This document shows positions 1 through 64,000 of a stretch of DNA of 64,000 nucleotides, one piece after another. The stretch lies in the NCBI GenBank assembly GCA_902596325.1, contig CACJTN010000004.1, positions 1 through 64,000 on the forward strand, in the 5' to 3' direction. Source of the stretch: an uncultured Pelagibacteraceae bacterium. Lineage in GTDB: Bacteria; Pseudomonadota; Alphaproteobacteria; Pelagibacterales; Pelagibacteraceae. Numbering within the stretch: the first letter of the stretch is position 1; each line of letters begins with the position of its first letter. The position numbers were made by a program, and so were the translations under genes. Under the pieces are notes generated by a model. That model worked only from the letters and a program-made list of their open reading frames with translations, was not told where the DNA came from and ran no database searches.

Positions 1-608
1 AAAATAGAATTTCAAAAAATTGGATTAATAAGCAAAGAAGAGATATTTATGTTAGACAATCTAAAATTGAAGGCTATAGATCTAGGGCAGTTTATAAACT
101 TAAAGAAATAAACGATAAATTTAAAATATTAAGAAATGGTCAGTCTATAGTGGATCTTGGAGGAGCTCCTGGAAGTTGGTCTCAATATTTATCCTCGACA
201 TTAAAAAATACTAAATTATTAGCGATAGATCTTCTTGAAATCCAAGAAATTAAAAATGTAAAATTAATGAAAGGAGATTTTACTGATGATATTTATAAAC
301 AAAAAATTAAGTCCTTTTTTAATACTAAGATAGATTTAGTAATCTCTGATATGGCCGTAAATACCACAGGAAATAAAAATCTAGATACAATTGTTACTGG
401 AGAGTTAGCTATGGAGTCTATTGAATTTGCAAAAGAAATGTTAAAAACAAATGGTCAATTTGTCACAAAAATTTTTATGGGGTCCTCATTTAATGAAATA
501 GTATCCAAATCTAAAAAATACTTTAGAGAAACTAGTGTTTTTAAACCGCCATCTAGCAGAAAAGACTCTAAAGAAACTTTTTTAATATCCAAATTTTTGA
601 GATCGTAA
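1..608 (+). CDS. rlmE: 23S rRNA (uridine-2'-O)-methyltransferase RlmE/FtsJ, 5' truncated by window edge
   Basis: The frame is open from base 3 (NRISKNWINKQRRDIYVRQSKIEGYRSRAVYKLKEIN...IVDLGGAPGSWSQYL); this extends the listed 150..608 ORF upstream. SAM-binding DLGGAPGSWSQ motif; SDMAVNTTG; C-terminal KPPSSRKDSKETFLI. Confidence 0.93.
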   Translation, partial: NRISKNWINKQRRDIYVRQSKIEGYRSRAVYKLKEINDKFKILRNGQSIVDLGGAPGSWSQYLSSTLKNTKLLAIDLLEIQEIKNVKLMKGDFTDDIYKQKIKSFFNTKIDLVISDMAVNTTGNKNLDTIVTGELAMESIEFAKEMLKTNGQFVTKIFMGSSFNEIVSKSKKYFRETSVFKPPSSRKDSKETFLISKFLRS

Positions 609-644
609 GTCTTTTAATTTATATAGAATCGTATATATAAGGAC

Positions 645-1709
645 ATGGGCTCTATAAAAGAAGCACTCACATTCGATGATGTAACACTAGCACCAAAGTA
701 CTCCTCCGTCTTACCATCAGATGTACAAACGGAAACATCACTTACAAGTAATTTGCAACTTAAAATACCATTAATAACTTCTGCTATGGATACTGTTACA
801 GAAGCAAAAATGGCAATAGCAATTGCAAAAGCTGGAGGAATTGGAGTTATACACAGGAATTTACCCGTAAAGAAACAAGTTATTGAAATAAAAAAGGTAA
901 AATCTTTGGGATTAAAAGTTGGGGCAGCAGTTGGAGCTGGGACTAACGAATTCGAAAGAGCTAAAGAGATTTTAAAATGTAAAATTGATTTAATTGTCGT
1001 AGATACCGCCCATGGCCACACAAAAAAAGTAGGAGAGATAATCAAAAAAATTAAGAAGATTAAACCAAAATCAGTCTCTCTTTGTGCAGGAAATGTTGCT
1101 ACTGAAGATGCAGCAAAGTTTTTAATTAAATTAGGAGTAGATATTATAAAGGTTGGTATTGGTCCAGGTTCAATTTGCACAACAAGATTAGTTGCTGGTA
1201 TTGGGGTACCACAACTTAGTGCAATTCTTAATGTAAGAAACGGTGTTAAAAGTAGGAAAGTAAGCATTATTGCTGATGGAGGAATAAAATTTTCTGGAGA
1301 TATAGCAAAAGCTCTTGCTGCAGGTGCAGATGCGGTAATGATAGGATCATTATTTGCTGGAACAGATGAGGCGCCAGGGAAAGTAATAAGAAGAGGTGGT
1401 AAATTGTTTAAAAGCTTTAGAGGCATGGGGTCAATTGGTGCCATGAACCGAGGTTCAGCAGATAGATATTATCAATCAAAGCAAAAGGACAAATCAAAGT
1501 ATGTCCCTGAGGGAGTTGAGGGATTTGTAAAATATAAAGGTAGAGTAGATAAAATATTCTATCAGTTGATTGGTGGCTTAAAGTCTTCAATGGGATACCT
1601 TGGGGCAAAAAAAATAAAAATTTTAAGGCAAAATCCAAAATTTGTTAAAATTACAAAAGCTGGATTTTATGAAAGTATGGTACATAACATCGATGAAATT
1701 AAAAAATAA
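645..1709 (+). CDS. guaB: IMP dehydrogenase, short form without CBS/Bateman domain
   Basis: LTFDDVTLAPKYSSVLPSDV, IPLITSAMDTVTEAKMAIAIAKAGGIGVIHRN, catalytic loop GIGPGSICTTRLVAGIGVPQ, ADGGIKFSGDIAKALAAGADAVMIGSLFAGTDEAPG. Only 354 aa. Confidence 0.95.
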   Translation: MGSIKEALTFDDVTLAPKYSSVLPSDVQTETSLTSNLQLKIPLITSAMDTVTEAKMAIAIAKAGGIGVIHRNLPVKKQVIEIKKVKSLGLKVGAAVGAGTNEFERAKEILKCKIDLIVVDTAHGHTKKVGEIIKKIKKIKPKSVSLCAGNVATEDAAKFLIKLGVDIIKVGIGPGSICTTRLVAGIGVPQLSAILNVRNGVKSRKVSIIADGGIKFSGDIAKALAAGADAVMIGSLFAGTDEAPGKVIRRGGKLFKSFRGMGSIGAMNRGSADRYYQSKQKDKSKYVPEGVEGFVKYKGRVDKIFYQLIGGLKSSMGYLGAKKIKILRQNPKFVKITKAGFYESMVHNIDEIKK

Positions 1710-2124
1710 ATTTTTCGTAATATTTTTTTTATTAATATTTACAAATACATTTGCATCAGAAAATTTTTTCGATAATGCAAAAAATTTATACGAAAAAAAA
1801 AAGTATGAGAAATCAAAATTTCTATTTCAGAGAAATTTAGTTTTTAATCCCAAAGACTCAAAATCATATTTATATTTAGCTAAAATTTATGAGGTAGAGG
1901 AGAACGAAAAAGAGACAGAAAAAAATTTAAATTCAACTTTATTACTAGAGCCAGATAATGAGGAAGCAATGTATATGATAATAGATATAGAGCTTAAAAG
2001 ATCTAATTTTTCAAAAGTTAAGGAGCTACAAGCTGATTTTGAAAAAATATGCACAAGCTTATGTGAAAAAATAACATCAATCAACGAAAGATTGAAAAAT
2101 TTTGACACCTCAAATGAGTCTTAA
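1693..2124 (+). CDS. small TPR-repeat protein with N-terminal signal/anchor
   Basis: The listed ORF starts at 1642, but the ATG at 1693 gives [67 protein letters not shown], a signal peptide followed by TPR-like repeats. Confidence 0.75.
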
Positions 2125-3660
2125 AAAAATATTAATAATAGATTTTGGTTCGCAGTTTACACAATTGATTGCAAGAAGAGTTCGTGAACTTGGAGTTTAT
2201 TCTGAAATTATAAGTCACAAAAAAAAAATTAATTTTAGCAATAAAGACATAATAGGGATAATTTTGTCGGGTGGTCCCTTAAACGTATACCAAACAAAAA
2301 AAGTAAGTTTTGATAAAAAGATATTAAATCAAGATATACCAGTTTTAGGAATTTGCTTTGGGCACCAAATAATATCAAAAGAACTAGGTGGTAAAGTAAA
2401 GCAGTCTAAATTTAGAGAGTTTGGTTTAGTAAATATAAAAAAAAATAAAGAAAGTGTTCTTACTAAAAATTTTTTTAATAGGGACGGAAAAAATAATGTT
2501 TGGATGAGTCACTCAGATCAAGTAACAAAGTTACCAAAAAATTTTGAAAAAGTCGCTTCAAGTACAAATTCTAAATTTTGTATAATTCAGAATAAACATA
2601 AAAAATTTTATGGCATCCAATTTCATCCAGAGGTAACCCATACACATAATGGTATAAAATTAATAAAAAATTTCTTATTTTTTATTTGCAAATCAAAAAA
2701 AAACTGGTCTTCAAAAAAACAGAAAGAAAAAATAATTGAAGAAATTAAAAAACAAGTTGGGCACTCTAAAGTTATTTGTGCATTATCTGGAGGTGTAGAT
2801 AGTAGTGTAGTTGCAAAAATTATACATAAAGCTATAGGTAAAAATCTAATATGTATATTTGTAAATACTGGTTTATTAAGAAAAAATGAGGAAATTCAAG
2901 TAGTAAAAACATTTAAACAAAAATTAAAAATTAAACTTATATACGTCAACGCTAAAAATTTATTCATAAAAAAATTAAAAAAAGTAAATGATCCTGAAAA
3001 AAAAAGAAAAATAATTGGAAATCTATTTATTAAAATATTCGAAAAATATTCGAAAAAATTTCAAATATCAAGTATTTAGCCCAAGGCACTTTGTATCCAG
3101 ATTTAATAGAAAGTAAATCAGTTACAGGTAGCCAAACATCTAAAATTAAATCACATCATAATGTTGGTGGTCTTCCAAAAAAAATGAAATTGAAATTAGT
3201 AGAACCAGTAAAATTTTTGTTTAAAGATGAGGTTAGAAAACTTGGTGAAGAACTTGGCTTAAGTAAAGAAATATTATTTAGGCATCCGTTTCCTGGTCCT
3301 GGGCTCGCAATTAGAATACCTGGTGATATAGATGAAAATAAAATTAACATTTTAAAAGAAGCAGATAATATTTTTATTAAAAGTTTGTATAAATATAATC
3401 TTTATCATAAAATTTGGCAGGCCTACGCAGCTCTTTTGCCAGTAAAAACAGTTGGTGTTATGGGAGATAACAGAACCTATGAATACATATGTTTGCTTAG
3501 AGCAATTACATCCGAGGATGGTATGACAGCAGATTTTTACAATTTCAACAAAGATTTTATGCAAGATGTATCTAATCAAATTGTAAATAGCATCAAAGGT
3601 ATTAATAGAGTGGTTTATGATGTAACATCAAAACCACCAAGCACTATTGAATTAGAGTAG
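2114..3660 (+). CDS. guaA: GMP synthase (glutamine-hydrolysing), split into two frames by a frameshift near 3053-3076
   Basis: N-terminal part (ATG 2114) has the GATase motif LGICFGHQI and PP-loop [11 protein letters not shown], and stops at 3077-3079. The C-terminal part continues in frame 1 ([19 protein letters not shown]...[34 protein letters not shown]...[11 protein letters not shown]). Confidence 0.93.
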
Positions 3661-3665
3661 ATAAA

Positions 3666-4445
3666 ATGATGAATAAGAAGATAAAAGATATAATAGCAAA
3701 AAAAAATAAATCAAAAATAGTCTCTCTAACAGCCTATTCAAAAAACATTGCGCAGATAATTGATAAATATGTGGACATGACGTTAGTTGGAGACTCAATG
3801 GCATCAGTTCTTTATAATTATAATACAACAAGAAAAATTTCACTTGATGCTATGATCGAACATGCAAAAAGCGTAAGGATGGGTTTACATAATAGTCTTA
3901 TGGTTTTTGATATGCCGTATAATACATACAAAGACAAAAAAAATGCCTTACTTAATGCTAAAAAAATAATTAAAAAAACTAAATCAGATGCAGTTAAACT
4001 AGAGGGTGGTTCTAAAATTAAAGATATAGTGAAACACTTAATAAAAAATAAAATTCCTGTTTTAGGACATTTGGGTATTATGCCCCAATCAGTAAGAGGC
4101 AAATTTAAATCAAAAGGCAAAACAGAGAGTGAAAGAACAAAAATTTTAAAAGATGCTAAAGTATTAGAGAAACAGGGTGTCTTCGCTATTGTTTTAGAGT
4201 GTATTGAAAAATCTCTAGCAAAAAAAATAACTAATGAAGTTAAAGTTCCGACAATTGGAATAGGCTCTTCTGTTTATTGTGATGGTCAAATTTTAGTAAC
4301 CGATGACCTTATTGGTCTAACTAATTCTAAAATTAAATTTGTAAAAAAATATATTAATATTTCTAGTAATATTGCAACTGCAGTTAAAAAATTCAAACAA
4401 GAAGTAAAATTAAAAAAATATCCTACTAAAAAGTATTCTTATTAA
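3666..4445 (+). CDS. panB: 3-methyl-2-oxobutanoate hydroxymethyltransferase
   Basis: KIVSLTAYSKNIAQIIDKYVDMTLVGDSMASVLYNYNTT, MVFDMPYNTY, AVKLEGG, VLGHLGIMPQS, IGIGSSVYCDGQILVTDDLIGL. Confidence 0.93.
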   Translation: MMNKKIKDIIAKKNKSKIVSLTAYSKNIAQIIDKYVDMTLVGDSMASVLYNYNTTRKISLDAMIEHAKSVRMGLHNSLMVFDMPYNTYKDKKNALLNAKKIIKKTKSDAVKLEGGSKIKDIVKHLIKNKIPVLGHLGIMPQSVRGKFKSKGKTESERTKILKDAKVLEKQGVFAIVLECIEKSLAKKITNEVKVPTIGIGSSVYCDGQILVTDDLIGLTNSKIKFVKKYINISSNIATAVKKFKQEVKLKKYPTKKYSY

Positions 4446-5062
4446 AAATATTTTTTAAATTGTTCGTTAATTTGTAGTATCTCCAGGTCTACTAAACCAC
4501 CAATAATTAATTGAATTGCAACTAAGAGAATAAACCCTAGACCTACATAAGCTATCCAAATATGTTTTTGTATATAATTAGCTAGATATGTTGCTCCGGC
4601 TCCAGTTAATATAACTGATAACACCAAGCCATATATCATAAGTCCAATATTTCCTTTTGCTGCTCCAACTACTCCGATAACGTTATCAAAACTTATTGTA
4701 ATATCTGCAAATAAAACTTTGTAAATACTCTGTACGTATGAGGTATATACTGGCTCTTGAGATTTCTTTTTAGGAGACTTTACTTTTTTTATTTCTAATA
4801 AATCTTTTCTAAGATCATTAACTATCCAAATTAAAGCTAAACCTCCAAGAATTTTAATAAAATAATATTTATATAAATAGGTAGCAAATATAGCAAACAA
4901 CACTTTGAAAACCAGAGCACCAGCAACACCCCATAATATGATTTGTTTTCTGTATTTAGGAATGAAGTTTGCAGCTATTAAACCAATAATTATAGCATTA
5001 TCTGCAGCCAAAATTATATCAATAAAGGTTATTTGTAAAAGTATAAGAGCTTGTTCAATCAA
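4442..5062 (-). CDS. TerC family integral membrane protein
   Basis: LLQITFIDIILAADNAIIIGLIAANFIP and ADITISFDNVIGVVGAAKGN motifs; multiple TM segments. Confidence 0.85.
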   Translation of the reverse strand: MIEQALILLQITFIDIILAADNAIIIGLIAANFIPKYRKQIILWGVAGALVFKVLFAIFATYLYKYYFIKILGGLALIWIVNDLRKDLLEIKKVKSPKKKSQEPVYTSYVQSIYKVLFADITISFDNVIGVVGAAKGNIGLMIYGLVLSVILTGAGATYLANYIQKHIWIAYVGLGFILLVAIQLIIGGLVDLEILQINEQFKKYF

Positions 5063-5107
5063 TTTAATTTAATAATAGTAGAATTTTCTAATTTTTCAAT
5101 ATTTCAC

Positions 5108-5590
5108 TTAATATTTAGATTTTGTTTTTCCATCTATAATATCTTTAAGCAACGTATATTCTTTACAATCACACCCGTCTAAAACTGCCAACCTTTCTTT
5201 TGCTTTATCAATTTGGTTTGTTGTAACATACAGTTCGCCCATATATTGATTTATCCTTATGTGATAGGGGCTAATTTCTAAACCTTTAGTATAAAATATT
5301 TCCGCATTTTCAAAATCACCTAATTTTCGGGATGTAAAACCTAAGTAATTTAGAGTATCTGCTTTACCTGGCTTTTCTTTATTTGATTTTACAAGTAATT
5401 TAAAAGCTTTTTTATATCTGTCGTCTGCTTTTTTTGTTTTTCCGTCAGCTTCATATTTTTTTGCTGATTTAATTAATTTCACAGCTTTATCATAATTGCT
5501 TTTAGTAGAACTACCGTCTCCACCAGCTGCTAAAGATAGGTTTCCAAAGAATAAAGTAAAAACTAAAGTTATTAATGTTTTTTTTATCAT
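5108..5590 (-). CDS. TPR-repeat periplasmic/secreted protein
   Basis: Signal peptide (MIKKTLITLVFTLFFGNLSLAAG) followed by TPR-like helices (LNYLGFTSRKLGDFENAEIFYTKGLEISPYH). Confidence 0.75.
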   Translation of the reverse strand: MIKKTLITLVFTLFFGNLSLAAGGDGSSTKSNYDKAVKLIKSAKKYEADGKTKKADDRYKKAFKLLVKSNKEKPGKADTLNYLGFTSRKLGDFENAEIFYTKGLEISPYHIRINQYMGELYVTTNQIDKAKERLAVLDGCDCKEYTLLKDIIDGKTKSKY

Positions 5591-6360
5591 AAAAATTTTT
5601 TCATTTTATTTAAAGGTTTTAATTCAAAACCATTATTAACTAAATTACTTTTAATAATTTTTGCAGTTTCTAATGATCTTAATGTATCTCCATGTATGCA
5701 AATTGAGTCTATTTTACAAGGTATTTGCTTTCCGCTGAGACATCTTAACGCCTGATTTTTAACCATAAACAAAACATGCTCTTTAGCAACCTCTGGATCA
5801 GTTATTACAGCATTAATTTCTTTTCTAGATACTAAATTTCCATCATCCAAATAGTTTCTATCTGCAAATATCTCAGAAGCTACTTTTAAACCATGTTTGT
5901 TAGCTGAAATTTCCATTTTAGAACCAGTTGGCACTAGATAAATAAGCTCTTTATCTATTTCATTAATTGTCTCAGAGATTATGTCAGAAAGTTCAATATC
6001 TTCACATGCCATATTATTTAAGGCTCCATGCGGTTTAATATGAGTAACTTTTTGATTTTTTTCATCTGCAATATTTTGCAGTATATAAAATTGATCTTTT
6101 ATTAATTTTTTAATTTCGATTGCTGATAAATTCATTCTTTTTCTACCAAAATTTTCAAGATCTTTAAAAGACGGATGCGCTCCAAAACTCACTCCATTTT
6201 TAACAGAAATACTTATAACTTCTCTCATAGTACTTTCATCTCCAGCATGATATCCGCATGCAATACTTGCTGTATTTACAATATTTAATAAATCAGGATC
6301 GTTTTTATTTGAGTGATGCTTTGATTTTTCACCCAAGTCACAATTGATGTTAATTTCCAT
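5587..6360 (-). CDS. pxpA: 5-oxoprolinase subunit A (LamB/YcsF family)
   Basis: MEININCDLGEKSKHH, ASIACGYHAGDESTMREVI, GAHPSFKDLENFGRKRM, HIKPHGALNN, ICIHGDTL. Confidence 0.93.
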   Translation of the reverse strand: MEININCDLGEKSKHHSNKNDPDLLNIVNTASIACGYHAGDESTMREVISISVKNGVSFGAHPSFKDLENFGRKRMNLSAIEIKKLIKDQFYILQNIADEKNQKVTHIKPHGALNNMACEDIELSDIISETINEIDKELIYLVPTGSKMEISANKHGLKVASEIFADRNYLDDGNLVSRKEINAVITDPEVAKEHVLFMVKNQALRCLSGKQIPCKIDSICIHGDTLRSLETAKIIKSNLVNNGFELKPLNKMKKFL

Positions 6361-6367
6361 ATCTACA

Positions 6368-6381
6368 TGATAAATATATCA
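6368..6381. promoter_or_regulatory. candidate symmetric divergent promoter/operator between pxpA and pxpB
   Basis: TGATAAATATATCA, a near-palindrome reading as TGnTAnnnT extended -10-like on both strands, within a 25-bp divergent gap. Confidence 0.45.
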
Positions 6382-6385
6382 CGAT

Positions 6386-7060
6386 ATGATTAAAAATATA
6401 TCAAATCTTGGAGATGCTGCTATATATTGTGATTTTGGTTCTGAGGTAAATAGAGAAATTAATCACGAAGTTATAAAATATTTTAAAACATTGACATCAA
6501 AAAATATAAAAGGAGTAACAAATTTAGCACCATCTTATAACAAATTAATTATTACATTTGATTTGGATGTCATTAATTATAAAGAATTAGTTGAAAAAAT
6601 AATTAATTTAAAACTAGATGAAATTAGCGAGACAGCTTCAAAGAGAAAAAAAATTCCAATATGTATCGATGAAGAATTTGCTTTAGATATAGAGCGTGTT
6701 TCAAAAAATACAAATTTAACTATAAAAGAAGTTTATAAACACATATTAAATAAAGATTTTTATTGTTATATGACAGGGTTTGTAGCTGGAATGCCCTTTT
6801 TAGGAGATACAAATAAAAATATTAGGTTAAAAAGACTAGAAACTCCAAGAGTGAAAGTGCCAAAAGGTTCAGTAGGGATAACGGAACAATTTTGTAATAT
6901 TTATTCATATGAAAGCCCTGGTGGCTGGAATATTATTGGTAATACCCCTGTAAAAGTATTTGATAAGAATAAAGAAGAAAATCCTATTTTAATTAAACCG
7001 GGTGATAGTGTTCAATTTTATGAGATTACTAAAAATGAATTTTATAAAATAAAGGAATAA
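6386..7060 (+). CDS. pxpB: 5-oxoprolinase subunit B (KipI-like)
   Basis: LAPSYNKLIITFD, YCYMTGFVAGMPFLGDTN, RLETPRVKVPKGSVGITEQFCNIYSYESPGGWNIIGNTPVKVFD. Confidence 0.92.
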   Translation: MIKNISNLGDAAIYCDFGSEVNREINHEVIKYFKTLTSKNIKGVTNLAPSYNKLIITFDLDVINYKELVEKIINLKLDEISETASKRKKIPICIDEEFALDIERVSKNTNLTIKEVYKHILNKDFYCYMTGFVAGMPFLGDTNKNIRLKRLETPRVKVPKGSVGITEQFCNIYSYESPGGWNIIGNTPVKVFDKNKEENPILIKPGDSVQFYEITKNEFYKIKE

Positions 7061-7061
7061 A

Positions 7062-7997
7062 ATGAGTATAGAGGTAATAAGACCGGGAATAAACACAACT
7101 TTTCAAGATAGGGGAAGATCAAACCTTTATCATCTAGGAATTCCATTTAGTGGAGCAATGGATACAAGGAATTTGCTAATTACAAATAAATTGGTTGGTA
7201 ATGATAAAAACGATGCAGTTATTGAATTTGCACTCCAAGGACCAAAATTTAAAGTAAAGCAAAATAATATAAACTGCGTAGTGACAGGTAATGTGAGTTT
7301 TACATTTAAAAAAAACTCTAAAATTTATAATGGCGAATGTTACAAAACTTTTGATTTAAATAATAATGATGAGATCGATATTATTTCAACAAATAATTCA
7401 ATGTATGGATATTTCTCAATATCAGGAGGTTTTAAAATAGAAAAAAAATGGAATAGTTATTCCACTCATTTGAGATCAAAAGTAGGACCAAATAAAGGAA
7501 ATAAAATTGTCGAAAATGATATTTTGCAACTAAATAAAAACGTAAAACCTATTATTAAAAAAAGCATTGATTACTTAAATAGCAAAATTGAATTCATAAG
7601 AGTTATTAAAGGAACAAACTTTGATTATTTTTCAAAGGAGTCTCAAAAATCTTTTTTTGAAAGCCAATATCAAGTTACAAATTTGACTGATAGAATGGGA
7701 ATGAGATTAGATGGTAACAAATTAAATAACATAAAAAGTGAAAATATTAAATCTGAAGGTCTAATTAAAGGTGTAATTCAAGTCCCACCAGATGGTAAGC
7801 CCATAATAATGCTCTCTGATCATGGCACAATAGGCGGTTACCCAAAAATTGGTGTAATTGTAAGTGCTGATTATGATAAAATAGTTCAATTACCCCCAAT
7901 GTCAAAAATTAAGTTTAAAATGATTGATGTTAAGAGTGCTGAAAAATTATTTAAACTTTACTCTATGGAAACCAAAAATATTCTAGATCAAATATGA
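7062..7997 (+). CDS. pxpC: 5-oxoprolinase subunit C (KipA-like)
   Basis: VIRPGINTTFQDRGRSNLYHLGIPFSGAMDTRN, TDRMGMRLDGNKL, GVIQVPPDGKPIIMLSDHGTIGGYPKIGVIVSADYDKIVQLPP. Confidence 0.92.
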   Translation: MSIEVIRPGINTTFQDRGRSNLYHLGIPFSGAMDTRNLLITNKLVGNDKNDAVIEFALQGPKFKVKQNNINCVVTGNVSFTFKKNSKIYNGECYKTFDLNNNDEIDIISTNNSMYGYFSISGGFKIEKKWNSYSTHLRSKVGPNKGNKIVENDILQLNKNVKPIIKKSIDYLNSKIEFIRVIKGTNFDYFSKESQKSFFESQYQVTNLTDRMGMRLDGNKLNNIKSENIKSEGLIKGVIQVPPDGKPIIMLSDHGTIGGYPKIGVIVSADYDKIVQLPPMSKIKFKMIDVKSAEKLFKLYSMETKNILDQI

Positions 7998-8875
7998 GAT
8001 ATATTTTTAGTTTACCCGGTCCATTATTGGTCTTTCTAGGTGCTTTTAGCCTTAGTTTTGGTGGACTAATAGTAAAATCTTTTGAAGGAGCAAATTTATG
8101 GCAAATATTATTCTGGAGATCTCTGTTTTTTATTTTTGTAGTAACAATTTTTTTAATATTTACATACAAAAAAAATTTTTTACTTTCATTTAAAAAGTCT
8201 GGATTGCCAGGTATTTTTGGAGGCATTATTTTATCTTCAGGTTTCTGTGGTTATGTATTTGCAATGTATAATACTACTGTTGCTAACACGAATTTCATTA
8301 TTCAAACCCAAACTATTTTCTTAGCCATATTTGGATATTTTTTTTTAAAAGAAAAAATTTCAAAGATAACTTTAGCATCAATAATTTTAGCCATATCTGG
8401 AATAATTTTAATGGTAGAATCAGATCTCTCAAGTGGACAAATGACAGGTAATATAGCTGCATTTGTAATGCCAATTTCCTTTGCAATTTTAATACTAATA
8501 ATTAGAAAATATCCAAATATTGATATGGTGCCTTTACAACTATACGCTGGTATTATTGCAATGGTAATCGGATATGTCATTTCAGGAAAAATTGCTATAT
8601 CATCATATGATATTTTTCTTGGATTTCTTGCAGGTTTTTTTCAATTAGGTTTTGGATTTATTTTAATTACTATTGGAGCAAGAAATACACCATCAGCAAC
8701 AGTAGGGATTATCATGTTAGTTGAAGCAGTTTTAGGGCCTCTTTGGGCGTGGATAGTTATAAACGAGCAACCACCATTAATTGTTTTTGTTGGAGGATCA
8801 ATCGTATTATTTGCCGTTTTTCTTCAATTTATAACAACAAAAAAAGACGAGACACAAAATAAACTTAGTGAATAA
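7994..8875 (+). CDS. DMT superfamily (EamA) transporter
   Basis: About 10 hydrophobic segments, duplicated EamA-like architecture, ...GIIMLVEAVLGPLWAWIVINEQPP. Confidence 0.85.
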   Translation: MRYIFSLPGPLLVFLGAFSLSFGGLIVKSFEGANLWQILFWRSLFFIFVVTIFLIFTYKKNFLLSFKKSGLPGIFGGIILSSGFCGYVFAMYNTTVANTNFIIQTQTIFLAIFGYFFLKEKISKITLASIILAISGIILMVESDLSSGQMTGNIAAFVMPISFAILILIIRKYPNIDMVPLQLYAGIIAMVIGYVISGKIAISSYDIFLGFLAGFFQLGFGFILITIGARNTPSATVGIIMLVEAVLGPLWAWIVINEQPPLIVFVGGSIVLFAVFLQFITTKKDETQNKLSE

Positions 8876-8902
8876 TAATAGGAATATGATATAAGATTTT
8901 CA

Positions 8903-8972
8903 ACGGAAGAGACTACTTAATTGTAGCGCCGAAGGAGCAACCACCCCGGAAACTCTCAGGCAAAAGGACCGT
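8903..8972 (+). promoter_or_regulatory. glycine riboswitch, aptamer 1
   Basis: acGGAAGAGActacttaattgtaGCGCCGAAGGAGCAAccaccccGGAAACTCTCAGGCAAAAGGACCgt matches the glycine aptamer consensus, directly upstream of gcvT. Confidence 0.93.
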
Positions 8973-9059
8973 AAATATTAACTCTGGAAAGAGAAAGTTT
9001 CTCGCCGACGGAGTAAATCTCTCAGGCTCATAGACAGAGGGGGTAAGAGTTAATATTTA
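8972..9059 (+). promoter_or_regulatory. glycine riboswitch, aptamer 2, with extended 14-bp P1
   Basis: ctctGGAAAGAGaaagtttctCGCCGACGGAGTAAatCTCTCAGGCTCATAGACAGAGGGGGtaagag. taaatattaactct (8972-8985) is the perfect reverse complement of agagttaatattta (9046-9059). Confidence 0.9.
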
Positions 9060-10165
9060 TGAATAAAACAGCTTTATACCAATTACACAAAAAATTTAAT
9101 GCGAAATTTGTATCTTTTGCTGGGTATGAAATGCCTATCCAATATAAAGATGGAATAATTGCAGAACATAACCTAACGAGAAAAAAGTCAGGGATATTTG
9201 ATGTATCACATATGGGTCAATTATTTATTCTGGGTGATGATAAATTAACAGACAAACTTCAAGATATATTTCCAACAGACTTAAAAAATTTATCGGTTAA
9301 TCAGAGTAGATACTCGTTTTTAATGAATGAGAACGCAGGAATTTACGACGATTTAATAATTACAAAAATTTCTAATGGTTATATGATAATTCTTAATGCT
9401 GCATGTAAAGAAAAAGATTTTGAAATAATCAAATCTAAATTAGGTGAAGATTTTAAAATATCATTAAGTAAAGACCTATCTCTTGTTGCTGTACAAGGTC
9501 CTGACTCAAAAAATTTAATTGAAAAAATTATTCCAGGTGTAAATAAACTAAAATTTATGTTTGGTGGAGATTTTAAATTTAACTCAAATAAGATTTATGT
9601 AACAAGATCGGGATACACAGGAGAAGATGGTTTTGAGATTTCGATAAATAATAATGATGTAGTTAAATTTGTTGAGGCATTAATCAGTTTAGGATCTAAT
9701 CTTATAGGCCTTGGTGCCAGAGATACATTAAGGCTTGAAGCAGGGTTGTGTTTATACGGCAATGACATTGACGAAAATACCAGTCCATTAGAAGCAAATT
9801 TAAAATGGGCAATTTCAAAAAATCGAATCAACAGTAATTTTCCTGGGTCAAAACAAATTCAGAGACAAATTAATGAAGGTGTCACAAAACTGAGAGTTGG
9901 CATTAAACCTGAAGGTAAAATTATAGCACGAGAATCAACAAAAATATTTGATGAAAATAATAATCAAATAGGAAAAATTACTAGCGGTTCTTTTGGCCCG
10001 AGTGTAAAAAGTCCTATTGCAATGGGTTATGTAAATAATACATATACTAAAGAAAATACAAAAATATTTTTAGAAATAAGGGGAAAAAAAGTTTCGGCGA
10101 GTGTTTGTAAGCTCCCGTTTTATAAAAAAAACTATCACAAAGGAGATGTAAATGTCGGAAGTTAA
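9059..10165 (+). CDS. gcvT: glycine cleavage system T protein (aminomethyltransferase)
   Basis: [83 protein letters not shown]. Confidence 0.96.
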
Positions 10166-10532
10166 ATTTTCTAAAGAACATGAGTGGGTTACTATTAAAG
10201 ATGACGTGGCTACAATCGGAATTACTAAACACGCAACAGAATTGTTGGGAGATATTGTTTTTGCAGAGCTTCCAGAAAAAGGGACAAGTGTTACTAAAGA
10301 TGGAACAGCAGGTGTAGTAGAGTCTACAAAAGCAGCTAGTGATGTTTATACACCAATAAGCGGAGAAGTTGTTGATACAAATCAGTCAATCGTTGATGAT
10401 CCCTCTAAAATTAATAATGATCCTGAGGGAGATGCTTGGTTTTTTAAACTAAAAGTAAAAGATTTAAATGAAATAAATTCTTTAATGAGTAGGGAGGAAT
10501 ATGAAAAATTTGCTAAGGAGAGTACTAACTAA
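10152..10532 (+). CDS. gcvH: glycine cleavage system H protein
   Basis: [39 protein letters not shown], lipoyl motif [20 protein letters not shown]. Confidence 0.96.
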
Positions 10533-13396
10533 TGTTACATAATTCAGAAAAAGATTTTATTAAAAGACATATAGGTTTGTCCAAAAAAGACGAAAAAACT
10601 ATGTTATTAGACCTTGGTTATAAATCTTTAAATGAATTTATTGAAGATACTGTTCCAAGTAAAATTTTGCTTAAAGATTTGTTAAGCATAGGAGATCCTA
10701 ATTCTGAGTATGAAGGTTTAAGAAAATTAAGATCGATATCAAAAAAAAATCAAATTTACTCAAATTTTATAGGTATGGGTTACTATGGAACTTATACTCC
10801 AAACGTTATTGTCAGAAATATACTAGAAAATCCGGGATGGTATACTTCTTACACTCCTTATCAACCAGAGGTGGCCCAAGGAAGATTGGAGATGCTATTA
10901 AATTTTCAGCAAATGATAATAGATTTTACGGGAATGGATATTGCAAACGCATCACTACTTGATGAAGGAACTGCTGCTGCTGAAGCTATGGGGTTAAGTC
11001 ATAGATTAGATAAAAAAGATAATAAAATTGTGTTTATATCAAATGATTGTCATCCACAAACTATAGAAGTTGTTAAAACCAGATCAGAGCCTTTAGGGCT
11101 TAAAGTTGTTATTGGCAATGACGAAGACTTATCAAATATTTCAGAGGATATAATATGTGGAATACTTCAATATCCTGGTACACTTGGAGATATTAAGGAC
11201 CCTAGCGAAAATATAAGTAAAATTAAAAAAAGAAATGGTAAATCAATTTTAGTATGTGATTTATTATCTTTAGCAAAATTAAAAACACCAGCAGAATTAG
11301 GAGCTGATATAGCTGTGGGAAGTTCTCAAAGATTCGGAATTCCTATGGGTTACGGTGGTCCACACGCAGCTTTCTTTGCTACGAAGGATGAATTCAAGAG
11401 ATCGATGCCTGGAAGAATTGTAGGTGTTTCAGTCGATAGACATGGGAACAAAGCTTATAGATTAGCTTTACAAACAAGAGAGCAACACATTCGAAGAGAT
11501 AAGGCGACAAGTAACATTTGTACAGCACAAGCTCTTTTGGCAATTGTATCAGCAGCATATGCAATTTATCACGGCCCAAAAGGTATAAAAACAATTTCTG
11601 AAAGAGTTTCACAATTAGCTAAAAATTTTGCAGATAAATTAAAACAATCAGGCTATGAGTTATATTCAGACTATTTTTTTGACACAGTAACTATAATAAC
11701 AAAAGATAAAACAGATCAAATTTTTAATAACGCTTTGGCCCAGAAAGTTAATATTAGAAAAGTAAATTCTGAAATGCTATCGGTATCATTTGATGAAAAG
11801 AAAAATGTTTATAGAGCAAATCAACTACTTAAAATATTCAATTGTGCAGAATCAATTAAAGAAAATCCGACAGAAAATCTTCCAAATTTACCTAAAAACT
11901 TGCTAAGAACGTCAACTTATTTAGATCACCAAGTATTCAATAGCTATCACTCCGAAACTGAAATGCTAAGATATTTAAAGAGATTAGAGGAAAAAGATAT
12001 TGCACTTAATAGGTCAATGATAGCATTAGGCTCGTGTACAATGAAATTAAATGCTGTAGCAGAGATGATACCAATTACATGGCGTGAATTTTCAGAGCCT
12101 CATCCTTTTGCACCCATTGAACAAATGGAAGGTTTTAGAACTCTTTTTACTGATCTAAAAAATTGGCTTAGATCAATCACAGGTTTTTCAGGTGTGTCAC
12201 TACAACCAAATGCTGGTGCTCAAGGTGAATATGCAGGACTGATGGTTATACGGAAATATCATCTTGAAAGGGGAGAGTCTAATAGAAATGTTTGTTTAAT
12301 TCCTAGCTCTGCTCACGGGACCAATCCAGCAAGTGCACAAATGGTTGGAATGAAAGTGGTAGTGGTTAACTGTGATAAACAAGGAAATGTAGATTTTGAA
12401 GATCTAAATAAAAAAGTAGAAGCGCATTCTGAGAATTTAGGTGCGTTAATGGTAACATACCCATCTACACATGGAGTTTTTGAGGAAAAAATATCAGATA
12501 TATGTGAGCTAGTACATAAACATGGTGGCCAAGTTTATATGGATGGTGCAAACTTGAATGCTCTTGTTGGGATAGCAAAACCTGGAAATTTTGGTCCGGA
12601 TGTATGTCATATAAATCTACATAAAACTTTTTGTATTCCACATGGAGGTGGTGGACCAGGTATGGGCCCAATAGCATGTAAGAGACATTTAGAAATATAT
12701 TTGCCCTCACATCCTGTTATAAAAGATTGTGGCCCTGCAACCGGTATAGGTCCTGTCTCTGCAGCGCCATGGGGAAGTTCAAGTATTTTATCTATATCTT
12801 GGATGTACATTAAAATGATGGGTTCTGAAGGTTTAAAATTAGCAACTCAGATTGCAATTTTAAATGCTAACTATGTTGCACATAAATTAAAAAATCATTT
12901 TCCAATTCTTTATAAAGGAACAAATGGAAACGTAGCTCATGAGTGTATTATAGACATTAGATCAATTAAAAATGATACCGGCGTAACAGAGGAAGATATT
13001 GCAAAAAGATTAATCGATTTTGGTTTTCATGCCCCAACTATGTCTTGGCCAGTGCCTGGCACAATGATGATTGAACCTACAGAAAGTGAAAGTTTACAAG
13101 AACTTGATAGATTTTGTGATTGCTTGATAAAAATTAAAGAGGAAATAGACAAAATTAAAAGTGGTGATTTCGATAAAAATGACAATCCTATCAAAAATGC
13201 TCCACATACAGATTTAGAACTTGCTTCAAATAAATGGGAACATAAATATTCGAGGGAGGAGGCCGCTTACCCTTCTAACTTTTTGAGATCTAGTAAATTT
13301 TGGCCACCTGTCGCAAGAGTTGATAATGTATATGGAGATAAAAACCTTTTTTGCACATGCCCTTCCATGGATGAATTTAAAGAAGACGCAGCATAA
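10532..13396 (+). CDS. gcvP: glycine dehydrogenase (decarboxylating), single-chain P protein, 954 aa
   Basis: [70 protein letters not shown]-type PLP motif ([17 protein letters not shown]). Confidence 0.97.
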   Translation: [954 protein letters not shown]

Positions 13397-13401
13397 TATT
13401 A

Positions 13402-14643
13402 ATGAGAATTGCTGTAATCGGATCAGGCATATCTGGTTTAAGTGCAGCACACTATTTATCTAAAAAAAATAAAGTTGATTTATTTGAAAAAGAGGATCAT
13501 TTCGGTGGTCACTCATATACCATAGATGTTAAAGATAATAACAATCATGTTCCTGTGGATATAGGTTTTATTGTTTTTAATTTTAAAACCTACCCTAATT
13601 TTGTAAAATTTTTAAATGATAACGGCATTGAGATAGAGAAAAGCAACATGAGTTTTTCAGTTTCTGTTAAAGAAACAGAAATAGAATATTGTGGTAAGGG
13701 CTTGCTTGGAATTTTTTCAAATAAAAAAAATTTACTCAATTTTGATTTTTTTAAAATGTTTTTTGAAATAATTAAATTTTATAAAAAGAGTAATGATTTA
13801 AAAAATATAGAAGAGAACTTAACATTAGATGATTTTTTAAAACGAGAGAAAATGTCCAAATATTTTATAAATTATCATATTATTCCTATGGTTTCTGCAA
13901 TATGGTCTATGCCACCTTATGAGGCAAAACAAATGCCTTTAAAATTTTTTTTAAAATTTTTTCAAAACCATGGTTTGTTCAACTTAAAAAATAGACCTCA
14001 GTGGTATACGATTAAAAATAGAAGCAGAACCTATGTAAAAAAAATATTAGAAACCATTAGTGGTGAATATTACAAAAATTATAGAATTAATAAAATATCT
14101 AGATTGTCAAATGGAGTAAAAGTTTACTATGGAGGGAATAACGAATTTTTTGATTACGATAAGGTTGTAATTGCCACACATGCAGATGAAGCCTTATCCT
14201 TAATTACAGACCCAACACCGGAAGAAAAAAGTATATTAGCTAATTTTAAATATAAGAATAATATTGCAATAATTCATACAGATGAATCTTTAATGCCTAA
14301 AAATAAAAAAGCATGGTCATCATGGAATTCTTCTGTAAATAAAGAAAATACTTCAGAAACTTCAATTACTTATTGGCTTAATTTGCTTCAAAATTTAAAA
14401 ACAAATAAAAATATATTTTTATCATTAAATCCATTTTTAAAAATCGATCCAAAAAAAATTATAAGTAAAGTTAAGTTTACTCATCCATATTATGATAAAG
14501 AGGCCTTAGAAAATCAAAATAGACTAAAAAATATACAAAACAAAAAAAATTTATTATTTTGTGGCAGTTATTTTGGTTACGGATTTCATGAGGATGGAAT
14601 AAAATCTTCATTAGAAATGATAAAAAGTTTTAATGATAGATAA
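13402..14643 (+). CDS. FAD-dependent amine-oxidase-like flavoprotein (possible UfaD-like fatty acid desaturase)
   Basis: MRIAVIGSGISGLSAAHYLSKKNKVDLFEKEDHFGGHSYT Rossmann motif; located directly before DUF1365 and CFA-synthase-like genes. Confidence 0.85.
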   Translation: MRIAVIGSGISGLSAAHYLSKKNKVDLFEKEDHFGGHSYTIDVKDNNNHVPVDIGFIVFNFKTYPNFVKFLNDNGIEIEKSNMSFSVSVKETEIEYCGKGLLGIFSNKKNLLNFDFFKMFFEIIKFYKKSNDLKNIEENLTLDDFLKREKMSKYFINYHIIPMVSAIWSMPPYEAKQMPLKFFLKFFQNHGLFNLKNRPQWYTIKNRSRTYVKKILETISGEYYKNYRINKISRLSNGVKVYYGGNNEFFDYDKVVIATHADEALSLITDPTPEEKSILANFKYKNNIAIIHTDESLMPKNKKAWSSWNSSVNKENTSETSITYWLNLLQNLKTNKNIFLSLNPFLKIDPKKIISKVKFTHPYYDKEALENQNRLKNIQNKKNLLFCGSYFGYGFHEDGIKSSLEMIKSFNDR

Positions 14644-15397
14644 ATCGTGCTTATATGTCGGAAGTGTAATACATAAAAGATTCAAACCAAAAGAGCACTT
14701 TTTTAAATACAAAGTATTTTCTCTTTATCTTAACCTTGATGAGATTGACGAGGTCCAAAAAAAAATCCCTTTTTTTTCTTATAACAAATTTAATTTAATT
14801 AGTTTTTACAATAAAGATCATGGTGAAAGAGATGGTTCATCTTTAAAATTGTGGGTGCAAAAAAAGCTAAATGAAGTAGGTATTGGAAATGAAATTAAAA
14901 GTGTAAATTTACTATGTTATCCAAGAATTTTTGGTTACGTCTTTAATCCTTTAAGTATTTTTTTCGTATTTGATAAATATTCGTCCCTTATAGCCATAAT
15001 GTATGAAGTTAAAAATACATTTGGTGAACAGCATACTTATATTTTTAAAACTAAAGATAATAATTTAATAAAAAATCATTGTGATAAAAAATTTTATGTC
15101 TCACCTTTTATGGATTTAAATTCAACCTATAATTTTAAAATATTAAAACCTGGAAATAAATTATCCGTTATTATTGATCAAAGAGATAGTGAGGGAAAGT
15201 TATTATTTGCATCTCAAGATGGCGAAAAAATTGAGTTAAATACAAAAAATCTTTTAATTTCCTATTTAAAACACCCATTAATGACATTTAAAGTAATTTC
15301 AGCGATACATTTTGAGGCATTAAGATTATGGGTAAAAAGAATTAAGTTTATAAAAAAGGTTATAAAAATTAAAAATAACGTAAGTTTTGAAAAATAA
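14633..15397 (+). CDS. DUF1365 family protein
   Basis: LYVGSVIHKRFKPKEHFFKYKVFSLYLNLDEID, YPRIFGYVFNPLSIFFVFD, MYEVKNTFGEQHTYIF, FYVSPFMDLNSTYNF. Confidence 0.88.
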   Translation: MIDKSCLYVGSVIHKRFKPKEHFFKYKVFSLYLNLDEIDEVQKKIPFFSYNKFNLISFYNKDHGERDGSSLKLWVQKKLNEVGIGNEIKSVNLLCYPRIFGYVFNPLSIFFVFDKYSSLIAIMYEVKNTFGEQHTYIFKTKDNNLIKNHCDKKFYVSPFMDLNSTYNFKILKPGNKLSVIIDQRDSEGKLLFASQDGEKIELNTKNLLISYLKHPLMTFKVISAIHFEALRLWVKRIKFIKKVIKIKNNVSFEK

Positions 15398-16575
15398 TGT
15401 ATCTAAAAAAAATTTCTGACAGAATTGTTCTTAATTCACTTAAAAATATTTCTTATGGAAACATCAAATTTATTAATTATGATGGTAGTATTAAAATATT
15501 AGGTTCAAAGAAATCAGAAAAAACCGCAATATTAAAACTAATAAAACCAGGTCTAACTTTTGAAATAATTAATAAAGGCAGCATTGGATTGGCAGAATCC
15601 TATATACGAGGAGATTTTGAAACAGATAACCTGACTAATTTAATTGAAATTGCTGCAAAAAATATAGGTAAAGTACATAAGATATCTGGTGTGTTAGATT
15701 TTCCTATAATTAATTATTTTAAAAGTTTTTTTATTAAAAATACAAAGAGAAAAAGTAAAGAAAATATTGCCAAGCATTACGATTTAGGAAATGAATTTTT
15801 CTCATTATGGCTAGATAAAACTTTAACATACTCTAGTGCTATTTTTGAAGATAAACAAAATGATTTAGAGAATGCTCAATTAAATAAATATAAAAAATTG
15901 TCCAATCTTATTAAACCAAAAAGTGGAGATAAAATTTTAGAAATAGGATGTGGATGGGGAGGTTTTGGCGAATTCATTGGAAAGAATTACGATGTAAAAT
16001 TAGATTGTATAACAATATCAAAAAAACAATACGAGTTTGCTAAAAATAGAATTTATAAAAATGGATTAAATGAAAAAGTAAAAATTAAAATGTTAGATTA
16101 TAGAGACGTAAATAAAAAATATAATTCTATAGCTTCTATTGAGATGATTGAAGCTGTAGGTCAAAACTATCTACCAAGTTATTTTAAAAAAATTAAAGAT
16201 AGCTTGCATCAAAACGGTATTGCCGCGATACAAGCAATTACTATAGATGAAAAAATATATAATAGATATAAGATGAAAACAGATTTTATTCAAAAATACA
16301 TATTTCCAGGTGGTTTTTTGCCGAGTAAGAAGGAAATATTAAAACTTTCAAATAAAAATGGTTTAAGTTTTGACAAATGTAACTCTTATGGCTTGGATTA
16401 TTCCAACACCCTGAGAATTTGGAGAAATGATTTCCAAAAAAAATGGGATATTATTTCAAAACAGGGATTTGATGAAACATTTAGAAGAATGTGGAATTTT
16501 TATTTGTCTTATTGTGAAGCTGGCTTTAAAGCTAAGAATATTGATTTAATTCAATTTTCGATGAATAAAAACTAA
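15397..16575 (+). CDS. cyclopropane-fatty-acyl-phospholipid synthase family SAM methyltransferase
   Basis: AKHYDLGNEFFSLWLDKTLTYSSAIFE, KILEIGCGWGGFGEFIGKNY, ISKKQYEFAKNRI, SIEMIEAVGQNYLPSYFKKIKDSL, QKYIFPGGFLPS. Confidence 0.92.
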   Translation: MYLKKISDRIVLNSLKNISYGNIKFINYDGSIKILGSKKSEKTAILKLIKPGLTFEIINKGSIGLAESYIRGDFETDNLTNLIEIAAKNIGKVHKISGVLDFPIINYFKSFFIKNTKRKSKENIAKHYDLGNEFFSLWLDKTLTYSSAIFEDKQNDLENAQLNKYKKLSNLIKPKSGDKILEIGCGWGGFGEFIGKNYDVKLDCITISKKQYEFAKNRIYKNGLNEKVKIKMLDYRDVNKKYNSIASIEMIEAVGQNYLPSYFKKIKDSLHQNGIAAIQAITIDEKIYNRYKMKTDFIQKYIFPGGFLPSKKEILKLSNKNGLSFDKCNSYGLDYSNTLRIWRNDFQKKWDIISKQGFDETFRRMWNFYLSYCEAGFKAKNIDLIQFSMNKN

Positions 16576-16579
16576 ATTA

Positions 16580-17116
16580 ATGAAAATTAAAAAATTATTA
16601 TTGCTAATATGCACTCTTTTCATTACAAATTGCTCAACTAATCAAGCAATGAAACCTGAGGATTTTAAAGATCAGAAACCAAGATTAATAATCGAAGAAT
16701 ATTTATCAGGTAATGTTAAAGCTTGGGGTATTTTGCAAAATAGATCAGGAAAGGTTACAAGACAATTCTCTGCAGATCTCAATGGTAATTGGGATGGAAA
16801 ACAGTTAATTCTTGACGAAAAATTTAATTGGTCTGATGGAGAAATCCAAAATAGACAGTGGCAGATTACAAAAATTGATGATCATAATTATGAAGGTACA
16901 GCTGGTGATGTGGTAGGAACAGCAAAAGGTTACTCATATGGCCCAACATTTAAGTTTGAATATGTATTATTAGTTCCAGTAAAAGGTAGAGAATTAAAAA
17001 TTACATTTGATGATTGGATTTTCATGCAAGATGAGAGAGTAGCGATAAATAGAGCAACAATGACAAAATTTGGAATAAAAGTTGCAGAACTTACTGTTAT
17101 GTTTGTGAAAGATTAG
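16580..17116 (+). CDS. DUF3833-family lipoprotein
   Basis: Lipobox LFITNCSTN; ...GNVKAWGILQNRSGKVTRQFSADLNGNWDGKQLILDEKFNWSDGEIQNRQWQI. Confidence 0.8.
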   Translation: MKIKKLLLLICTLFITNCSTNQAMKPEDFKDQKPRLIIEEYLSGNVKAWGILQNRSGKVTRQFSADLNGNWDGKQLILDEKFNWSDGEIQNRQWQITKIDDHNYEGTAGDVVGTAKGYSYGPTFKFEYVLLVPVKGRELKITFDDWIFMQDERVAINRATMTKFGIKVAELTVMFVKD

Positions 17117-17871
17117 CGTTTTTGATATTTTGTAAGTCTACCAACTAAACTTAAATACCAGCTATTAGGTAATATTTTTAAAAATTTTAGTATCAAAGTT
17201 AATTGTTTTGGGAAATGTATCTCAAATTGATTAGTTTTAGTTAATCCTTCAAATATTTTTTCAGCCGCATAATCTACCGTTTTAAGGAAAGGCATTTTAA
17301 AATCATTTTTATCTGTCATCGGTGTTTTAATAAATCCAGGTGAAATTAATGAAACTCTAACTCCGTATCTTTTAAAATCGAAATACAAGCTTTCAGCAAG
17401 ATTATTTAATGCAGATTTAGATGGGCCATATCCAGTTGAATTTGGTAGTCCTCTATAACCTGCAATTGATGATACAATAGAAATATGTCCACTTCCTCTT
17501 GTTCTGTAATATTCCTCTACACTTTTAATACAATTTAAGGTGCCAAAAAAATTTACTTTCATCACGTTTTCAATCTGTTCAACATCTATGTCTTTCTCTT
17601 TTTTAGGATCCCATGTACCGGTAGAAAAAAAAGATATGTCTATATTTTTAAATTTTGCAATAATATTTTGAAAAACTTCGCTGCAGTTTTCCTTATTTGT
17701 TACATCTAAAGGGTATGGAAAAATATTTTGATTAGATTTTTCTAGTTCTCGCAATAGATTCTCTCTTCTAGCAGAAACTGCAACATTCCACCCATTATTT
17801 GCAAACTTTAAAGCTAAAGCCCTACCTATACCTGTGCTACCTCCAGTAATCCAAATAGTTTTATCGTTCAT
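17113..17871 (-). CDS. short-chain dehydrogenase/reductase
   Basis: MNDKTIWITGGSTGIGRALALKFANNGWNVAVSARR; SSIAGYRGLPNSTGYGPSKSALNNL. The listed ORF begins at a TTG (17877); the ATG at 17871 is preferred. Confidence 0.9.
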   Translation of the reverse strand: MNDKTIWITGGSTGIGRALALKFANNGWNVAVSARRENLLRELEKSNQNIFPYPLDVTNKENCSEVFQNIIAKFKNIDISFFSTGTWDPKKEKDIDVEQIENVMKVNFFGTLNCIKSVEEYYRTRGSGHISIVSSIAGYRGLPNSTGYGPSKSALNNLAESLYFDFKRYGVRVSLISPGFIKTPMTDKNDFKMPFLKTVDYAAEKIFEGLTKTNQFEIHFPKQLTLILKFLKILPNSWYLSLVGRLTKYQKR

Positions 17872-17878
17872 AATCAAC

Positions 17879-17892
17879 TGATATATATATCA
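17879..17892. promoter_or_regulatory. candidate symmetric divergent promoter/operator between SDR gene and tspO
   Basis: Perfect 14-bp palindrome TGATATATATATCA within a 23-bp divergent gap; same TGATA-N4-TATCA form as at 6368. Confidence 0.45.
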
Positions 17893-17894
17893 AA

Positions 17895-18362
17895 ATGTTA
17901 AAAAATAAATTTATATCTTTTATAATACTTGGAACAATTACTTATTCGGCGTCTTTTGTGGGTGCGATTTCAACAATTTCTTATAAAGAGCCATGGTATT
18001 CAACTTTAAATAAAGCTTCATTTAATCCACCTGATTGGATTTTTGCTCCAGTATGGACAACACTTTATCTATTCATGACAATCGCAATTTGGTCAGCTTG
18101 GCATAAAAATACTAAAGATATTGGGTTAGTATTTATATATTTAATTCATATTTTTTTTAATACTACTTGGAGTATTGTTTTTTTTGTGATGCATGATATT
18201 TTCGTCGCATTAGTTAATATCATTATAATAATATTATTCATTTTGTTTCTTATGAATAAATATAAACCCCTAAGTAAACTAAGCTACAATCTAATGATTC
18301 CGTATTTACTTTGGACAGTTTATGCATTAATCCTAAATACAAGTTTACTAGTTTTAAATTAA
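17895..18362 (+). CDS. tspO: TspO/MBR family protein
   Basis: EPWYSTLNKASFNPPDWIFAPVWTTLYLFMTIAIWSAWHK; five TM segments; NTTWSIVFF. Confidence 0.9.
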   Translation: MLKNKFISFIILGTITYSASFVGAISTISYKEPWYSTLNKASFNPPDWIFAPVWTTLYLFMTIAIWSAWHKNTKDIGLVFIYLIHIFFNTTWSIVFFVMHDIFVALVNIIIIILFILFLMNKYKPLSKLSYNLMIPYLLWTVYALILNTSLLVLN

Positions 18363-18364
18363 AT

Positions 18365-19468
18365 ATGGATGATGTCGTAATAATTGGAGGTGGAATAATT
18401 GGAACTGCAACAGCATATTTTTTGTCTAAAGAGGGAAGAAAGGTAAAAGTTATAGAAAGAGATCCTACTTACAAAATTGCATCATTTCCATTATCATTAG
18501 GCGGGTTTAGAAGGCAATTCTTTCAAAAAGAAAATATTTTATTAGGTAAATTTGCAAGAGAATTCATTTTTAACTTACCAAAACATCTAAAAACAAAAAA
18601 AAACCCAAACCCAACTGCAAGCATGGTGCCTAATGGCTATTTACTAATGTTTGGCCCAGATAAAGCCGAAGAACAATACAAAGCTTTAGAAAATCATAAA
18701 GAATGCAACGCAGGAACAAAAAATATTAAAGGCTCAGAAATTAAAAACATATTTCCATATATTAACAATGAGGGTATCGCAACAGCTACCTATACAGATA
18801 ATGAAACAGAAGGGTGGATAGATCCATTCCTTTTTCATGGAGCATTAAAGAGCAAAGCAGAGGAACTAGGAGCTAAATTTATAAAAGGAGAAGTTAAAAG
18901 TCTTTCTGAAATTAATGCTAAGACAATCGTTTCAGCAGCAGGATGTTGGACTAAAGAATTATTGGATGATATACCAGTAGTACCTCAAAAACACACAGTA
19001 TTTAGAGTGAAGTGTTCAAAGTATATAAAGGAAATGCCATTAACTGGAGATTTAACTTCAGGTGTTTATTGGAGACCTGAGGGTGGAGAATATTTAGCAG
19101 GATCCCCGATATCAACTTTTGATGCTAAAGATCTTGAGCCTGATTGGTCTCATTATGAGGAACTAGTATGGCCGGCGCTCGCAAAAAGAGTGCCAATATT
19201 CGAGGAATTAAAATTAACAGGAGCTTGGGCTGGTTATTATGATTGTAATAAATTGGACAACAATGCTGTTGTAGGAAAACATCCCAAATACGAGAACGTT
19301 TATATGGCCTCTGGATTTACAGGGAGAGGATTAATGCAGGCTCCAGGAATAGGAAGAGCGCTGACAGAACTTATTACGACTGGCAAATATCAGACAATTG
19401 ATATAAGCGTTTTTGACGTTGAAAGGGTTTTAAATAGTAAAGCTAGACCAGAACCCTACGTATTATAA
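18365..19468 (+). CDS. FAD-dependent (DAO-type) oxidoreductase
   Basis: ATG at 18365: MDDVVIIGGGIIGTATAYFLSKEGRKVKVIERD; DCNKLDNNAVVGKHPKYENVYMASGFTGRGLMQAPGIGRALTELI. Confidence 0.85.
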   Translation: MDDVVIIGGGIIGTATAYFLSKEGRKVKVIERDPTYKIASFPLSLGGFRRQFFQKENILLGKFAREFIFNLPKHLKTKKNPNPTASMVPNGYLLMFGPDKAEEQYKALENHKECNAGTKNIKGSEIKNIFPYINNEGIATATYTDNETEGWIDPFLFHGALKSKAEELGAKFIKGEVKSLSEINAKTIVSAAGCWTKELLDDIPVVPQKHTVFRVKCSKYIKEMPLTGDLTSGVYWRPEGGEYLAGSPISTFDAKDLEPDWSHYEELVWPALAKRVPIFEELKLTGAWAGYYDCNKLDNNAVVGKHPKYENVYMASGFTGRGLMQAPGIGRALTELITTGKYQTIDISVFDVERVLNSKARPEPYVL

Positions 19469-19633
19469 TTTTTTTATATAAATTCCTAAAAAACCATTAA
19501 ACAAAGAAACGCTTAAAATTATTAATTGCCCCTTAAAGGAGTAAAAGTTAAATGTAGGATAAAAACTAATTGCAACTGAAAATAATAAATATGTTATTAT
19601 AAATGGTTTGACAAATTTCTTTAAAGTTTCCAA
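19463..19633 (-). CDS. small (56 aa) putative membrane protein, below the ORF-track length cutoff
   Basis: Manual translation from TTG: METLKKFVKPFIITYLLFSVAISFYPTFNFYSFKGQLIILSVSLFNGFLGIYIKKL*. Overlaps the msrA 3' end by 13 bp and the 3' end of the DAO gene by 6 bp, filling the whole gap. Confidence 0.55.
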   Translation of the reverse strand: METLKKFVKPFIITYLLFSVAISFYPTFNFYSFKGQLIILSVSLFNGFLGIYIKKL

Positions 19634-20196
19634 ATTCTTTTAAGCACTTCCTCTCTTCCACAGCCTTTTTTATACATTAAGTAATTTAGTAAGTATTCTT
19701 GATAGTAATCTTGATGTTTATCTTCAGCTTTATAAAATATTTCAAATTCTCTTACATAAGTTACAACTCTTTTACTAAATTTATTCTCTATTTCTGAAAT
19801 ACTTTTTTCAATTTGATTTTTTTCATATGCATTTTGATAAAATGCTACAGATCTATAACTATAACCTTTATCACAAAATTGACCAAACGCATCAAATGGA
19901 TCAATATTTATCCAAAAATTTTTTAACAATTCATTATAAGAAACAATATTGTTATTATAAATAATCTCTACAACCTCAAAATGTCCCGTATCTCCAAAAG
20001 TAACTTCTTTATATGTGGGATTAGATGTAGTGCCACCAGAGTAACCAGAAATTACTTCTTTGACACCCTCTAGTTTTTCAAATGATTCTTCCATACACCA
20101 AAAACATCCACCTGCAAAATAAGCCTTATTTAAATTTTCAGAAAATGCGTAATTAATTGGTAATATTAAAAATAAAACTAAAGATATAACTTTCAT
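19621..20196 (-). CDS. msrA: peptide-methionine (S)-S-oxide reductase
   Basis: KAYFAGGCFWCMEESFEKLEGVKEVISGYSGGTTSNPTYKEV; HQDYYQEYL. Confidence 0.96.
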   Translation of the reverse strand: MKVISLVLFLILPINYAFSENLNKAYFAGGCFWCMEESFEKLEGVKEVISGYSGGTTSNPTYKEVTFGDTGHFEVVEIIYNNNIVSYNELLKNFWINIDPFDAFGQFCDKGYSYRSVAFYQNAYEKNQIEKSISEIENKFSKRVVTYVREFEIFYKAEDKHQDYYQEYLLNYLMYKKGCGREEVLKRIWKL

Positions 20197-20238
20197 TATA
20201 TCAGATTAGCTAAATTCAGATAATTGTGAATGATATAT

Positions 20239-20268
20239 AAGGTAGCTACCGTTTATAGTAGCTACCTT
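20239..20268 (-). terminator. hairpin between fdh and msrA; likely fdh transcript terminator/attenuator
   Basis: Perfect 11-bp stem AAGGTAGCTAC / GTAGCTACCTT with 8-nt loop (cgtttata), just 3' of the fdh stop. Confidence 0.65.
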
Positions 20269-20279
20269 GACTAAATTAA

Positions 20280-21479
20280 TTATGCTTTTTTATATTTAGC
20301 AGCTTCTTCAGATCCGCTTGTTGCAGATCCTTTACTGTATGAGTGAGCACCCATACCTGCTAACTGACCATCTTTGACAATCAAATATTGATTTCTAATT
20401 TCAGAACCATCAAAAAAACATTCTAAAATTTCTCTAACCCCATCTGCATATCTTGCTTGAGCAGTTAAAGATGTTCCAGATGTATGTGGTGTCATTCCAT
20501 GATTTGGCATACTTCTCCACACATGATCATTAGGAGCTGGTTGAGGAAACCAAACATCTCCTGCGTATCCACTTAATTGACCACTCTTCAATGCTTTCGC
20601 GATTGCATCACGGTTACATATTTTTCCTCTAGCAGTGTTAACAATATATGCTCCTTTTTTCATTTTACTGATCATAGCATCATCAAAAAGATTTTCAGTT
20701 TCCGGGTGAAGAGGACAATTAATTGTTACCACATCGCAAACTTTTACCATTGACTCTACAGTTTCATGAAATGTTAAATTCAATTCTTTTTCAACACTAT
20801 CGGGCAATCTATGTCTATCAAAGTAATGTAGATGAGTGTCAAATGGTTTCATTTTTCTTAATGCATCTAAACCAATTCTTCCAGCTGCAACTGTACCAAT
20901 ATGCATTCCTTCAACATCATATGATCTTTGTACAGCATCAGCTATATTCCAACCACCATCGTTAACTATTCTATGTTGATTATGATAATCTCTTACCATT
21001 GATACAATCATCATAACTATATGTTCTGCTACTGATCTTGAGTTACAGAAAGTTACCTCCACAACATCAATTTTATTATCCATTGCAGCTTGCAAATCAA
21101 CATGGTCAGAACCTATACCTGCAGTTATTGCCATTTTAAGATTTTTAGCTTTTGCAATTCTCTCTTTAGTTAAATAATATGGGAAGAATGGTTGAGAAAT
21201 AACAATATCTGCATCAACAATATGTTTATCAGCTTCACATCCATCTCCATCTTTACTATTAGTTACTATTAATTCGTGTCCATTGCTTTCTAAAAATTTC
21301 CTTAAACCAAGTTCACCTGATACACAGCCTAACAATTGTCCTGGAGTATAATCTCTACCTTTTGGTGATGGCAAAGTCATTCCGTCAGGATATTTTTCAA
21401 TTTTAGGTAATTGCGAAAGTGGATAAGATTTTGGCATTCCACCTTTTGGATCATCATATAATATACAAAGTACTTTCAT
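20280..21479 (-). CDS. fdh: NAD-dependent formate dehydrogenase
   Basis: MKVLCILYDDPKGGMPKSYP, YTPGQLLGCVSGELGLRKFLE, ITAGIGSDHVDLQAA, TVAAGRIGLDALRRMKPF-like motif, GYAGDVWFPQPAPNDHVWRSMPNHGMTPHTSGTSLTAQARYADG, C-terminus SKGSATSGSEEAAKYKKA. Confidence 0.95.
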   Translation of the reverse strand: MKVLCILYDDPKGGMPKSYPLSQLPKIEKYPDGMTLPSPKGRDYTPGQLLGCVSGELGLRKFLESNGHELIVTNSKDGDGCEADKHIVDADIVISQPFFPYYLTKERIAKAKNLKMAITAGIGSDHVDLQAAMDNKIDVVEVTFCNSRSVAEHIVMMIVSMVRDYHNQHRIVNDGGWNIADAVQRSYDVEGMHIGTVAAGRIGLDALRKMKPFDTHLHYFDRHRLPDSVEKELNLTFHETVESMVKVCDVVTINCPLHPETENLFDDAMISKMKKGAYIVNTARGKICNRDAIAKALKSGQLSGYAGDVWFPQPAPNDHVWRSMPNHGMTPHTSGTSLTAQARYADGVREILECFFDGSEIRNQYLIVKDGQLAGMGAHSYSKGSATSGSEEAAKYKKA

Positions 21480-21589
21480 TTTCTTTTTCTCCTTCTCAAT
21501 AAATTTTTATGAAATCTACTGTCTTATTTATAATAAAGTCTAGCATATAAAAGCATCTCTGCAAATAATATTTAGTTTCATTATAACTT

Positions 21590-22057
21590 TTATTTTTTTG
21601 GATACTGTTTTTTTAAGATAAATCTATTTAGAATTACTCCAAAGACTAAAACTAAAGCACTTCCAATTATAATGGGACTTATAATATAGTCAAAGGATGC
21701 AGATCCAATTATAACAATTATAGGATTTCCACCTGCAGGAGGGTGAGTAACAGAAGTTAAAATCATCAAGGAAACTCCAATTCCCACAGCAATTGGTATC
21801 ATTATATAAATTGGCAGTGGTATAAAATTTACAAAAATAACACCAACAATAGATGTCAATAAATGACCAAAAAATATATTTTTAGGTTGGGCAAATGGAC
21901 TCTCTGGGTATCCAAACAGCAAAACCATCGTTGACCCAAAAGATGCAATTAAAAAAATTCCGTACTCTGTTTTGTAAGTTAATAATGTTAAAAATCCAAT
22001 TGTTACAATTGAAAATACTCCTGCAATAAAAGCTTTTTTAAATTCTAATCCTTCCAT
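21590..22057 (-). CDS. HPP family membrane protein
   Basis: ASFGSTMVLLFGYPESPFAQPKNIFFGHLLTSIVG, LTSVTHPPAGGNPIIVI. Confidence 0.88.
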   Translation of the reverse strand: MEGLEFKKAFIAGVFSIVTIGFLTLLTYKTEYGIFLIASFGSTMVLLFGYPESPFAQPKNIFFGHLLTSIVGVIFVNFIPLPIYIMIPIAVGIGVSLMILTSVTHPPAGGNPIIVIIGSASFDYIISPIIIGSALVLVFGVILNRFILKKQYPKK

Positions 22058-22262
22058 AAAACAAAATATCCTTATTACAATTAGTTAAAATTTGATAACA
22101 AATAAAAATAACAAATTACAATCTGCAATTGTTTTTTTTTCTTGTTGAAGTTGTGTATTATTTTTTTTTTAGAATGTTTTTAAGAAATATTTGCACTACT
22201 TTAAGCAATGTGGTTTAATCATAACTACTAAGAATGTTTAACATACTTAAATAGGAGGGAAA

Positions 22263-23600
22263 ATGTTAGCAAAAACGTTTAAAAGGCTGGCATCTACGCT
22301 TACAGTAGTTGTAGCTTTATTTTCTTCACTCGCTATACCTCAAACTGCATCTAGTGCAGAAACTCAATACTTTCCAATTGCAAGTAGCCGTGTAGGACCT
22401 TACTCAGCTATGGGTACAGGTTATTATGGGGCACAAATTGATTACTTAAACTACGTCAATATGACTGGCGGAGTAAATGGTGTCATGCTTACTTGGCAGG
22501 AATGCGAAACTGAGTATAACGCAGTAAAAACAGTTGAGTGTTATCAGCGATTATTAGAAAAAGATGGTCAAAGAATTGTTGTGTTTGATACGTTAGGAAC
22601 ACCAGGAGCATACGCGGTAATTAACCGTATGGCTAAAGACAATGTTGTTTTAGCTCAATATGGTTATGGAAGAACTGACGGTGCCGATGGAAGAGTATGG
22701 CCTTGGGTATTCAATGCTGCAAGTCACTATTGGTCACAAATCGCAGTTAAATTAAAATTTATGGCTGAAATCGAAGGCGGTATCGATAAGATGAAAGGTA
22801 AAAAAATCGTTCACTTACACATTGACTCTGCTTACGGTAGAGAGCCACTACCAGCAATGAGAAAAATTTGCGCTGACTGGGGAACGGAGTTAGTAGAGAT
22901 TTCAATTCCACCTCCAGGACTAGAACAACAATCTCAGTGGCTGCAAATCAGAAAAGAGAAACCTGACTGGGTAACTTTCTGGGGTGCAGGTTCTGGTATG
23001 AACTCAACAGCAATGACTAACGCTGCTAGAATTAATTTTCCTAGAGATCGTATGATGTATGTAACTTTTGGAGCTGCCGAAGAGGATATGTATCCTGCAG
23101 GTGATGCAGCAATAGGAACATACGCAGTAGCAAATGCTTTACCAGGTGAATATCCGCTTGTTAAAGACATTAAAGCTAAAGTATATGGTGCTGGAAAAGG
23201 AAACTTAGCAGATGAAAGTAGAATTGGTTCAGTATATTGGAATAGAGGACTAGGTGCTGCTGTTATGTGGATTGAGGGTTTAAGAAACGCTCAAAAAATG
23301 CATAACAAAGTTGGTAAAGCAGTAAATGGTGCTGAGTTTAGAGATGGTTATGAAGCAATTAACATGACTGAAGCTAGAATGAAAGAGCTAGGTGTTGACG
23401 GAATGTTAGCTCCATTTGCTATTTCATGTGCGAACCATGAAGGTGCTGGTAAATTTGCTGTAATGCAATGGGATGGAGAGAAATTCAATCAGGTAACTGG
23501 TTGGGAAGCTCCATTGGACCCTGCATTTATTAGAGGACTAGTAGAAACTTCTGCAGCTAAATTTGCTAAAGAAAACAACATAACACCTAAGAAGTGTTAA
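22263..23600 (+). CDS. branched-chain-amino-acid-type ABC transporter substrate-binding protein
   Basis: Signal peptide (SLAIPQTASSAETQ), LivJ-like fold (GYYGAQIDYLNYVNMTGGVNG), followed by two ATPases and two permeases. Confidence 0.9.
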   Translation: MLAKTFKRLASTLTVVVALFSSLAIPQTASSAETQYFPIASSRVGPYSAMGTGYYGAQIDYLNYVNMTGGVNGVMLTWQECETEYNAVKTVECYQRLLEKDGQRIVVFDTLGTPGAYAVINRMAKDNVVLAQYGYGRTDGADGRVWPWVFNAASHYWSQIAVKLKFMAEIEGGIDKMKGKKIVHLHIDSAYGREPLPAMRKICADWGTELVEISIPPPGLEQQSQWLQIRKEKPDWVTFWGAGSGMNSTAMTNAARINFPRDRMMYVTFGAAEEDMYPAGDAAIGTYAVANALPGEYPLVKDIKAKVYGAGKGNLADESRIGSVYWNRGLGAAVMWIEGLRNAQKMHNKVGKAVNGAEFRDGYEAINMTEARMKELGVDGMLAPFAISCANHEGAGKFAVMQWDGEKFNQVTGWEAPLDPAFIRGLVETSAAKFAKENNITPKKC

Positions 23601-23622
23601 GGTTGACCTTAATATAAAAATT

Positions 23623-23683
23623 ATATTGGGGGAGAAAAAATGTTTTTGAATTTTTCGAAAATTTTTATAAACTCCCCCAATAT
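23623..23683 (+). terminator. long-stem hairpin between substrate-binding protein and downstream ABC genes (candidate attenuator/mRNA stabiliser)
   Basis: ATATTGGGGGAG (23623-23634) and CTCCCCCAATAT (23672-23683) form a perfect 12-bp stem with unusually G/C-rich bases for this genome. Confidence 0.75.
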
Positions 23684-23721
23684 TAAATTCTAAATTATTA
23701 TACTAGAGGGATATAAAATTT

Positions 23722-24543
23722 ATGAGTTCTGCGTCTGGAAACATTTTAGAACTTAAAAATGTCAAAGTTGTTTACGACAACGTTATTTTAGCTTTACACG
23801 ATGTAACTCTTAACGTGCCTAAGGGAAAAATAGTTGCTTTATTAGGTGGTAATGGAGCTGGAAAAAGCACAACTTTAAAATCAATATCTACAATGTTAGC
23901 ATCTGAACGTGGAAAAGTTACAGGTGGCACCATCAATTATGATGGAAACGCTATTGAAAAACAAAACCCTTCACAAATGGTTAATATGGGAATGGTTCAA
24001 GTTTTAGAGGGAAGAAGATGTTTTGGACATTTGACGGTAGAAGAAAATATTATAAGTGGTGCGTATTCAAGAAAATTATCAAGAGGAGATATAAATCAAG
24101 AATTAGAGAAAATTTACGGATACTTTATAAGACTTAAAGAAAGAAGAAAAAGTCAAGCAGGTTTTACTTCAGGCGGAGAACAGCAAATGATAGCAGTTGC
24201 TAGGGCGATGATGGCGAAACCAAAAATGTTATTGTTAGATGAGCCATCAATGGGACTGGCACCCCAGCTTGTTGCTGAAATATTTAATATTGTAAAGGAA
24301 TTAAACGAAAAAGAAGGGGTAAGCGTTTTACTTGCAGAGCAAAATACTAATGTGGCATTAAAAAATTCTGATCACGGTTATATTATAGAAACAGGAAAAG
24401 TGATGTTAGAGGGCACAGCAAAAAGCCTGCTAAATGATGATAAAGTAAAAGAATTATATTTAGGTATTTCTAAAGAAGGAAGAAAAAACTTTAGAGATGT
24501 GCTTAAAGAAGAAGGAAAAAAGAAGAAAAAAAAGGTTAATTAA
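23722..24543 (+). CDS. ABC transporter ATP-binding protein (LivF-like)
   Basis: Walker A LLGGNGAGKSTTLKS, signature TSGGEQQMIAVARAMMAKPKMLLLDEPSMGLAPQLV. Confidence 0.93.
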   Translation: MSSASGNILELKNVKVVYDNVILALHDVTLNVPKGKIVALLGGNGAGKSTTLKSISTMLASERGKVTGGTINYDGNAIEKQNPSQMVNMGMVQVLEGRRCFGHLTVEENIISGAYSRKLSRGDINQELEKIYGYFIRLKERRKSQAGFTSGGEQQMIAVARAMMAKPKMLLLDEPSMGLAPQLVAEIFNIVKELNEKEGVSVLLAEQNTNVALKNSDHGYIIETGKVMLEGTAKSLLNDDKVKELYLGISKEGRKNFRDVLKEEGKKKKKKVN

Positions 24544-25334
24544 TGACTGAAAGAAATTTTCCAATTGGAGGGCCAGTTTTAGAGGTAAAGAATATTTCTT
24601 TAAGTTTTGGCGGTGTAAAAGCGATTACAGATACGTCATTTAATGTTTTAGAACATGAAATAAGAGCAATCATTGGACCAAATGGGGCAGGAAAAAGCTC
24701 AATGTTAAACTGCATTAATGGTATCTATAAACCTCAAGTAGGGTCTGTTACTTACAAAGGAGAAGAAGTTCAAAAGGTTACCCCAAATATTATGGCGCAA
24801 AAGGGAATATCGAGAACATTTCAAAACTTGGCTTTATTTAAAAGAATGTCAGTTTTGGATAATATTCTAGTTGGACGAAAACTTCATACAACTTCAAACT
24901 TTATGGAGGTAGCATTACAATTACCTAAAGCAAAAAGAGAAGAAAAAGTTAATAGGGACAGGTGTGAGGAGATAGTGGAATTTTTAGAAATCGACGATAT
25001 TAAGAATACACCAGTAGGAAAGTTACCTTATGGTTTACAAAAAAAAGTAGAACTCGGAAGAGCCTTAGCAACAGATGCAAATTTAATATTATTAGATGAA
25101 CCAATGGCAGGAATGAATGTAGAAGAAAAAAGAGAAATGTGTAGATTTATTCTTAAAGTAAATGACGAAATAGGAACTACTATGGTTTTGATTGAACATG
25201 ATATGGGAGTAGTAATGGATATATCAGATAGAGTTGTAGTATTGGATTACGGTAAAGTTATAGGTGACGGAACACCAGATGAAGTAAGATCTAATCAAAG
25301 AGTTATTGATGCGTATTTAGGGGTAGAACACTAG
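24543..25334 (+). CDS. ABC transporter ATP-binding protein (LivG-like)
   Basis: IIGPNGAGKSSMLNCINGIYKPQVG, GISRTFQNLALFKRMSVLDNILVGR, LPYGLQKKVELGRALATDANLILLDEPMAGMN. Confidence 0.93.
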   Translation: MTERNFPIGGPVLEVKNISLSFGGVKAITDTSFNVLEHEIRAIIGPNGAGKSSMLNCINGIYKPQVGSVTYKGEEVQKVTPNIMAQKGISRTFQNLALFKRMSVLDNILVGRKLHTTSNFMEVALQLPKAKREEKVNRDRCEEIVEFLEIDDIKNTPVGKLPYGLQKKVELGRALATDANLILLDEPMAGMNVEEKREMCRFILKVNDEIGTTMVLIEHDMGVVMDISDRVVVLDYGKVIGDGTPDEVRSNQRVIDAYLGVEH

Positions 25335-25336
25335 TT

Positions 25337-26245
25337 ATGGCGGATCAAATATTATTTTTTATTGAAGTTGTAGTTGGTGGCTTGCTTGCAGGCACGATGT
25401 ATTCTCTTGTGGCTTTAGGATTTGTTTTAATTTACAAAGCTTCAGCTACATTTAACTTTTCTCAAGGGGCTATGGTATTCTTTGCAGTTCTTGCATTCGT
25501 TGGTTTTATGCAAGACTTTAATGTACCATTTGTTTTAGCGTTCTTTTTAGCTGTGTTCTTAATGATTATCGTAGGTTTATGCACTGAAAGACTAGTTTTA
25601 AGACCTTTAATGAACCAGAGCGAAGATACTTTGCTTATGGCAACTATAGGACTAGGTTATGTTTTAGAAGGTCTTGCTCAAGCAATGTGGGGCGTGGAGG
25701 TGAGAAGATTAGATTTAGGGATTAAAGATTTTCCAATTCCATGGATTGCTGATAACTTGAAATTATTTATTAGTGCGATTGACCTAACTGCTGGAATAGT
25801 TGCGTTTGGTATGATTATAGGTCTTACTCTATTATTTAAATATACCAAAATGGGACTTGGTCTAAGAGCAGTAGCAGATGATGCTGGTGCAGCAAGTTCT
25901 ATTGGAATTCCCTTAAAACATATAATGCTTCTTGTGTGGTCGGCAGCTGGTGTAGTTGCTTTAGTTGCAGGAATGATGTGGGGGGCAAGAGCTGGGGTAC
26001 AATTTGCATTAGTTGATTTAGCATTGAAAGCGCTTCCAGTGCTTATCATTGGTGGATTTTCTTCAATTCCTGGAGCCATAATTGGCGGTTTATTGATTGG
26101 GGCCGTTGAAAAAGTTCTAGAGGTATATATTGGACCATTTTTTGGAGGGGCCATCGAGGGATGGGCGCCATACGTATTAGCAATTTTCTTTTTGTTATAT
26201 AGACCTGAAGGTTTATTTGGAGAAAAAATTATTAGGAGAGTTTAA
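25337..26245 (+). CDS. branched-chain-type ABC transporter permease (LivH-like)
   Basis: GGLLAGTMYSLVALGFVLIYKASATFNFSQGAMVFF; GLRAVADDAGAASSIGIPLKHIMLLVWSAAG. Confidence 0.92.
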   Translation: MADQILFFIEVVVGGLLAGTMYSLVALGFVLIYKASATFNFSQGAMVFFAVLAFVGFMQDFNVPFVLAFFLAVFLMIIVGLCTERLVLRPLMNQSEDTLLMATIGLGYVLEGLAQAMWGVEVRRLDLGIKDFPIPWIADNLKLFISAIDLTAGIVAFGMIIGLTLLFKYTKMGLGLRAVADDAGAASSIGIPLKHIMLLVWSAAGVVALVAGMMWGARAGVQFALVDLALKALPVLIIGGFSSIPGAIIGGLLIGAVEKVLEVYIGPFFGGAIEGWAPYVLAIFFLLYRPEGLFGEKIIRRV

Positions 26246-26247
26246 TT

Positions 26248-27279
26248 ATGAAGCCAATTTTCATGACATATACAAGAGGTGATCTAATCAATCTTGCTAT
26301 ATTATTAATTGTAGGAGTTGTAGTTATACCTATGACAGTATCATCTGGATACTGGTATACTTCAATATTAATTCCATGGTTATGTCTAGCTTTAGCTACG
26401 ATTGGACAACAGATTATTATGGGATACACAGGTCAACTAGCTCTCGGTGCTGCAGGATTTATGGCAGCTGGCGCATTTGCATGTTTTAATTTAATATTAA
26501 GAGTTCCGGGTATTCCTTTTGTGGCTGCATTATTGATATCAGGATTAATTGCTGCAGCATTTGGTATATTATTCGGATTACCCAGTTTAAGAGTAAGGGG
26601 AATTTATTTAATGGTTGCAACACTTGCATCCCAATTTTTCATTATATGGATGATTGATAAATTTGGTTGGTTTAAAAATTACGACTCTTCAGGAATTATC
26701 ACTGCCCAAGATATAGTAATTATGGGAAAACCATTTACTTCGCCTGTTGAAATGTATTTAGTTATTGTTGCCGTGGTAACGCCGATGACACTAATTGCAA
26801 TGAATATGGCAAGAGGAAGTACTGGAAGAAATTGGATGTCAGTAAGAGACATGGATATAGCTGCAGAGTCAATGGGAGTATCGTTGCTTAAAACAAAATT
26901 ACAAGCATTTGCAATAAGTTCATTTTATTGTGGTGTTGCCGGAGCTCTTTTTGCATTTACATATTTGAAATCATTAGAACCAGTAGCATTTGACATTAAA
27001 TTATCCTTTAAGGTTCTATTTATGGTTATATTGGGTGGCCTAGGAACAATAAATGGTGCATTTATTGGGGCTGCATTTATCTTATTATTCCCTGTATTAC
27101 TTAATTATATAGGAAACAATGTATTTCACGGAGCAATAGATGCCACAATTATATCAGCAATTGAACAGGTCGTATTTGGTGTCTTAATGATAATATTTAT
27201 GATTTATGAGCCTCTTGGAATGGCAAAATTATGGGAAACTATAAAGATTAAAATTGCTGGGTTGTTTTCAAAAAAATAA
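26248..27279 (+). CDS. branched-chain-type ABC transporter permease (LivM-like)
   Basis: GQQIIMGYTGQLALGAAGFMAAGAF, GLPSLRVRGIYLMVATLASQF, GALFAFTYLKSLEPVAFDIKLSFKVLFMVILGGLGTINGAFIGAAFI. Confidence 0.92.
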   Translation: MKPIFMTYTRGDLINLAILLIVGVVVIPMTVSSGYWYTSILIPWLCLALATIGQQIIMGYTGQLALGAAGFMAAGAFACFNLILRVPGIPFVAALLISGLIAAAFGILFGLPSLRVRGIYLMVATLASQFFIIWMIDKFGWFKNYDSSGIITAQDIVIMGKPFTSPVEMYLVIVAVVTPMTLIAMNMARGSTGRNWMSVRDMDIAAESMGVSLLKTKLQAFAISSFYCGVAGALFAFTYLKSLEPVAFDIKLSFKVLFMVILGGLGTINGAFIGAAFILLFPVLLNYIGNNVFHGAIDATIISAIEQVVFGVLMIIFMIYEPLGMAKLWETIKIKIAGLFSKK

Positions 27280-27366
27280 ATGAATAGAAGAACAAGACTT
27301 ATTTTAGCGCTCATACTAGGTATTGGTATTGGTCTTATGGTTAAAAATAATTTTATTATTGGATAG
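27280..27366 (+). CDS. 28-aa putative single-TM small membrane protein abutting the ABC permease
   Basis: ATG immediately after the permease TAA: MNRRTRLILALILGIGIGLMVKNNFIIG*; basic N-terminus plus hydrophobic helix. Confidence 0.6.
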   Translation: MNRRTRLILALILGIGIGLMVKNNFIIG

Positions 27367-27368
27367 AT

Positions 27369-27764
27369 TTAATTTTTTATCTTCAAAGCTTCAACTATCG
27401 CATTAATTGGAAGGTATATACAATTCTTCCTTTTATAATTTTTTTTATTAAAAATTTTAAACAATTTTCCTTCGATACTTATCTCTTGGTTATGATAAAA
27501 TTTATTAATTAGCTTTATTTTTTGTATTACAGACTTTAAATTTTTATTAATTATATTTTTAGTTATTAGACTTGCAGATGCTTGACAGTATATACATGAT
27601 TTAGTTTCATAACCTACATCTTTTATTATGTTTTTTTTTAAGTTAATTTTTAATTTAATGTAATCACCGCACATTGGATTTTTCTTTAATGCACTATGAG
27701 TGAAATTTTCCAATTTTTTCATATTTTTAGTATCTGAAGCGATCTTTAAAATATCTAAATCCAT
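27369..27764 (-). CDS. SufU/IscU-like Fe-S scaffold family protein
   Basis: NPMCGDYIKLKINLK...SCIYCQASASLITKNI...RKNCIYLPINAIVEAL: the three Cys positions and ASAS motif of the SufU/NifU N-terminal family. Confidence 0.8.
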   Translation of the reverse strand: MDLDILKIASDTKNMKKLENFTHSALKKNPMCGDYIKLKINLKKNIIKDVGYETKSCIYCQASASLITKNIINKNLKSVIQKIKLINKFYHNQEISIEGKLFKIFNKKNYKRKNCIYLPINAIVEALKIKN

Positions 27765-27847
27765 AAAGTCCTAATTTACACTGTAATTGAAATATTTTTA
27801 ATATTTATTTTCTTGTGTAGAAAAAAAATAAGTATTAAAAATTGCAA

Positions 27848-28753
27848 ATGTTAGAGCTTAAAAATCAGAAAGCGGCAGTTCCTATTGTATTATTTGCAGG
27901 ATTATTTTGGTCGTTAGGTCCATACGTAGTTAGAAATATAGACGCAGCCAACACAGTGCCTTGGCAATATCTTTTCACCAGGGGAATAGTAATCTTTTTG
28001 CTATTAAACTGTTTTTTATATTTTGAAGAAGGAATTAAATTTTATAAAAATTATTTAAAAGTTGGTTTATCTGGAATTTTAGGGGGGTTAGGTCTTGCAA
28101 TTGCAATGATATCTTTTATATGGTCAATTACAAATACATCTGCAGCAATTACATTATTGTGTTTAGCTGCAATGCCATTCATAACGGCTTTATTAAGTTT
28201 TTTATTTCTTAAAGAAAAAATTTCATTAAGTGTTTGGCTTACAATAATACTTGCTGCAATTGGAATTGTAATAATGGCTGTTGGAAATAAAAATACAGGA
28301 TCTATTATAGGTCTAATTTTTGGATTAGCTTCTGCATTAGGTTTTGCAATATTTTCTGTAACTCTTCGATGGAGAAGACAGACACCAAAATTTACAACAG
28401 TATCAATTGCAGGTTTAATATGCGCAATTATTTCAGGTTTTGTAATTTTAAATCAGGATTTAAATTTTTTATCCTCTAGTAAAAATCAAGCTTTATTTGC
28501 TACACATGGTTCTTTAGTATGCATTGGTCTTATTTTATACTCTATGGGCTCAAAACATATCCAGGCAGCTGAACTTACACTTTTATCACTAACAGAGGTT
28601 ATTGGTGGAATATTTTGGGTGTGGTTACCGTGGCTAGGAATTAATGAAATCCCATCAAACAATACTATAATCGGAGGATTTTTAATCTTTGTATCTATAT
28701 TTTATTACAGTTTAATTATTCAAAATAACAAAAGGTTTATAGGTTTAAATTAG
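27848..28753 (+). CDS. DMT superfamily (EamA) transporter
   Basis: Ten hydrophobic segments; GLGLAIAMISFIWSITNTSAAITLLCLAAMPFITALLSFLFLKEKIS. Confidence 0.85.
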   Translation: MLELKNQKAAVPIVLFAGLFWSLGPYVVRNIDAANTVPWQYLFTRGIVIFLLLNCFLYFEEGIKFYKNYLKVGLSGILGGLGLAIAMISFIWSITNTSAAITLLCLAAMPFITALLSFLFLKEKISLSVWLTIILAAIGIVIMAVGNKNTGSIIGLIFGLASALGFAIFSVTLRWRRQTPKFTTVSIAGLICAIISGFVILNQDLNFLSSSKNQALFATHGSLVCIGLILYSMGSKHIQAAELTLLSLTEVIGGIFWVWLPWLGINEIPSNNTIIGGFLIFVSIFYYSLIIQNNKRFIGLN

Positions 28754-29863
28754 ATGAGTAAAACTATTGTAAACAGTTGGAATGAGTGGGACCCTTTAAA
28801 ACACGTCATTTTAGGAAAGGCTGATGGATGTTGCATACCTGCACCTGAGCCAGCAATAGATGCAAAGGTTCCCGAAGACTCTGACATGAAAGGTAAATAT
28901 GGTCCAAGAACTCAAGAAACTGTAGATAAAGCAAATGAACTACTGGATAATTTTGAAAAAATTCTAATAAAAAGGGGTGTTAAAGTAGATAGACCCCAGC
29001 CCATAAATCATAATCAAAAAATTGAAACACCTGATTGGAAGTCAGAAACCATGTTTGGTTGTATGCCAGCAAGAGATGTTATTCTAACTGTGGGAAATGA
29101 GATGTTAGAGGCTACAATGAGTTACAGATGTAGATGGTTCGAATATTTAAATTATAGACCACTTATACAAAAATATTTTGATGAGGATTCTAATATGAAA
29201 CACGAAACAGCACCCAAACCTAGACTTACAGACTTAGATTATAGAAAAGATTATTTATCTGACACAATAGGTGTGCAAAAAAGACTAGAATGGACAAAAA
29301 ATAAATTTTTTGTAACAACAGAAGAAGAACCATTATTTGATGCTGCTGATATTTTAAGATTTGGAAAAGATTTAATTGTTCAACACGGATTTACTACTAA
29401 TCTAAAAGGTATTGATTGGCTTAAAAGACATTTTCAAAATCACAGAGTGCATGCTGTAAATTTTCCTGGGGACCCTTATCCAATACATATTGATGCTACT
29501 TTTACGCCAATTACAGAAGGTATAATTATTAATAATCCCCAAAGAAGACTACCTGAGGAACAACGAAAGCTTTTTGAAAAAAATGGATGGAAAATTATCG
29601 ATGCAGCTCAACCTGCTCATAATTCTCCACCACCATTGTGTTATTCATCAGTTTGGTTATCAATGAATGTGTTGGTTTTAGATCCAAAAACTGTATGCGT
29701 AGAGAAAAGTGAAGTTTATCAAGCTGAACAAATAGATAAGCTTGGATTAGAGGTCGTACCTGTTGAATTAAGAGATGCATATGCATTTGGTGGCGGATTG
29801 CATTGTAGTACTGCTGACGTTTTTAGAGAGGGAAATTTAAAAGATTACTTTCCGAACCAATAA
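28754..29863 (+). CDS. L-arginine:glycine amidinotransferase (AGAT)
   Basis: VNSWNEWDPLKHVILGKADG, FPGDPYPIHIDATFTPI (His region), GGGLHCSTADVFREG (catalytic Cys region). Confidence 0.88.
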   Translation: MSKTIVNSWNEWDPLKHVILGKADGCCIPAPEPAIDAKVPEDSDMKGKYGPRTQETVDKANELLDNFEKILIKRGVKVDRPQPINHNQKIETPDWKSETMFGCMPARDVILTVGNEMLEATMSYRCRWFEYLNYRPLIQKYFDEDSNMKHETAPKPRLTDLDYRKDYLSDTIGVQKRLEWTKNKFFVTTEEEPLFDAADILRFGKDLIVQHGFTTNLKGIDWLKRHFQNHRVHAVNFPGDPYPIHIDATFTPITEGIIINNPQRRLPEEQRKLFEKNGWKIIDAAQPAHNSPPPLCYSSVWLSMNVLVLDPKTVCVEKSEVYQAEQIDKLGLEVVPVELRDAYAFGGGLHCSTADVFREGNLKDYFPNQ

Positions 29864-29864
29864 T

Positions 29865-30890
29865 ATGACGATTTTTGCCTCAGACAATGTTACAGCTGCC
29901 TGTCCAGAAGTAATTCAAGCAATAAATAATGCAAACAATGGCAATGTAGATTCTTATGGAGATGATCAATGGACAAATAACTTAGAAAGAAAATTTTCTG
30001 AATTATTTGAAAAAAAAGTAAAAGTATTTACTGCTATAACAGGGACTGCCGCTAACTCATTAGCTTTATCTGCAATTACTCCAAATTATGGAAACATATA
30101 TTGTCATAAAATTTCACATATTAATGTGGATGAGTGTGGAGCACCTGAGTTCTTTACAGGTGGTGCTAAACTAATAACTATCGATGGATTTAATGGTAAA
30201 TTTAGTGCAGAAGATTTAAGAAAAAATATTAGAGGTGAGGGAGTGGTTCATAATACCCAACCCTCTACTGTAAGTATTACACAATCTTGTGAAACAGGAG
30301 TAGTTTACAAAATAGACGAAATAGAAAAAATTACTGAAATTGCAAAGAAAAACAACATGAAAGTTCATATGGATGGGGCACGTTTTTCAAATGCTGTAGT
30401 CTCACTAAAAAAAACACCAGCTGAAATTACCTGGAAATCAGGTATCGATGTTTTAACATTTGGTGGAACTAAGAATGGATGTTTAGATGCAGAAGCAATA
30501 ATCTTTTTTAAGTCAGAAGATATTAAAAATTTTAAATATCTTCAAAAGAGATCGGGACAATTGTTATCAAAAATGAGATTTCTTTCAGCTCAACTGGATG
30601 CATATATATCAAATAACTTATGGTACAAAAATGCAAAAAATTCTAATAAAATGGCAAAAATTTTAAGTACAAAACTTTCAAGATTAAATAGCATTGAAAT
30701 AACTTATCCAACGGAGTCTAACGAAGTATTTGTTAAAATTCCAAAAAGTATACAAGATCATCTATCAAAAAAAGGTTATTATGCTGTTCCAGATGAAACA
30801 TTTGATGGTTCTGTTAGATTTGTGTCAGCATGGAATACCACAGAAAAAGATATAGATAAATTAGTAAAAACTATTAGAGAAAAATTATAA
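29865..30890 (+). CDS. low-specificity L-threonine aldolase / beta-eliminating lyase family
   Basis: ASDNVTAACPEVIQAI, ITGTAANSLALSAI, VHMDGARFSNAVVSL, DVLTFGGTKNGCLDAEAIIFF. Confidence 0.9.
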   Translation: MTIFASDNVTAACPEVIQAINNANNGNVDSYGDDQWTNNLERKFSELFEKKVKVFTAITGTAANSLALSAITPNYGNIYCHKISHINVDECGAPEFFTGGAKLITIDGFNGKFSAEDLRKNIRGEGVVHNTQPSTVSITQSCETGVVYKIDEIEKITEIAKKNNMKVHMDGARFSNAVVSLKKTPAEITWKSGIDVLTFGGTKNGCLDAEAIIFFKSEDIKNFKYLQKRSGQLLSKMRFLSAQLDAYISNNLWYKNAKNSNKMAKILSTKLSRLNSIEITYPTESNEVFVKIPKSIQDHLSKKGYYAVPDETFDGSVRFVSAWNTTEKDIDKLVKTIREKL

Positions 30891-30892
30891 AC

Positions 30893-32179
30893 CTAATTTT
30901 TTTTATTATCCAAATTTGCTGGTGTATCTGGATCCAGTTGTAACCCAGCAGGTGTAATAGTTGCCGGTATGGGGGTGAAAGTTGACTCTGGATTGTTTGC
31001 AACCTCTCTTACTTTCATTCTATAAACGCCAAAAAAACCAATAATTAAATGGAAAAGAATTAAAAAAATAAAAAAACCATTCAAATCAAGAAATTGAATA
31101 AATAGTGAGCATAATATCGGTCCAGATATTGCACCAAACCCAAATATTAATTGCAAACCTCCACCTGCCGCAACAAATTTGTTCTTATCTACAAAATCAT
31201 TTGTATGCGCAAGGTTTAACGAGAATAAAGGTAAACAAAAACTAGTATAAAGACCAACAAATATAAAAAATAAAATTTTTTTATAATGCATTTCTGATAA
31301 CCAATAAATATTCTCTATTGGATCATTGGAGGTTAATATTGACAGAAAAGCTAATAAAGCTGCAAAAAAAGTTGTAATCACAATTACTGATCTTCTATCG
31401 TATTTATCAGATACATGACCAATTGGCCATTGACCAAGCACACCAGAAATTGTTGAAATAAAAAGAAGAATAGATGTTTCAAATAAATTAAAATTTGCTT
31501 TAGTTGCATAAAAAGCGATTAAAGAAAAAAAACCTCCATGAATAATTCCTGTACAAAAAGAGCTTACACTTCCTAATGGGGAGATTTTATATAACTCTAT
31601 TATATTCATGGTTCCAATCTTTTTAAATTTTGGTGCTGATCTTTTTGTAAGCAGAATAGGAACTAAAGCTAAAGATAATAAAACCGAAACTAAAATAAAA
31701 GGCTCATAATTAATTGGATCACTAACGTTTAGAAGCAACATACCAATTGAGAGACCTAAATAAATTATAATCATATAAGCTGATAATAGCTGCCCTCTAT
31801 TTTTATTAGTTGCTCTATCATTTAACCAACTTTCGCTTACAATGTAGCAACTAACTAAGCTTATGCCTGTGATAAATCTACTTATAGTCCACATAAATGG
31901 ATTGACGTATGCAACAGCTAATAAAGCACTTAATGATGCAAGAGATGCAAATGCAGCAAAAACTCTTATATGACCAACTTTTGATACTAACTTAGGCGTT
32001 GTTTTTGATCCTACAAAATAACCTATGTAATATCCTGACATAAAAATACCAGTTGTTATAACGCTAAAATTCTCAATTACAGACCTAATTCCCATCACTT
32101 GTAATTGTAGACCATGTGCAATCATCATGGTTCCAATTCCTATGAATAATGCCCAGGACTTTTTAACTTCTTTTTGCAT
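30893..32179 (-). CDS. MFS transporter
   Basis: Twelve hydrophobic segments; GQWPIGHVSDKYDRRSVIVITTF motif. Confidence 0.85.
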   Translation of the reverse strand: MQKEVKKSWALFIGIGTMMIAHGLQLQVMGIRSVIENFSVITTGIFMSGYYIGYFVGSKTTPKLVSKVGHIRVFAAFASLASLSALLAVAYVNPFMWTISRFITGISLVSCYIVSESWLNDRATNKNRGQLLSAYMIIIYLGLSIGMLLLNVSDPINYEPFILVSVLLSLALVPILLTKRSAPKFKKIGTMNIIELYKISPLGSVSSFCTGIIHGGFFSLIAFYATKANFNLFETSILLFISTISGVLGQWPIGHVSDKYDRRSVIVITTFFAALLAFLSILTSNDPIENIYWLSEMHYKKILFFIFVGLYTSFCLPLFSLNLAHTNDFVDKNKFVAAGGGLQLIFGFGAISGPILCSLFIQFLDLNGFFIFLILFHLIIGFFGVYRMKVREVANNPESTFTPIPATITPAGLQLDPDTPANLDNKKN

Positions 32180-32209
32180 CTATAAAAGTAAATATAATTT
32201 ATTTTGAGG

Positions 32210-33088
32210 CTAAGTAGATTTGATTTGTGTTTTTTTTAAGGCTAAAAATGAATGTAAAGCAATTGTAATAATTATAACTATACCACCAATTATTGTTTGA
32301 ACACTTGGTTGTTCTTTAATTATAAGCCATACCCAAATTGGCCCAAGTATAACTTCCAATAGGAAGAATAAATTCACCTCTGCTGCAGAAATATATCTTG
32401 GGGCTATTGTTACTAATACAAAAGGAATAGCCACACACATTATACACATCAAAGGAACTATTATTTTGTCTGCTGCCACTAGGCCAAAATTTTCAACAAA
32501 AAAGAAAGCAAATATTGCAACAACAAGTTTTCCTATAACTGCTGATGGTACTAAATCTCTATCTTTAGCAAACCTTGCGAGATTTGCATTTATAGCTAGA
32601 CCAAGTGCGGTTACAAAACCAAATAAATCTCCAACTATATTTCCAATTTGTATCGAGTCATAAAATATAAATGTAACAGAAAAAAATGTTATAAAAATTG
32701 CTACCCAAGTTTCCTTATTGGTTGGTTCTTTTAAAAAAATTGCTGCTAATATTGCAGACAACATTGGTGCCATTGCCACCATGATCAGGGTATTAGCTAC
32801 GTTAGTATTTTGAATTGAGATAATAAAAGTTATATTACAAATAGAAAAGCTAATTACATAAAAAATACCAGCTAGACCAATTTTAAATAATGCATTAAAA
32901 AAATTTTTTCTATAAAACAAAATAAGTCCTATCAATACAACAACGAAGGGTATTGCACCTCTATAGAAAAGAAGAGACCAAGTATCAATATTTGACAATC
33001 TTATAAATAATGAGTCTGGAGTAATAAACATAACACCAACAAAAGCCAGAAAGGATCCTTTTTGTTGATTAGAAAGCTTATTTAACAT
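32210..33088 (-). CDS. DMT superfamily (EamA) transporter
   Basis: NTNVANTLIMVAMAPMLSAILAAIFLKEPTNKETW; AEVNLFFLLEVILGPIWVWLIIKEQPS. Confidence 0.87.
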   Translation of the reverse strand: MLNKLSNQQKGSFLAFVGVMFITPDSLFIRLSNIDTWSLLFYRGAIPFVVVLIGLILFYRKNFFNALFKIGLAGIFYVISFSICNITFIISIQNTNVANTLIMVAMAPMLSAILAAIFLKEPTNKETWVAIFITFFSVTFIFYDSIQIGNIVGDLFGFVTALGLAINANLARFAKDRDLVPSAVIGKLVVAIFAFFFVENFGLVAADKIIVPLMCIMCVAIPFVLVTIAPRYISAAEVNLFFLLEVILGPIWVWLIIKEQPSVQTIIGGIVIIITIALHSFLALKKTQIKST

Positions 33089-35036
33089 TATGCAAATTTT
33101 CTAAATAGTTTTCGATTTCTTGAATATTTTTAAGTTTTTTTGAACAGGTTTGATTTTGACAAATTACAGTGAAAAATTCATTTTCATTTTCTTTATGAAT
33201 TATAGAGGCATTACTCAAATAGTTTATGTTTAATTTATTTATTATATTTTTATAATTTTTAAATTCTCCATTAAAAGTTATAGTAGTATTTTTCTCACAA
33301 ATACTTATATTTTTTATAAAACTGAACATTTGAGAAAAATTGTAGTTGATATAAGAGTTAAAAGTTTTACTTAATAAATCAATTTTTTCATTCCAATCTT
33401 TTTTACCAGTAATATTTTTTAATTTGTTACAAACTATTAAATATACACTATTTCCATTGGGTATATTATTGTCAGAAATATCTATTGGATTAACGAATAA
33501 ATCATTATTTTTGACAATATTTTTTTGAAGAAGTTTATATTCAGTATTATAGAAAAGATCCCATGCTTTAAGCATTAATTCTTGGCAAATATTTAATGAC
33601 TCAGAGTCGTTTTCAAGTTCATATAATGTTATTAACAATAAGCACAAATAGACATAATCTTCTAAAAATACTTTTATTTCACCGTTATTTTTTTCATAGC
33701 AATGATAAATATTATTATGAAGTTTTTTTAACAATTTTTTAGATAATACAATGGTATTATCATAGAGTTTTATATCATTTGTTACCAATGAAGAGAGAAG
33801 ATTTGAGTATAACCAAAAACAATTGAGATCTGTTTGTACTTTATTATCAAAAAAAGGTTTAATTCGTTTATCTCTCTCTTTTTTTAAAATTTCTTTTGCA
33901 ATTTCTAATTCAATTAATTCTTGACTGTTAAGTTTAATATTTTCTTTTTCAGAAAATATATTTACCCCTTCAAAGTTACCACTTTCAGAAATATCATAAG
34001 TCTTTTTAATTATATCAAATTTATCACCAAGTATTTCAATCAAATTTTTATAATTCCACGTATAATATTTTCCTTCAATACCTTCACTATCAGCATCAAG
34101 TGCCGAACCTAAAAAGTTATCTTCAGTAATAAATTCTGTATTTATAAATTTAATAGTTTGTTTTAATTTATTTTCTAAATATTTGGATTTAAATCTATCA
34201 AGATAGTGACTTAATAGAATGATATATTGAATATTATCATACAGCATTTTTTCAAAATGTGGGATAATCCATTTTTCGTCAACTGTATATCTAGATATGC
34301 CTCCGCCCAAATGATCATAAATTCCTTTTGATGAAATTTTTATAAGTAAAGTTTCTACTGGTTTTAAAAATTTTGAATTTTTATTGTTATTAAAGAAATA
34401 AAATAATGTTTGAAAAACATAGAACTGAGGAAATTTAGGTGCGCCTTTAAATCCACCATTTTCATCATCTAAGTACTGAAGAATTTTATCTGCATAAGGC
34501 TCAAGGTCTTGCTTTAATACCGCATTTTTTCTGTGAAGATCTTTAAAAACTATTTGAAGTTGCGAGACTTGAGAAATTATTTTATCGCGATTTTCTTTGT
34601 ATACTTTCGAAACATTTAATAGAACCTGATTAAAGCTAGGTCTGCCATTCACTTCTTTTGGGGGAAAATAGGTTCCACCAGTAAAGGGCACTCCATTCTC
34701 ATCTAGAAACATAGAGAGGGGCCATCCACCTTGGGCACCAGTTAAAATGCTTAAGCTCTTTTGAAAAATGTTGTCTAAGTCGGGTCTTTCTTCTCTATCA
34801 ACTTTTATGTTTATAAATTCTTCATTTAATATTTTTGCTGTTTCAATATTTTCGAAACTTTCATGAGCCATAACATGACACCAGTGACAACTAGAATACC
34901 CTACACTTAAAAAAATTGGTTTTTTCTCACTGCGTGCTTTTTCTAATGAGATTTTGTTCCATGCAAACCATTCAACAGGATTATCTGCATGTTGCTTTAA
35001 ATATGGACTACTCTCATTTTTAAGTTGATTTGACAA
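33078..35036 (-). CDS. thioredoxin-domain (DUF255/YyaL/SPATA20-like) protein
   Basis: NQLKNESSPYLKQHADNPVEWFAWN, PIFLSVGYSSCHWCHVMAHESFE, VDREERPDLDNIFQ, GGWPLSMFLDENGVPFTGGTYFPP. Confidence 0.93.
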   Translation of the reverse strand: MSNQLKNESSPYLKQHADNPVEWFAWNKISLEKARSEKKPIFLSVGYSSCHWCHVMAHESFENIETAKILNEEFINIKVDREERPDLDNIFQKSLSILTGAQGGWPLSMFLDENGVPFTGGTYFPPKEVNGRPSFNQVLLNVSKVYKENRDKIISQVSQLQIVFKDLHRKNAVLKQDLEPYADKILQYLDDENGGFKGAPKFPQFYVFQTLFYFFNNNKNSKFLKPVETLLIKISSKGIYDHLGGGISRYTVDEKWIIPHFEKMLYDNIQYIILLSHYLDRFKSKYLENKLKQTIKFINTEFITEDNFLGSALDADSEGIEGKYYTWNYKNLIEILGDKFDIIKKTYDISESGNFEGVNIFSEKENIKLNSQELIELEIAKEILKKERDKRIKPFFDNKVQTDLNCFWLYSNLLSSLVTNDIKLYDNTIVLSKKLLKKLHNNIYHCYEKNNGEIKVFLEDYVYLCLLLITLYELENDSESLNICQELMLKAWDLFYNTEYKLLQKNIVKNNDLFVNPIDISDNNIPNGNSVYLIVCNKLKNITGKKDWNEKIDLLSKTFNSYINYNFSQMFSFIKNISICEKNTTITFNGEFKNYKNIINKLNINYLSNASIIHKENENEFFTVICQNQTCSKKLKNIQEIENYLENLHNVK

Positions 35037-35037
35037 A

Positions 35038-35595
35038 TTAAAAATGACTATACGGTTTTCTAGAGAATATTTTTTTTACCATCGGCGCGAAATAATCTAA
35101 TGGTAAACTCTTATAATTTGGATCAAATGAGGACTGATCATATTTTTCACAAAAATCTACTGTAGCTTGATAAAACTCATGATCTTTGTACTTGTCTCTT
35201 AAATTTCTATTCTTACCAAGATGATGTGCGTAATAATAAGCCTGAAATTCTCCATGCTTTTCAATAATCCAATGAGTTTTCTCTGAAACATAAGGTTTTA
35301 AAATAGTTGCTGCATATTCTGAGTGGTTCATTGGAGCCAGTTCATCGCCAATATCATGTAACAATGTAGCAACTACCATTTCTTCACTTTCTCCAGCTCT
35401 TAATGCTCTTGTAGCACTTTGTAGAGAATGTTCTAACCTACTTACTTGATAACCTTCTAGTGTTTCGGTTAGGCCAGACATAAATTTGATAATTCTATCA
35501 GCTGTTTGACCAACATATTTTTGTTCATGCTCGTCTAAAAATAAATAGTCATCCTTAGTTCCTTTTTTCATTTCTGTGAAGCTAACTTTTTTCAT
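35038..35595 (-). CDS. HD-domain protein (PhnZ/MIOX-like HD oxygenase superfamily candidate)
   Basis: SRLEHSLQSATRALRAGESEEMVVATLLHDIGDELAPMNHSEYAATILKPYVSEKTHWIIEKHGEFQAYYYAHHLG: H...HD...H...H pattern. Confidence 0.8.
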   Translation of the reverse strand: MKKVSFTEMKKGTKDDYLFLDEHEQKYVGQTADRIIKFMSGLTETLEGYQVSRLEHSLQSATRALRAGESEEMVVATLLHDIGDELAPMNHSEYAATILKPYVSEKTHWIIEKHGEFQAYYYAHHLGKNRNLRDKYKDHEFYQATVDFCEKYDQSSFDPNYKSLPLDYFAPMVKKIFSRKPYSHF

Positions 35596-35596
35596 T

Positions 35597-37060
35597 CTAG
35601 TTATTTGATCCAGTGCTTAATAATGATAATTGAGTAATTTTTTCTTCACCTAACTCATCAATAATTTTTATAGGATAATCACCTGTAAAATAATGATCAG
35701 TAAGTTGTGGGAACTCATTATTTCTTTTTTCATAACCTATTGCTTTATACAATCCATCTATTGATAGAAACTTTAGCGACTTTGCTTTTACATATTGACA
35801 TATTTCATCTACTGACATGTTTGCTGCAAGTAATTCTTTTTTTGATGGCATATCTATGCCGTAAAAGTCTGGATATTTTATTTCCGGACTTGCTATTCTC
35901 AAATGCACTTCTTTCGCTCCTGCTTCATATAACATGTTCACTATTTTATAAGAGGTTGTCCCTCTAACTAATGAGTCATCTACTAAAACAACTATTTTAT
36001 TTTTAATAGATGATTTGTTAGCATTTAATTTAAGTTTTACTCCAAGACTTCTAATCTTTTGAGCAGGCTCAATGAAAGTCCGGCCCACATAATGATTTCT
36101 TATTAGTCCTAAATCAAATTTTATATTTTTACTTTGACTATATCCAATTGCTGCTGCATTACCAGAGTCTGGAACAGGCACTACCAAATCTGCTTTTATC
36201 TTATCTTCTTTTGAGAGCTCTGCACCAAGCTTTTTTCTATACTCATATGCGGTAATCCCATCTAATAAACTGTCAGGTCTTGAAAAATATATGTATTCAA
36301 ATATGCAAGGTCTTTTTTTTCTTAAAGGAAAAGGTTTTAAACTTTTTAACTCATCATCTTCAATATAAACAACTTCACCATTTTCAACTTCCCTAATAAA
36401 TTTTGCTCCAATAATATCTAACGCACATGTTTCAGATGTAAATACGTATGAATTTTTCAATTTTCCAATCACCAAAGGTCTTATTCCGTGTGGGTCTCTA
36501 ACACCTATTAATGTATTTTGAGCAATCATGACTAAAGCATATCCACCTTGAATTTGAAATAATGTATCAATAATTTTATCTATGGTTGTTGCTCTTTTTG
36601 ATTTTGCTATAAGTTTTACAATAGTCTCTGTATCTGACGTGGTATAAAAAATTGATCCATTTTCTACCATTTTATTTCTAAGTGTTATTGCATTTGTTAA
36701 GTTACCATTGTGAGAAACTGCAATTCCACCAGCATTTGTATCAGCATAAAAAGGTTGAACATTCCTTAAAGTTGTCCCACCAGTAGTGCTATATCTGTTA
36801 TGACCAATTGCATAATTACCAGGTAATTTACTCAACACTTCTTCGTTATTGAAATTATCTCCAACTAATCCAAATCTTTTTTCAGAGTGGTATTTCATTC
36901 CATCAAATGAAACAATTCCACAACCCTCTTGACCTCTGTGTTGTAAAGCATGCAAACCAAGTGCAGTTAGTGTTGAGGCATCCTTTGTATTACTAATTCC
37001 AAAAACTCCACACTCTTCTTTAAGTTTTGGATTATATATCCTTAATTTTTTCTTTTGCAT
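35597..37060 (-). CDS. purF: amidophosphoribosyltransferase
   Basis: EECGVFGISNTKDASTLTALGLHALQHRGQEGCGIVSFDG; GHNRYSTTGG; NHYVGRTFIEP; VVLVDDSLVRGTTSYKIV. ATG at 37060 preferred over listed 37090. Confidence 0.95.
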   Translation of the reverse strand: MQKKKLRIYNPKLKEECGVFGISNTKDASTLTALGLHALQHRGQEGCGIVSFDGMKYHSEKRFGLVGDNFNNEEVLSKLPGNYAIGHNRYSTTGGTTLRNVQPFYADTNAGGIAVSHNGNLTNAITLRNKMVENGSIFYTTSDTETIVKLIAKSKRATTIDKIIDTLFQIQGGYALVMIAQNTLIGVRDPHGIRPLVIGKLKNSYVFTSETCALDIIGAKFIREVENGEVVYIEDDELKSLKPFPLRKKRPCIFEYIYFSRPDSLLDGITAYEYRKKLGAELSKEDKIKADLVVPVPDSGNAAAIGYSQSKNIKFDLGLIRNHYVGRTFIEPAQKIRSLGVKLKLNANKSSIKNKIVVLVDDSLVRGTTSYKIVNMLYEAGAKEVHLRIASPEIKYPDFYGIDMPSKKELLAANMSVDEICQYVKAKSLKFLSIDGLYKAIGYEKRNNEFPQLTDHYFTGDYPIKIIDELGEEKITQLSLLSTGSNN

Positions 37061-37574
37061 CTTCTTGTTCTTTTTGGGTTGGAAACTCATTTATAAGATA
37101 GTTGCTACCTTTTTCAACAAAAACAAAAGTAATAGATTTATCAACATTTATAGACCATCTCTCATAATTATAAACTATATCAATAGTTGTAAACACACAA
37201 ACTGCTATGATGTAACTTCTTACGAATCCAAAAAAAAATCCAAATATTTTATCTAGACCCCCCAATCCAGTATATTTTACAGCTTTACTTAAACCTTTAT
37301 TAATAAGTAAAATTATAAATATTATAATTGTAAAAACACTAATTCCTAACAGAATATCTAATATATATTCATTATCTAAAAAATCACTTACATAAGGTTT
37401 TAATTTTGGAAAAATAAAAAGTGTTATTACATAAGCCAAAAGCCATTTACTTGCCGAAAGGATACTTAAAACAAATCCATTTTTGTAGCATTTGATCAAA
37501 GATAAAATAGTAATTATTATATATGCTAAATCAAAAAATGATATTAAATCATTTAAATCTTTTACAAGTTCCAT
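37032..37574 (-). CDS. cvpA: CvpA family membrane protein
   Basis: N-terminal NDLISFFDLAYIIITILSLIKCYKNGFVLSILSASKWLLAYVITLF; position directly upstream of purF. Confidence 0.85.
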   Translation of the reverse strand: MELVKDLNDLISFFDLAYIIITILSLIKCYKNGFVLSILSASKWLLAYVITLFIFPKLKPYVSDFLDNEYILDILLGISVFTIIIFIILLINKGLSKAVKYTGLGGLDKIFGFFFGFVRSYIIAVCVFTTIDIVYNYERWSINVDKSITFVFVEKGSNYLINEFPTQKEQEDAKEKIKDI

Positions 37575-37577
37575 TTA

Positions 37578-39953
37578 TTATTTTGTCTTAAAGGGTTTAA
37601 AACTAATTAAGAAACTTGGTAATAATGTTAAAACTAATAACATTGCCAAAAGCATAGCTAACCCTGTAAATATTCCAAAATATATTGTTGGTATAAAGTT
37701 TGATAAAACTAAAATTGAAAATCCAAATACAATAGTGATCGAAGTATTTAATATTGCTACACCTACAGTTGAATGACAAGTTTTTACAGTCTTACTATAA
37801 TCACCAGATTTTAAGAATTCCTCTTTAAATCGATAAATATAATGAATACTGTTATCAACTGCAATTCCTATGGTTATTGCAGCAATAGTTATAGTCATCA
37901 TATCTAAAGGAATGTTAAATATACCAATTATTCCTAATATAAAAAATGCAGCAATAAAGTTAGGTATCACACCAATAAGTGCAAGTTTTAAGTTTCTAAA
38001 TAAAATAATAAACATAAAAAAAATACCTAACATTACAAATCCTAAAGTAAGAATTTGAGATTTAAATAAACTTTGCAATAAATTATTAAATATTATTAAT
38101 ACACCAGCTAATTTATATTCATCCTCGCTTAATTTTATTTCATTTTTCAAATCACTATTAATTTTTTTTATTAATTCATTTCTTCTTAAATTTTTATTAG
38201 AGTCTTTTAACCTCAAACTAATTCTTGCTTCAGAGTCATCTATAGATACGTATGGTGTTACAATTTCTCTTTTAATGTTTTCTGGAAGTTTAGTATATAA
38301 AACTCCAATTTCTAATCCACCTAATGGCTTGTTATTATTTAAACTTTCTGCAACTTTTAATATAGAACTGAAAGAGAGCACTTTACCTACGTGATCTAAG
38401 TTCTCTAAATAATTGTGGACTTTATCAATTTTATCAATTTTATCCTTTGTAAACCAGTATTTACTGTTATCCTCATCCTCATCTCCCCAATCGTCATCTT
38501 CATTGGTTTCTTGGCTTTCCTCTTTAGGAAATTTTAATATTACCTCCAAAGGTGTTGTTCCACCCAATTCCTCATCAATTAGTTTCATTCCCTTGTAGAT
38601 TTCTGTATCTTTATCAAAATAATTAATAAAGCTATTTTCGACTTGTAACTTCGAAATACCAAATAAACTCATCACAACTATTGCAGCAGCGGTGGCAAAA
38701 ATTATATTTTTATTTTTTAAAGTATAATTAGATAGAAAATTAGTTATTTTTGATTTTGTGTCTGATTTTAAACCAAATATATTATTATCACTTGATAGAT
38801 TTATAAATGTTGGCAATAAAGTAAATGTTGTAATCATTGATGTTATTAATCCAATGGTCATCATCCAGCCAAAATCAATAACAGGTTTTATTCCACTAAA
38901 AATTAACGATAAAAAAGCACAAATTGTAGTTAATCCTGTATAGAGGATTGGCAAGAACATTTTATTTGTAGCAATTTCTAATATTTTAATTTTACTTTTG
39001 CTTGGAAATTCATTTTTAATTTGAAGAAATCTTGTACTCAAGTGAATATTCATAGCCATTGTAAGAATTAACATTAAAGCTATAAAGTTTGAGGAAATTA
39101 CAGTAACTTTCCAGCCTAACAACCCTAACATACCTAACATAACAACTACTGAAAAAATACAACTAGAAAGTGGAACTATGATCCAAACAATTTTTTTGAA
39201 AACAAACCACAAAGTTGCAATAATAAAAAGCAAAACTCCAATGCCAAAAATGAAAATATCATTTTTTATAAATGACATCATATCGTCAGCAATCATAGGA
39301 ATTCCTCCTAAATATATTTTAGAGTCTTTGCTATAATCTTTTATAACTTTTCTAATCTCTTTAATGTTTTCATGATTTTTCTTCTTTCTAGCGTCTTTGT
39401 ATTTTTCCAATTCTTTAGGGTTTAATATGTTTTTTAAATTTTCATCCTTTTTGATGTAAACAATAATTCCTGATGTTTTCCCGTCTTCACTAATTACAAA
39501 ATTTTTGAATACAGGGCTATTTAATATTTCTTTAAAGCCTCTTTCTCTGTCAATACCATCACTTTTTAAAGTACTAAAATTTTTTAATTTTTCGCTTAAC
39601 GTATCATCAGTACTATTAAGTAATGGCACATCAAGTAAAGTTATAACACTGTGAACCCAATCTAAACTTTGAATTTTATATTTTAAGCTTAATAAGTTAT
39701 TTACAGATTTGTCTGATATCATTTTATCATCTGGGGTGTACGTAAGCACTAAAAATTCACGAGCATTGTATCTTTCATTAATTTCGTTTAAATATTTTAG
39801 ATCAGGATCACCATCTAACAACAAAGTTTCCGATGAAGCATCAAGTCTAAAATCTTTCGAAAAGTATATAGACAAAAATAATATTGATACCAATATCAAG
39901 AGCACTGATTTTGGATTGCCAAGTATGTTATTTTGATAAATTTTAGCTAACAT
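37578..39953 (-). CDS. RND/MMPL-type predicted exporter
   Basis: 791 aa; LRLDASSETLLLDGDPDLKYLNEIN-like start; two blocks of about 5-6 TM segments; MMTITIAAITIGIAVDNSIHYIYRFKEEF. Confidence 0.9.
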   Translation of the reverse strand: MLAKIYQNNILGNPKSVLLILVSILFLSIYFSKDFRLDASSETLLLDGDPDLKYLNEINERYNAREFLVLTYTPDDKMISDKSVNNLLSLKYKIQSLDWVHSVITLLDVPLLNSTDDTLSEKLKNFSTLKSDGIDRERGFKEILNSPVFKNFVISEDGKTSGIIVYIKKDENLKNILNPKELEKYKDARKKKNHENIKEIRKVIKDYSKDSKIYLGGIPMIADDMMSFIKNDIFIFGIGVLLFIIATLWFVFKKIVWIIVPLSSCIFSVVVMLGMLGLLGWKVTVISSNFIALMLILTMAMNIHLSTRFLQIKNEFPSKSKIKILEIATNKMFLPILYTGLTTICAFLSLIFSGIKPVIDFGWMMTIGLITSMITTFTLLPTFINLSSDNNIFGLKSDTKSKITNFLSNYTLKNKNIIFATAAAIVVMSLFGISKLQVENSFINYFDKDTEIYKGMKLIDEELGGTTPLEVILKFPKEESQETNEDDDWGDEDEDNSKYWFTKDKIDKIDKVHNYLENLDHVGKVLSFSSILKVAESLNNNKPLGGLEIGVLYTKLPENIKREIVTPYVSIDDSEARISLRLKDSNKNLRRNELIKKINSDLKNEIKLSEDEYKLAGVLIIFNNLLQSLFKSQILTLGFVMLGIFFMFIILFRNLKLALIGVIPNFIAAFFILGIIGIFNIPLDMMTITIAAITIGIAVDNSIHYIYRFKEEFLKSGDYSKTVKTCHSTVGVAILNTSITIVFGFSILVLSNFIPTIYFGIFTGLAMLLAMLLVLTLLPSFLISFKPFKTK

Positions 39954-39976
39954 TAAATTAGCTTATATAATTAAAA

Positions 39977-41392
39977 TTAATTATTTTGAATATCTTTAAA
40001 TTTTGTAAACATTGGCTCAAATTCAAGAAATACGTTACCTGTTGGACCGTGCCTTTGTTTTCCTACAATTATTTCAGCCATATTAGAGACTTCACTCATT
40101 TTTGCTTGCCATTCAGCATATTCAACTGTAGCAGGTCTTGGTTCTTTTCTCTCAAGATAATATGCTTCTCTATAAACAAACATAACTACATCAGCATCTT
40201 GCTCGATCGATCCAGACTCCCTTAAATCTGCTAATACAGGTTTGTTATTATCTCTTTGCTCTACCGCTCTTGAAAGCTGCGATAATGCTAATACTGGAAC
40301 TGACAATTCTTTTGCTAAAGCCTTCAAGCCTTGTGTGATTTCAGAAATTTCTTGAACTCTTCCATCACGTCTTGAGTTTACAGCAGTCATCAATTGGATA
40401 TAGTCAACTACTATTAAATCTAATCCATAAATTCTTTTCATTCTTCTTGCTCTATTGCACAAAGCAGCAATACTTATTGCTGGTGTTTCATCAATATATA
40501 ACGGAAGTTCTGAAATATCCTTTGAAGTCTCTATAAATTTGTCAAATTGATCCTCTGAAATTCTACCTCTTCTAATATCATTAGATTTTATTCTGGATTG
40601 TTCAGCTAATATTCTGGTAGAAAGCTGTTCAGAAGACATTTCAAGTGAAAAAAATGCTACAGATGTTTTTTTACCATCTTGTTGAAATTTTTTTGCTGCA
40701 TTAAATGCGATATTTGTTGCTAAGGCAGTTTTACCCATCGAAGGTCTTCCAGCAATAATTAATAGGTCAGACTTGTGTAGACCTCCAAGTTTTTCGTCTA
40801 AGTCTCTTAATCCTGTAGGTACTCCAACTATTCCCTCATCATTTTTGTATGCTGTGGAAGCCATATCAATTGTTAACTTTAATGCTTCATCAAACTTGAC
40901 GATTGTATTTGAGAAAGAACCTTTTTCTGCTAGATCAAATAAAGATTTTTCAGAATTTTCTATTATAGTTTGACTATTTATATCGATATCATTTAATTTA
41001 GCAGTATCAATTATTTCTTCAGAGAGTTTTATAAGTTGTCTCTTTACATACAAATCATAAACAATTTTTGAATATTCAATCGCCTGTCTATTCGATGTAG
41101 AAAATTTTGTTATTTTAACTAAATATTCGGGTATATTAATTTTGTCCTCATCATTTTCAAAATGATTTTTTAAAGTTATTGGATTAGCTAACATGCCGCT
41201 ATATATTAATTTTTCTATAGCACTAAATATTCTTTGATGCATTGGATCGTAAAAATTTTTTGAGCTTACAAAAGTATTTATTTCGTCAAATATTTCGTTT
41301 GAAATTAGTATTGATCCAATAATTGACTGCTCTGCTTCAATATTATTAGGCAACTCTTCAATTTTATTTTTAACTAAATCTAGTTGAGCCAT
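39977..41392 (-). CDS. dnaB: replicative DNA helicase
   Basis: LPNNIEAEQSIIGSILI, GLRDLDEKLGGLHKSDLLIIAGRPSMGKTALATNIA, LIVVDYIQLM, LALSQLSRAVEQRDNNKPVLADLRESGSIEQDADVVMFVYR. Confidence 0.97.
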   Translation of the reverse strand: MAQLDLVKNKIEELPNNIEAEQSIIGSILISNEIFDEINTFVSSKNFYDPMHQRIFSAIEKLIYSGMLANPITLKNHFENDEDKINIPEYLVKITKFSTSNRQAIEYSKIVYDLYVKRQLIKLSEEIIDTAKLNDIDINSQTIIENSEKSLFDLAEKGSFSNTIVKFDEALKLTIDMASTAYKNDEGIVGVPTGLRDLDEKLGGLHKSDLLIIAGRPSMGKTALATNIAFNAAKKFQQDGKKTSVAFFSLEMSSEQLSTRILAEQSRIKSNDIRRGRISEDQFDKFIETSKDISELPLYIDETPAISIAALCNRARRMKRIYGLDLIVVDYIQLMTAVNSRRDGRVQEISEITQGLKALAKELSVPVLALSQLSRAVEQRDNNKPVLADLRESGSIEQDADVVMFVYREAYYLERKEPRPATVEYAEWQAKMSEVSNMAEIIVGKQRHGPTGNVFLEFEPMFTKFKDIQNN

Positions 41393-41464
41393 TAATAATT
41401 CAAGATATTAAACTATTAACATAGCATCAAGTATTAATAAAACTTGGGGAAAAAAGTGTATAAG

Positions 41465-41923
41465 TTAAGCTTTTTCTTCCTCGGGAAGAACATTAATAAA
41501 TATGGTAAATTGTACTTCTGTATGTAGAGAAACTATTACTTTAAACTTACCTAAGGATTTGATTTCTTTAGTAGGTTGTATCAAAGAGGATTTAATTTCC
41601 AAATTCTCTTTTGACATAATTAAGTTTGAAATTTCTGTGGGCTTTACTGAACCGTATAATTCTTTATTTTCTGTACTGAGTTTTTTTATGTCATAAGTCT
41701 TATTTTGTATTTTATCTGATATTTCTTTAGCTATCTTTTTTCTTTCTAAATCTTTCTTTCCTAATTCCTTTTTAATTTTATCCACTTCTTCTATATTTTT
41801 CTTTGAAGCAAATAGTGCTTTTTTTTGAGATATAAGATAATTTCTTGCATAACCTCTTTTAACGTCAATTATTTCACCTATAGAGCCTATTTTCCCAATA
41901 TTTTCTAAAAGTATGACCTTCAT
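41465..41923 (-). CDS. rplI: 50S ribosomal protein L9
   Basis: [43 protein letters not shown]. Confidence 0.97.
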   Translation of the reverse strand: MKVILLENIGKIGSIGEIIDVKRGYARNYLISQKKALFASKKNIEEVDKIKKELGKKDLERKKIAKEISDKIQNKTYDIKKLSTENKELYGSVKPTEISNLIMSKENLEIKSSLIQPTKEIKSLGKFKVIVSLHTEVQFTIFINVLPEEEKA

Positions 41924-42189
41924 TATATCAAACCTAGATTTCTAGCTCTTTTAATGGACGTCGATAATTCTCTTTGTTTTTTTTGAGATACTGACGTAAT
42001 TCTTGATGGTAGAATTTTCCCATTTTCAGTTACATATTTTTTTAATAACCTAACATTTTTGTAATCTATCTTTGGAGCTCCTTTACCAGATAATGGACAC
42101 TTTTTTTTAAATTTAAATTTATTTGGTTGAAAAATGCTAAGTTTTGAAAAATTGCTCTGGGACTGTTTTTTTCTATTTTTTTTCATCAT
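41923..42189 (-). CDS. rpsR: 30S ribosomal protein S18
   Basis: [61 protein letters not shown]. Confidence 0.96.
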
Positions 42190-42529
42190 TATTTAGTTTG
42201 TCTTGTTTCTCCGTTTTATTAAAAAAATTTTCTTCGAGGTCAAATTTTTTAACTTTAACTGTTAAATACCTTAACAAATTTTTATCTATTTTTTCATTTT
42301 TCTCTAATTCATTAATCATTTTGCCGTGTCCCTCTAGTTTAAAATGTATAAAGTTCCCTTTTTTGTTGTTTTTAATAATATATGACAATTGCATTAAACC
42401 CCAGTCTTCTGTTTTTACAATATTACCATCAAATTTCTCAATAATTTTTGTATATTTCTCTTTTAACTGGTTGATTTGATTTTGCGTTGTATCTTGTCTA
42501 GCTACAATTGTATGTTCGTATAAATTCAT
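42173..42529 (-). CDS. rpsF: 30S ribosomal protein S6
   Basis: [30 protein letters not shown]...[29 protein letters not shown]. Confidence 0.95.
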
Positions 42530-42616
42530 ATTTATTCTTTTATAAAAAATGAGGATATACTATTATAATTCTTTAATTACAATACTTAAAAATATATAAA
42601 ATTTAGATTATTTTAA

Positions 42617-43543
42617 ATGTTTTCAGTTATTTTTCCCGGTCAAGGCTCTCAAAGTGTAGGTATGGCTAATGAATTATATAATAAATTTGAGACATTCAAA
42701 ATAAATTTTAAAAAAGCTGATGATCTATTAAATTATCAACTATCAAAAATTATACTCGAGGGTCCAGCTGATAAATTAAATTTAACGGAGAATACTCAAC
42801 CTGCAATTTTTTTAATTAGTTATTCAATTTTTCAAGTAATAAAAAATGAATTCGAAATTAATTTGAATGATGCTAAATATTTTGCAGGACATTCATTAGG
42901 AGAATACACAGCTCTTACGTGTTCTGGAGTGCTAAGTTTTGAAAATACAATTAAAATTTTAAAATTAAGAGGAAAAGCCATGCAAGAGGCAGTACCCAAA
43001 GGAGAAGGTGGAATGATAGCGGTTCTTGGATCAGAATTGGAAATATTAGAAGATATAATTAATAAAAAAAAAAATGAGTTTAAATGTTTTATTGCAAATG
43101 ATAATTCAAACGGCCAAATAGTTTTAAGTGGAACAATTAGTAATATTGAAAAATTATCGATATATTTAAATTCTTTAAATATAAAAAATATTAAATTAAG
43201 TGTTAGCGCACCTTTTCATTGTGAATTAATGAAAACCGCTACAGAATTGATGAGAAATGAGTTGGCAAAAATAGTTTTTAAAGAATTTCAAACATCTTTA
43301 ATTTCAAATGTTACTGCACAGGAAATTGATGATAATTTACTTATTCGTGATTTACTGATTCGTCAAATAGAAAGTAGAGTGAGATGGAGAGAAAGTGTTA
43401 ATTTTATGATAAAAAATGGTGTTAACAATTTTATTGAAATAGGACCGGGCAAAGTATTATCAGGATTAGTAAAAAGAATTGACAAAAAAGTAAAAGTGAG
43501 TGCAATTAATAGTGAAGAAGATATAAACAAAATTAAAATTTAA
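42617..43543 (+). CDS. fabD: malonyl-CoA:ACP transacylase
   Basis: FSVIFPGQGSQSVGMANELY, YFAGHSLGEYTALTCSGVLSF, SAPFHCELM. Confidence 0.96.
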   Translation: MFSVIFPGQGSQSVGMANELYNKFETFKINFKKADDLLNYQLSKIILEGPADKLNLTENTQPAIFLISYSIFQVIKNEFEINLNDAKYFAGHSLGEYTALTCSGVLSFENTIKILKLRGKAMQEAVPKGEGGMIAVLGSELEILEDIINKKKNEFKCFIANDNSNGQIVLSGTISNIEKLSIYLNSLNIKNIKLSVSAPFHCELMKTATELMRNELAKIVFKEFQTSLISNVTAQEIDDNLLIRDLLIRQIESRVRWRESVNFMIKNGVNNFIEIGPGKVLSGLVKRIDKKVKVSAINSEEDINKIKI

Positions 43544-44277
43544 TGATTGATTTTAAAAATAAAAAAATATTAATTACGGGTGCAACTGGAGGTATTGGAT
43601 ATTCTTTAGTTGAAAAATTTAATTTATTAGGCGGATCAATATTAGCAACAGGAACTAATGAGGATAAGCTTGATGATTTAAAAAAAAAATATTCAAAAAT
43701 AAAAACCATAAAATTTGATATATCTAAACATGAAGAAATTGAAAATATGATTGATAAAGCTACATCCGAATTGGATGGTTTAGATATATTAATAAATAAT
43801 GCTGGTATTACGAGTGATAATTTATCTCTTAGAATGAAAAAGGATGAATGGGAAAATGTTGTTAATATTAATCTAAGCTCAACTTTTTACTTCTGTAAAT
43901 TCGCAATAAAAAAAATGTTAAAAAATAAATACGGTAGGATTATTAATATAACCTCTATTGTTGGTCATACAGGAAATTTGGGTCAATCAAACTATTCTGC
44001 TTCTAAAGCAGGTATAATTGGGATGTCTAAAAGTCTGGCAGTTGAGTACGCAAAAAAAAATATAACTATAAATTGCGTTTCACCTGGTTTTATAGAAACA
44101 AAAATGACTGACAAAATATCTGAGGATATGAAAAGCATTTTAATTTCTAGAATACCAATGAACAAATTGGGCACAGGTTTAGATGTATCAAATACAGTTG
44201 CATTTTTGTCATCTGACGCAGCATCTTATATAACTGGAGAAACAATTCATGTTAATGGCGGAATGTATATGGCTTGA
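43543..44277 (+). CDS. fabG: 3-oxoacyl-ACP reductase
   Basis: KKILITGATGGIGYSLVEKF, NNAGITSDNLSLRMKKDEWENVVNINLSSTF, GNLGQSNYSASKAGIIGMSKSLAVEYA. Confidence 0.96.
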   Translation: MIDFKNKKILITGATGGIGYSLVEKFNLLGGSILATGTNEDKLDDLKKKYSKIKTIKFDISKHEEIENMIDKATSELDGLDILINNAGITSDNLSLRMKKDEWENVVNINLSSTFYFCKFAIKKMLKNKYGRIINITSIVGHTGNLGQSNYSASKAGIIGMSKSLAVEYAKKNITINCVSPGFIETKMTDKISEDMKSILISRIPMNKLGTGLDVSNTVAFLSSDAASYITGETIHVNGGMYMA

Positions 44278-44311
44278 CAAACTTTATTAATAATTTAATA
44301 AAAGGATTAGT

Positions 44312-44551
44312 ATGTCTAATGAAATTTCAAATAAAGTAAAAAAAATAGTCGCTGACCACTTAGGAATAGACGAAGCTAAAGTTACTGATCAATCCAGCTT
44401 CATAGATGACTTAGGTGCAGATAGTTTAGATACAGTTGAGCTTGTAATGGCATTTGAAGAAGAGTTTGGTTCAGAAATATCTGATAGCGAGGCTGAGAAA
44501 ATTCTTACTGTTGGTGATGCTATAAAATTTATAGAAAACAAAGCAAACTAA
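44312..44551 (+). CDS. acpP: acyl carrier protein
   Basis: [46 protein letters not shown]. Confidence 0.98.
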
Positions 44552-44560
44552 ATTTTTTAC

Positions 44561-45193
44561 ATGTCATCAGAAAATGACGGAGCAATTATAATATTATCTT
44601 CCCCGTCAGGTGCAGGAAAAACTACACTTGTTAAAAAACTTAGTTCAATAGAAAATTTCGAGATATCTATTTCCTATACAACAAGAATCCCCAGATTAAA
44701 TGAAGTAAATGGAAAAGACTATTACTTTGTAAACACCAACGATTTTAATGATTTAATTAAAAAAAATGAATTATTAGAGTATGCGGAAGTATTTAGTAAT
44801 TTTTATGGTTCATCCAAAAAAAAAGTTATTGATAATTTAAAACTTGGTAAAAATGTTATTTTTGATATTGATTGGCAAGGCACTAAACAAATAAAAGAAA
44901 AAAAATTAAATTTTAAATTAATTTCTATTTTTATATTACCCCCATCTAAAAAAACTTTAATTAATAGACTTTCAGAACGAGAAAATAATAACGAAAATGT
45001 AATTAATGAACGAATGAAAAAATTTGAAACTGATGTAAAGCATTGGGTTGATTATGATTTTGTAGTTATAAATGATGAATTAGAAACATGTTTTAATGAA
45101 TTAAAAAATATAATTACGAAAATCTTAAATAATCAATTGTTTAAAATTGATAATAAAAAAATTCAAAATCACGTTGAAAATTTGCTTAGTTGA
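44561..45193 (+). CDS. gmk: guanylate kinase
   Basis: GAIIILSSPSGAGKTTLVKKL, ISYTTRIPRLNEVNGKDYYFV, FDIDWQGTKQIKE. Confidence 0.96.
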   Translation: MSSENDGAIIILSSPSGAGKTTLVKKLSSIENFEISISYTTRIPRLNEVNGKDYYFVNTNDFNDLIKKNELLEYAEVFSNFYGSSKKKVIDNLKLGKNVIFDIDWQGTKQIKEKKLNFKLISIFILPPSKKTLINRLSERENNNENVINERMKKFETDVKHWVDYDFVVINDELETCFNELKNIITKILNNQLFKIDNKKIQNHVENLLS

Positions 45194-45969
45194 TTTTCAT
45201 ATTCGCAACAAATTTTGTAGTAAGTTTCTGGACTTAATTTTTGAGGTCTATCGTTTAAATTTATTCGGAATTTTTCAGAAATTTTATTAATATCTTTAAA
45301 AAGAATTCTTAAGGGTTTTTTTATCATTTTTCTTCTAAACCCAAAAAATACTTTTGTAATATATTCTAAATTTTGTATCTCTTTTAATTTTGTATATTTT
45401 TTTTTGGGAGAAAACTCCAATAAGGAACTTTGTACTTTAGGTTTTGGATAGAAACAATTTGGGCTTATATCTTTGATTTTTCTTATATTTAGTTTCCACT
45501 GAGATATGATTGATATTCTGCTATAATTTTTAGTATTTTGTTTTGCGATTATTCTTTCAGCTACCTCTTTTTGAAACATAAATACTAATTTATCATAATA
45601 AAAACTTTCATTACTTTTTATTATTTTGATCAGTATTTCCGATGCAACATTATATGGAAGGTTGCCAAATATAGACAAATTTTTATAATTTTTTTCGATT
45701 ATAGATAAATCTAAAAAATCCTTATTTATTACTTCTACCTTGCCATTGAATTTATTTTTTAAATTTTGGCTTAAATTTTTATCTTTTTCAACTAAAATCA
45801 TCCTTTGAGGTCTCTTTAAAATTAGTTTTTCAGTTAAATTGCCTGTACCGGGTCCGATTTCTAAAATTGTAGAATTTTTATTTATGTTAGCTAAATTAGT
45901 TATTATATTAATTATATTATCATCAACCAAAAAATTTTGACCTAGACTTTTTTTTGGCTTTAATTTCAC
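45169..45969 (-). CDS. rsmA: 16S rRNA dimethyladenosine transferase
   Basis: KPKKSLGQNFLVDDNIINII, ILEIGPGTGNLTEKLI, IFGNLPYNVASEILIKII. Confidence 0.96.
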   Translation of the reverse strand: MKLKPKKSLGQNFLVDDNIINIITNLANINKNSTILEIGPGTGNLTEKLILKRPQRMILVEKDKNLSQNLKNKFNGKVEVINKDFLDLSIIEKNYKNLSIFGNLPYNVASEILIKIIKSNESFYYDKLVFMFQKEVAERIIAKQNTKNYSRISIISQWKLNIRKIKDISPNCFYPKPKVQSSLLEFSPKKKYTKLKEIQNLEYITKVFFGFRRKMIKKPLRILFKDINKISEKFRINLNDRPQKLSPETYYKICCEYENQLSKFST

Positions 45970-46937
45970 AAACTTCTCTCGAAAAAAAGGATGGATTGTA
46001 TTATTGATGTTGGATCAGATATATTTTTAGATATCATTTTCTCATTAGGCCCGTGATCAGGTGAAACTCTAACAAAAGGTAGACCGGCTGTTATATTTAT
46101 TGCATTGAATTTAAAAATAGATTTTATCGGCGTTAATACTTGATCATGATACATGCCAATTACTAAATCAAACTTATTATAATTTGGACTAATAAAAAAA
46201 GTATCCGATGAGAATGGTCCACTAATCTTTATACCATTTTTTTTTAAATTTTTAATTGAAGGTAATATTATTTTATCTTCCTCACTATAACTATCTGTTG
46301 TTTCGCAATGAGGATTTAATCCCAAAACAGCAATATTAGGATTTTTTTTTAAAAACTTCTTATAAAATTTATTTATCAATTTTATTTTATCTTTTATATT
46401 TTTTTTTGTGATTTTATTATTTACAAACTTTATAGGTACGTGGGTAGTAATTGGACTTACACTTAATTTTCTGTTGTATATTATCATAGCAACATTATTT
46501 GACGATGTTTTGTATTTTAAATATTCTGTTATGCCTGAGAATGACTTCTTTAAAAATTTTTTTTTGCTAATTGGACCATTTAGCAAACCAATAGCTTGTT
46601 TTTTTTTTAACAATTTTATTGCTGTATTAAATGAATTTTCTATATAATCATTAGATTTGTTAAAAATTTTTTGGAATGGTTTTCTGACGTCTAAATCAAC
46701 GTTAATTATATTTATATTCTTGTTATTTTTTATTAATTTAATTTTATCCTCAATTATTTCATTCGTATTATAGTTATAGTTAAAATAATTTAATTGTTTT
46801 TTTATAAGTTTTGCTGATCCAATTAGAATGATTGGTCTTTTAATTTTTTTTCTTAACTTTTTATATGCTTTTAAAAAAATTTCTATAAACACGCTTCTAG
46901 GTTCACCTAGTACTATTAATAAAGGTTTATAATTCAT
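45966..46937 (-). CDS. pdxA: 4-hydroxythreonine-4-phosphate dehydrogenase
   Basis: GITEYLKYKTSSNNVAMIIYNRKLSVSPITTHVPIKFV, VLGLNPHCETTDSYSEEDKIILPSI, GMYHDQVLTPIKSIFKFNAINITAGLPFVRVSPDHG. Confidence 0.94.
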   Translation of the reverse strand: MNYKPLLIVLGEPRSVFIEIFLKAYKKLRKKIKRPIILIGSAKLIKKQLNYFNYNYNTNEIIEDKIKLIKNNKNINIINVDLDVRKPFQKIFNKSNDYIENSFNTAIKLLKKKQAIGLLNGPISKKKFLKKSFSGITEYLKYKTSSNNVAMIIYNRKLSVSPITTHVPIKFVNNKITKKNIKDKIKLINKFYKKFLKKNPNIAVLGLNPHCETTDSYSEEDKIILPSIKNLKKNGIKISGPFSSDTFFISPNYNKFDLVIGMYHDQVLTPIKSIFKFNAINITAGLPFVRVSPDHGPNEKMISKNISDPTSIIQSILFFERSL

Positions 46938-47859
46938 AAATAAAAATATTTTTTTTCAATTTATTAAATAAATTAATTGAATATTGGTTTAACTGTCTGT
47001 CTGTTTCTTTTTGAATTAAAATTTCAGTCTCCTTATCTAAATCAATTTCAGATTTAATTTTCCTCTTATTATCCAATTTTATTATTAAATAGCTATTACC
47101 AACCGGTATATAATTTGTTAAACCTCCAATTTCAATTTCGTCTAGTTGATTAGTTATTTTTTCTGATAATTGTAATTTATTAACCCATCCTATTTCTCCA
47201 CCAAATTTCGATGTATCAGATACACTATAGATATTGGCTGCGTTTTCAAAACCAGTACTTTTTATAGTATTTTTTATATCTAAATATTTTTTTTCTAAAT
47301 TCTCATTTTCCTCAAGATTAAATAATATTTCTTTTAAAAAATATTCATCAATAAAGACTTTATTTTTAAAATCATTTAAAACTTTTTTTTTCAAATCTTT
47401 TTTATTTATTGATATTTTGTTATTGTATCTATCGTATATTAATTTGTTCCAAAATAGCTCAACTCTAATTTTAAATTTTACCTGTTTTAAACTTAAGTTA
47501 AATAATGAAAAATGTTTTTCAATATTTTCTAAGTCATTTATTCCGAGTCTTTTGTTTATTTCTTTTAACACAATATCATCTACCTCTTTTGTATTCTCAT
47601 CAATTTTAAAATATTTTTTCAACTCTAAGTACTTTATTTTTTCTTTAATTATTGATCTGATTGCAATTTGATTGAGTTTATTTTTTTCTAAGGATGTTAA
47701 GTTATTGTTTAGTGAGACTAAATAATTTAATTCATCTATTACATCTTGATTGGTAATTATTTCATTTTCTAGCTTATAAAGTATTTTTATTTCGCTAGCT
47801 TTTGCAAAGTTAACAAAACTTAAAGCAACTATTGAAAAAAAAATTAATAGTTTTTTCAT
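46927..47859 (-). CDS. surA: SurA-like periplasmic peptidyl-prolyl isomerase/chaperone
   Basis: Signal peptide; IKILYKLENEIITNQDVIDELNYL; SVSDTSKFGGEIGWVNKLQLSEKITNQL (parvulin-like); located between pdxA and lptD. Confidence 0.85.
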   Translation of the reverse strand: MKKLLIFFSIVALSFVNFAKASEIKILYKLENEIITNQDVIDELNYLVSLNNNLTSLEKNKLNQIAIRSIIKEKIKYLELKKYFKIDENTKEVDDIVLKEINKRLGINDLENIEKHFSLFNLSLKQVKFKIRVELFWNKLIYDRYNNKISINKKDLKKKVLNDFKNKVFIDEYFLKEILFNLEENENLEKKYLDIKNTIKSTGFENAANIYSVSDTSKFGGEIGWVNKLQLSEKITNQLDEIEIGGLTNYIPVGNSYLIIKLDNKRKIKSEIDLDKETEILIQKETDRQLNQYSINLFNKLKKNIFIYEL

Positions 47860-47865
47860 GCTATA

Positions 47866-50229
47866 TTATCTTAAATTTGGAGTATTTATGCTCCCAAATG
47901 GAATTATTGTGATAGAGAAAAATATGTTTTCATCCGGATCTAGATCAACATCATCATAAAAAGTCTTTTTATATTCTACTGAGGCTTTTAAACAATCATT
48001 TTTGTACTCATAAACTAAATCATAATATTCTGTTAAATTACTATCTAAATTTTTATTTGTAGTGAAACCAAATGAATTATTTTTGTCAAATGAATATTTA
48101 GTTGTATTAGATATATAACTTCTATTATTAATACTGTTACTATCAGACAAATATTTAAAAGATGTCATAAAATTATTAACTAAAAAATTTGTTTCAGCAT
48201 AATTATAATTTAAATCATTTAAATCTTTACTTATTGAAAAAGTGTAATCTAGATTAAAAATATCTGATGGTATAAATTTTAAATTTCCTATTATATCTGA
48301 TCTTTTGTTACCTATTGTACTAGTTTTAGGTATATCTTTCTCTTCTTTAAAACGAAAAACTTGCCCTCCTGAAAGACTAAAAATTTCACTATTCTCATTA
48401 CTTAATTTATAATCAGCTCCTACGGTTAAAGACTCTCCACCCTCTAACATTGTATTCTCGTTCAGTCTATCAGTATTAAATAAACTAATAAAATTTACTC
48501 TCTTATCTTTGTTTCTAATGTTTTTTGTTTCTGTGGGACTTAGTCTAGCAGAAATTTTTGGTGTGAAATAAATTAATTTATCATTATCGATTTTTTTTAA
48601 AGGATACTGTCTATTTAAAATTATTCCTGACAACAATTTATTATCATAATCCTCCTTTAACTCAGATGAATTATCTCCCTTTGTGTTCACATTTTTAATA
48701 ATCAAATTAAAGTCATCAACAAAGCCATTTTCTGTTATTTTTTCATTAGTACTGTATAATAAGTTATTTACCAGTATTCCGTCGTATCGGTTAGTTTGAT
48801 ATTTTTTTTGATACCCTGATACATTTAAGTTTAAATTTCCATTTAAATTTGTATCTAATTTAGAAGTATAATTAAATGAAGGATAAACAAATTCATAACT
48901 ATCTGAACTTAATAATGTTAAATCTTCAAAAACCTCAAAAGATGATCTAAAACTGCTGCTTTCATTACTCTCTTCAAACTCTATATAGCTGTTTAATGTC
49001 GTGTGGCTGTCTACTAAGTTTGAATAAATATCATATTTTTTGAGATAATTTCGATTTGAAACAGTTTCAAAGTTTACCTCAAATTTATTATCAATATTAT
49101 TAGTAAAAAAATTTCCAAATAAATGGGTTACAGAGTTTTCATTATCTAACTTAATACTATGATCTAAAATTAGGTCAGATTTTTTAAATGCTTGTCTATA
49201 TTCGCTTTGTAACAAAAATTTGTCGTTAAAGAATAAACGAGGTGAAACAGTAAAATCCTCACTTTCTGATATAACTTTGTAATAAGGAATTTGTAGGGAG
49301 CTCCCCAAAAAAGAAGAATTATTTATTTTAGGCATCAGGAAACCAGATTGTCTTTTAACTGATGGATCAGGGTGATAAAAGTATGGAAAATATAAAACAG
49401 GTTTATCATATACTTTTAAAAATGCATTTTTATATTCTAGAATTTTATTTTTTTTATCGTGTTTAATCTCCTCAGCTTTCATTTCCCATGGAGGACATTT
49501 TTCTTTTTCATTTAATTTACAAGAAGTGAAAACTCCTTTACTTATTATAGTTTCATTTTTGTTATTAATTACTGAATTTCCAAAGATTCTAGGATCATTC
49601 TCTATATTTCCTAAAATTGATTTATTAAAAAATAATTTTATGTCTTTACCTTCAATCTCCCCATTTTCCATATCTATAAAAGCTTCTTTTAAAATAAAGT
49701 TATTTTCGTTTATATCTGTTAAATCTAAATCAAATACTTTTGCTTTTTTTTTGTTTAGGTCTAACTCAAATTTACCAAGCCTAATTTTATTACCATTTTT
49801 ATCTAAAAGAATAGATTTCTCATTAGAATAAACTGAATTATTATTCTTATCATAAATCACTTTATCCGAGCTTAAGGTATAATTATCCTGAAAAATAATT
49901 TCTGAGTTTCCACTTATTATAGCTTTATTTTCTATTCTACTAAATTTTATTTCATCAGATTTAATTTTCAAATCATTGGTTTTATCAGTTAAAAAAACAT
50001 TCCCAGAAGAAATCACTAAAGATTTTTTTTTATCTAAAATTGATCGTTCACTCAATATTATTAAATTATTATTTGATTCAACTTCAACTTCACCAATTGC
50101 ATTAATAATATTTCCTTCATCAGTGACATTCATAGAATTTGATTTCACTTTAAATTCATCAGATATTGATGAATTGTTAAATATAATAAATATAAAAATA
50201 TATAAAATTAATTTAATTTTATTTTTCAT
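47866..50229 (-). CDS. lptD: LPS assembly outer-membrane protein LptD
   Basis: N-terminal OstA-like repeats (NVTDEGNIINAIGEVEVESNNNLIILSERSILDKK), FTSCKLNEKEKCPPWEMKAEEIKHDKKNKILEYKNAFLKVYDKPVLYFPYFYHPDPSVKRQSGFLMP. Confidence 0.93.
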   Translation of the reverse strand: MKNKIKLILYIFIFIIFNNSSISDEFKVKSNSMNVTDEGNIINAIGEVEVESNNNLIILSERSILDKKKSLVISSGNVFLTDKTNDLKIKSDEIKFSRIENKAIISGNSEIIFQDNYTLSSDKVIYDKNNNSVYSNEKSILLDKNGNKIRLGKFELDLNKKKAKVFDLDLTDINENNFILKEAFIDMENGEIEGKDIKLFFNKSILGNIENDPRIFGNSVINNKNETIISKGVFTSCKLNEKEKCPPWEMKAEEIKHDKKNKILEYKNAFLKVYDKPVLYFPYFYHPDPSVKRQSGFLMPKINNSSFLGSSLQIPYYKVISESEDFTVSPRLFFNDKFLLQSEYRQAFKKSDLILDHSIKLDNENSVTHLFGNFFTNNIDNKFEVNFETVSNRNYLKKYDIYSNLVDSHTTLNSYIEFEESNESSSFRSSFEVFEDLTLLSSDSYEFVYPSFNYTSKLDTNLNGNLNLNVSGYQKKYQTNRYDGILVNNLLYSTNEKITENGFVDDFNLIIKNVNTKGDNSSELKEDYDNKLLSGIILNRQYPLKKIDNDKLIYFTPKISARLSPTETKNIRNKDKRVNFISLFNTDRLNENTMLEGGESLTVGADYKLSNENSEIFSLSGGQVFRFKEEKDIPKTSTIGNKRSDIIGNLKFIPSDIFNLDYTFSISKDLNDLNYNYAETNFLVNNFMTSFKYLSDSNSINNRSYISNTTKYSFDKNNSFGFTTNKNLDSNLTEYYDLVYEYKNDCLKASVEYKKTFYDDVDLDPDENIFFSITIIPFGSINTPNLR

Positions 50230-51304
50230 TAATTTTTAATAAACCTATGGTTGAGAATAATGATAATATAAATATAGGGAACCATACAGATAAAAAAACT
50301 GGTATCCTTTCATTTGTTCCCATTATGTTAAATACATAATTTAAATAATAAATAAAAACAGAGAAAATAATACCTAATATTATATTGAAAATTTTAGATT
50401 TATTATACTTTACGTTCATCATTAGTATTGAACCTATTAATATCATTATAATAAAATAAATTGGTAGAGATAATATTTTATGTAGTTCACTTTCAATATC
50501 TAAAGTAGAATATCCTAGTGATTTAAAATCATTATACTGGTTTTTTAATTGCAGTAAATTTAAAGATGAAAGGTTAGAAAACAAATTATTAACTTTTAGA
50601 TAATCAAAATTGCTTTTGAAAAGCATTTTATCTCTTTTTGTAATTTTACCTGTGTTATCGTATTCTTTTATATTATTTATAATCCAGTTTTTTTCTTTAA
50701 TATCTGCAGTATCTGCAATTATTGTGTTGAAAAGTGTGAAATTATTATCTAATTGATTTATAGATAAATTTTTTAATATATTTTTTTCAATTATCTCAGC
50801 GTTAATAATGTTTATTGTATCTTCAACCTCGTCTTTAATCCATAATCCTTCTTCATTTATTACAGCAAGATATTTGTTATCGTCGGTAAAATTATTTTTA
50901 AAATTTAAATAATTATGTTTTAAACTTGAAGAAAATGTATGGAAAGCAAATATAATAATAATTCCCAAAACAAAAGTTAAAGTTGCAATAATTTTAATAA
51001 TATCAAAATTAGTTACTCCATAATTTTTTAACAATATTAATTCATTTTTATTGAATAGATTAATAAAAAAAAATTGTGTAGTTATTAAAAATATAAAAGG
51101 GAATATTTGAAAAACAATTGATGGAACATTCAAAAATGTAAAAAGTAATGGATAATATATTCCTAAATTAAGATTGTTAAAAAAACTTATTTCTTCGAGT
51201 ACATTTAAAACAAAAACCAAACTAGCAAAAATTAAAGTGATAATAAAAAAATTTTTTAAATAAAGTTTAATTAAATAATTTTTATGACCACTTAATAATT
51301 TCAT
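50219..51304 (-). CDS. lptG: LPS export permease LptG
   Basis: YjgP/YjgQ-type permease (LKNFFIITLIFASLVFVLNVLEEISFF...); adjacent to lptF and lptD. Confidence 0.88.
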   Translation of the reverse strand: MKLLSGHKNYLIKLYLKNFFIITLIFASLVFVLNVLEEISFFNNLNLGIYYPLLFTFLNVPSIVFQIFPFIFLITTQFFFINLFNKNELILLKNYGVTNFDIIKIIATLTFVLGIIIIFAFHTFSSSLKHNYLNFKNNFTDDNKYLAVINEEGLWIKDEVEDTINIINAEIIEKNILKNLSINQLDNNFTLFNTIIADTADIKEKNWIINNIKEYDNTGKITKRDKMLFKSNFDYLKVNNLFSNLSSLNLLQLKNQYNDFKSLGYSTLDIESELHKILSLPIYFIIMILIGSILMMNVKYNKSKIFNIILGIIFSVFIYYLNYVFNIMGTNERIPVFLSVWFPIFILSLFSTIGLLKINEK

Positions 51305-51306
51305 AT

Positions 51307-52419
51307 CTAATCTTTTAATTTAAATTGTATAAATAAATAAAACATCAAACTTATTAAAAAAGGCATAATTAAGATTGAGATATTTTTTAATATAAATTCG
51401 CTTGAATATTTACTGAGTATCTGTGAAAGTATTATAAAAATCAAACCCACTAAAAAAACCGATATCTTGAATAATTTAAAATTATTTTCTAATTCTGATT
51501 TAAGAACCAAACAACTTCCAACTAAACTTATAATGAGGATATAAAACGGGACTATTATTCTTTTATAAATTTCCTCATTAACTGCAGATATACTATTTTT
51601 ATTGCAATTTAAATTTCTTTCAATAAATCCCACATCATACTTATAAATATTTCTTACACATTTTATTAGTAGCACGGTTGATTGCTCTTGTATTTTTGGT
51701 GCAATCGTAGTTTTGGTAGTGAAGTTTGAAAGATTAAATTTTGTTTTATCGAATGTAATTAAATTAGTGTTATTACTACTTCTATCAATAATGCTTCCAT
51801 TGTATAATTCCAAATAATATTCTTTATTAACTCTTTTGAGAAGACCTTGTTTTGCTAAAATAATTTGAGAAAAATCATCGCTACCTTCTTTCAAAAAAAT
51901 ATTTTCAAGTTGACCTTTGTCATTTTTTTTATCTATAAATATTGTTAAACCTTCAACCGCATTTATAAATTTCTTAGATTTCAATAAGGAGGGAAAATAA
52001 TCAATATTAGATGATCTAATATAAGATCTTGCTAAATCTTGACTTTTAGGAACAATAAAAGCATTTAATATAACTTGTATAATTATCAATGAAACTGAAA
52101 TTTTAATTATGAAATTCAAAAAATCTTTTTTTTTTATTCCATTAGTCCAAAGCACTATTAATTCGTTTTTTTCCTCATATCTTAAAATTGTATAAAAAAT
52201 AGAAATAAAAAAAATAAAAAGTAATAAACGGGAGAATATTTTAGGTAAGCTAAGTAGAGTATAATAAAAATATACTTTAAAACTATGTCCATCTTCAGAT
52301 ACAAAATCTAAGTAATTTACAGCTTGAATTACCCAAACTATTAGACTTAAACTTAAAATACCTATTAAAAAAAAACCGATAATATCAAAAAAAAATTTTC
52401 TAAAAATTAATTTTTCCAT
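51307..52419 (-). CDS. lptF: LPS export permease LptF
   Basis: YjgP/YjgQ-type permease (RYEEKNELIVLWTNGIKKKDFLNFIIKISV). Confidence 0.88.
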   Translation of the reverse strand: MEKLIFRKFFFDIIGFFLIGILSLSLIVWVIQAVNYLDFVSEDGHSFKVYFYYTLLSLPKIFSRLLLFIFFISIFYTILRYEEKNELIVLWTNGIKKKDFLNFIIKISVSLIIIQVILNAFIVPKSQDLARSYIRSSNIDYFPSLLKSKKFINAVEGLTIFIDKKNDKGQLENIFLKEGSDDFSQIILAKQGLLKRVNKEYYLELYNGSIIDRSSNNTNLITFDKTKFNLSNFTTKTTIAPKIQEQSTVLLIKCVRNIYKYDVGFIERNLNCNKNSISAVNEEIYKRIIVPFYILIISLVGSCLVLKSELENNFKLFKISVFLVGLIFIILSQILSKYSSEFILKNISILIMPFLISLMFYLFIQFKLKD

Positions 52420-52478
52420 TGAATTGAATTAATATTATTCATATATAATCATTTACCTAAATTTATATTTTAAAAATT

Positions 52479-53927
52479 ATGAGTGTTCAAGTTGTCTATA
52501 AGAATAACAAGAAAATAGCAAATTCTAAAGTCCAAGCCATTTTCATTAGTGAAAAATTTACAATTAGTGAAATAAATTCTTTATCAAAAGCAGAAATATT
52601 AAAATTAAAAAATTTAATTAATTTTAAAAATAGCGGTACAAAAGATATTTTTCATCTAAATTTAGATAATAAAATTATAGTTTTAATTCCTGTTAAAAAA
52701 AATTTTAAAATTAATGATTACGAGATTCTTGGGGCGAAATTTTATGAATATATAAAAAAATATTTATTTAAAAAAATTTCGTTATTTAAAAATTTTATGA
52801 GTATTAATGATTTAAACTATTTTATTCATGGTTTAAAAATTAAATCTTACGAATTTAATTTATACAAAAGCCAAAAAAAGAAAAATTTATTCTTAGTTGA
52901 GGTTTTCATCAATAGATCAAAAATAGATATAACCAACATTAAAAAATTAAATTCTATTGAAACAGGAGTTAATTTTGCTCGTGATCTTGTATCTGAACCA
53001 CCAAATATTCTTTTCCCTAAAGAATACGTAAATCGATTGCTAAAATTAAAAAAAATTGGAATTAAGGTTACAGTTTATAATGAGACTAAGATGAAAAAAT
53101 TAGGCATGAACTCACTTTTGGGAGTTGGAAAGGGGAGCTCTAAAGATTCATACTTGGTTACTTTAGAATACTACGGTAATAAAAAAAATAAGAATAAATT
53201 ATTTTCTTTTGTTGGAAAGGGTGTTTGTTTTGACACTGGTGGAATTTCTTTAAAACCAGCAAGATTTATGGAAGAAATGAAATATGATATGGCAGGATCG
53301 GCGGTAGTGTCTGGTTTAATGCAAAGCCTTGCATTAAGAAAAGCGAAAATAAATGCTGTTGGCGTAGTAGGCCTTGTTGAAAATATGCCAGGAGGAAATG
53401 CTCAAAGACCTGGGGATATAGTAAAGTCATACAGTGGAAAAACAATTGAAGTTTTAAATACTGACGCAGAGGGAAGATTAGTTTTAGCTGACGCATTAAC
53501 TTTCACAGAGAAAAAATTTAAACCAAAATTTATAATTGATTTAGCTACTTTGACTGGTGCGATTATTGTTTCCCTAGGAGAGGAATATGCAGGTTTATTT
53601 TCAAATAATGATGAATTGTCAGAAAAATTATTCAAAGTAGGTTTAGAAGTTAATGAAAAAGTTTGGAGATTACCTTTAAATAAAAACTACGATAAATTAA
53701 TAAATTCTTCAATTGCTGATGTACAGAATATTAATTATTCAGGAGGAGCGGGTTCAATTACTGCAGCACAATTTTTGCAAAGATTTATTTTAAAAAATAC
53801 ACCATGGGCACATTTAGATATAGCAGGGATGGCTTTTTCAAAGAAAGCTGCAAATTTAAATCCCAGTGGAGCAACAGGATTTGGAGTAAGACTACTAAAT
53901 CAACTAATTGACAAATATTATGAGTAA
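52479..53927 (+). CDS. pepA: leucyl aminopeptidase
   Basis: GKGVCFDTGGISLKPARFMEEMKYDMAGSAVVSG, NTDAEGRLVLADALTF. Confidence 0.96.
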   Translation: MSVQVVYKNNKKIANSKVQAIFISEKFTISEINSLSKAEILKLKNLINFKNSGTKDIFHLNLDNKIIVLIPVKKNFKINDYEILGAKFYEYIKKYLFKKISLFKNFMSINDLNYFIHGLKIKSYEFNLYKSQKKKNLFLVEVFINRSKIDITNIKKLNSIETGVNFARDLVSEPPNILFPKEYVNRLLKLKKIGIKVTVYNETKMKKLGMNSLLGVGKGSSKDSYLVTLEYYGNKKNKNKLFSFVGKGVCFDTGGISLKPARFMEEMKYDMAGSAVVSGLMQSLALRKAKINAVGVVGLVENMPGGNAQRPGDIVKSYSGKTIEVLNTDAEGRLVLADALTFTEKKFKPKFIIDLATLTGAIIVSLGEEYAGLFSNNDELSEKLFKVGLEVNEKVWRLPLNKNYDKLINSSIADVQNINYSGGAGSITAAQFLQRFILKNTPWAHLDIAGMAFSKKAANLNPSGATGFGVRLLNQLIDKYYE

Positions 53928-54333
53928 TATTCAAAAAACACTTTCAATTATAAAACCTGACGCCGTACAGAGAAATTTAACTGAAGAAATTAAAAGTATA
54001 TTTAAAAAAAATGGTTTTGAAATAACAAGCGAAAAAAAAATAAAGATTTCCAAAGAAGAGGCTGAGAAATTTTATATTGTTCATCAAACAAAGCCATTTT
54101 ATGAGGACTTATGTAATTATTTGTCATCAGGTCCAATAGTTGTTATGATTTTAAGAAAAGAAAATGCAGTTCTTGCAAACAGAGAATTGATGGGTGCCAC
54201 TAACCCAGCGGAAGCAAAAGAGGGCACAATACGTAAAAAATACGGTCTTTCTATTGACAAAAATTCAGTTCATGGATCTGATAGCGAGGAAAATGCTAAG
54301 AAAGAAATAGAATTTTTTTTTAATAATTATTAA
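53920..54333 (+). CDS. ndk: nucleoside diphosphate kinase
   Basis: MSNIQKTLSIIKPDAVQRNLTEEIKSIFKKNGFEI, GATNPAEAKEGTIRKKYGLSIDKNSVHGSDSEENAKKEIEFFF. ATG at 53920 overlaps the pepA 3' end. Confidence 0.96.
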   Translation: MSNIQKTLSIIKPDAVQRNLTEEIKSIFKKNGFEITSEKKIKISKEEAEKFYIVHQTKPFYEDLCNYLSSGPIVVMILRKENAVLANRELMGATNPAEAKEGTIRKKYGLSIDKNSVHGSDSEENAKKEIEFFFNNY

Positions 54334-54901
54334 ATATTTTAATAATTGATTTTGGGTACAATTTATATTCTTCTTTTAAAACTCTCATTTTTAAGCTTTT
54401 TACATTGTCTTTTTTAAATATTTTAATTTTTTTCTGTAAAATAATTTTACCATCATCCAATTTTTCATTTACAAAATGAACAGAACATCCGGTAAATTTT
54501 TCGTTGTTTTCTAAAACTCTATAATGAGTATTGAGACCTTTGTACTTAGGCAATAAAGAAGGATGAATATTTATAATTTTCCCTTTAAATGACTTAATAA
54601 ATTCTTTTGATAAAATTTTGAGAAATCCAGCTAAACATATTAATCTTATATTATTAAAATTTAAAACATTTAATAAATTATTAATTTCACGCTTTTTGGA
54701 AAAATCTATAATTTTAAATTTTATTCCATTTTTTTTTGCATATCTTAATCCATAGGCTTTTTTATTGTTTGAAATCACTATATTAATTTTAATAGGTGAA
54801 TTTTTTTTTTTTGAAAATTTGATTAGGTTTTTTAAATTAGTTCCGCGACCTGATATAAATACTGATGTATTTATTTTATTTACTCCAATCAATTTTACCA
54901 T
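54320..54901 (-). CDS. purN: phosphoribosylglycinamide formyltransferase
   Basis: VFISGRGTNLKNLIKF, LAGFLKILSKEFIKSFKGKIINIHPSLLPKYKGLNTHYRVLENNEKFTGCSVHFVNEKLDDGKIILQKK. Confidence 0.95.
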   Translation of the reverse strand: MVKLIGVNKINTSVFISGRGTNLKNLIKFSKKKNSPIKINIVISNNKKAYGLRYAKKNGIKFKIIDFSKKREINNLLNVLNFNNIRLICLAGFLKILSKEFIKSFKGKIINIHPSLLPKYKGLNTHYRVLENNEKFTGCSVHFVNEKLDDGKIILQKKIKIFKKDNVKSLKMRVLKEEYKLYPKSIIKIFNNY

Positions 54902-55907
54902 TTAAAATAACTGATTTTTTATCTTTAATTATTTTACCTATAACGTAGGGTTTAAATTTTGGATTAAAAAATTTATTTATTTTATTTAAATTATTCTTAT
55001 TAATAACAATACAAAAACCTACCCCACAATTAAATGTCTTAATCATCTCTTTATCTGTAATATTAAATCTCTTTATCCACCTAAAAATTTCCAAAGTTTT
55101 TATTTTACTTAAATCAATTTCTGCAGATAACCCTTTTGGAATAACTCTTGAAATATTATCTTTTAATCCACCACCAGTAATATTTGCACAAACTTTTATC
55201 ATTTTTTTTCTAATTAGATCCAAAATCTCTTTTGTATATATTTTGGTGGGTCTAATTAATTCTTTTTTAAGAAAAGAATTTTTATTTATCTTAATATTAT
55301 TTTTTTTTAAGATATGTCTTACCAATGAATATCCATTTGAATGAAGACCACTAGATGGTATTGCCAAAATAAGGTCACCACTTTTTAAATTTTTTTTTTT
55401 TAAAATATTTTTTTTTTTAACAAATCCAACCGCAAAACCTGCAAGATCAAATTTACCTTTTGTATATGTACCGGGCATCTCAGCTGTTTCACCACCGACT
55501 AACATACATTCAGATAATTCACATCCTTTTGTTATACCTTTAATTATTAATTTAAGTTTATTTAAAATAATCTTGTCTATTGAAATATAATCAAGAAATA
55601 TAAATGGTTTAGCTCCTTGAACTATTAGATCATTTACGCTCATAGCAACTAAATCTATTCCTATAGTATCAAATTTATTTAAATCATTTGCAATTTCTAT
55701 TTTAGTTCCAACACCATCTGTGCTTGCTACCAAATAACCGTCTGAGTAAGATTTTGGAATTTTGGAAATTGATCCAAAACTCCCAATATTTTTAGTTTCT
55801 TTGCTATTGCTGTGTTTTTTAGCTAAAGATGAAATATAATTAACAAATTTGTCAGCAGCTTTTATATTAACTCCGCTTTTTCTATATGTTAGATTACTTT
55901 TTCTCAT
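54876..55907 (-). CDS. purM: phosphoribosylformylglycinamidine cyclo-ligase
   Basis: LTYRKSGVNIKAADKFVNYI, YLVASTDGVGTKIEIA, GIDLVAMSVNDLIVQGAKPFIFLDYIS, LVGGETAEMPGTY, IPSSGLHSNGYSLVR. Confidence 0.96.
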   Translation of the reverse strand: MRKSNLTYRKSGVNIKAADKFVNYISSLAKKHSNSKETKNIGSFGSISKIPKSYSDGYLVASTDGVGTKIEIANDLNKFDTIGIDLVAMSVNDLIVQGAKPFIFLDYISIDKIILNKLKLIIKGITKGCELSECMLVGGETAEMPGTYTKGKFDLAGFAVGFVKKKNILKKKNLKSGDLILAIPSSGLHSNGYSLVRHILKKNNIKINKNSFLKKELIRPTKIYTKEILDLIRKKMIKVCANITGGGLKDNISRVIPKGLSAEIDLSKIKTLEIFRWIKRFNITDKEMIKTFNCGVGFCIVINKNNLNKINKFFNPKFKPYVIGKIIKDKKSVILNGKIDWSK

Positions 55908-56991
55908 GAGTATTTATTGTTTTAATTTAAATAAAAAAAAATATCTAAAAATATATACATTTTTTTTGGCATTGTTTATTTATTTAATAATCTTTTCAAC
56001 AGAATATTCCAAAGCGAAAAACTATATAGTTAAAAATGTGGAAATAATTGAACCCTACGGTGTTAATTTTAAAAAAAATAAGATGATTGATAAAGCATTT
56101 AGATCTGCCTTTAATGTTTTGATAGCCAAAATTTTAATTTCTGATGATTTGAATGAAATTAAAAATGTTAATACAATGCTCATAAAGTCCATGGTGGATT
56201 CATTTACAATTACTGATGAACAATTTATTGAAAATAATTATCTTGCAAAAATTAATGTTTCATTTGAAAAAAAAAAGGTTTTAAATTTTTTATATAAAAA
56301 AAATATTAACCCAGCTATTCCTTTAGATAAAAAAATTATATTTTTACCTATATTTATAAATTTAAATTCAAATGATCTATCAATTTATTTAAATAATAAA
56401 TTCTATTCAAATTGGAATAAATTTCTAAATCAGTCAGAATTATTAACTTATATGTTACCAAGTGAAGATTTAGAAGATTATTCTATAATTAAAAAAAATT
56501 TGGAGAATATTGAAAATTATAATTTTGAAAAATTATTATCTAAATATAATAATGATTTTATTGTAGCAATTTTTTTTCATGATAAAAATAATATTAATGT
56601 TTTGTCTAAAATTAATTTTAATGATAAATTAATTTTACTAAATTCAGAATTTACAGATGTCAATCCTAAAAATATCGGAAAAATTTTAAGTATGATAAAA
56701 AAATTAAAAATTAATTATGAAGACTCTTGGAAAAAAGAGAATCTTATAAATGTATCTATAAAACTACCATTAACAATATTGATAGATTCTAAAAATTTAA
56801 AATTATTAAAAAGATTTGAAGAAGAATTGAATAGCTCAGATTTAGTGTATAATTATCATGTTGAGTCAATTACAAATAACGAGACAATTTATAAAATAAT
56901 TTATAATAGCACACCTAAAAAATTTATTAAAAATTTTGAGGATAGAAACTTTCAAATTGATTATAATAATGAAATTTGGTTGATTAAATGA
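55906..56991 (+). CDS. DUF2066-family protein with signal peptide
   Basis: ATG at 55906 (MSIYCFNLNKKKYLKIYTFFLALFIYLIIFSTEYSKAKNYIVKNVEI...); RSAFNVLIAKILI; located directly upstream of a DnaA/Hda-like gene. Confidence 0.7.
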   Translation: MSIYCFNLNKKKYLKIYTFFLALFIYLIIFSTEYSKAKNYIVKNVEIIEPYGVNFKKNKMIDKAFRSAFNVLIAKILISDDLNEIKNVNTMLIKSMVDSFTITDEQFIENNYLAKINVSFEKKKVLNFLYKKNINPAIPLDKKIIFLPIFINLNSNDLSIYLNNKFYSNWNKFLNQSELLTYMLPSEDLEDYSIIKKNLENIENYNFEKLLSKYNNDFIVAIFFHDKNNINVLSKINFNDKLILLNSEFTDVNPKNIGKILSMIKKLKINYEDSWKKENLINVSIKLPLTILIDSKNLKLLKRFEEELNSSDLVYNYHVESITNNETIYKIIYNSTPKKFIKNFEDRNFQIDYNNEIWLIK

Positions 56992-57644
56992 GTGATTTAA
57001 ATCAGCTATTATTAAATTTTAATCAAAATCAAAATTTTAATTATGACGATTTTTATGTAAGTAAGAGCAATTATTATGCGTTTAAACTTATAGAAACATG
57101 GCCAAAATGGGAAAAAAATATTGTTAATATTTATGGTGAAAAATATTCTGGCAAATCTCATTTAGCAGAAATATTTAAGCAAAAGCATAAAGCTTTAAAA
57201 TTTACAGAGAGACAATTAAATAACAAATTTTTTAAATCATTTAAACTTCACGAAAATTTAATTCTAGAAAATTTTGAAAATAAGACTGATGAGAAAATGA
57301 TGTACTCTTTATTCAACTTAGTTGATCAGGATAATAAATATTTAATTATAAATTCAAATATTCCTTTAACTGAAATGAATTTTAAACTTTCAGATTTAAG
57401 CTCAAGAGCTAAGAATTGTATTTTAGCTGAAATAAAAGACCCAGATGATGATCTAATTTTTGCACTAATTTTAAAAAATTTTTCTGATATGCAAATAAAA
57501 ATCGAGAAAAGACTTATTGATTATATAGTAAAAAGAATAGATAGATCTTATAGAAAAATATCAAATTTTATATATAAAGTTGATGAAATAAGCTTAAAAA
57601 AAAAGAAATCGATTAATATAAATATTATAAAAAACTTATTATAG
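56988..57644 (+). CDS. DnaA-related Hda-like ATPase
   Basis: NYDDFYVSKSNYYAFKLIETWPKWEKNIVNIYGEKYSGKSHLAEIFKQKHKA; LSSRAKNCILAEIKDPDDDLIFALILKNFSDMQIKIEKRLIDYIVKRIDRSYRKI. Confidence 0.85.
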   Translation: MSDLNQLLLNFNQNQNFNYDDFYVSKSNYYAFKLIETWPKWEKNIVNIYGEKYSGKSHLAEIFKQKHKALKFTERQLNNKFFKSFKLHENLILENFENKTDEKMMYSLFNLVDQDNKYLIINSNIPLTEMNFKLSDLSSRAKNCILAEIKDPDDDLIFALILKNFSDMQIKIEKRLIDYIVKRIDRSYRKISNFIYKVDEISLKKKKSININIIKNLL

Positions 57645-57650
57645 GATAAA

Positions 57651-59432
57651 TTGAATAAATATCGCACTCATAATTGTGGAGAGTTGACCTCAAAAAACAA
57701 AAATACAGAGGTATCATTATCTGGGTGGATAAATAAAAAGCGTGATCACGGAAATTTGTTATTTATAGATTTAAGAGACAACTATGGAATAACTCAATGT
57801 GTAGTAGAGAAAAATAATAAAAATTTTTCTGAACTAGAAAAATTACAATTAGAAAGTGTCATAAAAGTTGAAGGTAAAGTCGTTGAAAGATCAAAAGAAA
57901 CGATAAATCCAGAAATTAAAACTGGGGAAATTGAGATATATTTAAAAACATATTCACTTTTGGGCGAATGTAAAGAGTTACCAATGCCTGTTTTTAGTGA
58001 TCAAGAATATTCTGAAGAAATAAGGTTGAAATACCGTTTTTTAGATTTAAGAAGAAAAAAAATTCATGAGAATATTATTTTAAGGTCTAAAGTAATCTCA
58101 TTTATAAGAAATAAAATGATTAGTTTAGGTTTTCTTGAATATCAAACTCCAATTTTAACCTCTTCAAGCCCAGAGGGAGCAAGAGATTTTCTTGTTCCAA
58201 GTAGATTAAATCCTGGTAAATTTTATGCCTTACCTCAGGCACCACAGCAATTTAAACAATTAATAATGGTGTCAGGTTTTGATAAATATTTTCAGATTGC
58301 ACCATGTTTTAGAGATGAGGATTCAAGAGCAGACAGAAGTCCAGGAGAGTTTTATCAACTTGATATTGAGATGTCATTTGTAGAACAAGATGAAATCTTC
58401 AAAATAATTGAGGATTTAATGACTGATGTTTTTAAAACCTTCTCAAAAAATGAAATATTATTTAAGAAATTTCCACAGATTCCGTTTAGTGAGGCAATGT
58501 TAAAGTATGGTACGGATAAACCTGATTTAAGAAATCCATTAATAATTAAAGATGTCACTAAAATTTTTACTAGAGAAGATGTAAAATTCGAAATTTTTAA
58601 GAAATTAGTATCCAAAGGAAACGTTGTAAGATGTATAGTTACTAAAAATACAATAAATAAACCTAGAAGTTTTTTTGATAGTATTGATAAATGGGCCAAA
58701 AATGAGGGCTCATCTGGTCTTGCTTATTTTTCAATTTTTAAAGAGGAAAAAATTAGTGCAAAGGGACCAGTTGGGAAATTTTTTACTGAGGAAGCTTTAA
58801 TGGAAATAATGCAAATTACTGATGCTAAGGTAGGAGATAGTATATTTTTCTCTTGTAGTAGTAAAACAGATGTTGAAAAACTACTTTCAATTGCTAGAGA
58901 CAAAATAGCAAAAGACTTAAATATAATTAATCAAGATAGTTTTGCTTTTTGTTGGATCGTTGATTATCCAATGTTTGAATTGGATGAAAAAACAAAGCAA
59001 ATTAAGTTTAGCCACAACCCTTTTTCGATGCCACAAGGAAAAATTGAAGATCTTGACTTTAAGGATCCATTAAATATTAAGGCTTTTCAATATGATATAG
59101 TTTGTAACGGTATAGAGCTTTCATCTGGAGCAATTAGGAATCATATTCCAAGTTTAATGTATAAGCTTTTTTCTATCGCAGGTTACAATAAATCAGATGT
59201 AGATGAAAAATTTAGTGGCATGATAAATGCCTTAAGTTTTGGTGCTCCTCCACATGGTGGAATTGCGCCAGGTATTGATAGAATTATAATGCTATTAGCT
59301 AATGAGAAAAATATTAGAGAAGTAACAATGTTCCCTATGAATCAAAATGCTCAAGATTTAATGATGAACGCACCATCAGATATATCAGAGTCACAGCTGG
59401 ACGAGTTGAGATTAAAAATAATTAAAAAGTAA
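57651..59432 (+). CDS. aspS: aspartyl-tRNA synthetase (TTG start likely)
   Basis: YRTHNCGELTSKNKNTEVSLSGWINKKRDHGNLLFIDLRDNYGITQCVV, FLDLRRKKIHENIILRSKVI, SPEGARDFLVPSRLNPGKFYALPQAPQQFKQLIMVSGFDKYFQIAPCFRDEDSRADRSPGEFYQLDIEMSF. Confidence 0.97.
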   Translation: MNKYRTHNCGELTSKNKNTEVSLSGWINKKRDHGNLLFIDLRDNYGITQCVVEKNNKNFSELEKLQLESVIKVEGKVVERSKETINPEIKTGEIEIYLKTYSLLGECKELPMPVFSDQEYSEEIRLKYRFLDLRRKKIHENIILRSKVISFIRNKMISLGFLEYQTPILTSSSPEGARDFLVPSRLNPGKFYALPQAPQQFKQLIMVSGFDKYFQIAPCFRDEDSRADRSPGEFYQLDIEMSFVEQDEIFKIIEDLMTDVFKTFSKNEILFKKFPQIPFSEAMLKYGTDKPDLRNPLIIKDVTKIFTREDVKFEIFKKLVSKGNVVRCIVTKNTINKPRSFFDSIDKWAKNEGSSGLAYFSIFKEEKISAKGPVGKFFTEEALMEIMQITDAKVGDSIFFSCSSKTDVEKLLSIARDKIAKDLNIINQDSFAFCWIVDYPMFELDEKTKQIKFSHNPFSMPQGKIEDLDFKDPLNIKAFQYDIVCNGIELSSGAIRNHIPSLMYKLFSIAGYNKSDVDEKFSGMINALSFGAPPHGGIAPGIDRIIMLLANEKNIREVTMFPMNQNAQDLMMNAPSDISESQLDELRLKIIKK

Positions 59433-59438
59433 TTTTTT

Positions 59439-60281
59439 TTATTTTTTACCTTTTAAATTTAATTTTATGTCAGATAAATCTACAAGTTTTTTTTTGTAGT
59501 TATTTCTAACAAAGCCTTTGCTTGTAATATCTTTAACTATTTTTAATATTTGTTGCTGATCCTCATTCTCATCTAGATTATTTTTTTCATTATTTTTATC
59601 AACATTTGTAACAGCAATTGAAGGAGTATGAGCTAAATCCTCACGATTTAAATATGAAATTGCTAATTCCCTGAAAATATAATCCAATATTGAACTAGCG
59701 CTTAAAATCCTGTCATTACCGTAAACTTTTCCAGAAGGCTCAAATTTTGTATCAACGTAAGCATTAACGTACTCGTCAAGTGGAACTCCATACTGTAAAC
59801 CTAAAGATATAGCTATCGCAAAATTGTTCATTAATGCTTTAACAAGTTCGCCCTCCTTACTTGTATCAATAAATATTTCACCAATTTTACCATCTTCATA
59901 CTCACCAGTGTGTAAATATACCTTATGATTATCTATACTTGCTTTTTGTATATATCCTTTACGTCTATCTGGCATGCTAAACCTTTTGCTTATCCCATCT
60001 GATACTTTACTAATAAGATTTTGTTTATTAAAATTATGTTTACTACTCGATTGAGTGTTCGAATTGTTATTTATTTCAACTTTTTTTTGGACTAATTCGT
60101 TATTTTTATCAATATTTTCTAGATTTTTTGTCTTTCTATTATCTAATTTAACATCTAATACTTCAAATTTTCCATCTTCTCTTTGGTCAAGATTTTCTAA
60201 CTCTTTTTCACTTAAATTATCAATATAATGCTTTACTTTGAAGCTGCAGGTATAATAACTTTCAACTAAATATTTTGCCAT
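59439..60281 (-). CDS. stand-alone protein resembling the C-terminal (TSCPD-region) domain of adenosylcobalamin-dependent ribonucleotide reductase
   Basis: LPDRRKG-like [109 protein letters not shown]. No catalytic RNR core in the ORF. Confidence 0.8.
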
Positions 60282-60385
60282 TTTATTTCCTTTTTAAAAT
60301 TGTATTTTGAATCGAGTAAAATATATATATACAAAAATGATATTTAGTCTATTTGTATTTATACAATTTAAAATTGAAAAAAAAA

Positions 60386-60745
60386 ATGTTGAATATATTT
60401 AAAGAAATTTTTATTTGGTGGAATCGCCAAACTCTTGGTACAAGAATCAACACTTTAATTTTTGGTAAACTAGTTGGAACAGATCAACTAGGAAATAAAT
60501 ATTACACAGATAAAAATGGGAGAAGGTGGGTAATATATAAAAAAGAAACAGATGCTTCAAACATTCCACAAGAGTGGTATTCTTGGATGCATTTTACAAA
60601 AAATCAAATCGAGAAAGTAAACAAATTTAGCAAATACGATTGGCAAAAAGAACATAAGCCAAATGTGACAGGTACTGATAAAGCATATCATCCAGAAAAC
60701 AACAAAAATGCAACTAAAAAAAAATACAATACTTGGAAAAACTAA
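60386..60745 (+). CDS. NADH:ubiquinone oxidoreductase subunit NDUFA12 (B17.2) family
   Basis: ATG at 60386: IWWNRQTLGTRINTLIFGKLVGTDQLGNKYYTDKNGRRWVIYKKETDASNIPQEWYSWMHFT...DWQKEHKPNVTGTDKAYHPENN. Confidence 0.93.
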   Translation: MLNIFKEIFIWWNRQTLGTRINTLIFGKLVGTDQLGNKYYTDKNGRRWVIYKKETDASNIPQEWYSWMHFTKNQIEKVNKFSKYDWQKEHKPNVTGTDKAYHPENNKNATKKKYNTWKN

Positions 60746-61112
60746 ATTTTTTTTGTTCTATTTTTTTTTATTTTTTTTTCTCCAAACAACATCATACTCC
60801 AACAAATCTTTATTTGGTAAATTTGTAGAGATAAAAATTTTGGACAAGGTAAATTCAAAAAACTCTACATTAGTCCTGAAAATTGGTGAGGAACAAAAAT
60901 TTAAAAACTTAAGTATTAAAGCTTTAAAATGCAAAAATTCAGAATTTGATGATAATCCAGAAATAACAGCATATTTACAAGTTAAAGATAATAATATTAA
61001 GAATAAAGATAAAGTTTTTACTTTTAATGGATGGACGTTTGCATCTAGTCCAACTTTAAACCCATTTGATCATCCGATATACGATATTTGGTTAAAAAAA
61101 TGTTTTAATTAA
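60708..61112 (+). CDS. DUF2155 family protein
   Basis: LDKVNSKNSTLVLKIGEEQKFKNLSIKALKCKNSEFDDNPEITAYLQV...FNGWTFASSPTLNPFDHPIYDIWLKKC; follows NDUFA12. Confidence 0.85.
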   Translation: MQLKKNTILGKTKFFLFYFFLFFFLQTTSYSNKSLFGKFVEIKILDKVNSKNSTLVLKIGEEQKFKNLSIKALKCKNSEFDDNPEITAYLQVKDNNIKNKDKVFTFNGWTFASSPTLNPFDHPIYDIWLKKCFN

Positions 61113-62446
61113 AGAATTTTTTCATTATCCAACCAATTCACATTAAAGTCAGAGTTTATAAATTTTTTATGGTTTAATAACTTTTTATGCAGATCTATAG
61201 TAGTAGTAATTCCATCAATAACAAATTCATCTAAAGATCTTTTGGTCCTTTGTATAGCCTCATATCTATCTCTACCATGACAGATTAGTTTGCAAATCAT
61301 ACTATCGTAGTATGGCGTTACCTTATAACCTTGATATATTGAACTATCTACCCGAGTTCTAAATCCTGATGGTTGATGACACATGGTTATTGTCCCTGGA
61401 GATGGTTGAAAGTTCTTACTCGCATCCTCTGCATTTATTCTACATTCGATTGCATGTCCTCTTGGCATTATATCACTTTGTTTTAATGATGTTTCTCCAT
61501 AAAAAGCTATCCTAATTTGCTCCTTAATAATATCTATTCCAGTCACAACTTCTGTTACAGGGTGTTCTACTTGAACTCTTGTATTCATTTCTAGAAAAAA
61601 GTATTTTCCATCTTCATATATAAATTCAACTGTCCCAGCTCCCTCATAACCAATTTTTTCAACCATTTTTACTGTTTTTTCTAATAAATCTTGTCTAACT
61701 TTCTCTGACAAGACTGGACTAGGAGTTTCTTCAATTAATTTCTGATGTCTTCTTTGAACAGAGCAGTCCCTTTCGTAAAGATGAACAGTTCTATTTTTGC
61801 CTGATAATATTTGAACCTCAATATGTCTCGGGTTTTGAAAGAATTTTTCGATATAAACTTCGTCATTAGCAAAGTATTTTTTCGCTTCTAATTTTGCATT
61901 TTTAAATTGTTGCTCAAACTCATTTTCATTATTAACTATCTTCATACCTCTACCGCCTCCGCCACCAGCAGCTTTTATCAATACTGGGAAACCAATATTT
62001 TTACATAATTTCTTTGCCTCGTTAACATCTGAAATTCCACCATCCGATCCTTCAATAATTGGTAAACCATGTTGTTTGGCGATTTTTTTTGCCTCAATTT
62101 TATCACCCATCATTTTTATTAATTTTGATGATGGGCCTACGAACTTGATATCATATTCTTCAAGAATTTTTACAAATTTGTAATTTTCAGACAAAAAACC
62201 ATAACCAGGATGCACCGCATCAGAATTAGTAAGTTCTACTGCAGACAAAATAGCGGGGATATTTAAATAACTATTTACAGGTTTATGCGATCCTATGCAT
62301 ATACTTTCATCAGCAAGTTTGACATGCATACTGTCTTTGTCTACATCAGAGTGGATCGCTACTGTCGATATACCCCACTCCTTACAAGCTCTAATTACTC
62401 TGACAGCTATTTCACCTCTATTAGCAATTAAAATTTTTTTAAACAT
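61109..62446 (-). CDS. accC: acetyl-CoA carboxylase biotin carboxylase subunit
   Basis: MFKKILIANRGEIAVRVIRACKEWGISTVAIHSDVDKDSMHVKLADESICIG, AAGGGGGRGMKIV, FLEMNTRVQVEHPVTE. Confidence 0.97.
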   Translation of the reverse strand: MFKKILIANRGEIAVRVIRACKEWGISTVAIHSDVDKDSMHVKLADESICIGSHKPVNSYLNIPAILSAVELTNSDAVHPGYGFLSENYKFVKILEEYDIKFVGPSSKLIKMMGDKIEAKKIAKQHGLPIIEGSDGGISDVNEAKKLCKNIGFPVLIKAAGGGGGRGMKIVNNENEFEQQFKNAKLEAKKYFANDEVYIEKFFQNPRHIEVQILSGKNRTVHLYERDCSVQRRHQKLIEETPSPVLSEKVRQDLLEKTVKMVEKIGYEGAGTVEFIYEDGKYFFLEMNTRVQVEHPVTEVVTGIDIIKEQIRIAFYGETSLKQSDIMPRGHAIECRINAEDASKNFQPSPGTITMCHQPSGFRTRVDSSIYQGYKVTPYYDSMICKLICHGRDRYEAIQRTKRSLDEFVIDGITTTIDLHKKLLNHKKFINSDFNVNWLDNEKIL

Positions 62447-62811
62447 TATTCTAGAATTATTAAATTTTGACCAAATTCTACTGGCGCTCCATCCTCAACA
62501 CAAATTTTTTTTACTACCCCCTCTGACGGGGATGGTATGTGATTCATAGTTTTCATTGCCTCTACTATCATAACAGTTTCACCCTTTTTAATTTTTTTTC
62601 CTTCAGTAACAAAAGTTTTTGCACCCGGCTCTGGTGCTAAATAAGCAGTACCAACTATTGGACTTTTAACTACCACATTGTCTAATGACACAAAATCTTC
62701 TTTAACTTCTTGTATCTCATCTGAAACATTTAAATTTTGTCCTTGAATTGACTTTTTTAACTCCTCTAGAGTTTGTATTAGTTTCAGTATAATTTTTTTA
62801 TCAATTTCCAT
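62446..62811 (-). CDS. accB: acetyl-CoA carboxylase biotin carboxyl carrier protein
   Basis: VVKSPIVGTAYLAPEPGAKTFVTEGKKIKKGETVMIVEAMKTMNHIPSPSEGVVKKICVEDGAPVEFGQNLIILE. Confidence 0.95.
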   Translation of the reverse strand: MEIDKKIILKLIQTLEELKKSIQGQNLNVSDEIQEVKEDFVSLDNVVVKSPIVGTAYLAPEPGAKTFVTEGKKIKKGETVMIVEAMKTMNHIPSPSEGVVKKICVEDGAPVEFGQNLIILE

Positions 62812-63247
62812 TTTTCATTAAAGATTGCAATGCCTTTATGGCCAAAATATAACATTCTGCTCCTAAACCAAAAATTCCACCAGTTACAACTCCACTTAAT
62901 AAAGATTTCCGTCTAAATTCTTCTCTTTTGTAAATATTTGATATGTGCACCTCTATTATAGGTATTTTTAATATTTCTAATGCATCCCTTATCGAAACAG
63001 ATGTATGAGTAAACCCTGCAGCATTAATAATAACTCCGTGAAATTCATTTCTTACTTGTTGGATTTTATTTACAATTTCACCCTCAATATTTGACTGAAA
63101 AAACTCTATTTTGTCATTAAATTCTTCAGATAATTTAACACACTCATTTTCAATATCGTTAAGAGTATTTTTGCCATATTGGGATTGTTCTCTCTCCCCT
63201 AATAGATTAAGATTTGGACCATTTATAATTAGAATTTTTTTATTCAC
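62801..63247 (-). CDS. aroQ: type II 3-dehydroquinate dehydratase (GTG start)
   Basis: KKILIINGPNLNLLGEREQSQYGKNTLNDIE, FFQSNIEGEIVNKIQ, GVIINAAGFTHTSVSIRDAL, PIIEVHISNIYKREEFRRKS. Confidence 0.95.
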   Translation of the reverse strand: MNKKILIINGPNLNLLGEREQSQYGKNTLNDIENECVKLSEEFNDKIEFFQSNIEGEIVNKIQQVRNEFHGVIINAAGFTHTSVSIRDALEILKIPIIEVHISNIYKREEFRRKSLLSGVVTGGIFGLGAECYILAIKALQSLMKNGN

Positions 63248-63263
63248 GGATGACTTATATTAT

Positions 63264-63482
63264 ATGATAAAAAAAAATAAAATAAAAATTAAAGTAAATG
63301 GTAAAAATTATCTTGTAAATAATAACTTCTCTTTAAATGAACTTATTAATAAGTTAGATATTCCGAAGAAAATGGTTGCAATAGAATTAAATAAAAAAAT
63401 TGTAGACAAAAAAAAGCTTAAAAAAATAATACTTAAACAAAAAGATTGTCTTGAAATAGTACACTTCATTGGCGGTGGTTGA
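63264..63482 (+). CDS. thiS: sulfur carrier protein ThiS
   Basis: ATG at 63264: MIKKNKIKIKVNGKNYLVNNNFSLNELINKLDIPKKMVAIELNKKIVDKKKLKKIILKQKDCLEIVHFIGGG*, with C-terminal GGG and an adjacent thiG. Confidence 0.9.
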   Translation: MIKKNKIKIKVNGKNYLVNNNFSLNELINKLDIPKKMVAIELNKKIVDKKKLKKIILKQKDCLEIVHFIGGG

Positions 63483-63485
63483 AAT

Positions 63486-64000
63486 ATGAGTAAAGACAAA
63501 CTTATTATTGCTAATAAAGGATATAAATCTCGCCTCATAGTTGGAACTGGTAAATATAAAAATTTTTTAGAATGTTCTAAGTCAGTGAATCTTTCGGGTG
63601 CGGAAATAATTACTGTTGCTGTAAGAAGAGTAAATATATCTGACAAGTCAAAACCAATCTTGATGGATTATATTGACCCGAAAAAAATTACTTATCTACC
63701 AAATACTGCAGGTTGTTTTACGTCAGATGAAGCTTTAAGGACCCTTAGACTGGCTAGAGAAATAGGTGGTTGGAAATTAGTGAAATTAGAAGTTTTAGGT
63801 GATAAAAAAAATTTATTTCCTGACATGATAGAAACTCTTAAATCAACTGAGATTTTGGTTAAAGAGGGTTTTAAAGTGATGGTTTATTGTAATGATGATC
63901 CACTTATGGCCAAAAGGTTAGAAAATGTGGGTGCATCAGCAATAATGCCTCTAGCCTCACCCATCGGATCAGGTTTAGGAATTTTAAATAAAGTTAATTT
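63486..64000 (+). CDS. thiG: thiazole synthase ThiG, 3' truncated by window edge
   Basis: Manual translation: [51 protein letters not shown]...; open to the window end. Confidence 0.92.

Follow-up and report, generated by a model that had tools for sequence, protein, structure and literature searches.

Do SAR11, the ocean's most abundant bacteria, encode a pathway for furan fatty acids, and under what control would it stand? The question is raised by three adjoining genes in the stretch of DNA analyzed here (the window, 64,000 nucleotides from an uncultured Pelagibacteraceae bacterium), which encode a flavoprotein (D), a DUF1365 protein (O) and a SAM methylase (M). No paper linking SAR11 to furan fatty acids was found in the literature searched; the presence of the trio (ufaDOM) suggests that these lipids may be made in SAR11 and bears on the origin of marine furan fatty acids. 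We consider it likely that the region from 13402 to 16575 is a SAR11 ufaD-ufaO-ufaM furan-fatty-acid operon, probably transcribed from the glycine-riboswitch promoter of gcvTHP. The attachment of the trio to this glycine-riboswitch gcv operon is apparently what is new here.

Gene organization of the locus

The trio is encoded on the plus strand by D (13402..14643; Pfam Amino_oxidase/NAD_binding_8), a UfaD-like flavoprotein and predicted methylated-18:1 desaturase; O (14633..15397; PF07103, E 1.7e-76), a UfaO-like DUF1365 protein and predicted O2-dependent furan-forming oxygenase; and M (15397..16575; PF02353 CMAS, E 1.4e-83), a UfaM-like methylase of the CMAS superfamily. The window open reading frames of D and O overlap by 11 nt and those of O and M by 1 nt. 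Downstream are a DUF3833 lipoprotein gene (16580..17116, plus strand; PF12915, E 1.9e-60), a convergent SDR oxidoreductase gene (17113..17877, minus strand; PF00106 adh_short) and a TspO homologue (17895..18362, plus strand; PF03073 TspO_MBR). Upstream, likewise on the plus strand and named from sequence, are gcvT (9059..10165, aminomethyltransferase of the glycine cleavage system, conserved in position), gcvH (10152..10532, glycine cleavage H protein, overlapping gcvT) and gcvP (10532..13396, glycine dehydrogenase), the last separated from D by a gap of 5 nt.

A tandem glycine riboswitch was detected 5' of gcvT (8889..9041, plus strand; Rfam RF03166 and RF00504). The RF03166 (glycine-GGAnGA) match over this interval had an E-value of 2.3e-12 and was under the gathering score of that family, and the RF00504 glycine aptamer match at 8894-8981 scored 63.8 bits, over the gathering score of 32. 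The element was also found at loci L009, L019, L050 and L059, and a glycine riboswitch is known 5' of gcvT in P. ubique (PMC2704228). Of the 71 SAR11 loci whose upstream sequence covered 4 kb or more, 69 had gcvP immediately upstream of D. By gene order and spacing, riboswitch-gcvT-gcvH-gcvP-D-O-M-DUF3833 is apparently one operon. An earlier note on this DNA had grouped the genes from 13402 to 18362 as one cluster; all of them were recovered as intact open reading frames of the families named, at the coordinates given there, but the unit reaches upstream to gcvP and the riboswitch, and the SDR gene falls outside the operon because it is coded on the opposite strand.

Comparison with known pathways

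In the Rhodobacter (Cereibacter) sphaeroides and Rhodopseudomonas palustris pathway, UfaO, a DUF1365 protein, is the third enzyme required for synthesis of 9M5-FuFA (Lemke 2020, PMC7380195, a study that made use of an R. sphaeroides ufaM/ufaD/ufaO triple mutant); UfaD corresponds to RSP1091, UfaO to RSP1090 and UfaM to RSP2144. The UniProt accessions given in PMC10940516 are Q3J4I7 for UfaM, Q3IYV7 for UfaD, Q3IYV8 for UfaO and Q6NBA4 for FufM. All three families are common to the SAR11 locus, and the D-O-M order of Rhodopseudomonas RPA2571-2569 is identical to it. The comparison of M and D to UfaM and UfaD made in the earlier note thus agrees with the Pfam families, the clade of M and the gene order, and it is stronger than was claimed because DUF1365 itself is, by analogy with the published enzyme (PMC7380195), UfaO, a role that had been left out. 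Halomonas sp. YLGW01 also has contiguous D-O-M and a separate cfa, as in the more complete SAR11 genomes, and when expressed in E. coli its UfaM yielded 11-methyloctadec-12-enoate and its Cfa cyclopropanes (PMC12089945); the M of this non-SAR11 bacterium was assigned by expression, whereas that of SAR11 was assigned by sequence. Published work on plants describes UFAMD1 (AT3G23510), a single protein with 34-38% identity to UfaM and UfaD, which is partnered by the DUF1365 protein UFAO1 (AT1G30130). The DUF1365 partner is a likeness to SAR11, as are Ser/Gln substitutions in the cotton enzymes (CPS); by contrast, these systems are eukaryotic, combine methylase and flavoprotein in one chain, and include cotton members described as cyclopropane synthases.

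The D-O-M order was repeated at about 80 SAR11 loci and found on the same strand at 51 of 60 DUF1365 loci of other Alphaproteobacteria, a recurrence that places the gene order far beyond chance. At these non-SAR11 loci, D was paired with DUF1365 in 59 of 60 cases. Values of dN/dS were 0.05-0.17 for D, O and M, with dS near saturation in distant pairs.

From the Rhodobacter, Rhodopseudomonas and Halomonas work we infer, by analogy, the activities of the three SAR11 proteins. M would use SAM to methylate cis-vaccenoyl chains (18:1, delta-11; the presumed SAR11 substrate) on phospholipids, with loss of a chain proton instead of cyclopropane closure, to give 11-methyl-12t-18:1. Flavoprotein D would convert this intermediate to 11-methyl-10t,12t-18:2, and O would introduce O2-derived oxygen to complete the ring of a monomethyl furan, a membrane lipid with antioxidant properties. 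The exact acyl chain is presumptive, and it is the gene content that points to a furan lipid as product. Near-universal in one streamlined genus, ufaDOM predicts 11-methyl-18:1, 11-methyl-18:2 and 9M5-FuFA among the membrane lipids of the surface ocean.

Flavoprotein D and the DUF1365 protein

D has a GxGxxG motif at residues 7-12, and its closest solved structure is the LkcE amine oxidase (E 1.3e-29). The AF2 model of O (pLDDT 84) is beta-rich; a fold search with it gave no confident PDB match (best E 4.6e-3, low TM-scores). Matches included fatty-acid-binding, nitrobindin and phycobilin-lyase barrels, and since they were weak, no fold family is claimed for O.

A shortened pathway, whose end product would be either a methyl-branched acid or a methylated diunsaturated one and in which O would carry out some other oxidation, would be compatible with this want of a solved relative or confident fold match, with a UfaO cofactor and mechanism that are not established, and with the much more divergent O of a second SAR11 family (about 70 bits to window O). 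We regard it as unlikely, however, as the dN/dS of O (0.07-0.16) indicates purifying selection, and as O is present at the SAR11 D-O-M loci having enough sequence and retains H14, R16, N128, T129 and Y136, which are among the residues conserved across 73 DUF1365 proteins.

Methylase M falls outside the CFA synthase clade

M was compared to CFA synthases at CFA positions 139/239/240/266/268/317, where it carries the active-site motif S-E-A-Q-I-Y. M and Cfa (E. coli Cfa, PDB 6bqc; also 5z9o and 7qos) have in common the CMAS family, the SAM site and equivalents of E239, I268 and Y317; they differ in clade and in that the bicarbonate positions Cys139 and His266 are replaced in M by Ser and Gln, and His240 by Ala. 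The S-E-A-Q-I-Y motif was found in all 83 SAR11 D-O-M methylases, and S/A-E-A-Q-I-Y in 50 of 53 DUF1365-linked methylases outside SAR11, with one more having Gly at 139. C-E-H-H-I-Y was found in 31 of 38 unlinked methylases (one of these 31 with Q at 266), in the three solved CFA synthases and in 12 of 12 unlinked SAR11 CMAS proteins. The motif tells apart UfaM-type and CFA-type genes, which annotation pipelines label alike.

The earlier note would have given up its proposal had the methylase grouped with true CFA synthases. In our tree, M was placed inside the clade of D-O-M-linked methylases, which other D-O-M clusters share with SAR11, and apart from CFA synthases (SH-aLRT 97 and 99); this UfaM-type clade was identified by linkage and synteny, as the tree has no entry named as the reference UfaM. 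Within this genus, SAR11 genomes that are more complete have a separate CFA-type (C-E-H-H-I-Y) gene, and thus paralogues of a single genome fall in different clades. In genomes whose D-O locus lacks M, a methylase of the D-O-M-linked type was found at another site, once adjoining a photolyase gene.

A role for M as a cyclopropane fatty acid synthase, with D and O as bystanders or acting on something else, is quite unlikely. The CMAS superfamily membership of M and its retained E239, I268 and Y317 are in keeping with such an activity, and in cotton cyclopropane synthases (PMC3132707) Gln likewise takes the place of His266 and, in two enzymes out of three, Ser that of Cys139, so that the motif marks a clade and was rejected as proof of product. 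The position of M outside the CFA clade, the CFA-type gene already present in SAR11 genomes and the methyl-branched acid, rather than cyclopropane, formed by the Halomonas D-O-M methylase (PMC12089945) argue against it. For the furan pathway, no additional CMAS-type methylase (FufM-like, beyond UfaM and Cfa), as in the dimethyl-FuFA branch, was found: at E <= 1e-15 no SAR11 genome had more than two CMAS genes, the window's own genome being just 64.5% complete; the predicted product is therefore a monomethyl furan fatty acid.

Probable control of ufaDOM in SAR11

The pathway is best known from photosynthetic stress regulation; sigma-E/ChrR control is known in R. sphaeroides and is separate from the pathway chemistry. 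The apparent SAR11 wiring is different: no ChrR was detected in the SAR11 genomes searched, and the trio follows riboswitch-gcvTHP, whereas in the second SAR11 family it lies behind a sarcosine-oxidase (sox) operon. A gcvP search of that second family gave no match; as it had no positive control, no absence is claimed. If co-transcribed with gcvTHP from the riboswitch promoter, as we infer, ufaDOM should respond to the supply of glycine rather than to singlet-oxygen signalling through sigma-E/ChrR. At L010, L015 and L025, D-O-M was kept, gcvTHP was absent between DMT and D, and no riboswitch was detectable; glycine control is therefore not essential. A promoter scan gave 45 matches compared to a mean of 61 in shuffled sequence, and so carries no information on promoters here.

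On a more speculative reading, possible though doubtful, ufaDOM in SAR11 would have moved from stress to one-carbon control. In two SAR11 families it would have been appended 3' of distinct operons making 5,10-methylene-THF (riboswitch-gcvTHP in one, sarcosine oxidase in the other), so that methyl-branched and furan membrane lipids would be made in proportion to methyl-group supply.

That the locus is a Rhodobacter-like module against singlet-oxygen stress, under sigma-E/ChrR-type control and partnered by TspO and msrA, is very improbable: D-O adjoin ChrR-type genes in other Alphaproteobacteria and DUF3833 and SDR genes recur near D-O-M, but ChrR was over the curated cut-off in none of 55 SAR11 genomes, in a search that detected it in non-SAR11 relatives. 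The earlier note's photooxidative-stress module with TspO and msrA was also not borne out, since TspO was near D-O in just 2 of 60 non-SAR11 loci and the position of msrA differed among SAR11 loci, so that neither gene backs it. The furan lipid itself may have an antioxidant role apart from ChrR-type control. A rhodopsin search gave no matches in the window's own genome and none in the controls, and so has no bearing on the question.

TspO is a SAR11 neighbour outside the D-O-M module. DUF3833 and SDR genes are recurrent neighbours of D-O-M, with an SDR near D-O in 40 of 60 non-SAR11 loci. The DUF3833 lipoprotein (AF2 pLDDT 90) is predicted to form a calycin-like beta barrel, which Foldseek matched to barrels of the lipocalin type at E-values from 1e-5 to 1e-3, and is a conserved neighbour that is probably not catalytic for the pathway.

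Gene content of the ufaDOM locus

The genes lie exactly where the earlier note had placed them, as judged by ORF coordinates and Pfam families: an amine-oxidase-type flavoprotein, D (13402-14643, plus strand), with LkcE as its nearest solved structure, a DUF1365 protein, O (14633-15397, plus strand), and a CMAS methylase, M (15397-16575, plus strand). The window comes from a SAR11 genome, and its closest matches were Pelagibacteraceae genomes. D, O and M belong to the families of UfaD (RSP1091), UfaO (RSP1090, with DUF1365) and UfaM (RSP2144) of R. sphaeroides (Lemke 2020, PMC7380195), and they are arranged as in Rhodopseudomonas RPA2571-2569. O completes this set, of which only M and D had been named earlier. 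The reading as a furan or methyl-branched fatty acid pathway was supported by the families, the D-O-M order, and the clade and motif of the methylase, and we infer such a fatty acid to be the product of the trio.

A DUF3833 gene (16580-17116, plus strand) comes next after M and is followed by an SDR gene on the minus strand, convergent to D-O-M-DUF3833, and by a TspO gene on the plus strand. AlphaFold predicted a calycin-like barrel for DUF3833 (pLDDT 90; Foldseek E to 1e-5), as would suit a lipoprotein that binds lipids. Its model of O was beta-rich and confident (pLDDT 84), but a fold search gave no confident match in the PDB. TspO and msrA, also proposed as module partners, found no support. 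Judging by protein lengths, RSP1088 and RSP1087 presumably correspond to DUF3833 and the SDR, respectively. Single deletions of RSP1087, RSP1088 and RSP1089 left fatty acids unchanged (PMC7380195). A DAO-family ORF (18311-19468) has a listed TTG start that overlaps the TspO gene, but it more likely begins at an in-frame ATG at about 18365 (MDDVVIIGGG).

Phylogeny and active-site motif of the methylase

By the phylogeny that the earlier note had proposed, window M grouped not with CFA synthases but within a D-O-M clade (39 rows, SH-aLRT 97), separate from the CFA clade (18 rows, SH-aLRT 99). Motifs were compared at the bicarbonate-site positions of E. coli CFA (C139, E239, H266, I268 and Y317; PMC3132707, PMC11387697) plus position 240. 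S-E-A-Q-I-Y was present in all 83 SAR11 linked methylases (those beside DUF1365 or D-O), and S/A/G-E-A-Q-I-Y in 51 of 53 outside SAR11, the two exceptions being tandem copies in a single locus, L142. This unusual variant pair (L142:5046-7580, beside D-O) carries C-E-A-Q-I-Y and C-Q-Y-Q-F-Y. C-E-H-H-I-Y was found in three CFA structures and in 31 of 38 unlinked methylases (one with Q at 266), the remaining seven being of S-E-A type. Four of these seven had S-E-A-Q-I-Y and scored high against window M; of the four, three came from genomes whose D-O locus has no adjoining M, an arrangement like that of R. sphaeroides. A photolyase gene adjoins one of these three, and in one genome lacking an adjoining M, D-O lies beside sigma and ChrR genes.

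The cleanest test is the comparison of SAR11 paralogues. Most SAR11 genomes of the window's genus at at least 90% completeness have two CMAS genes, and a D-O-M-type copy was present in about 32 of 35 genomes of this genus at that completeness (by profile score; manual count). The six unlinked SAR11 genes put in the tree all grouped with CFA synthases, and C-E-H-H-I-Y was found in 12 of 12 unlinked copies checked; the D-O-M copies had S-E-A-Q-I-Y in 8 of 8 further SAR11 loci. M was the sole CMAS gene seen in the window's own, incomplete genome (828 kb, 46 contigs, 64.5% complete). The motif does not by itself prove which product is made, because all three cotton cyclopropane synthases carry the same Gln and two of the three also the Ser (PMC3132707). 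In Halomonas, with contiguous D-O-M, UfaM expressed in E. coli formed 11-methyloctadec-12-enoate and Cfa formed cyclopropanes (PMC12089945), which lends independent support to the proposed product.

Operon setting and regulation

The enzymes are a known set; the operon setting and the predicted regulator differ from those of known cases. D starts at 13402, directly after gcvP (end at 13396), and this gap is nearly constant across SAR11 (same value in 60 of 76 loci), with gcvP directly upstream of D in 69 of the 71 loci with enough flank. A glycine aptamer was detected at 8894-8981 (63.8 bits; cut-off 32), within a tandem match at 8889-9041, and a glycine riboswitch match recurs in four other SAR11 loci. 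A riboswitch of this kind has been described ahead of gcvT in P. ubique (PMC2704228); no link from it down to ufaDOM was found in the literature searched. We infer that the gcv genes and ufaDOM are co-transcribed. In two SAR11 loci (L010 and L015; region upstream of D, near 6.0 kb), D-O-M directly follows a DMT gene, with the glycine cleavage genes gcvTHP absent between, and a third (L025, near 0.85 kb) resembles them. None of these three loci gave a glycine riboswitch match; thus, D-O-M persists without glycine control. The singlet-oxygen regulator ChrR was not found above its cut-off in the 55 SAR11 genomes searched, and three other Alphaproteobacteria had it close to DUF1365 in the same search.

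In three genomes of a second SAR11 family, D-O-M with the UfaM-type motif follows sarcosine oxidase genes (soxBDAG-type), at the 3' end of their operon (L195:1996-9038, L196:106-7192 and L197:949-7998). The genes overlap or are close, and between the oxidase genes and D-O-M there is a small ORF (about 125-146 aa). Both sarcosine oxidase and the glycine cleavage system produce 5,10-methylene-THF. The position of D-O-M behind one-carbon operons, noticed post hoc and in two placements only, is suggestive of coupling to methyl supply. DUF1365 was absent over its cut-off in most other genomes of this family, which have one CMAS gene, of CFA type in 3 of 3 checked.

Linkage in other Alphaproteobacteria

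The comparison drew on DUF1365 loci from 60 other Alphaproteobacteria and on 40 loci built around other CMAS genes. D accompanied O in 59 of the 60 DUF1365 loci; M was also present in 52, and 51 had D-O-M in this order on the same strand. No gcv genes were found near D-O in these 60. A SAR11-like CFA gene on a 3,011-base contig (L148, G062:C164) of a 3-Mb genome of another family is probably contamination of that assembly. Shorter CMAS-family genes were observed about 5 kb or less from three DUF1365 loci (G092:C23:66462, G089:C64:2957 and G072:C1:2520397), and these are candidates for dimethylation enzymes like FufM, the third methylase for dimethyl furan acids.
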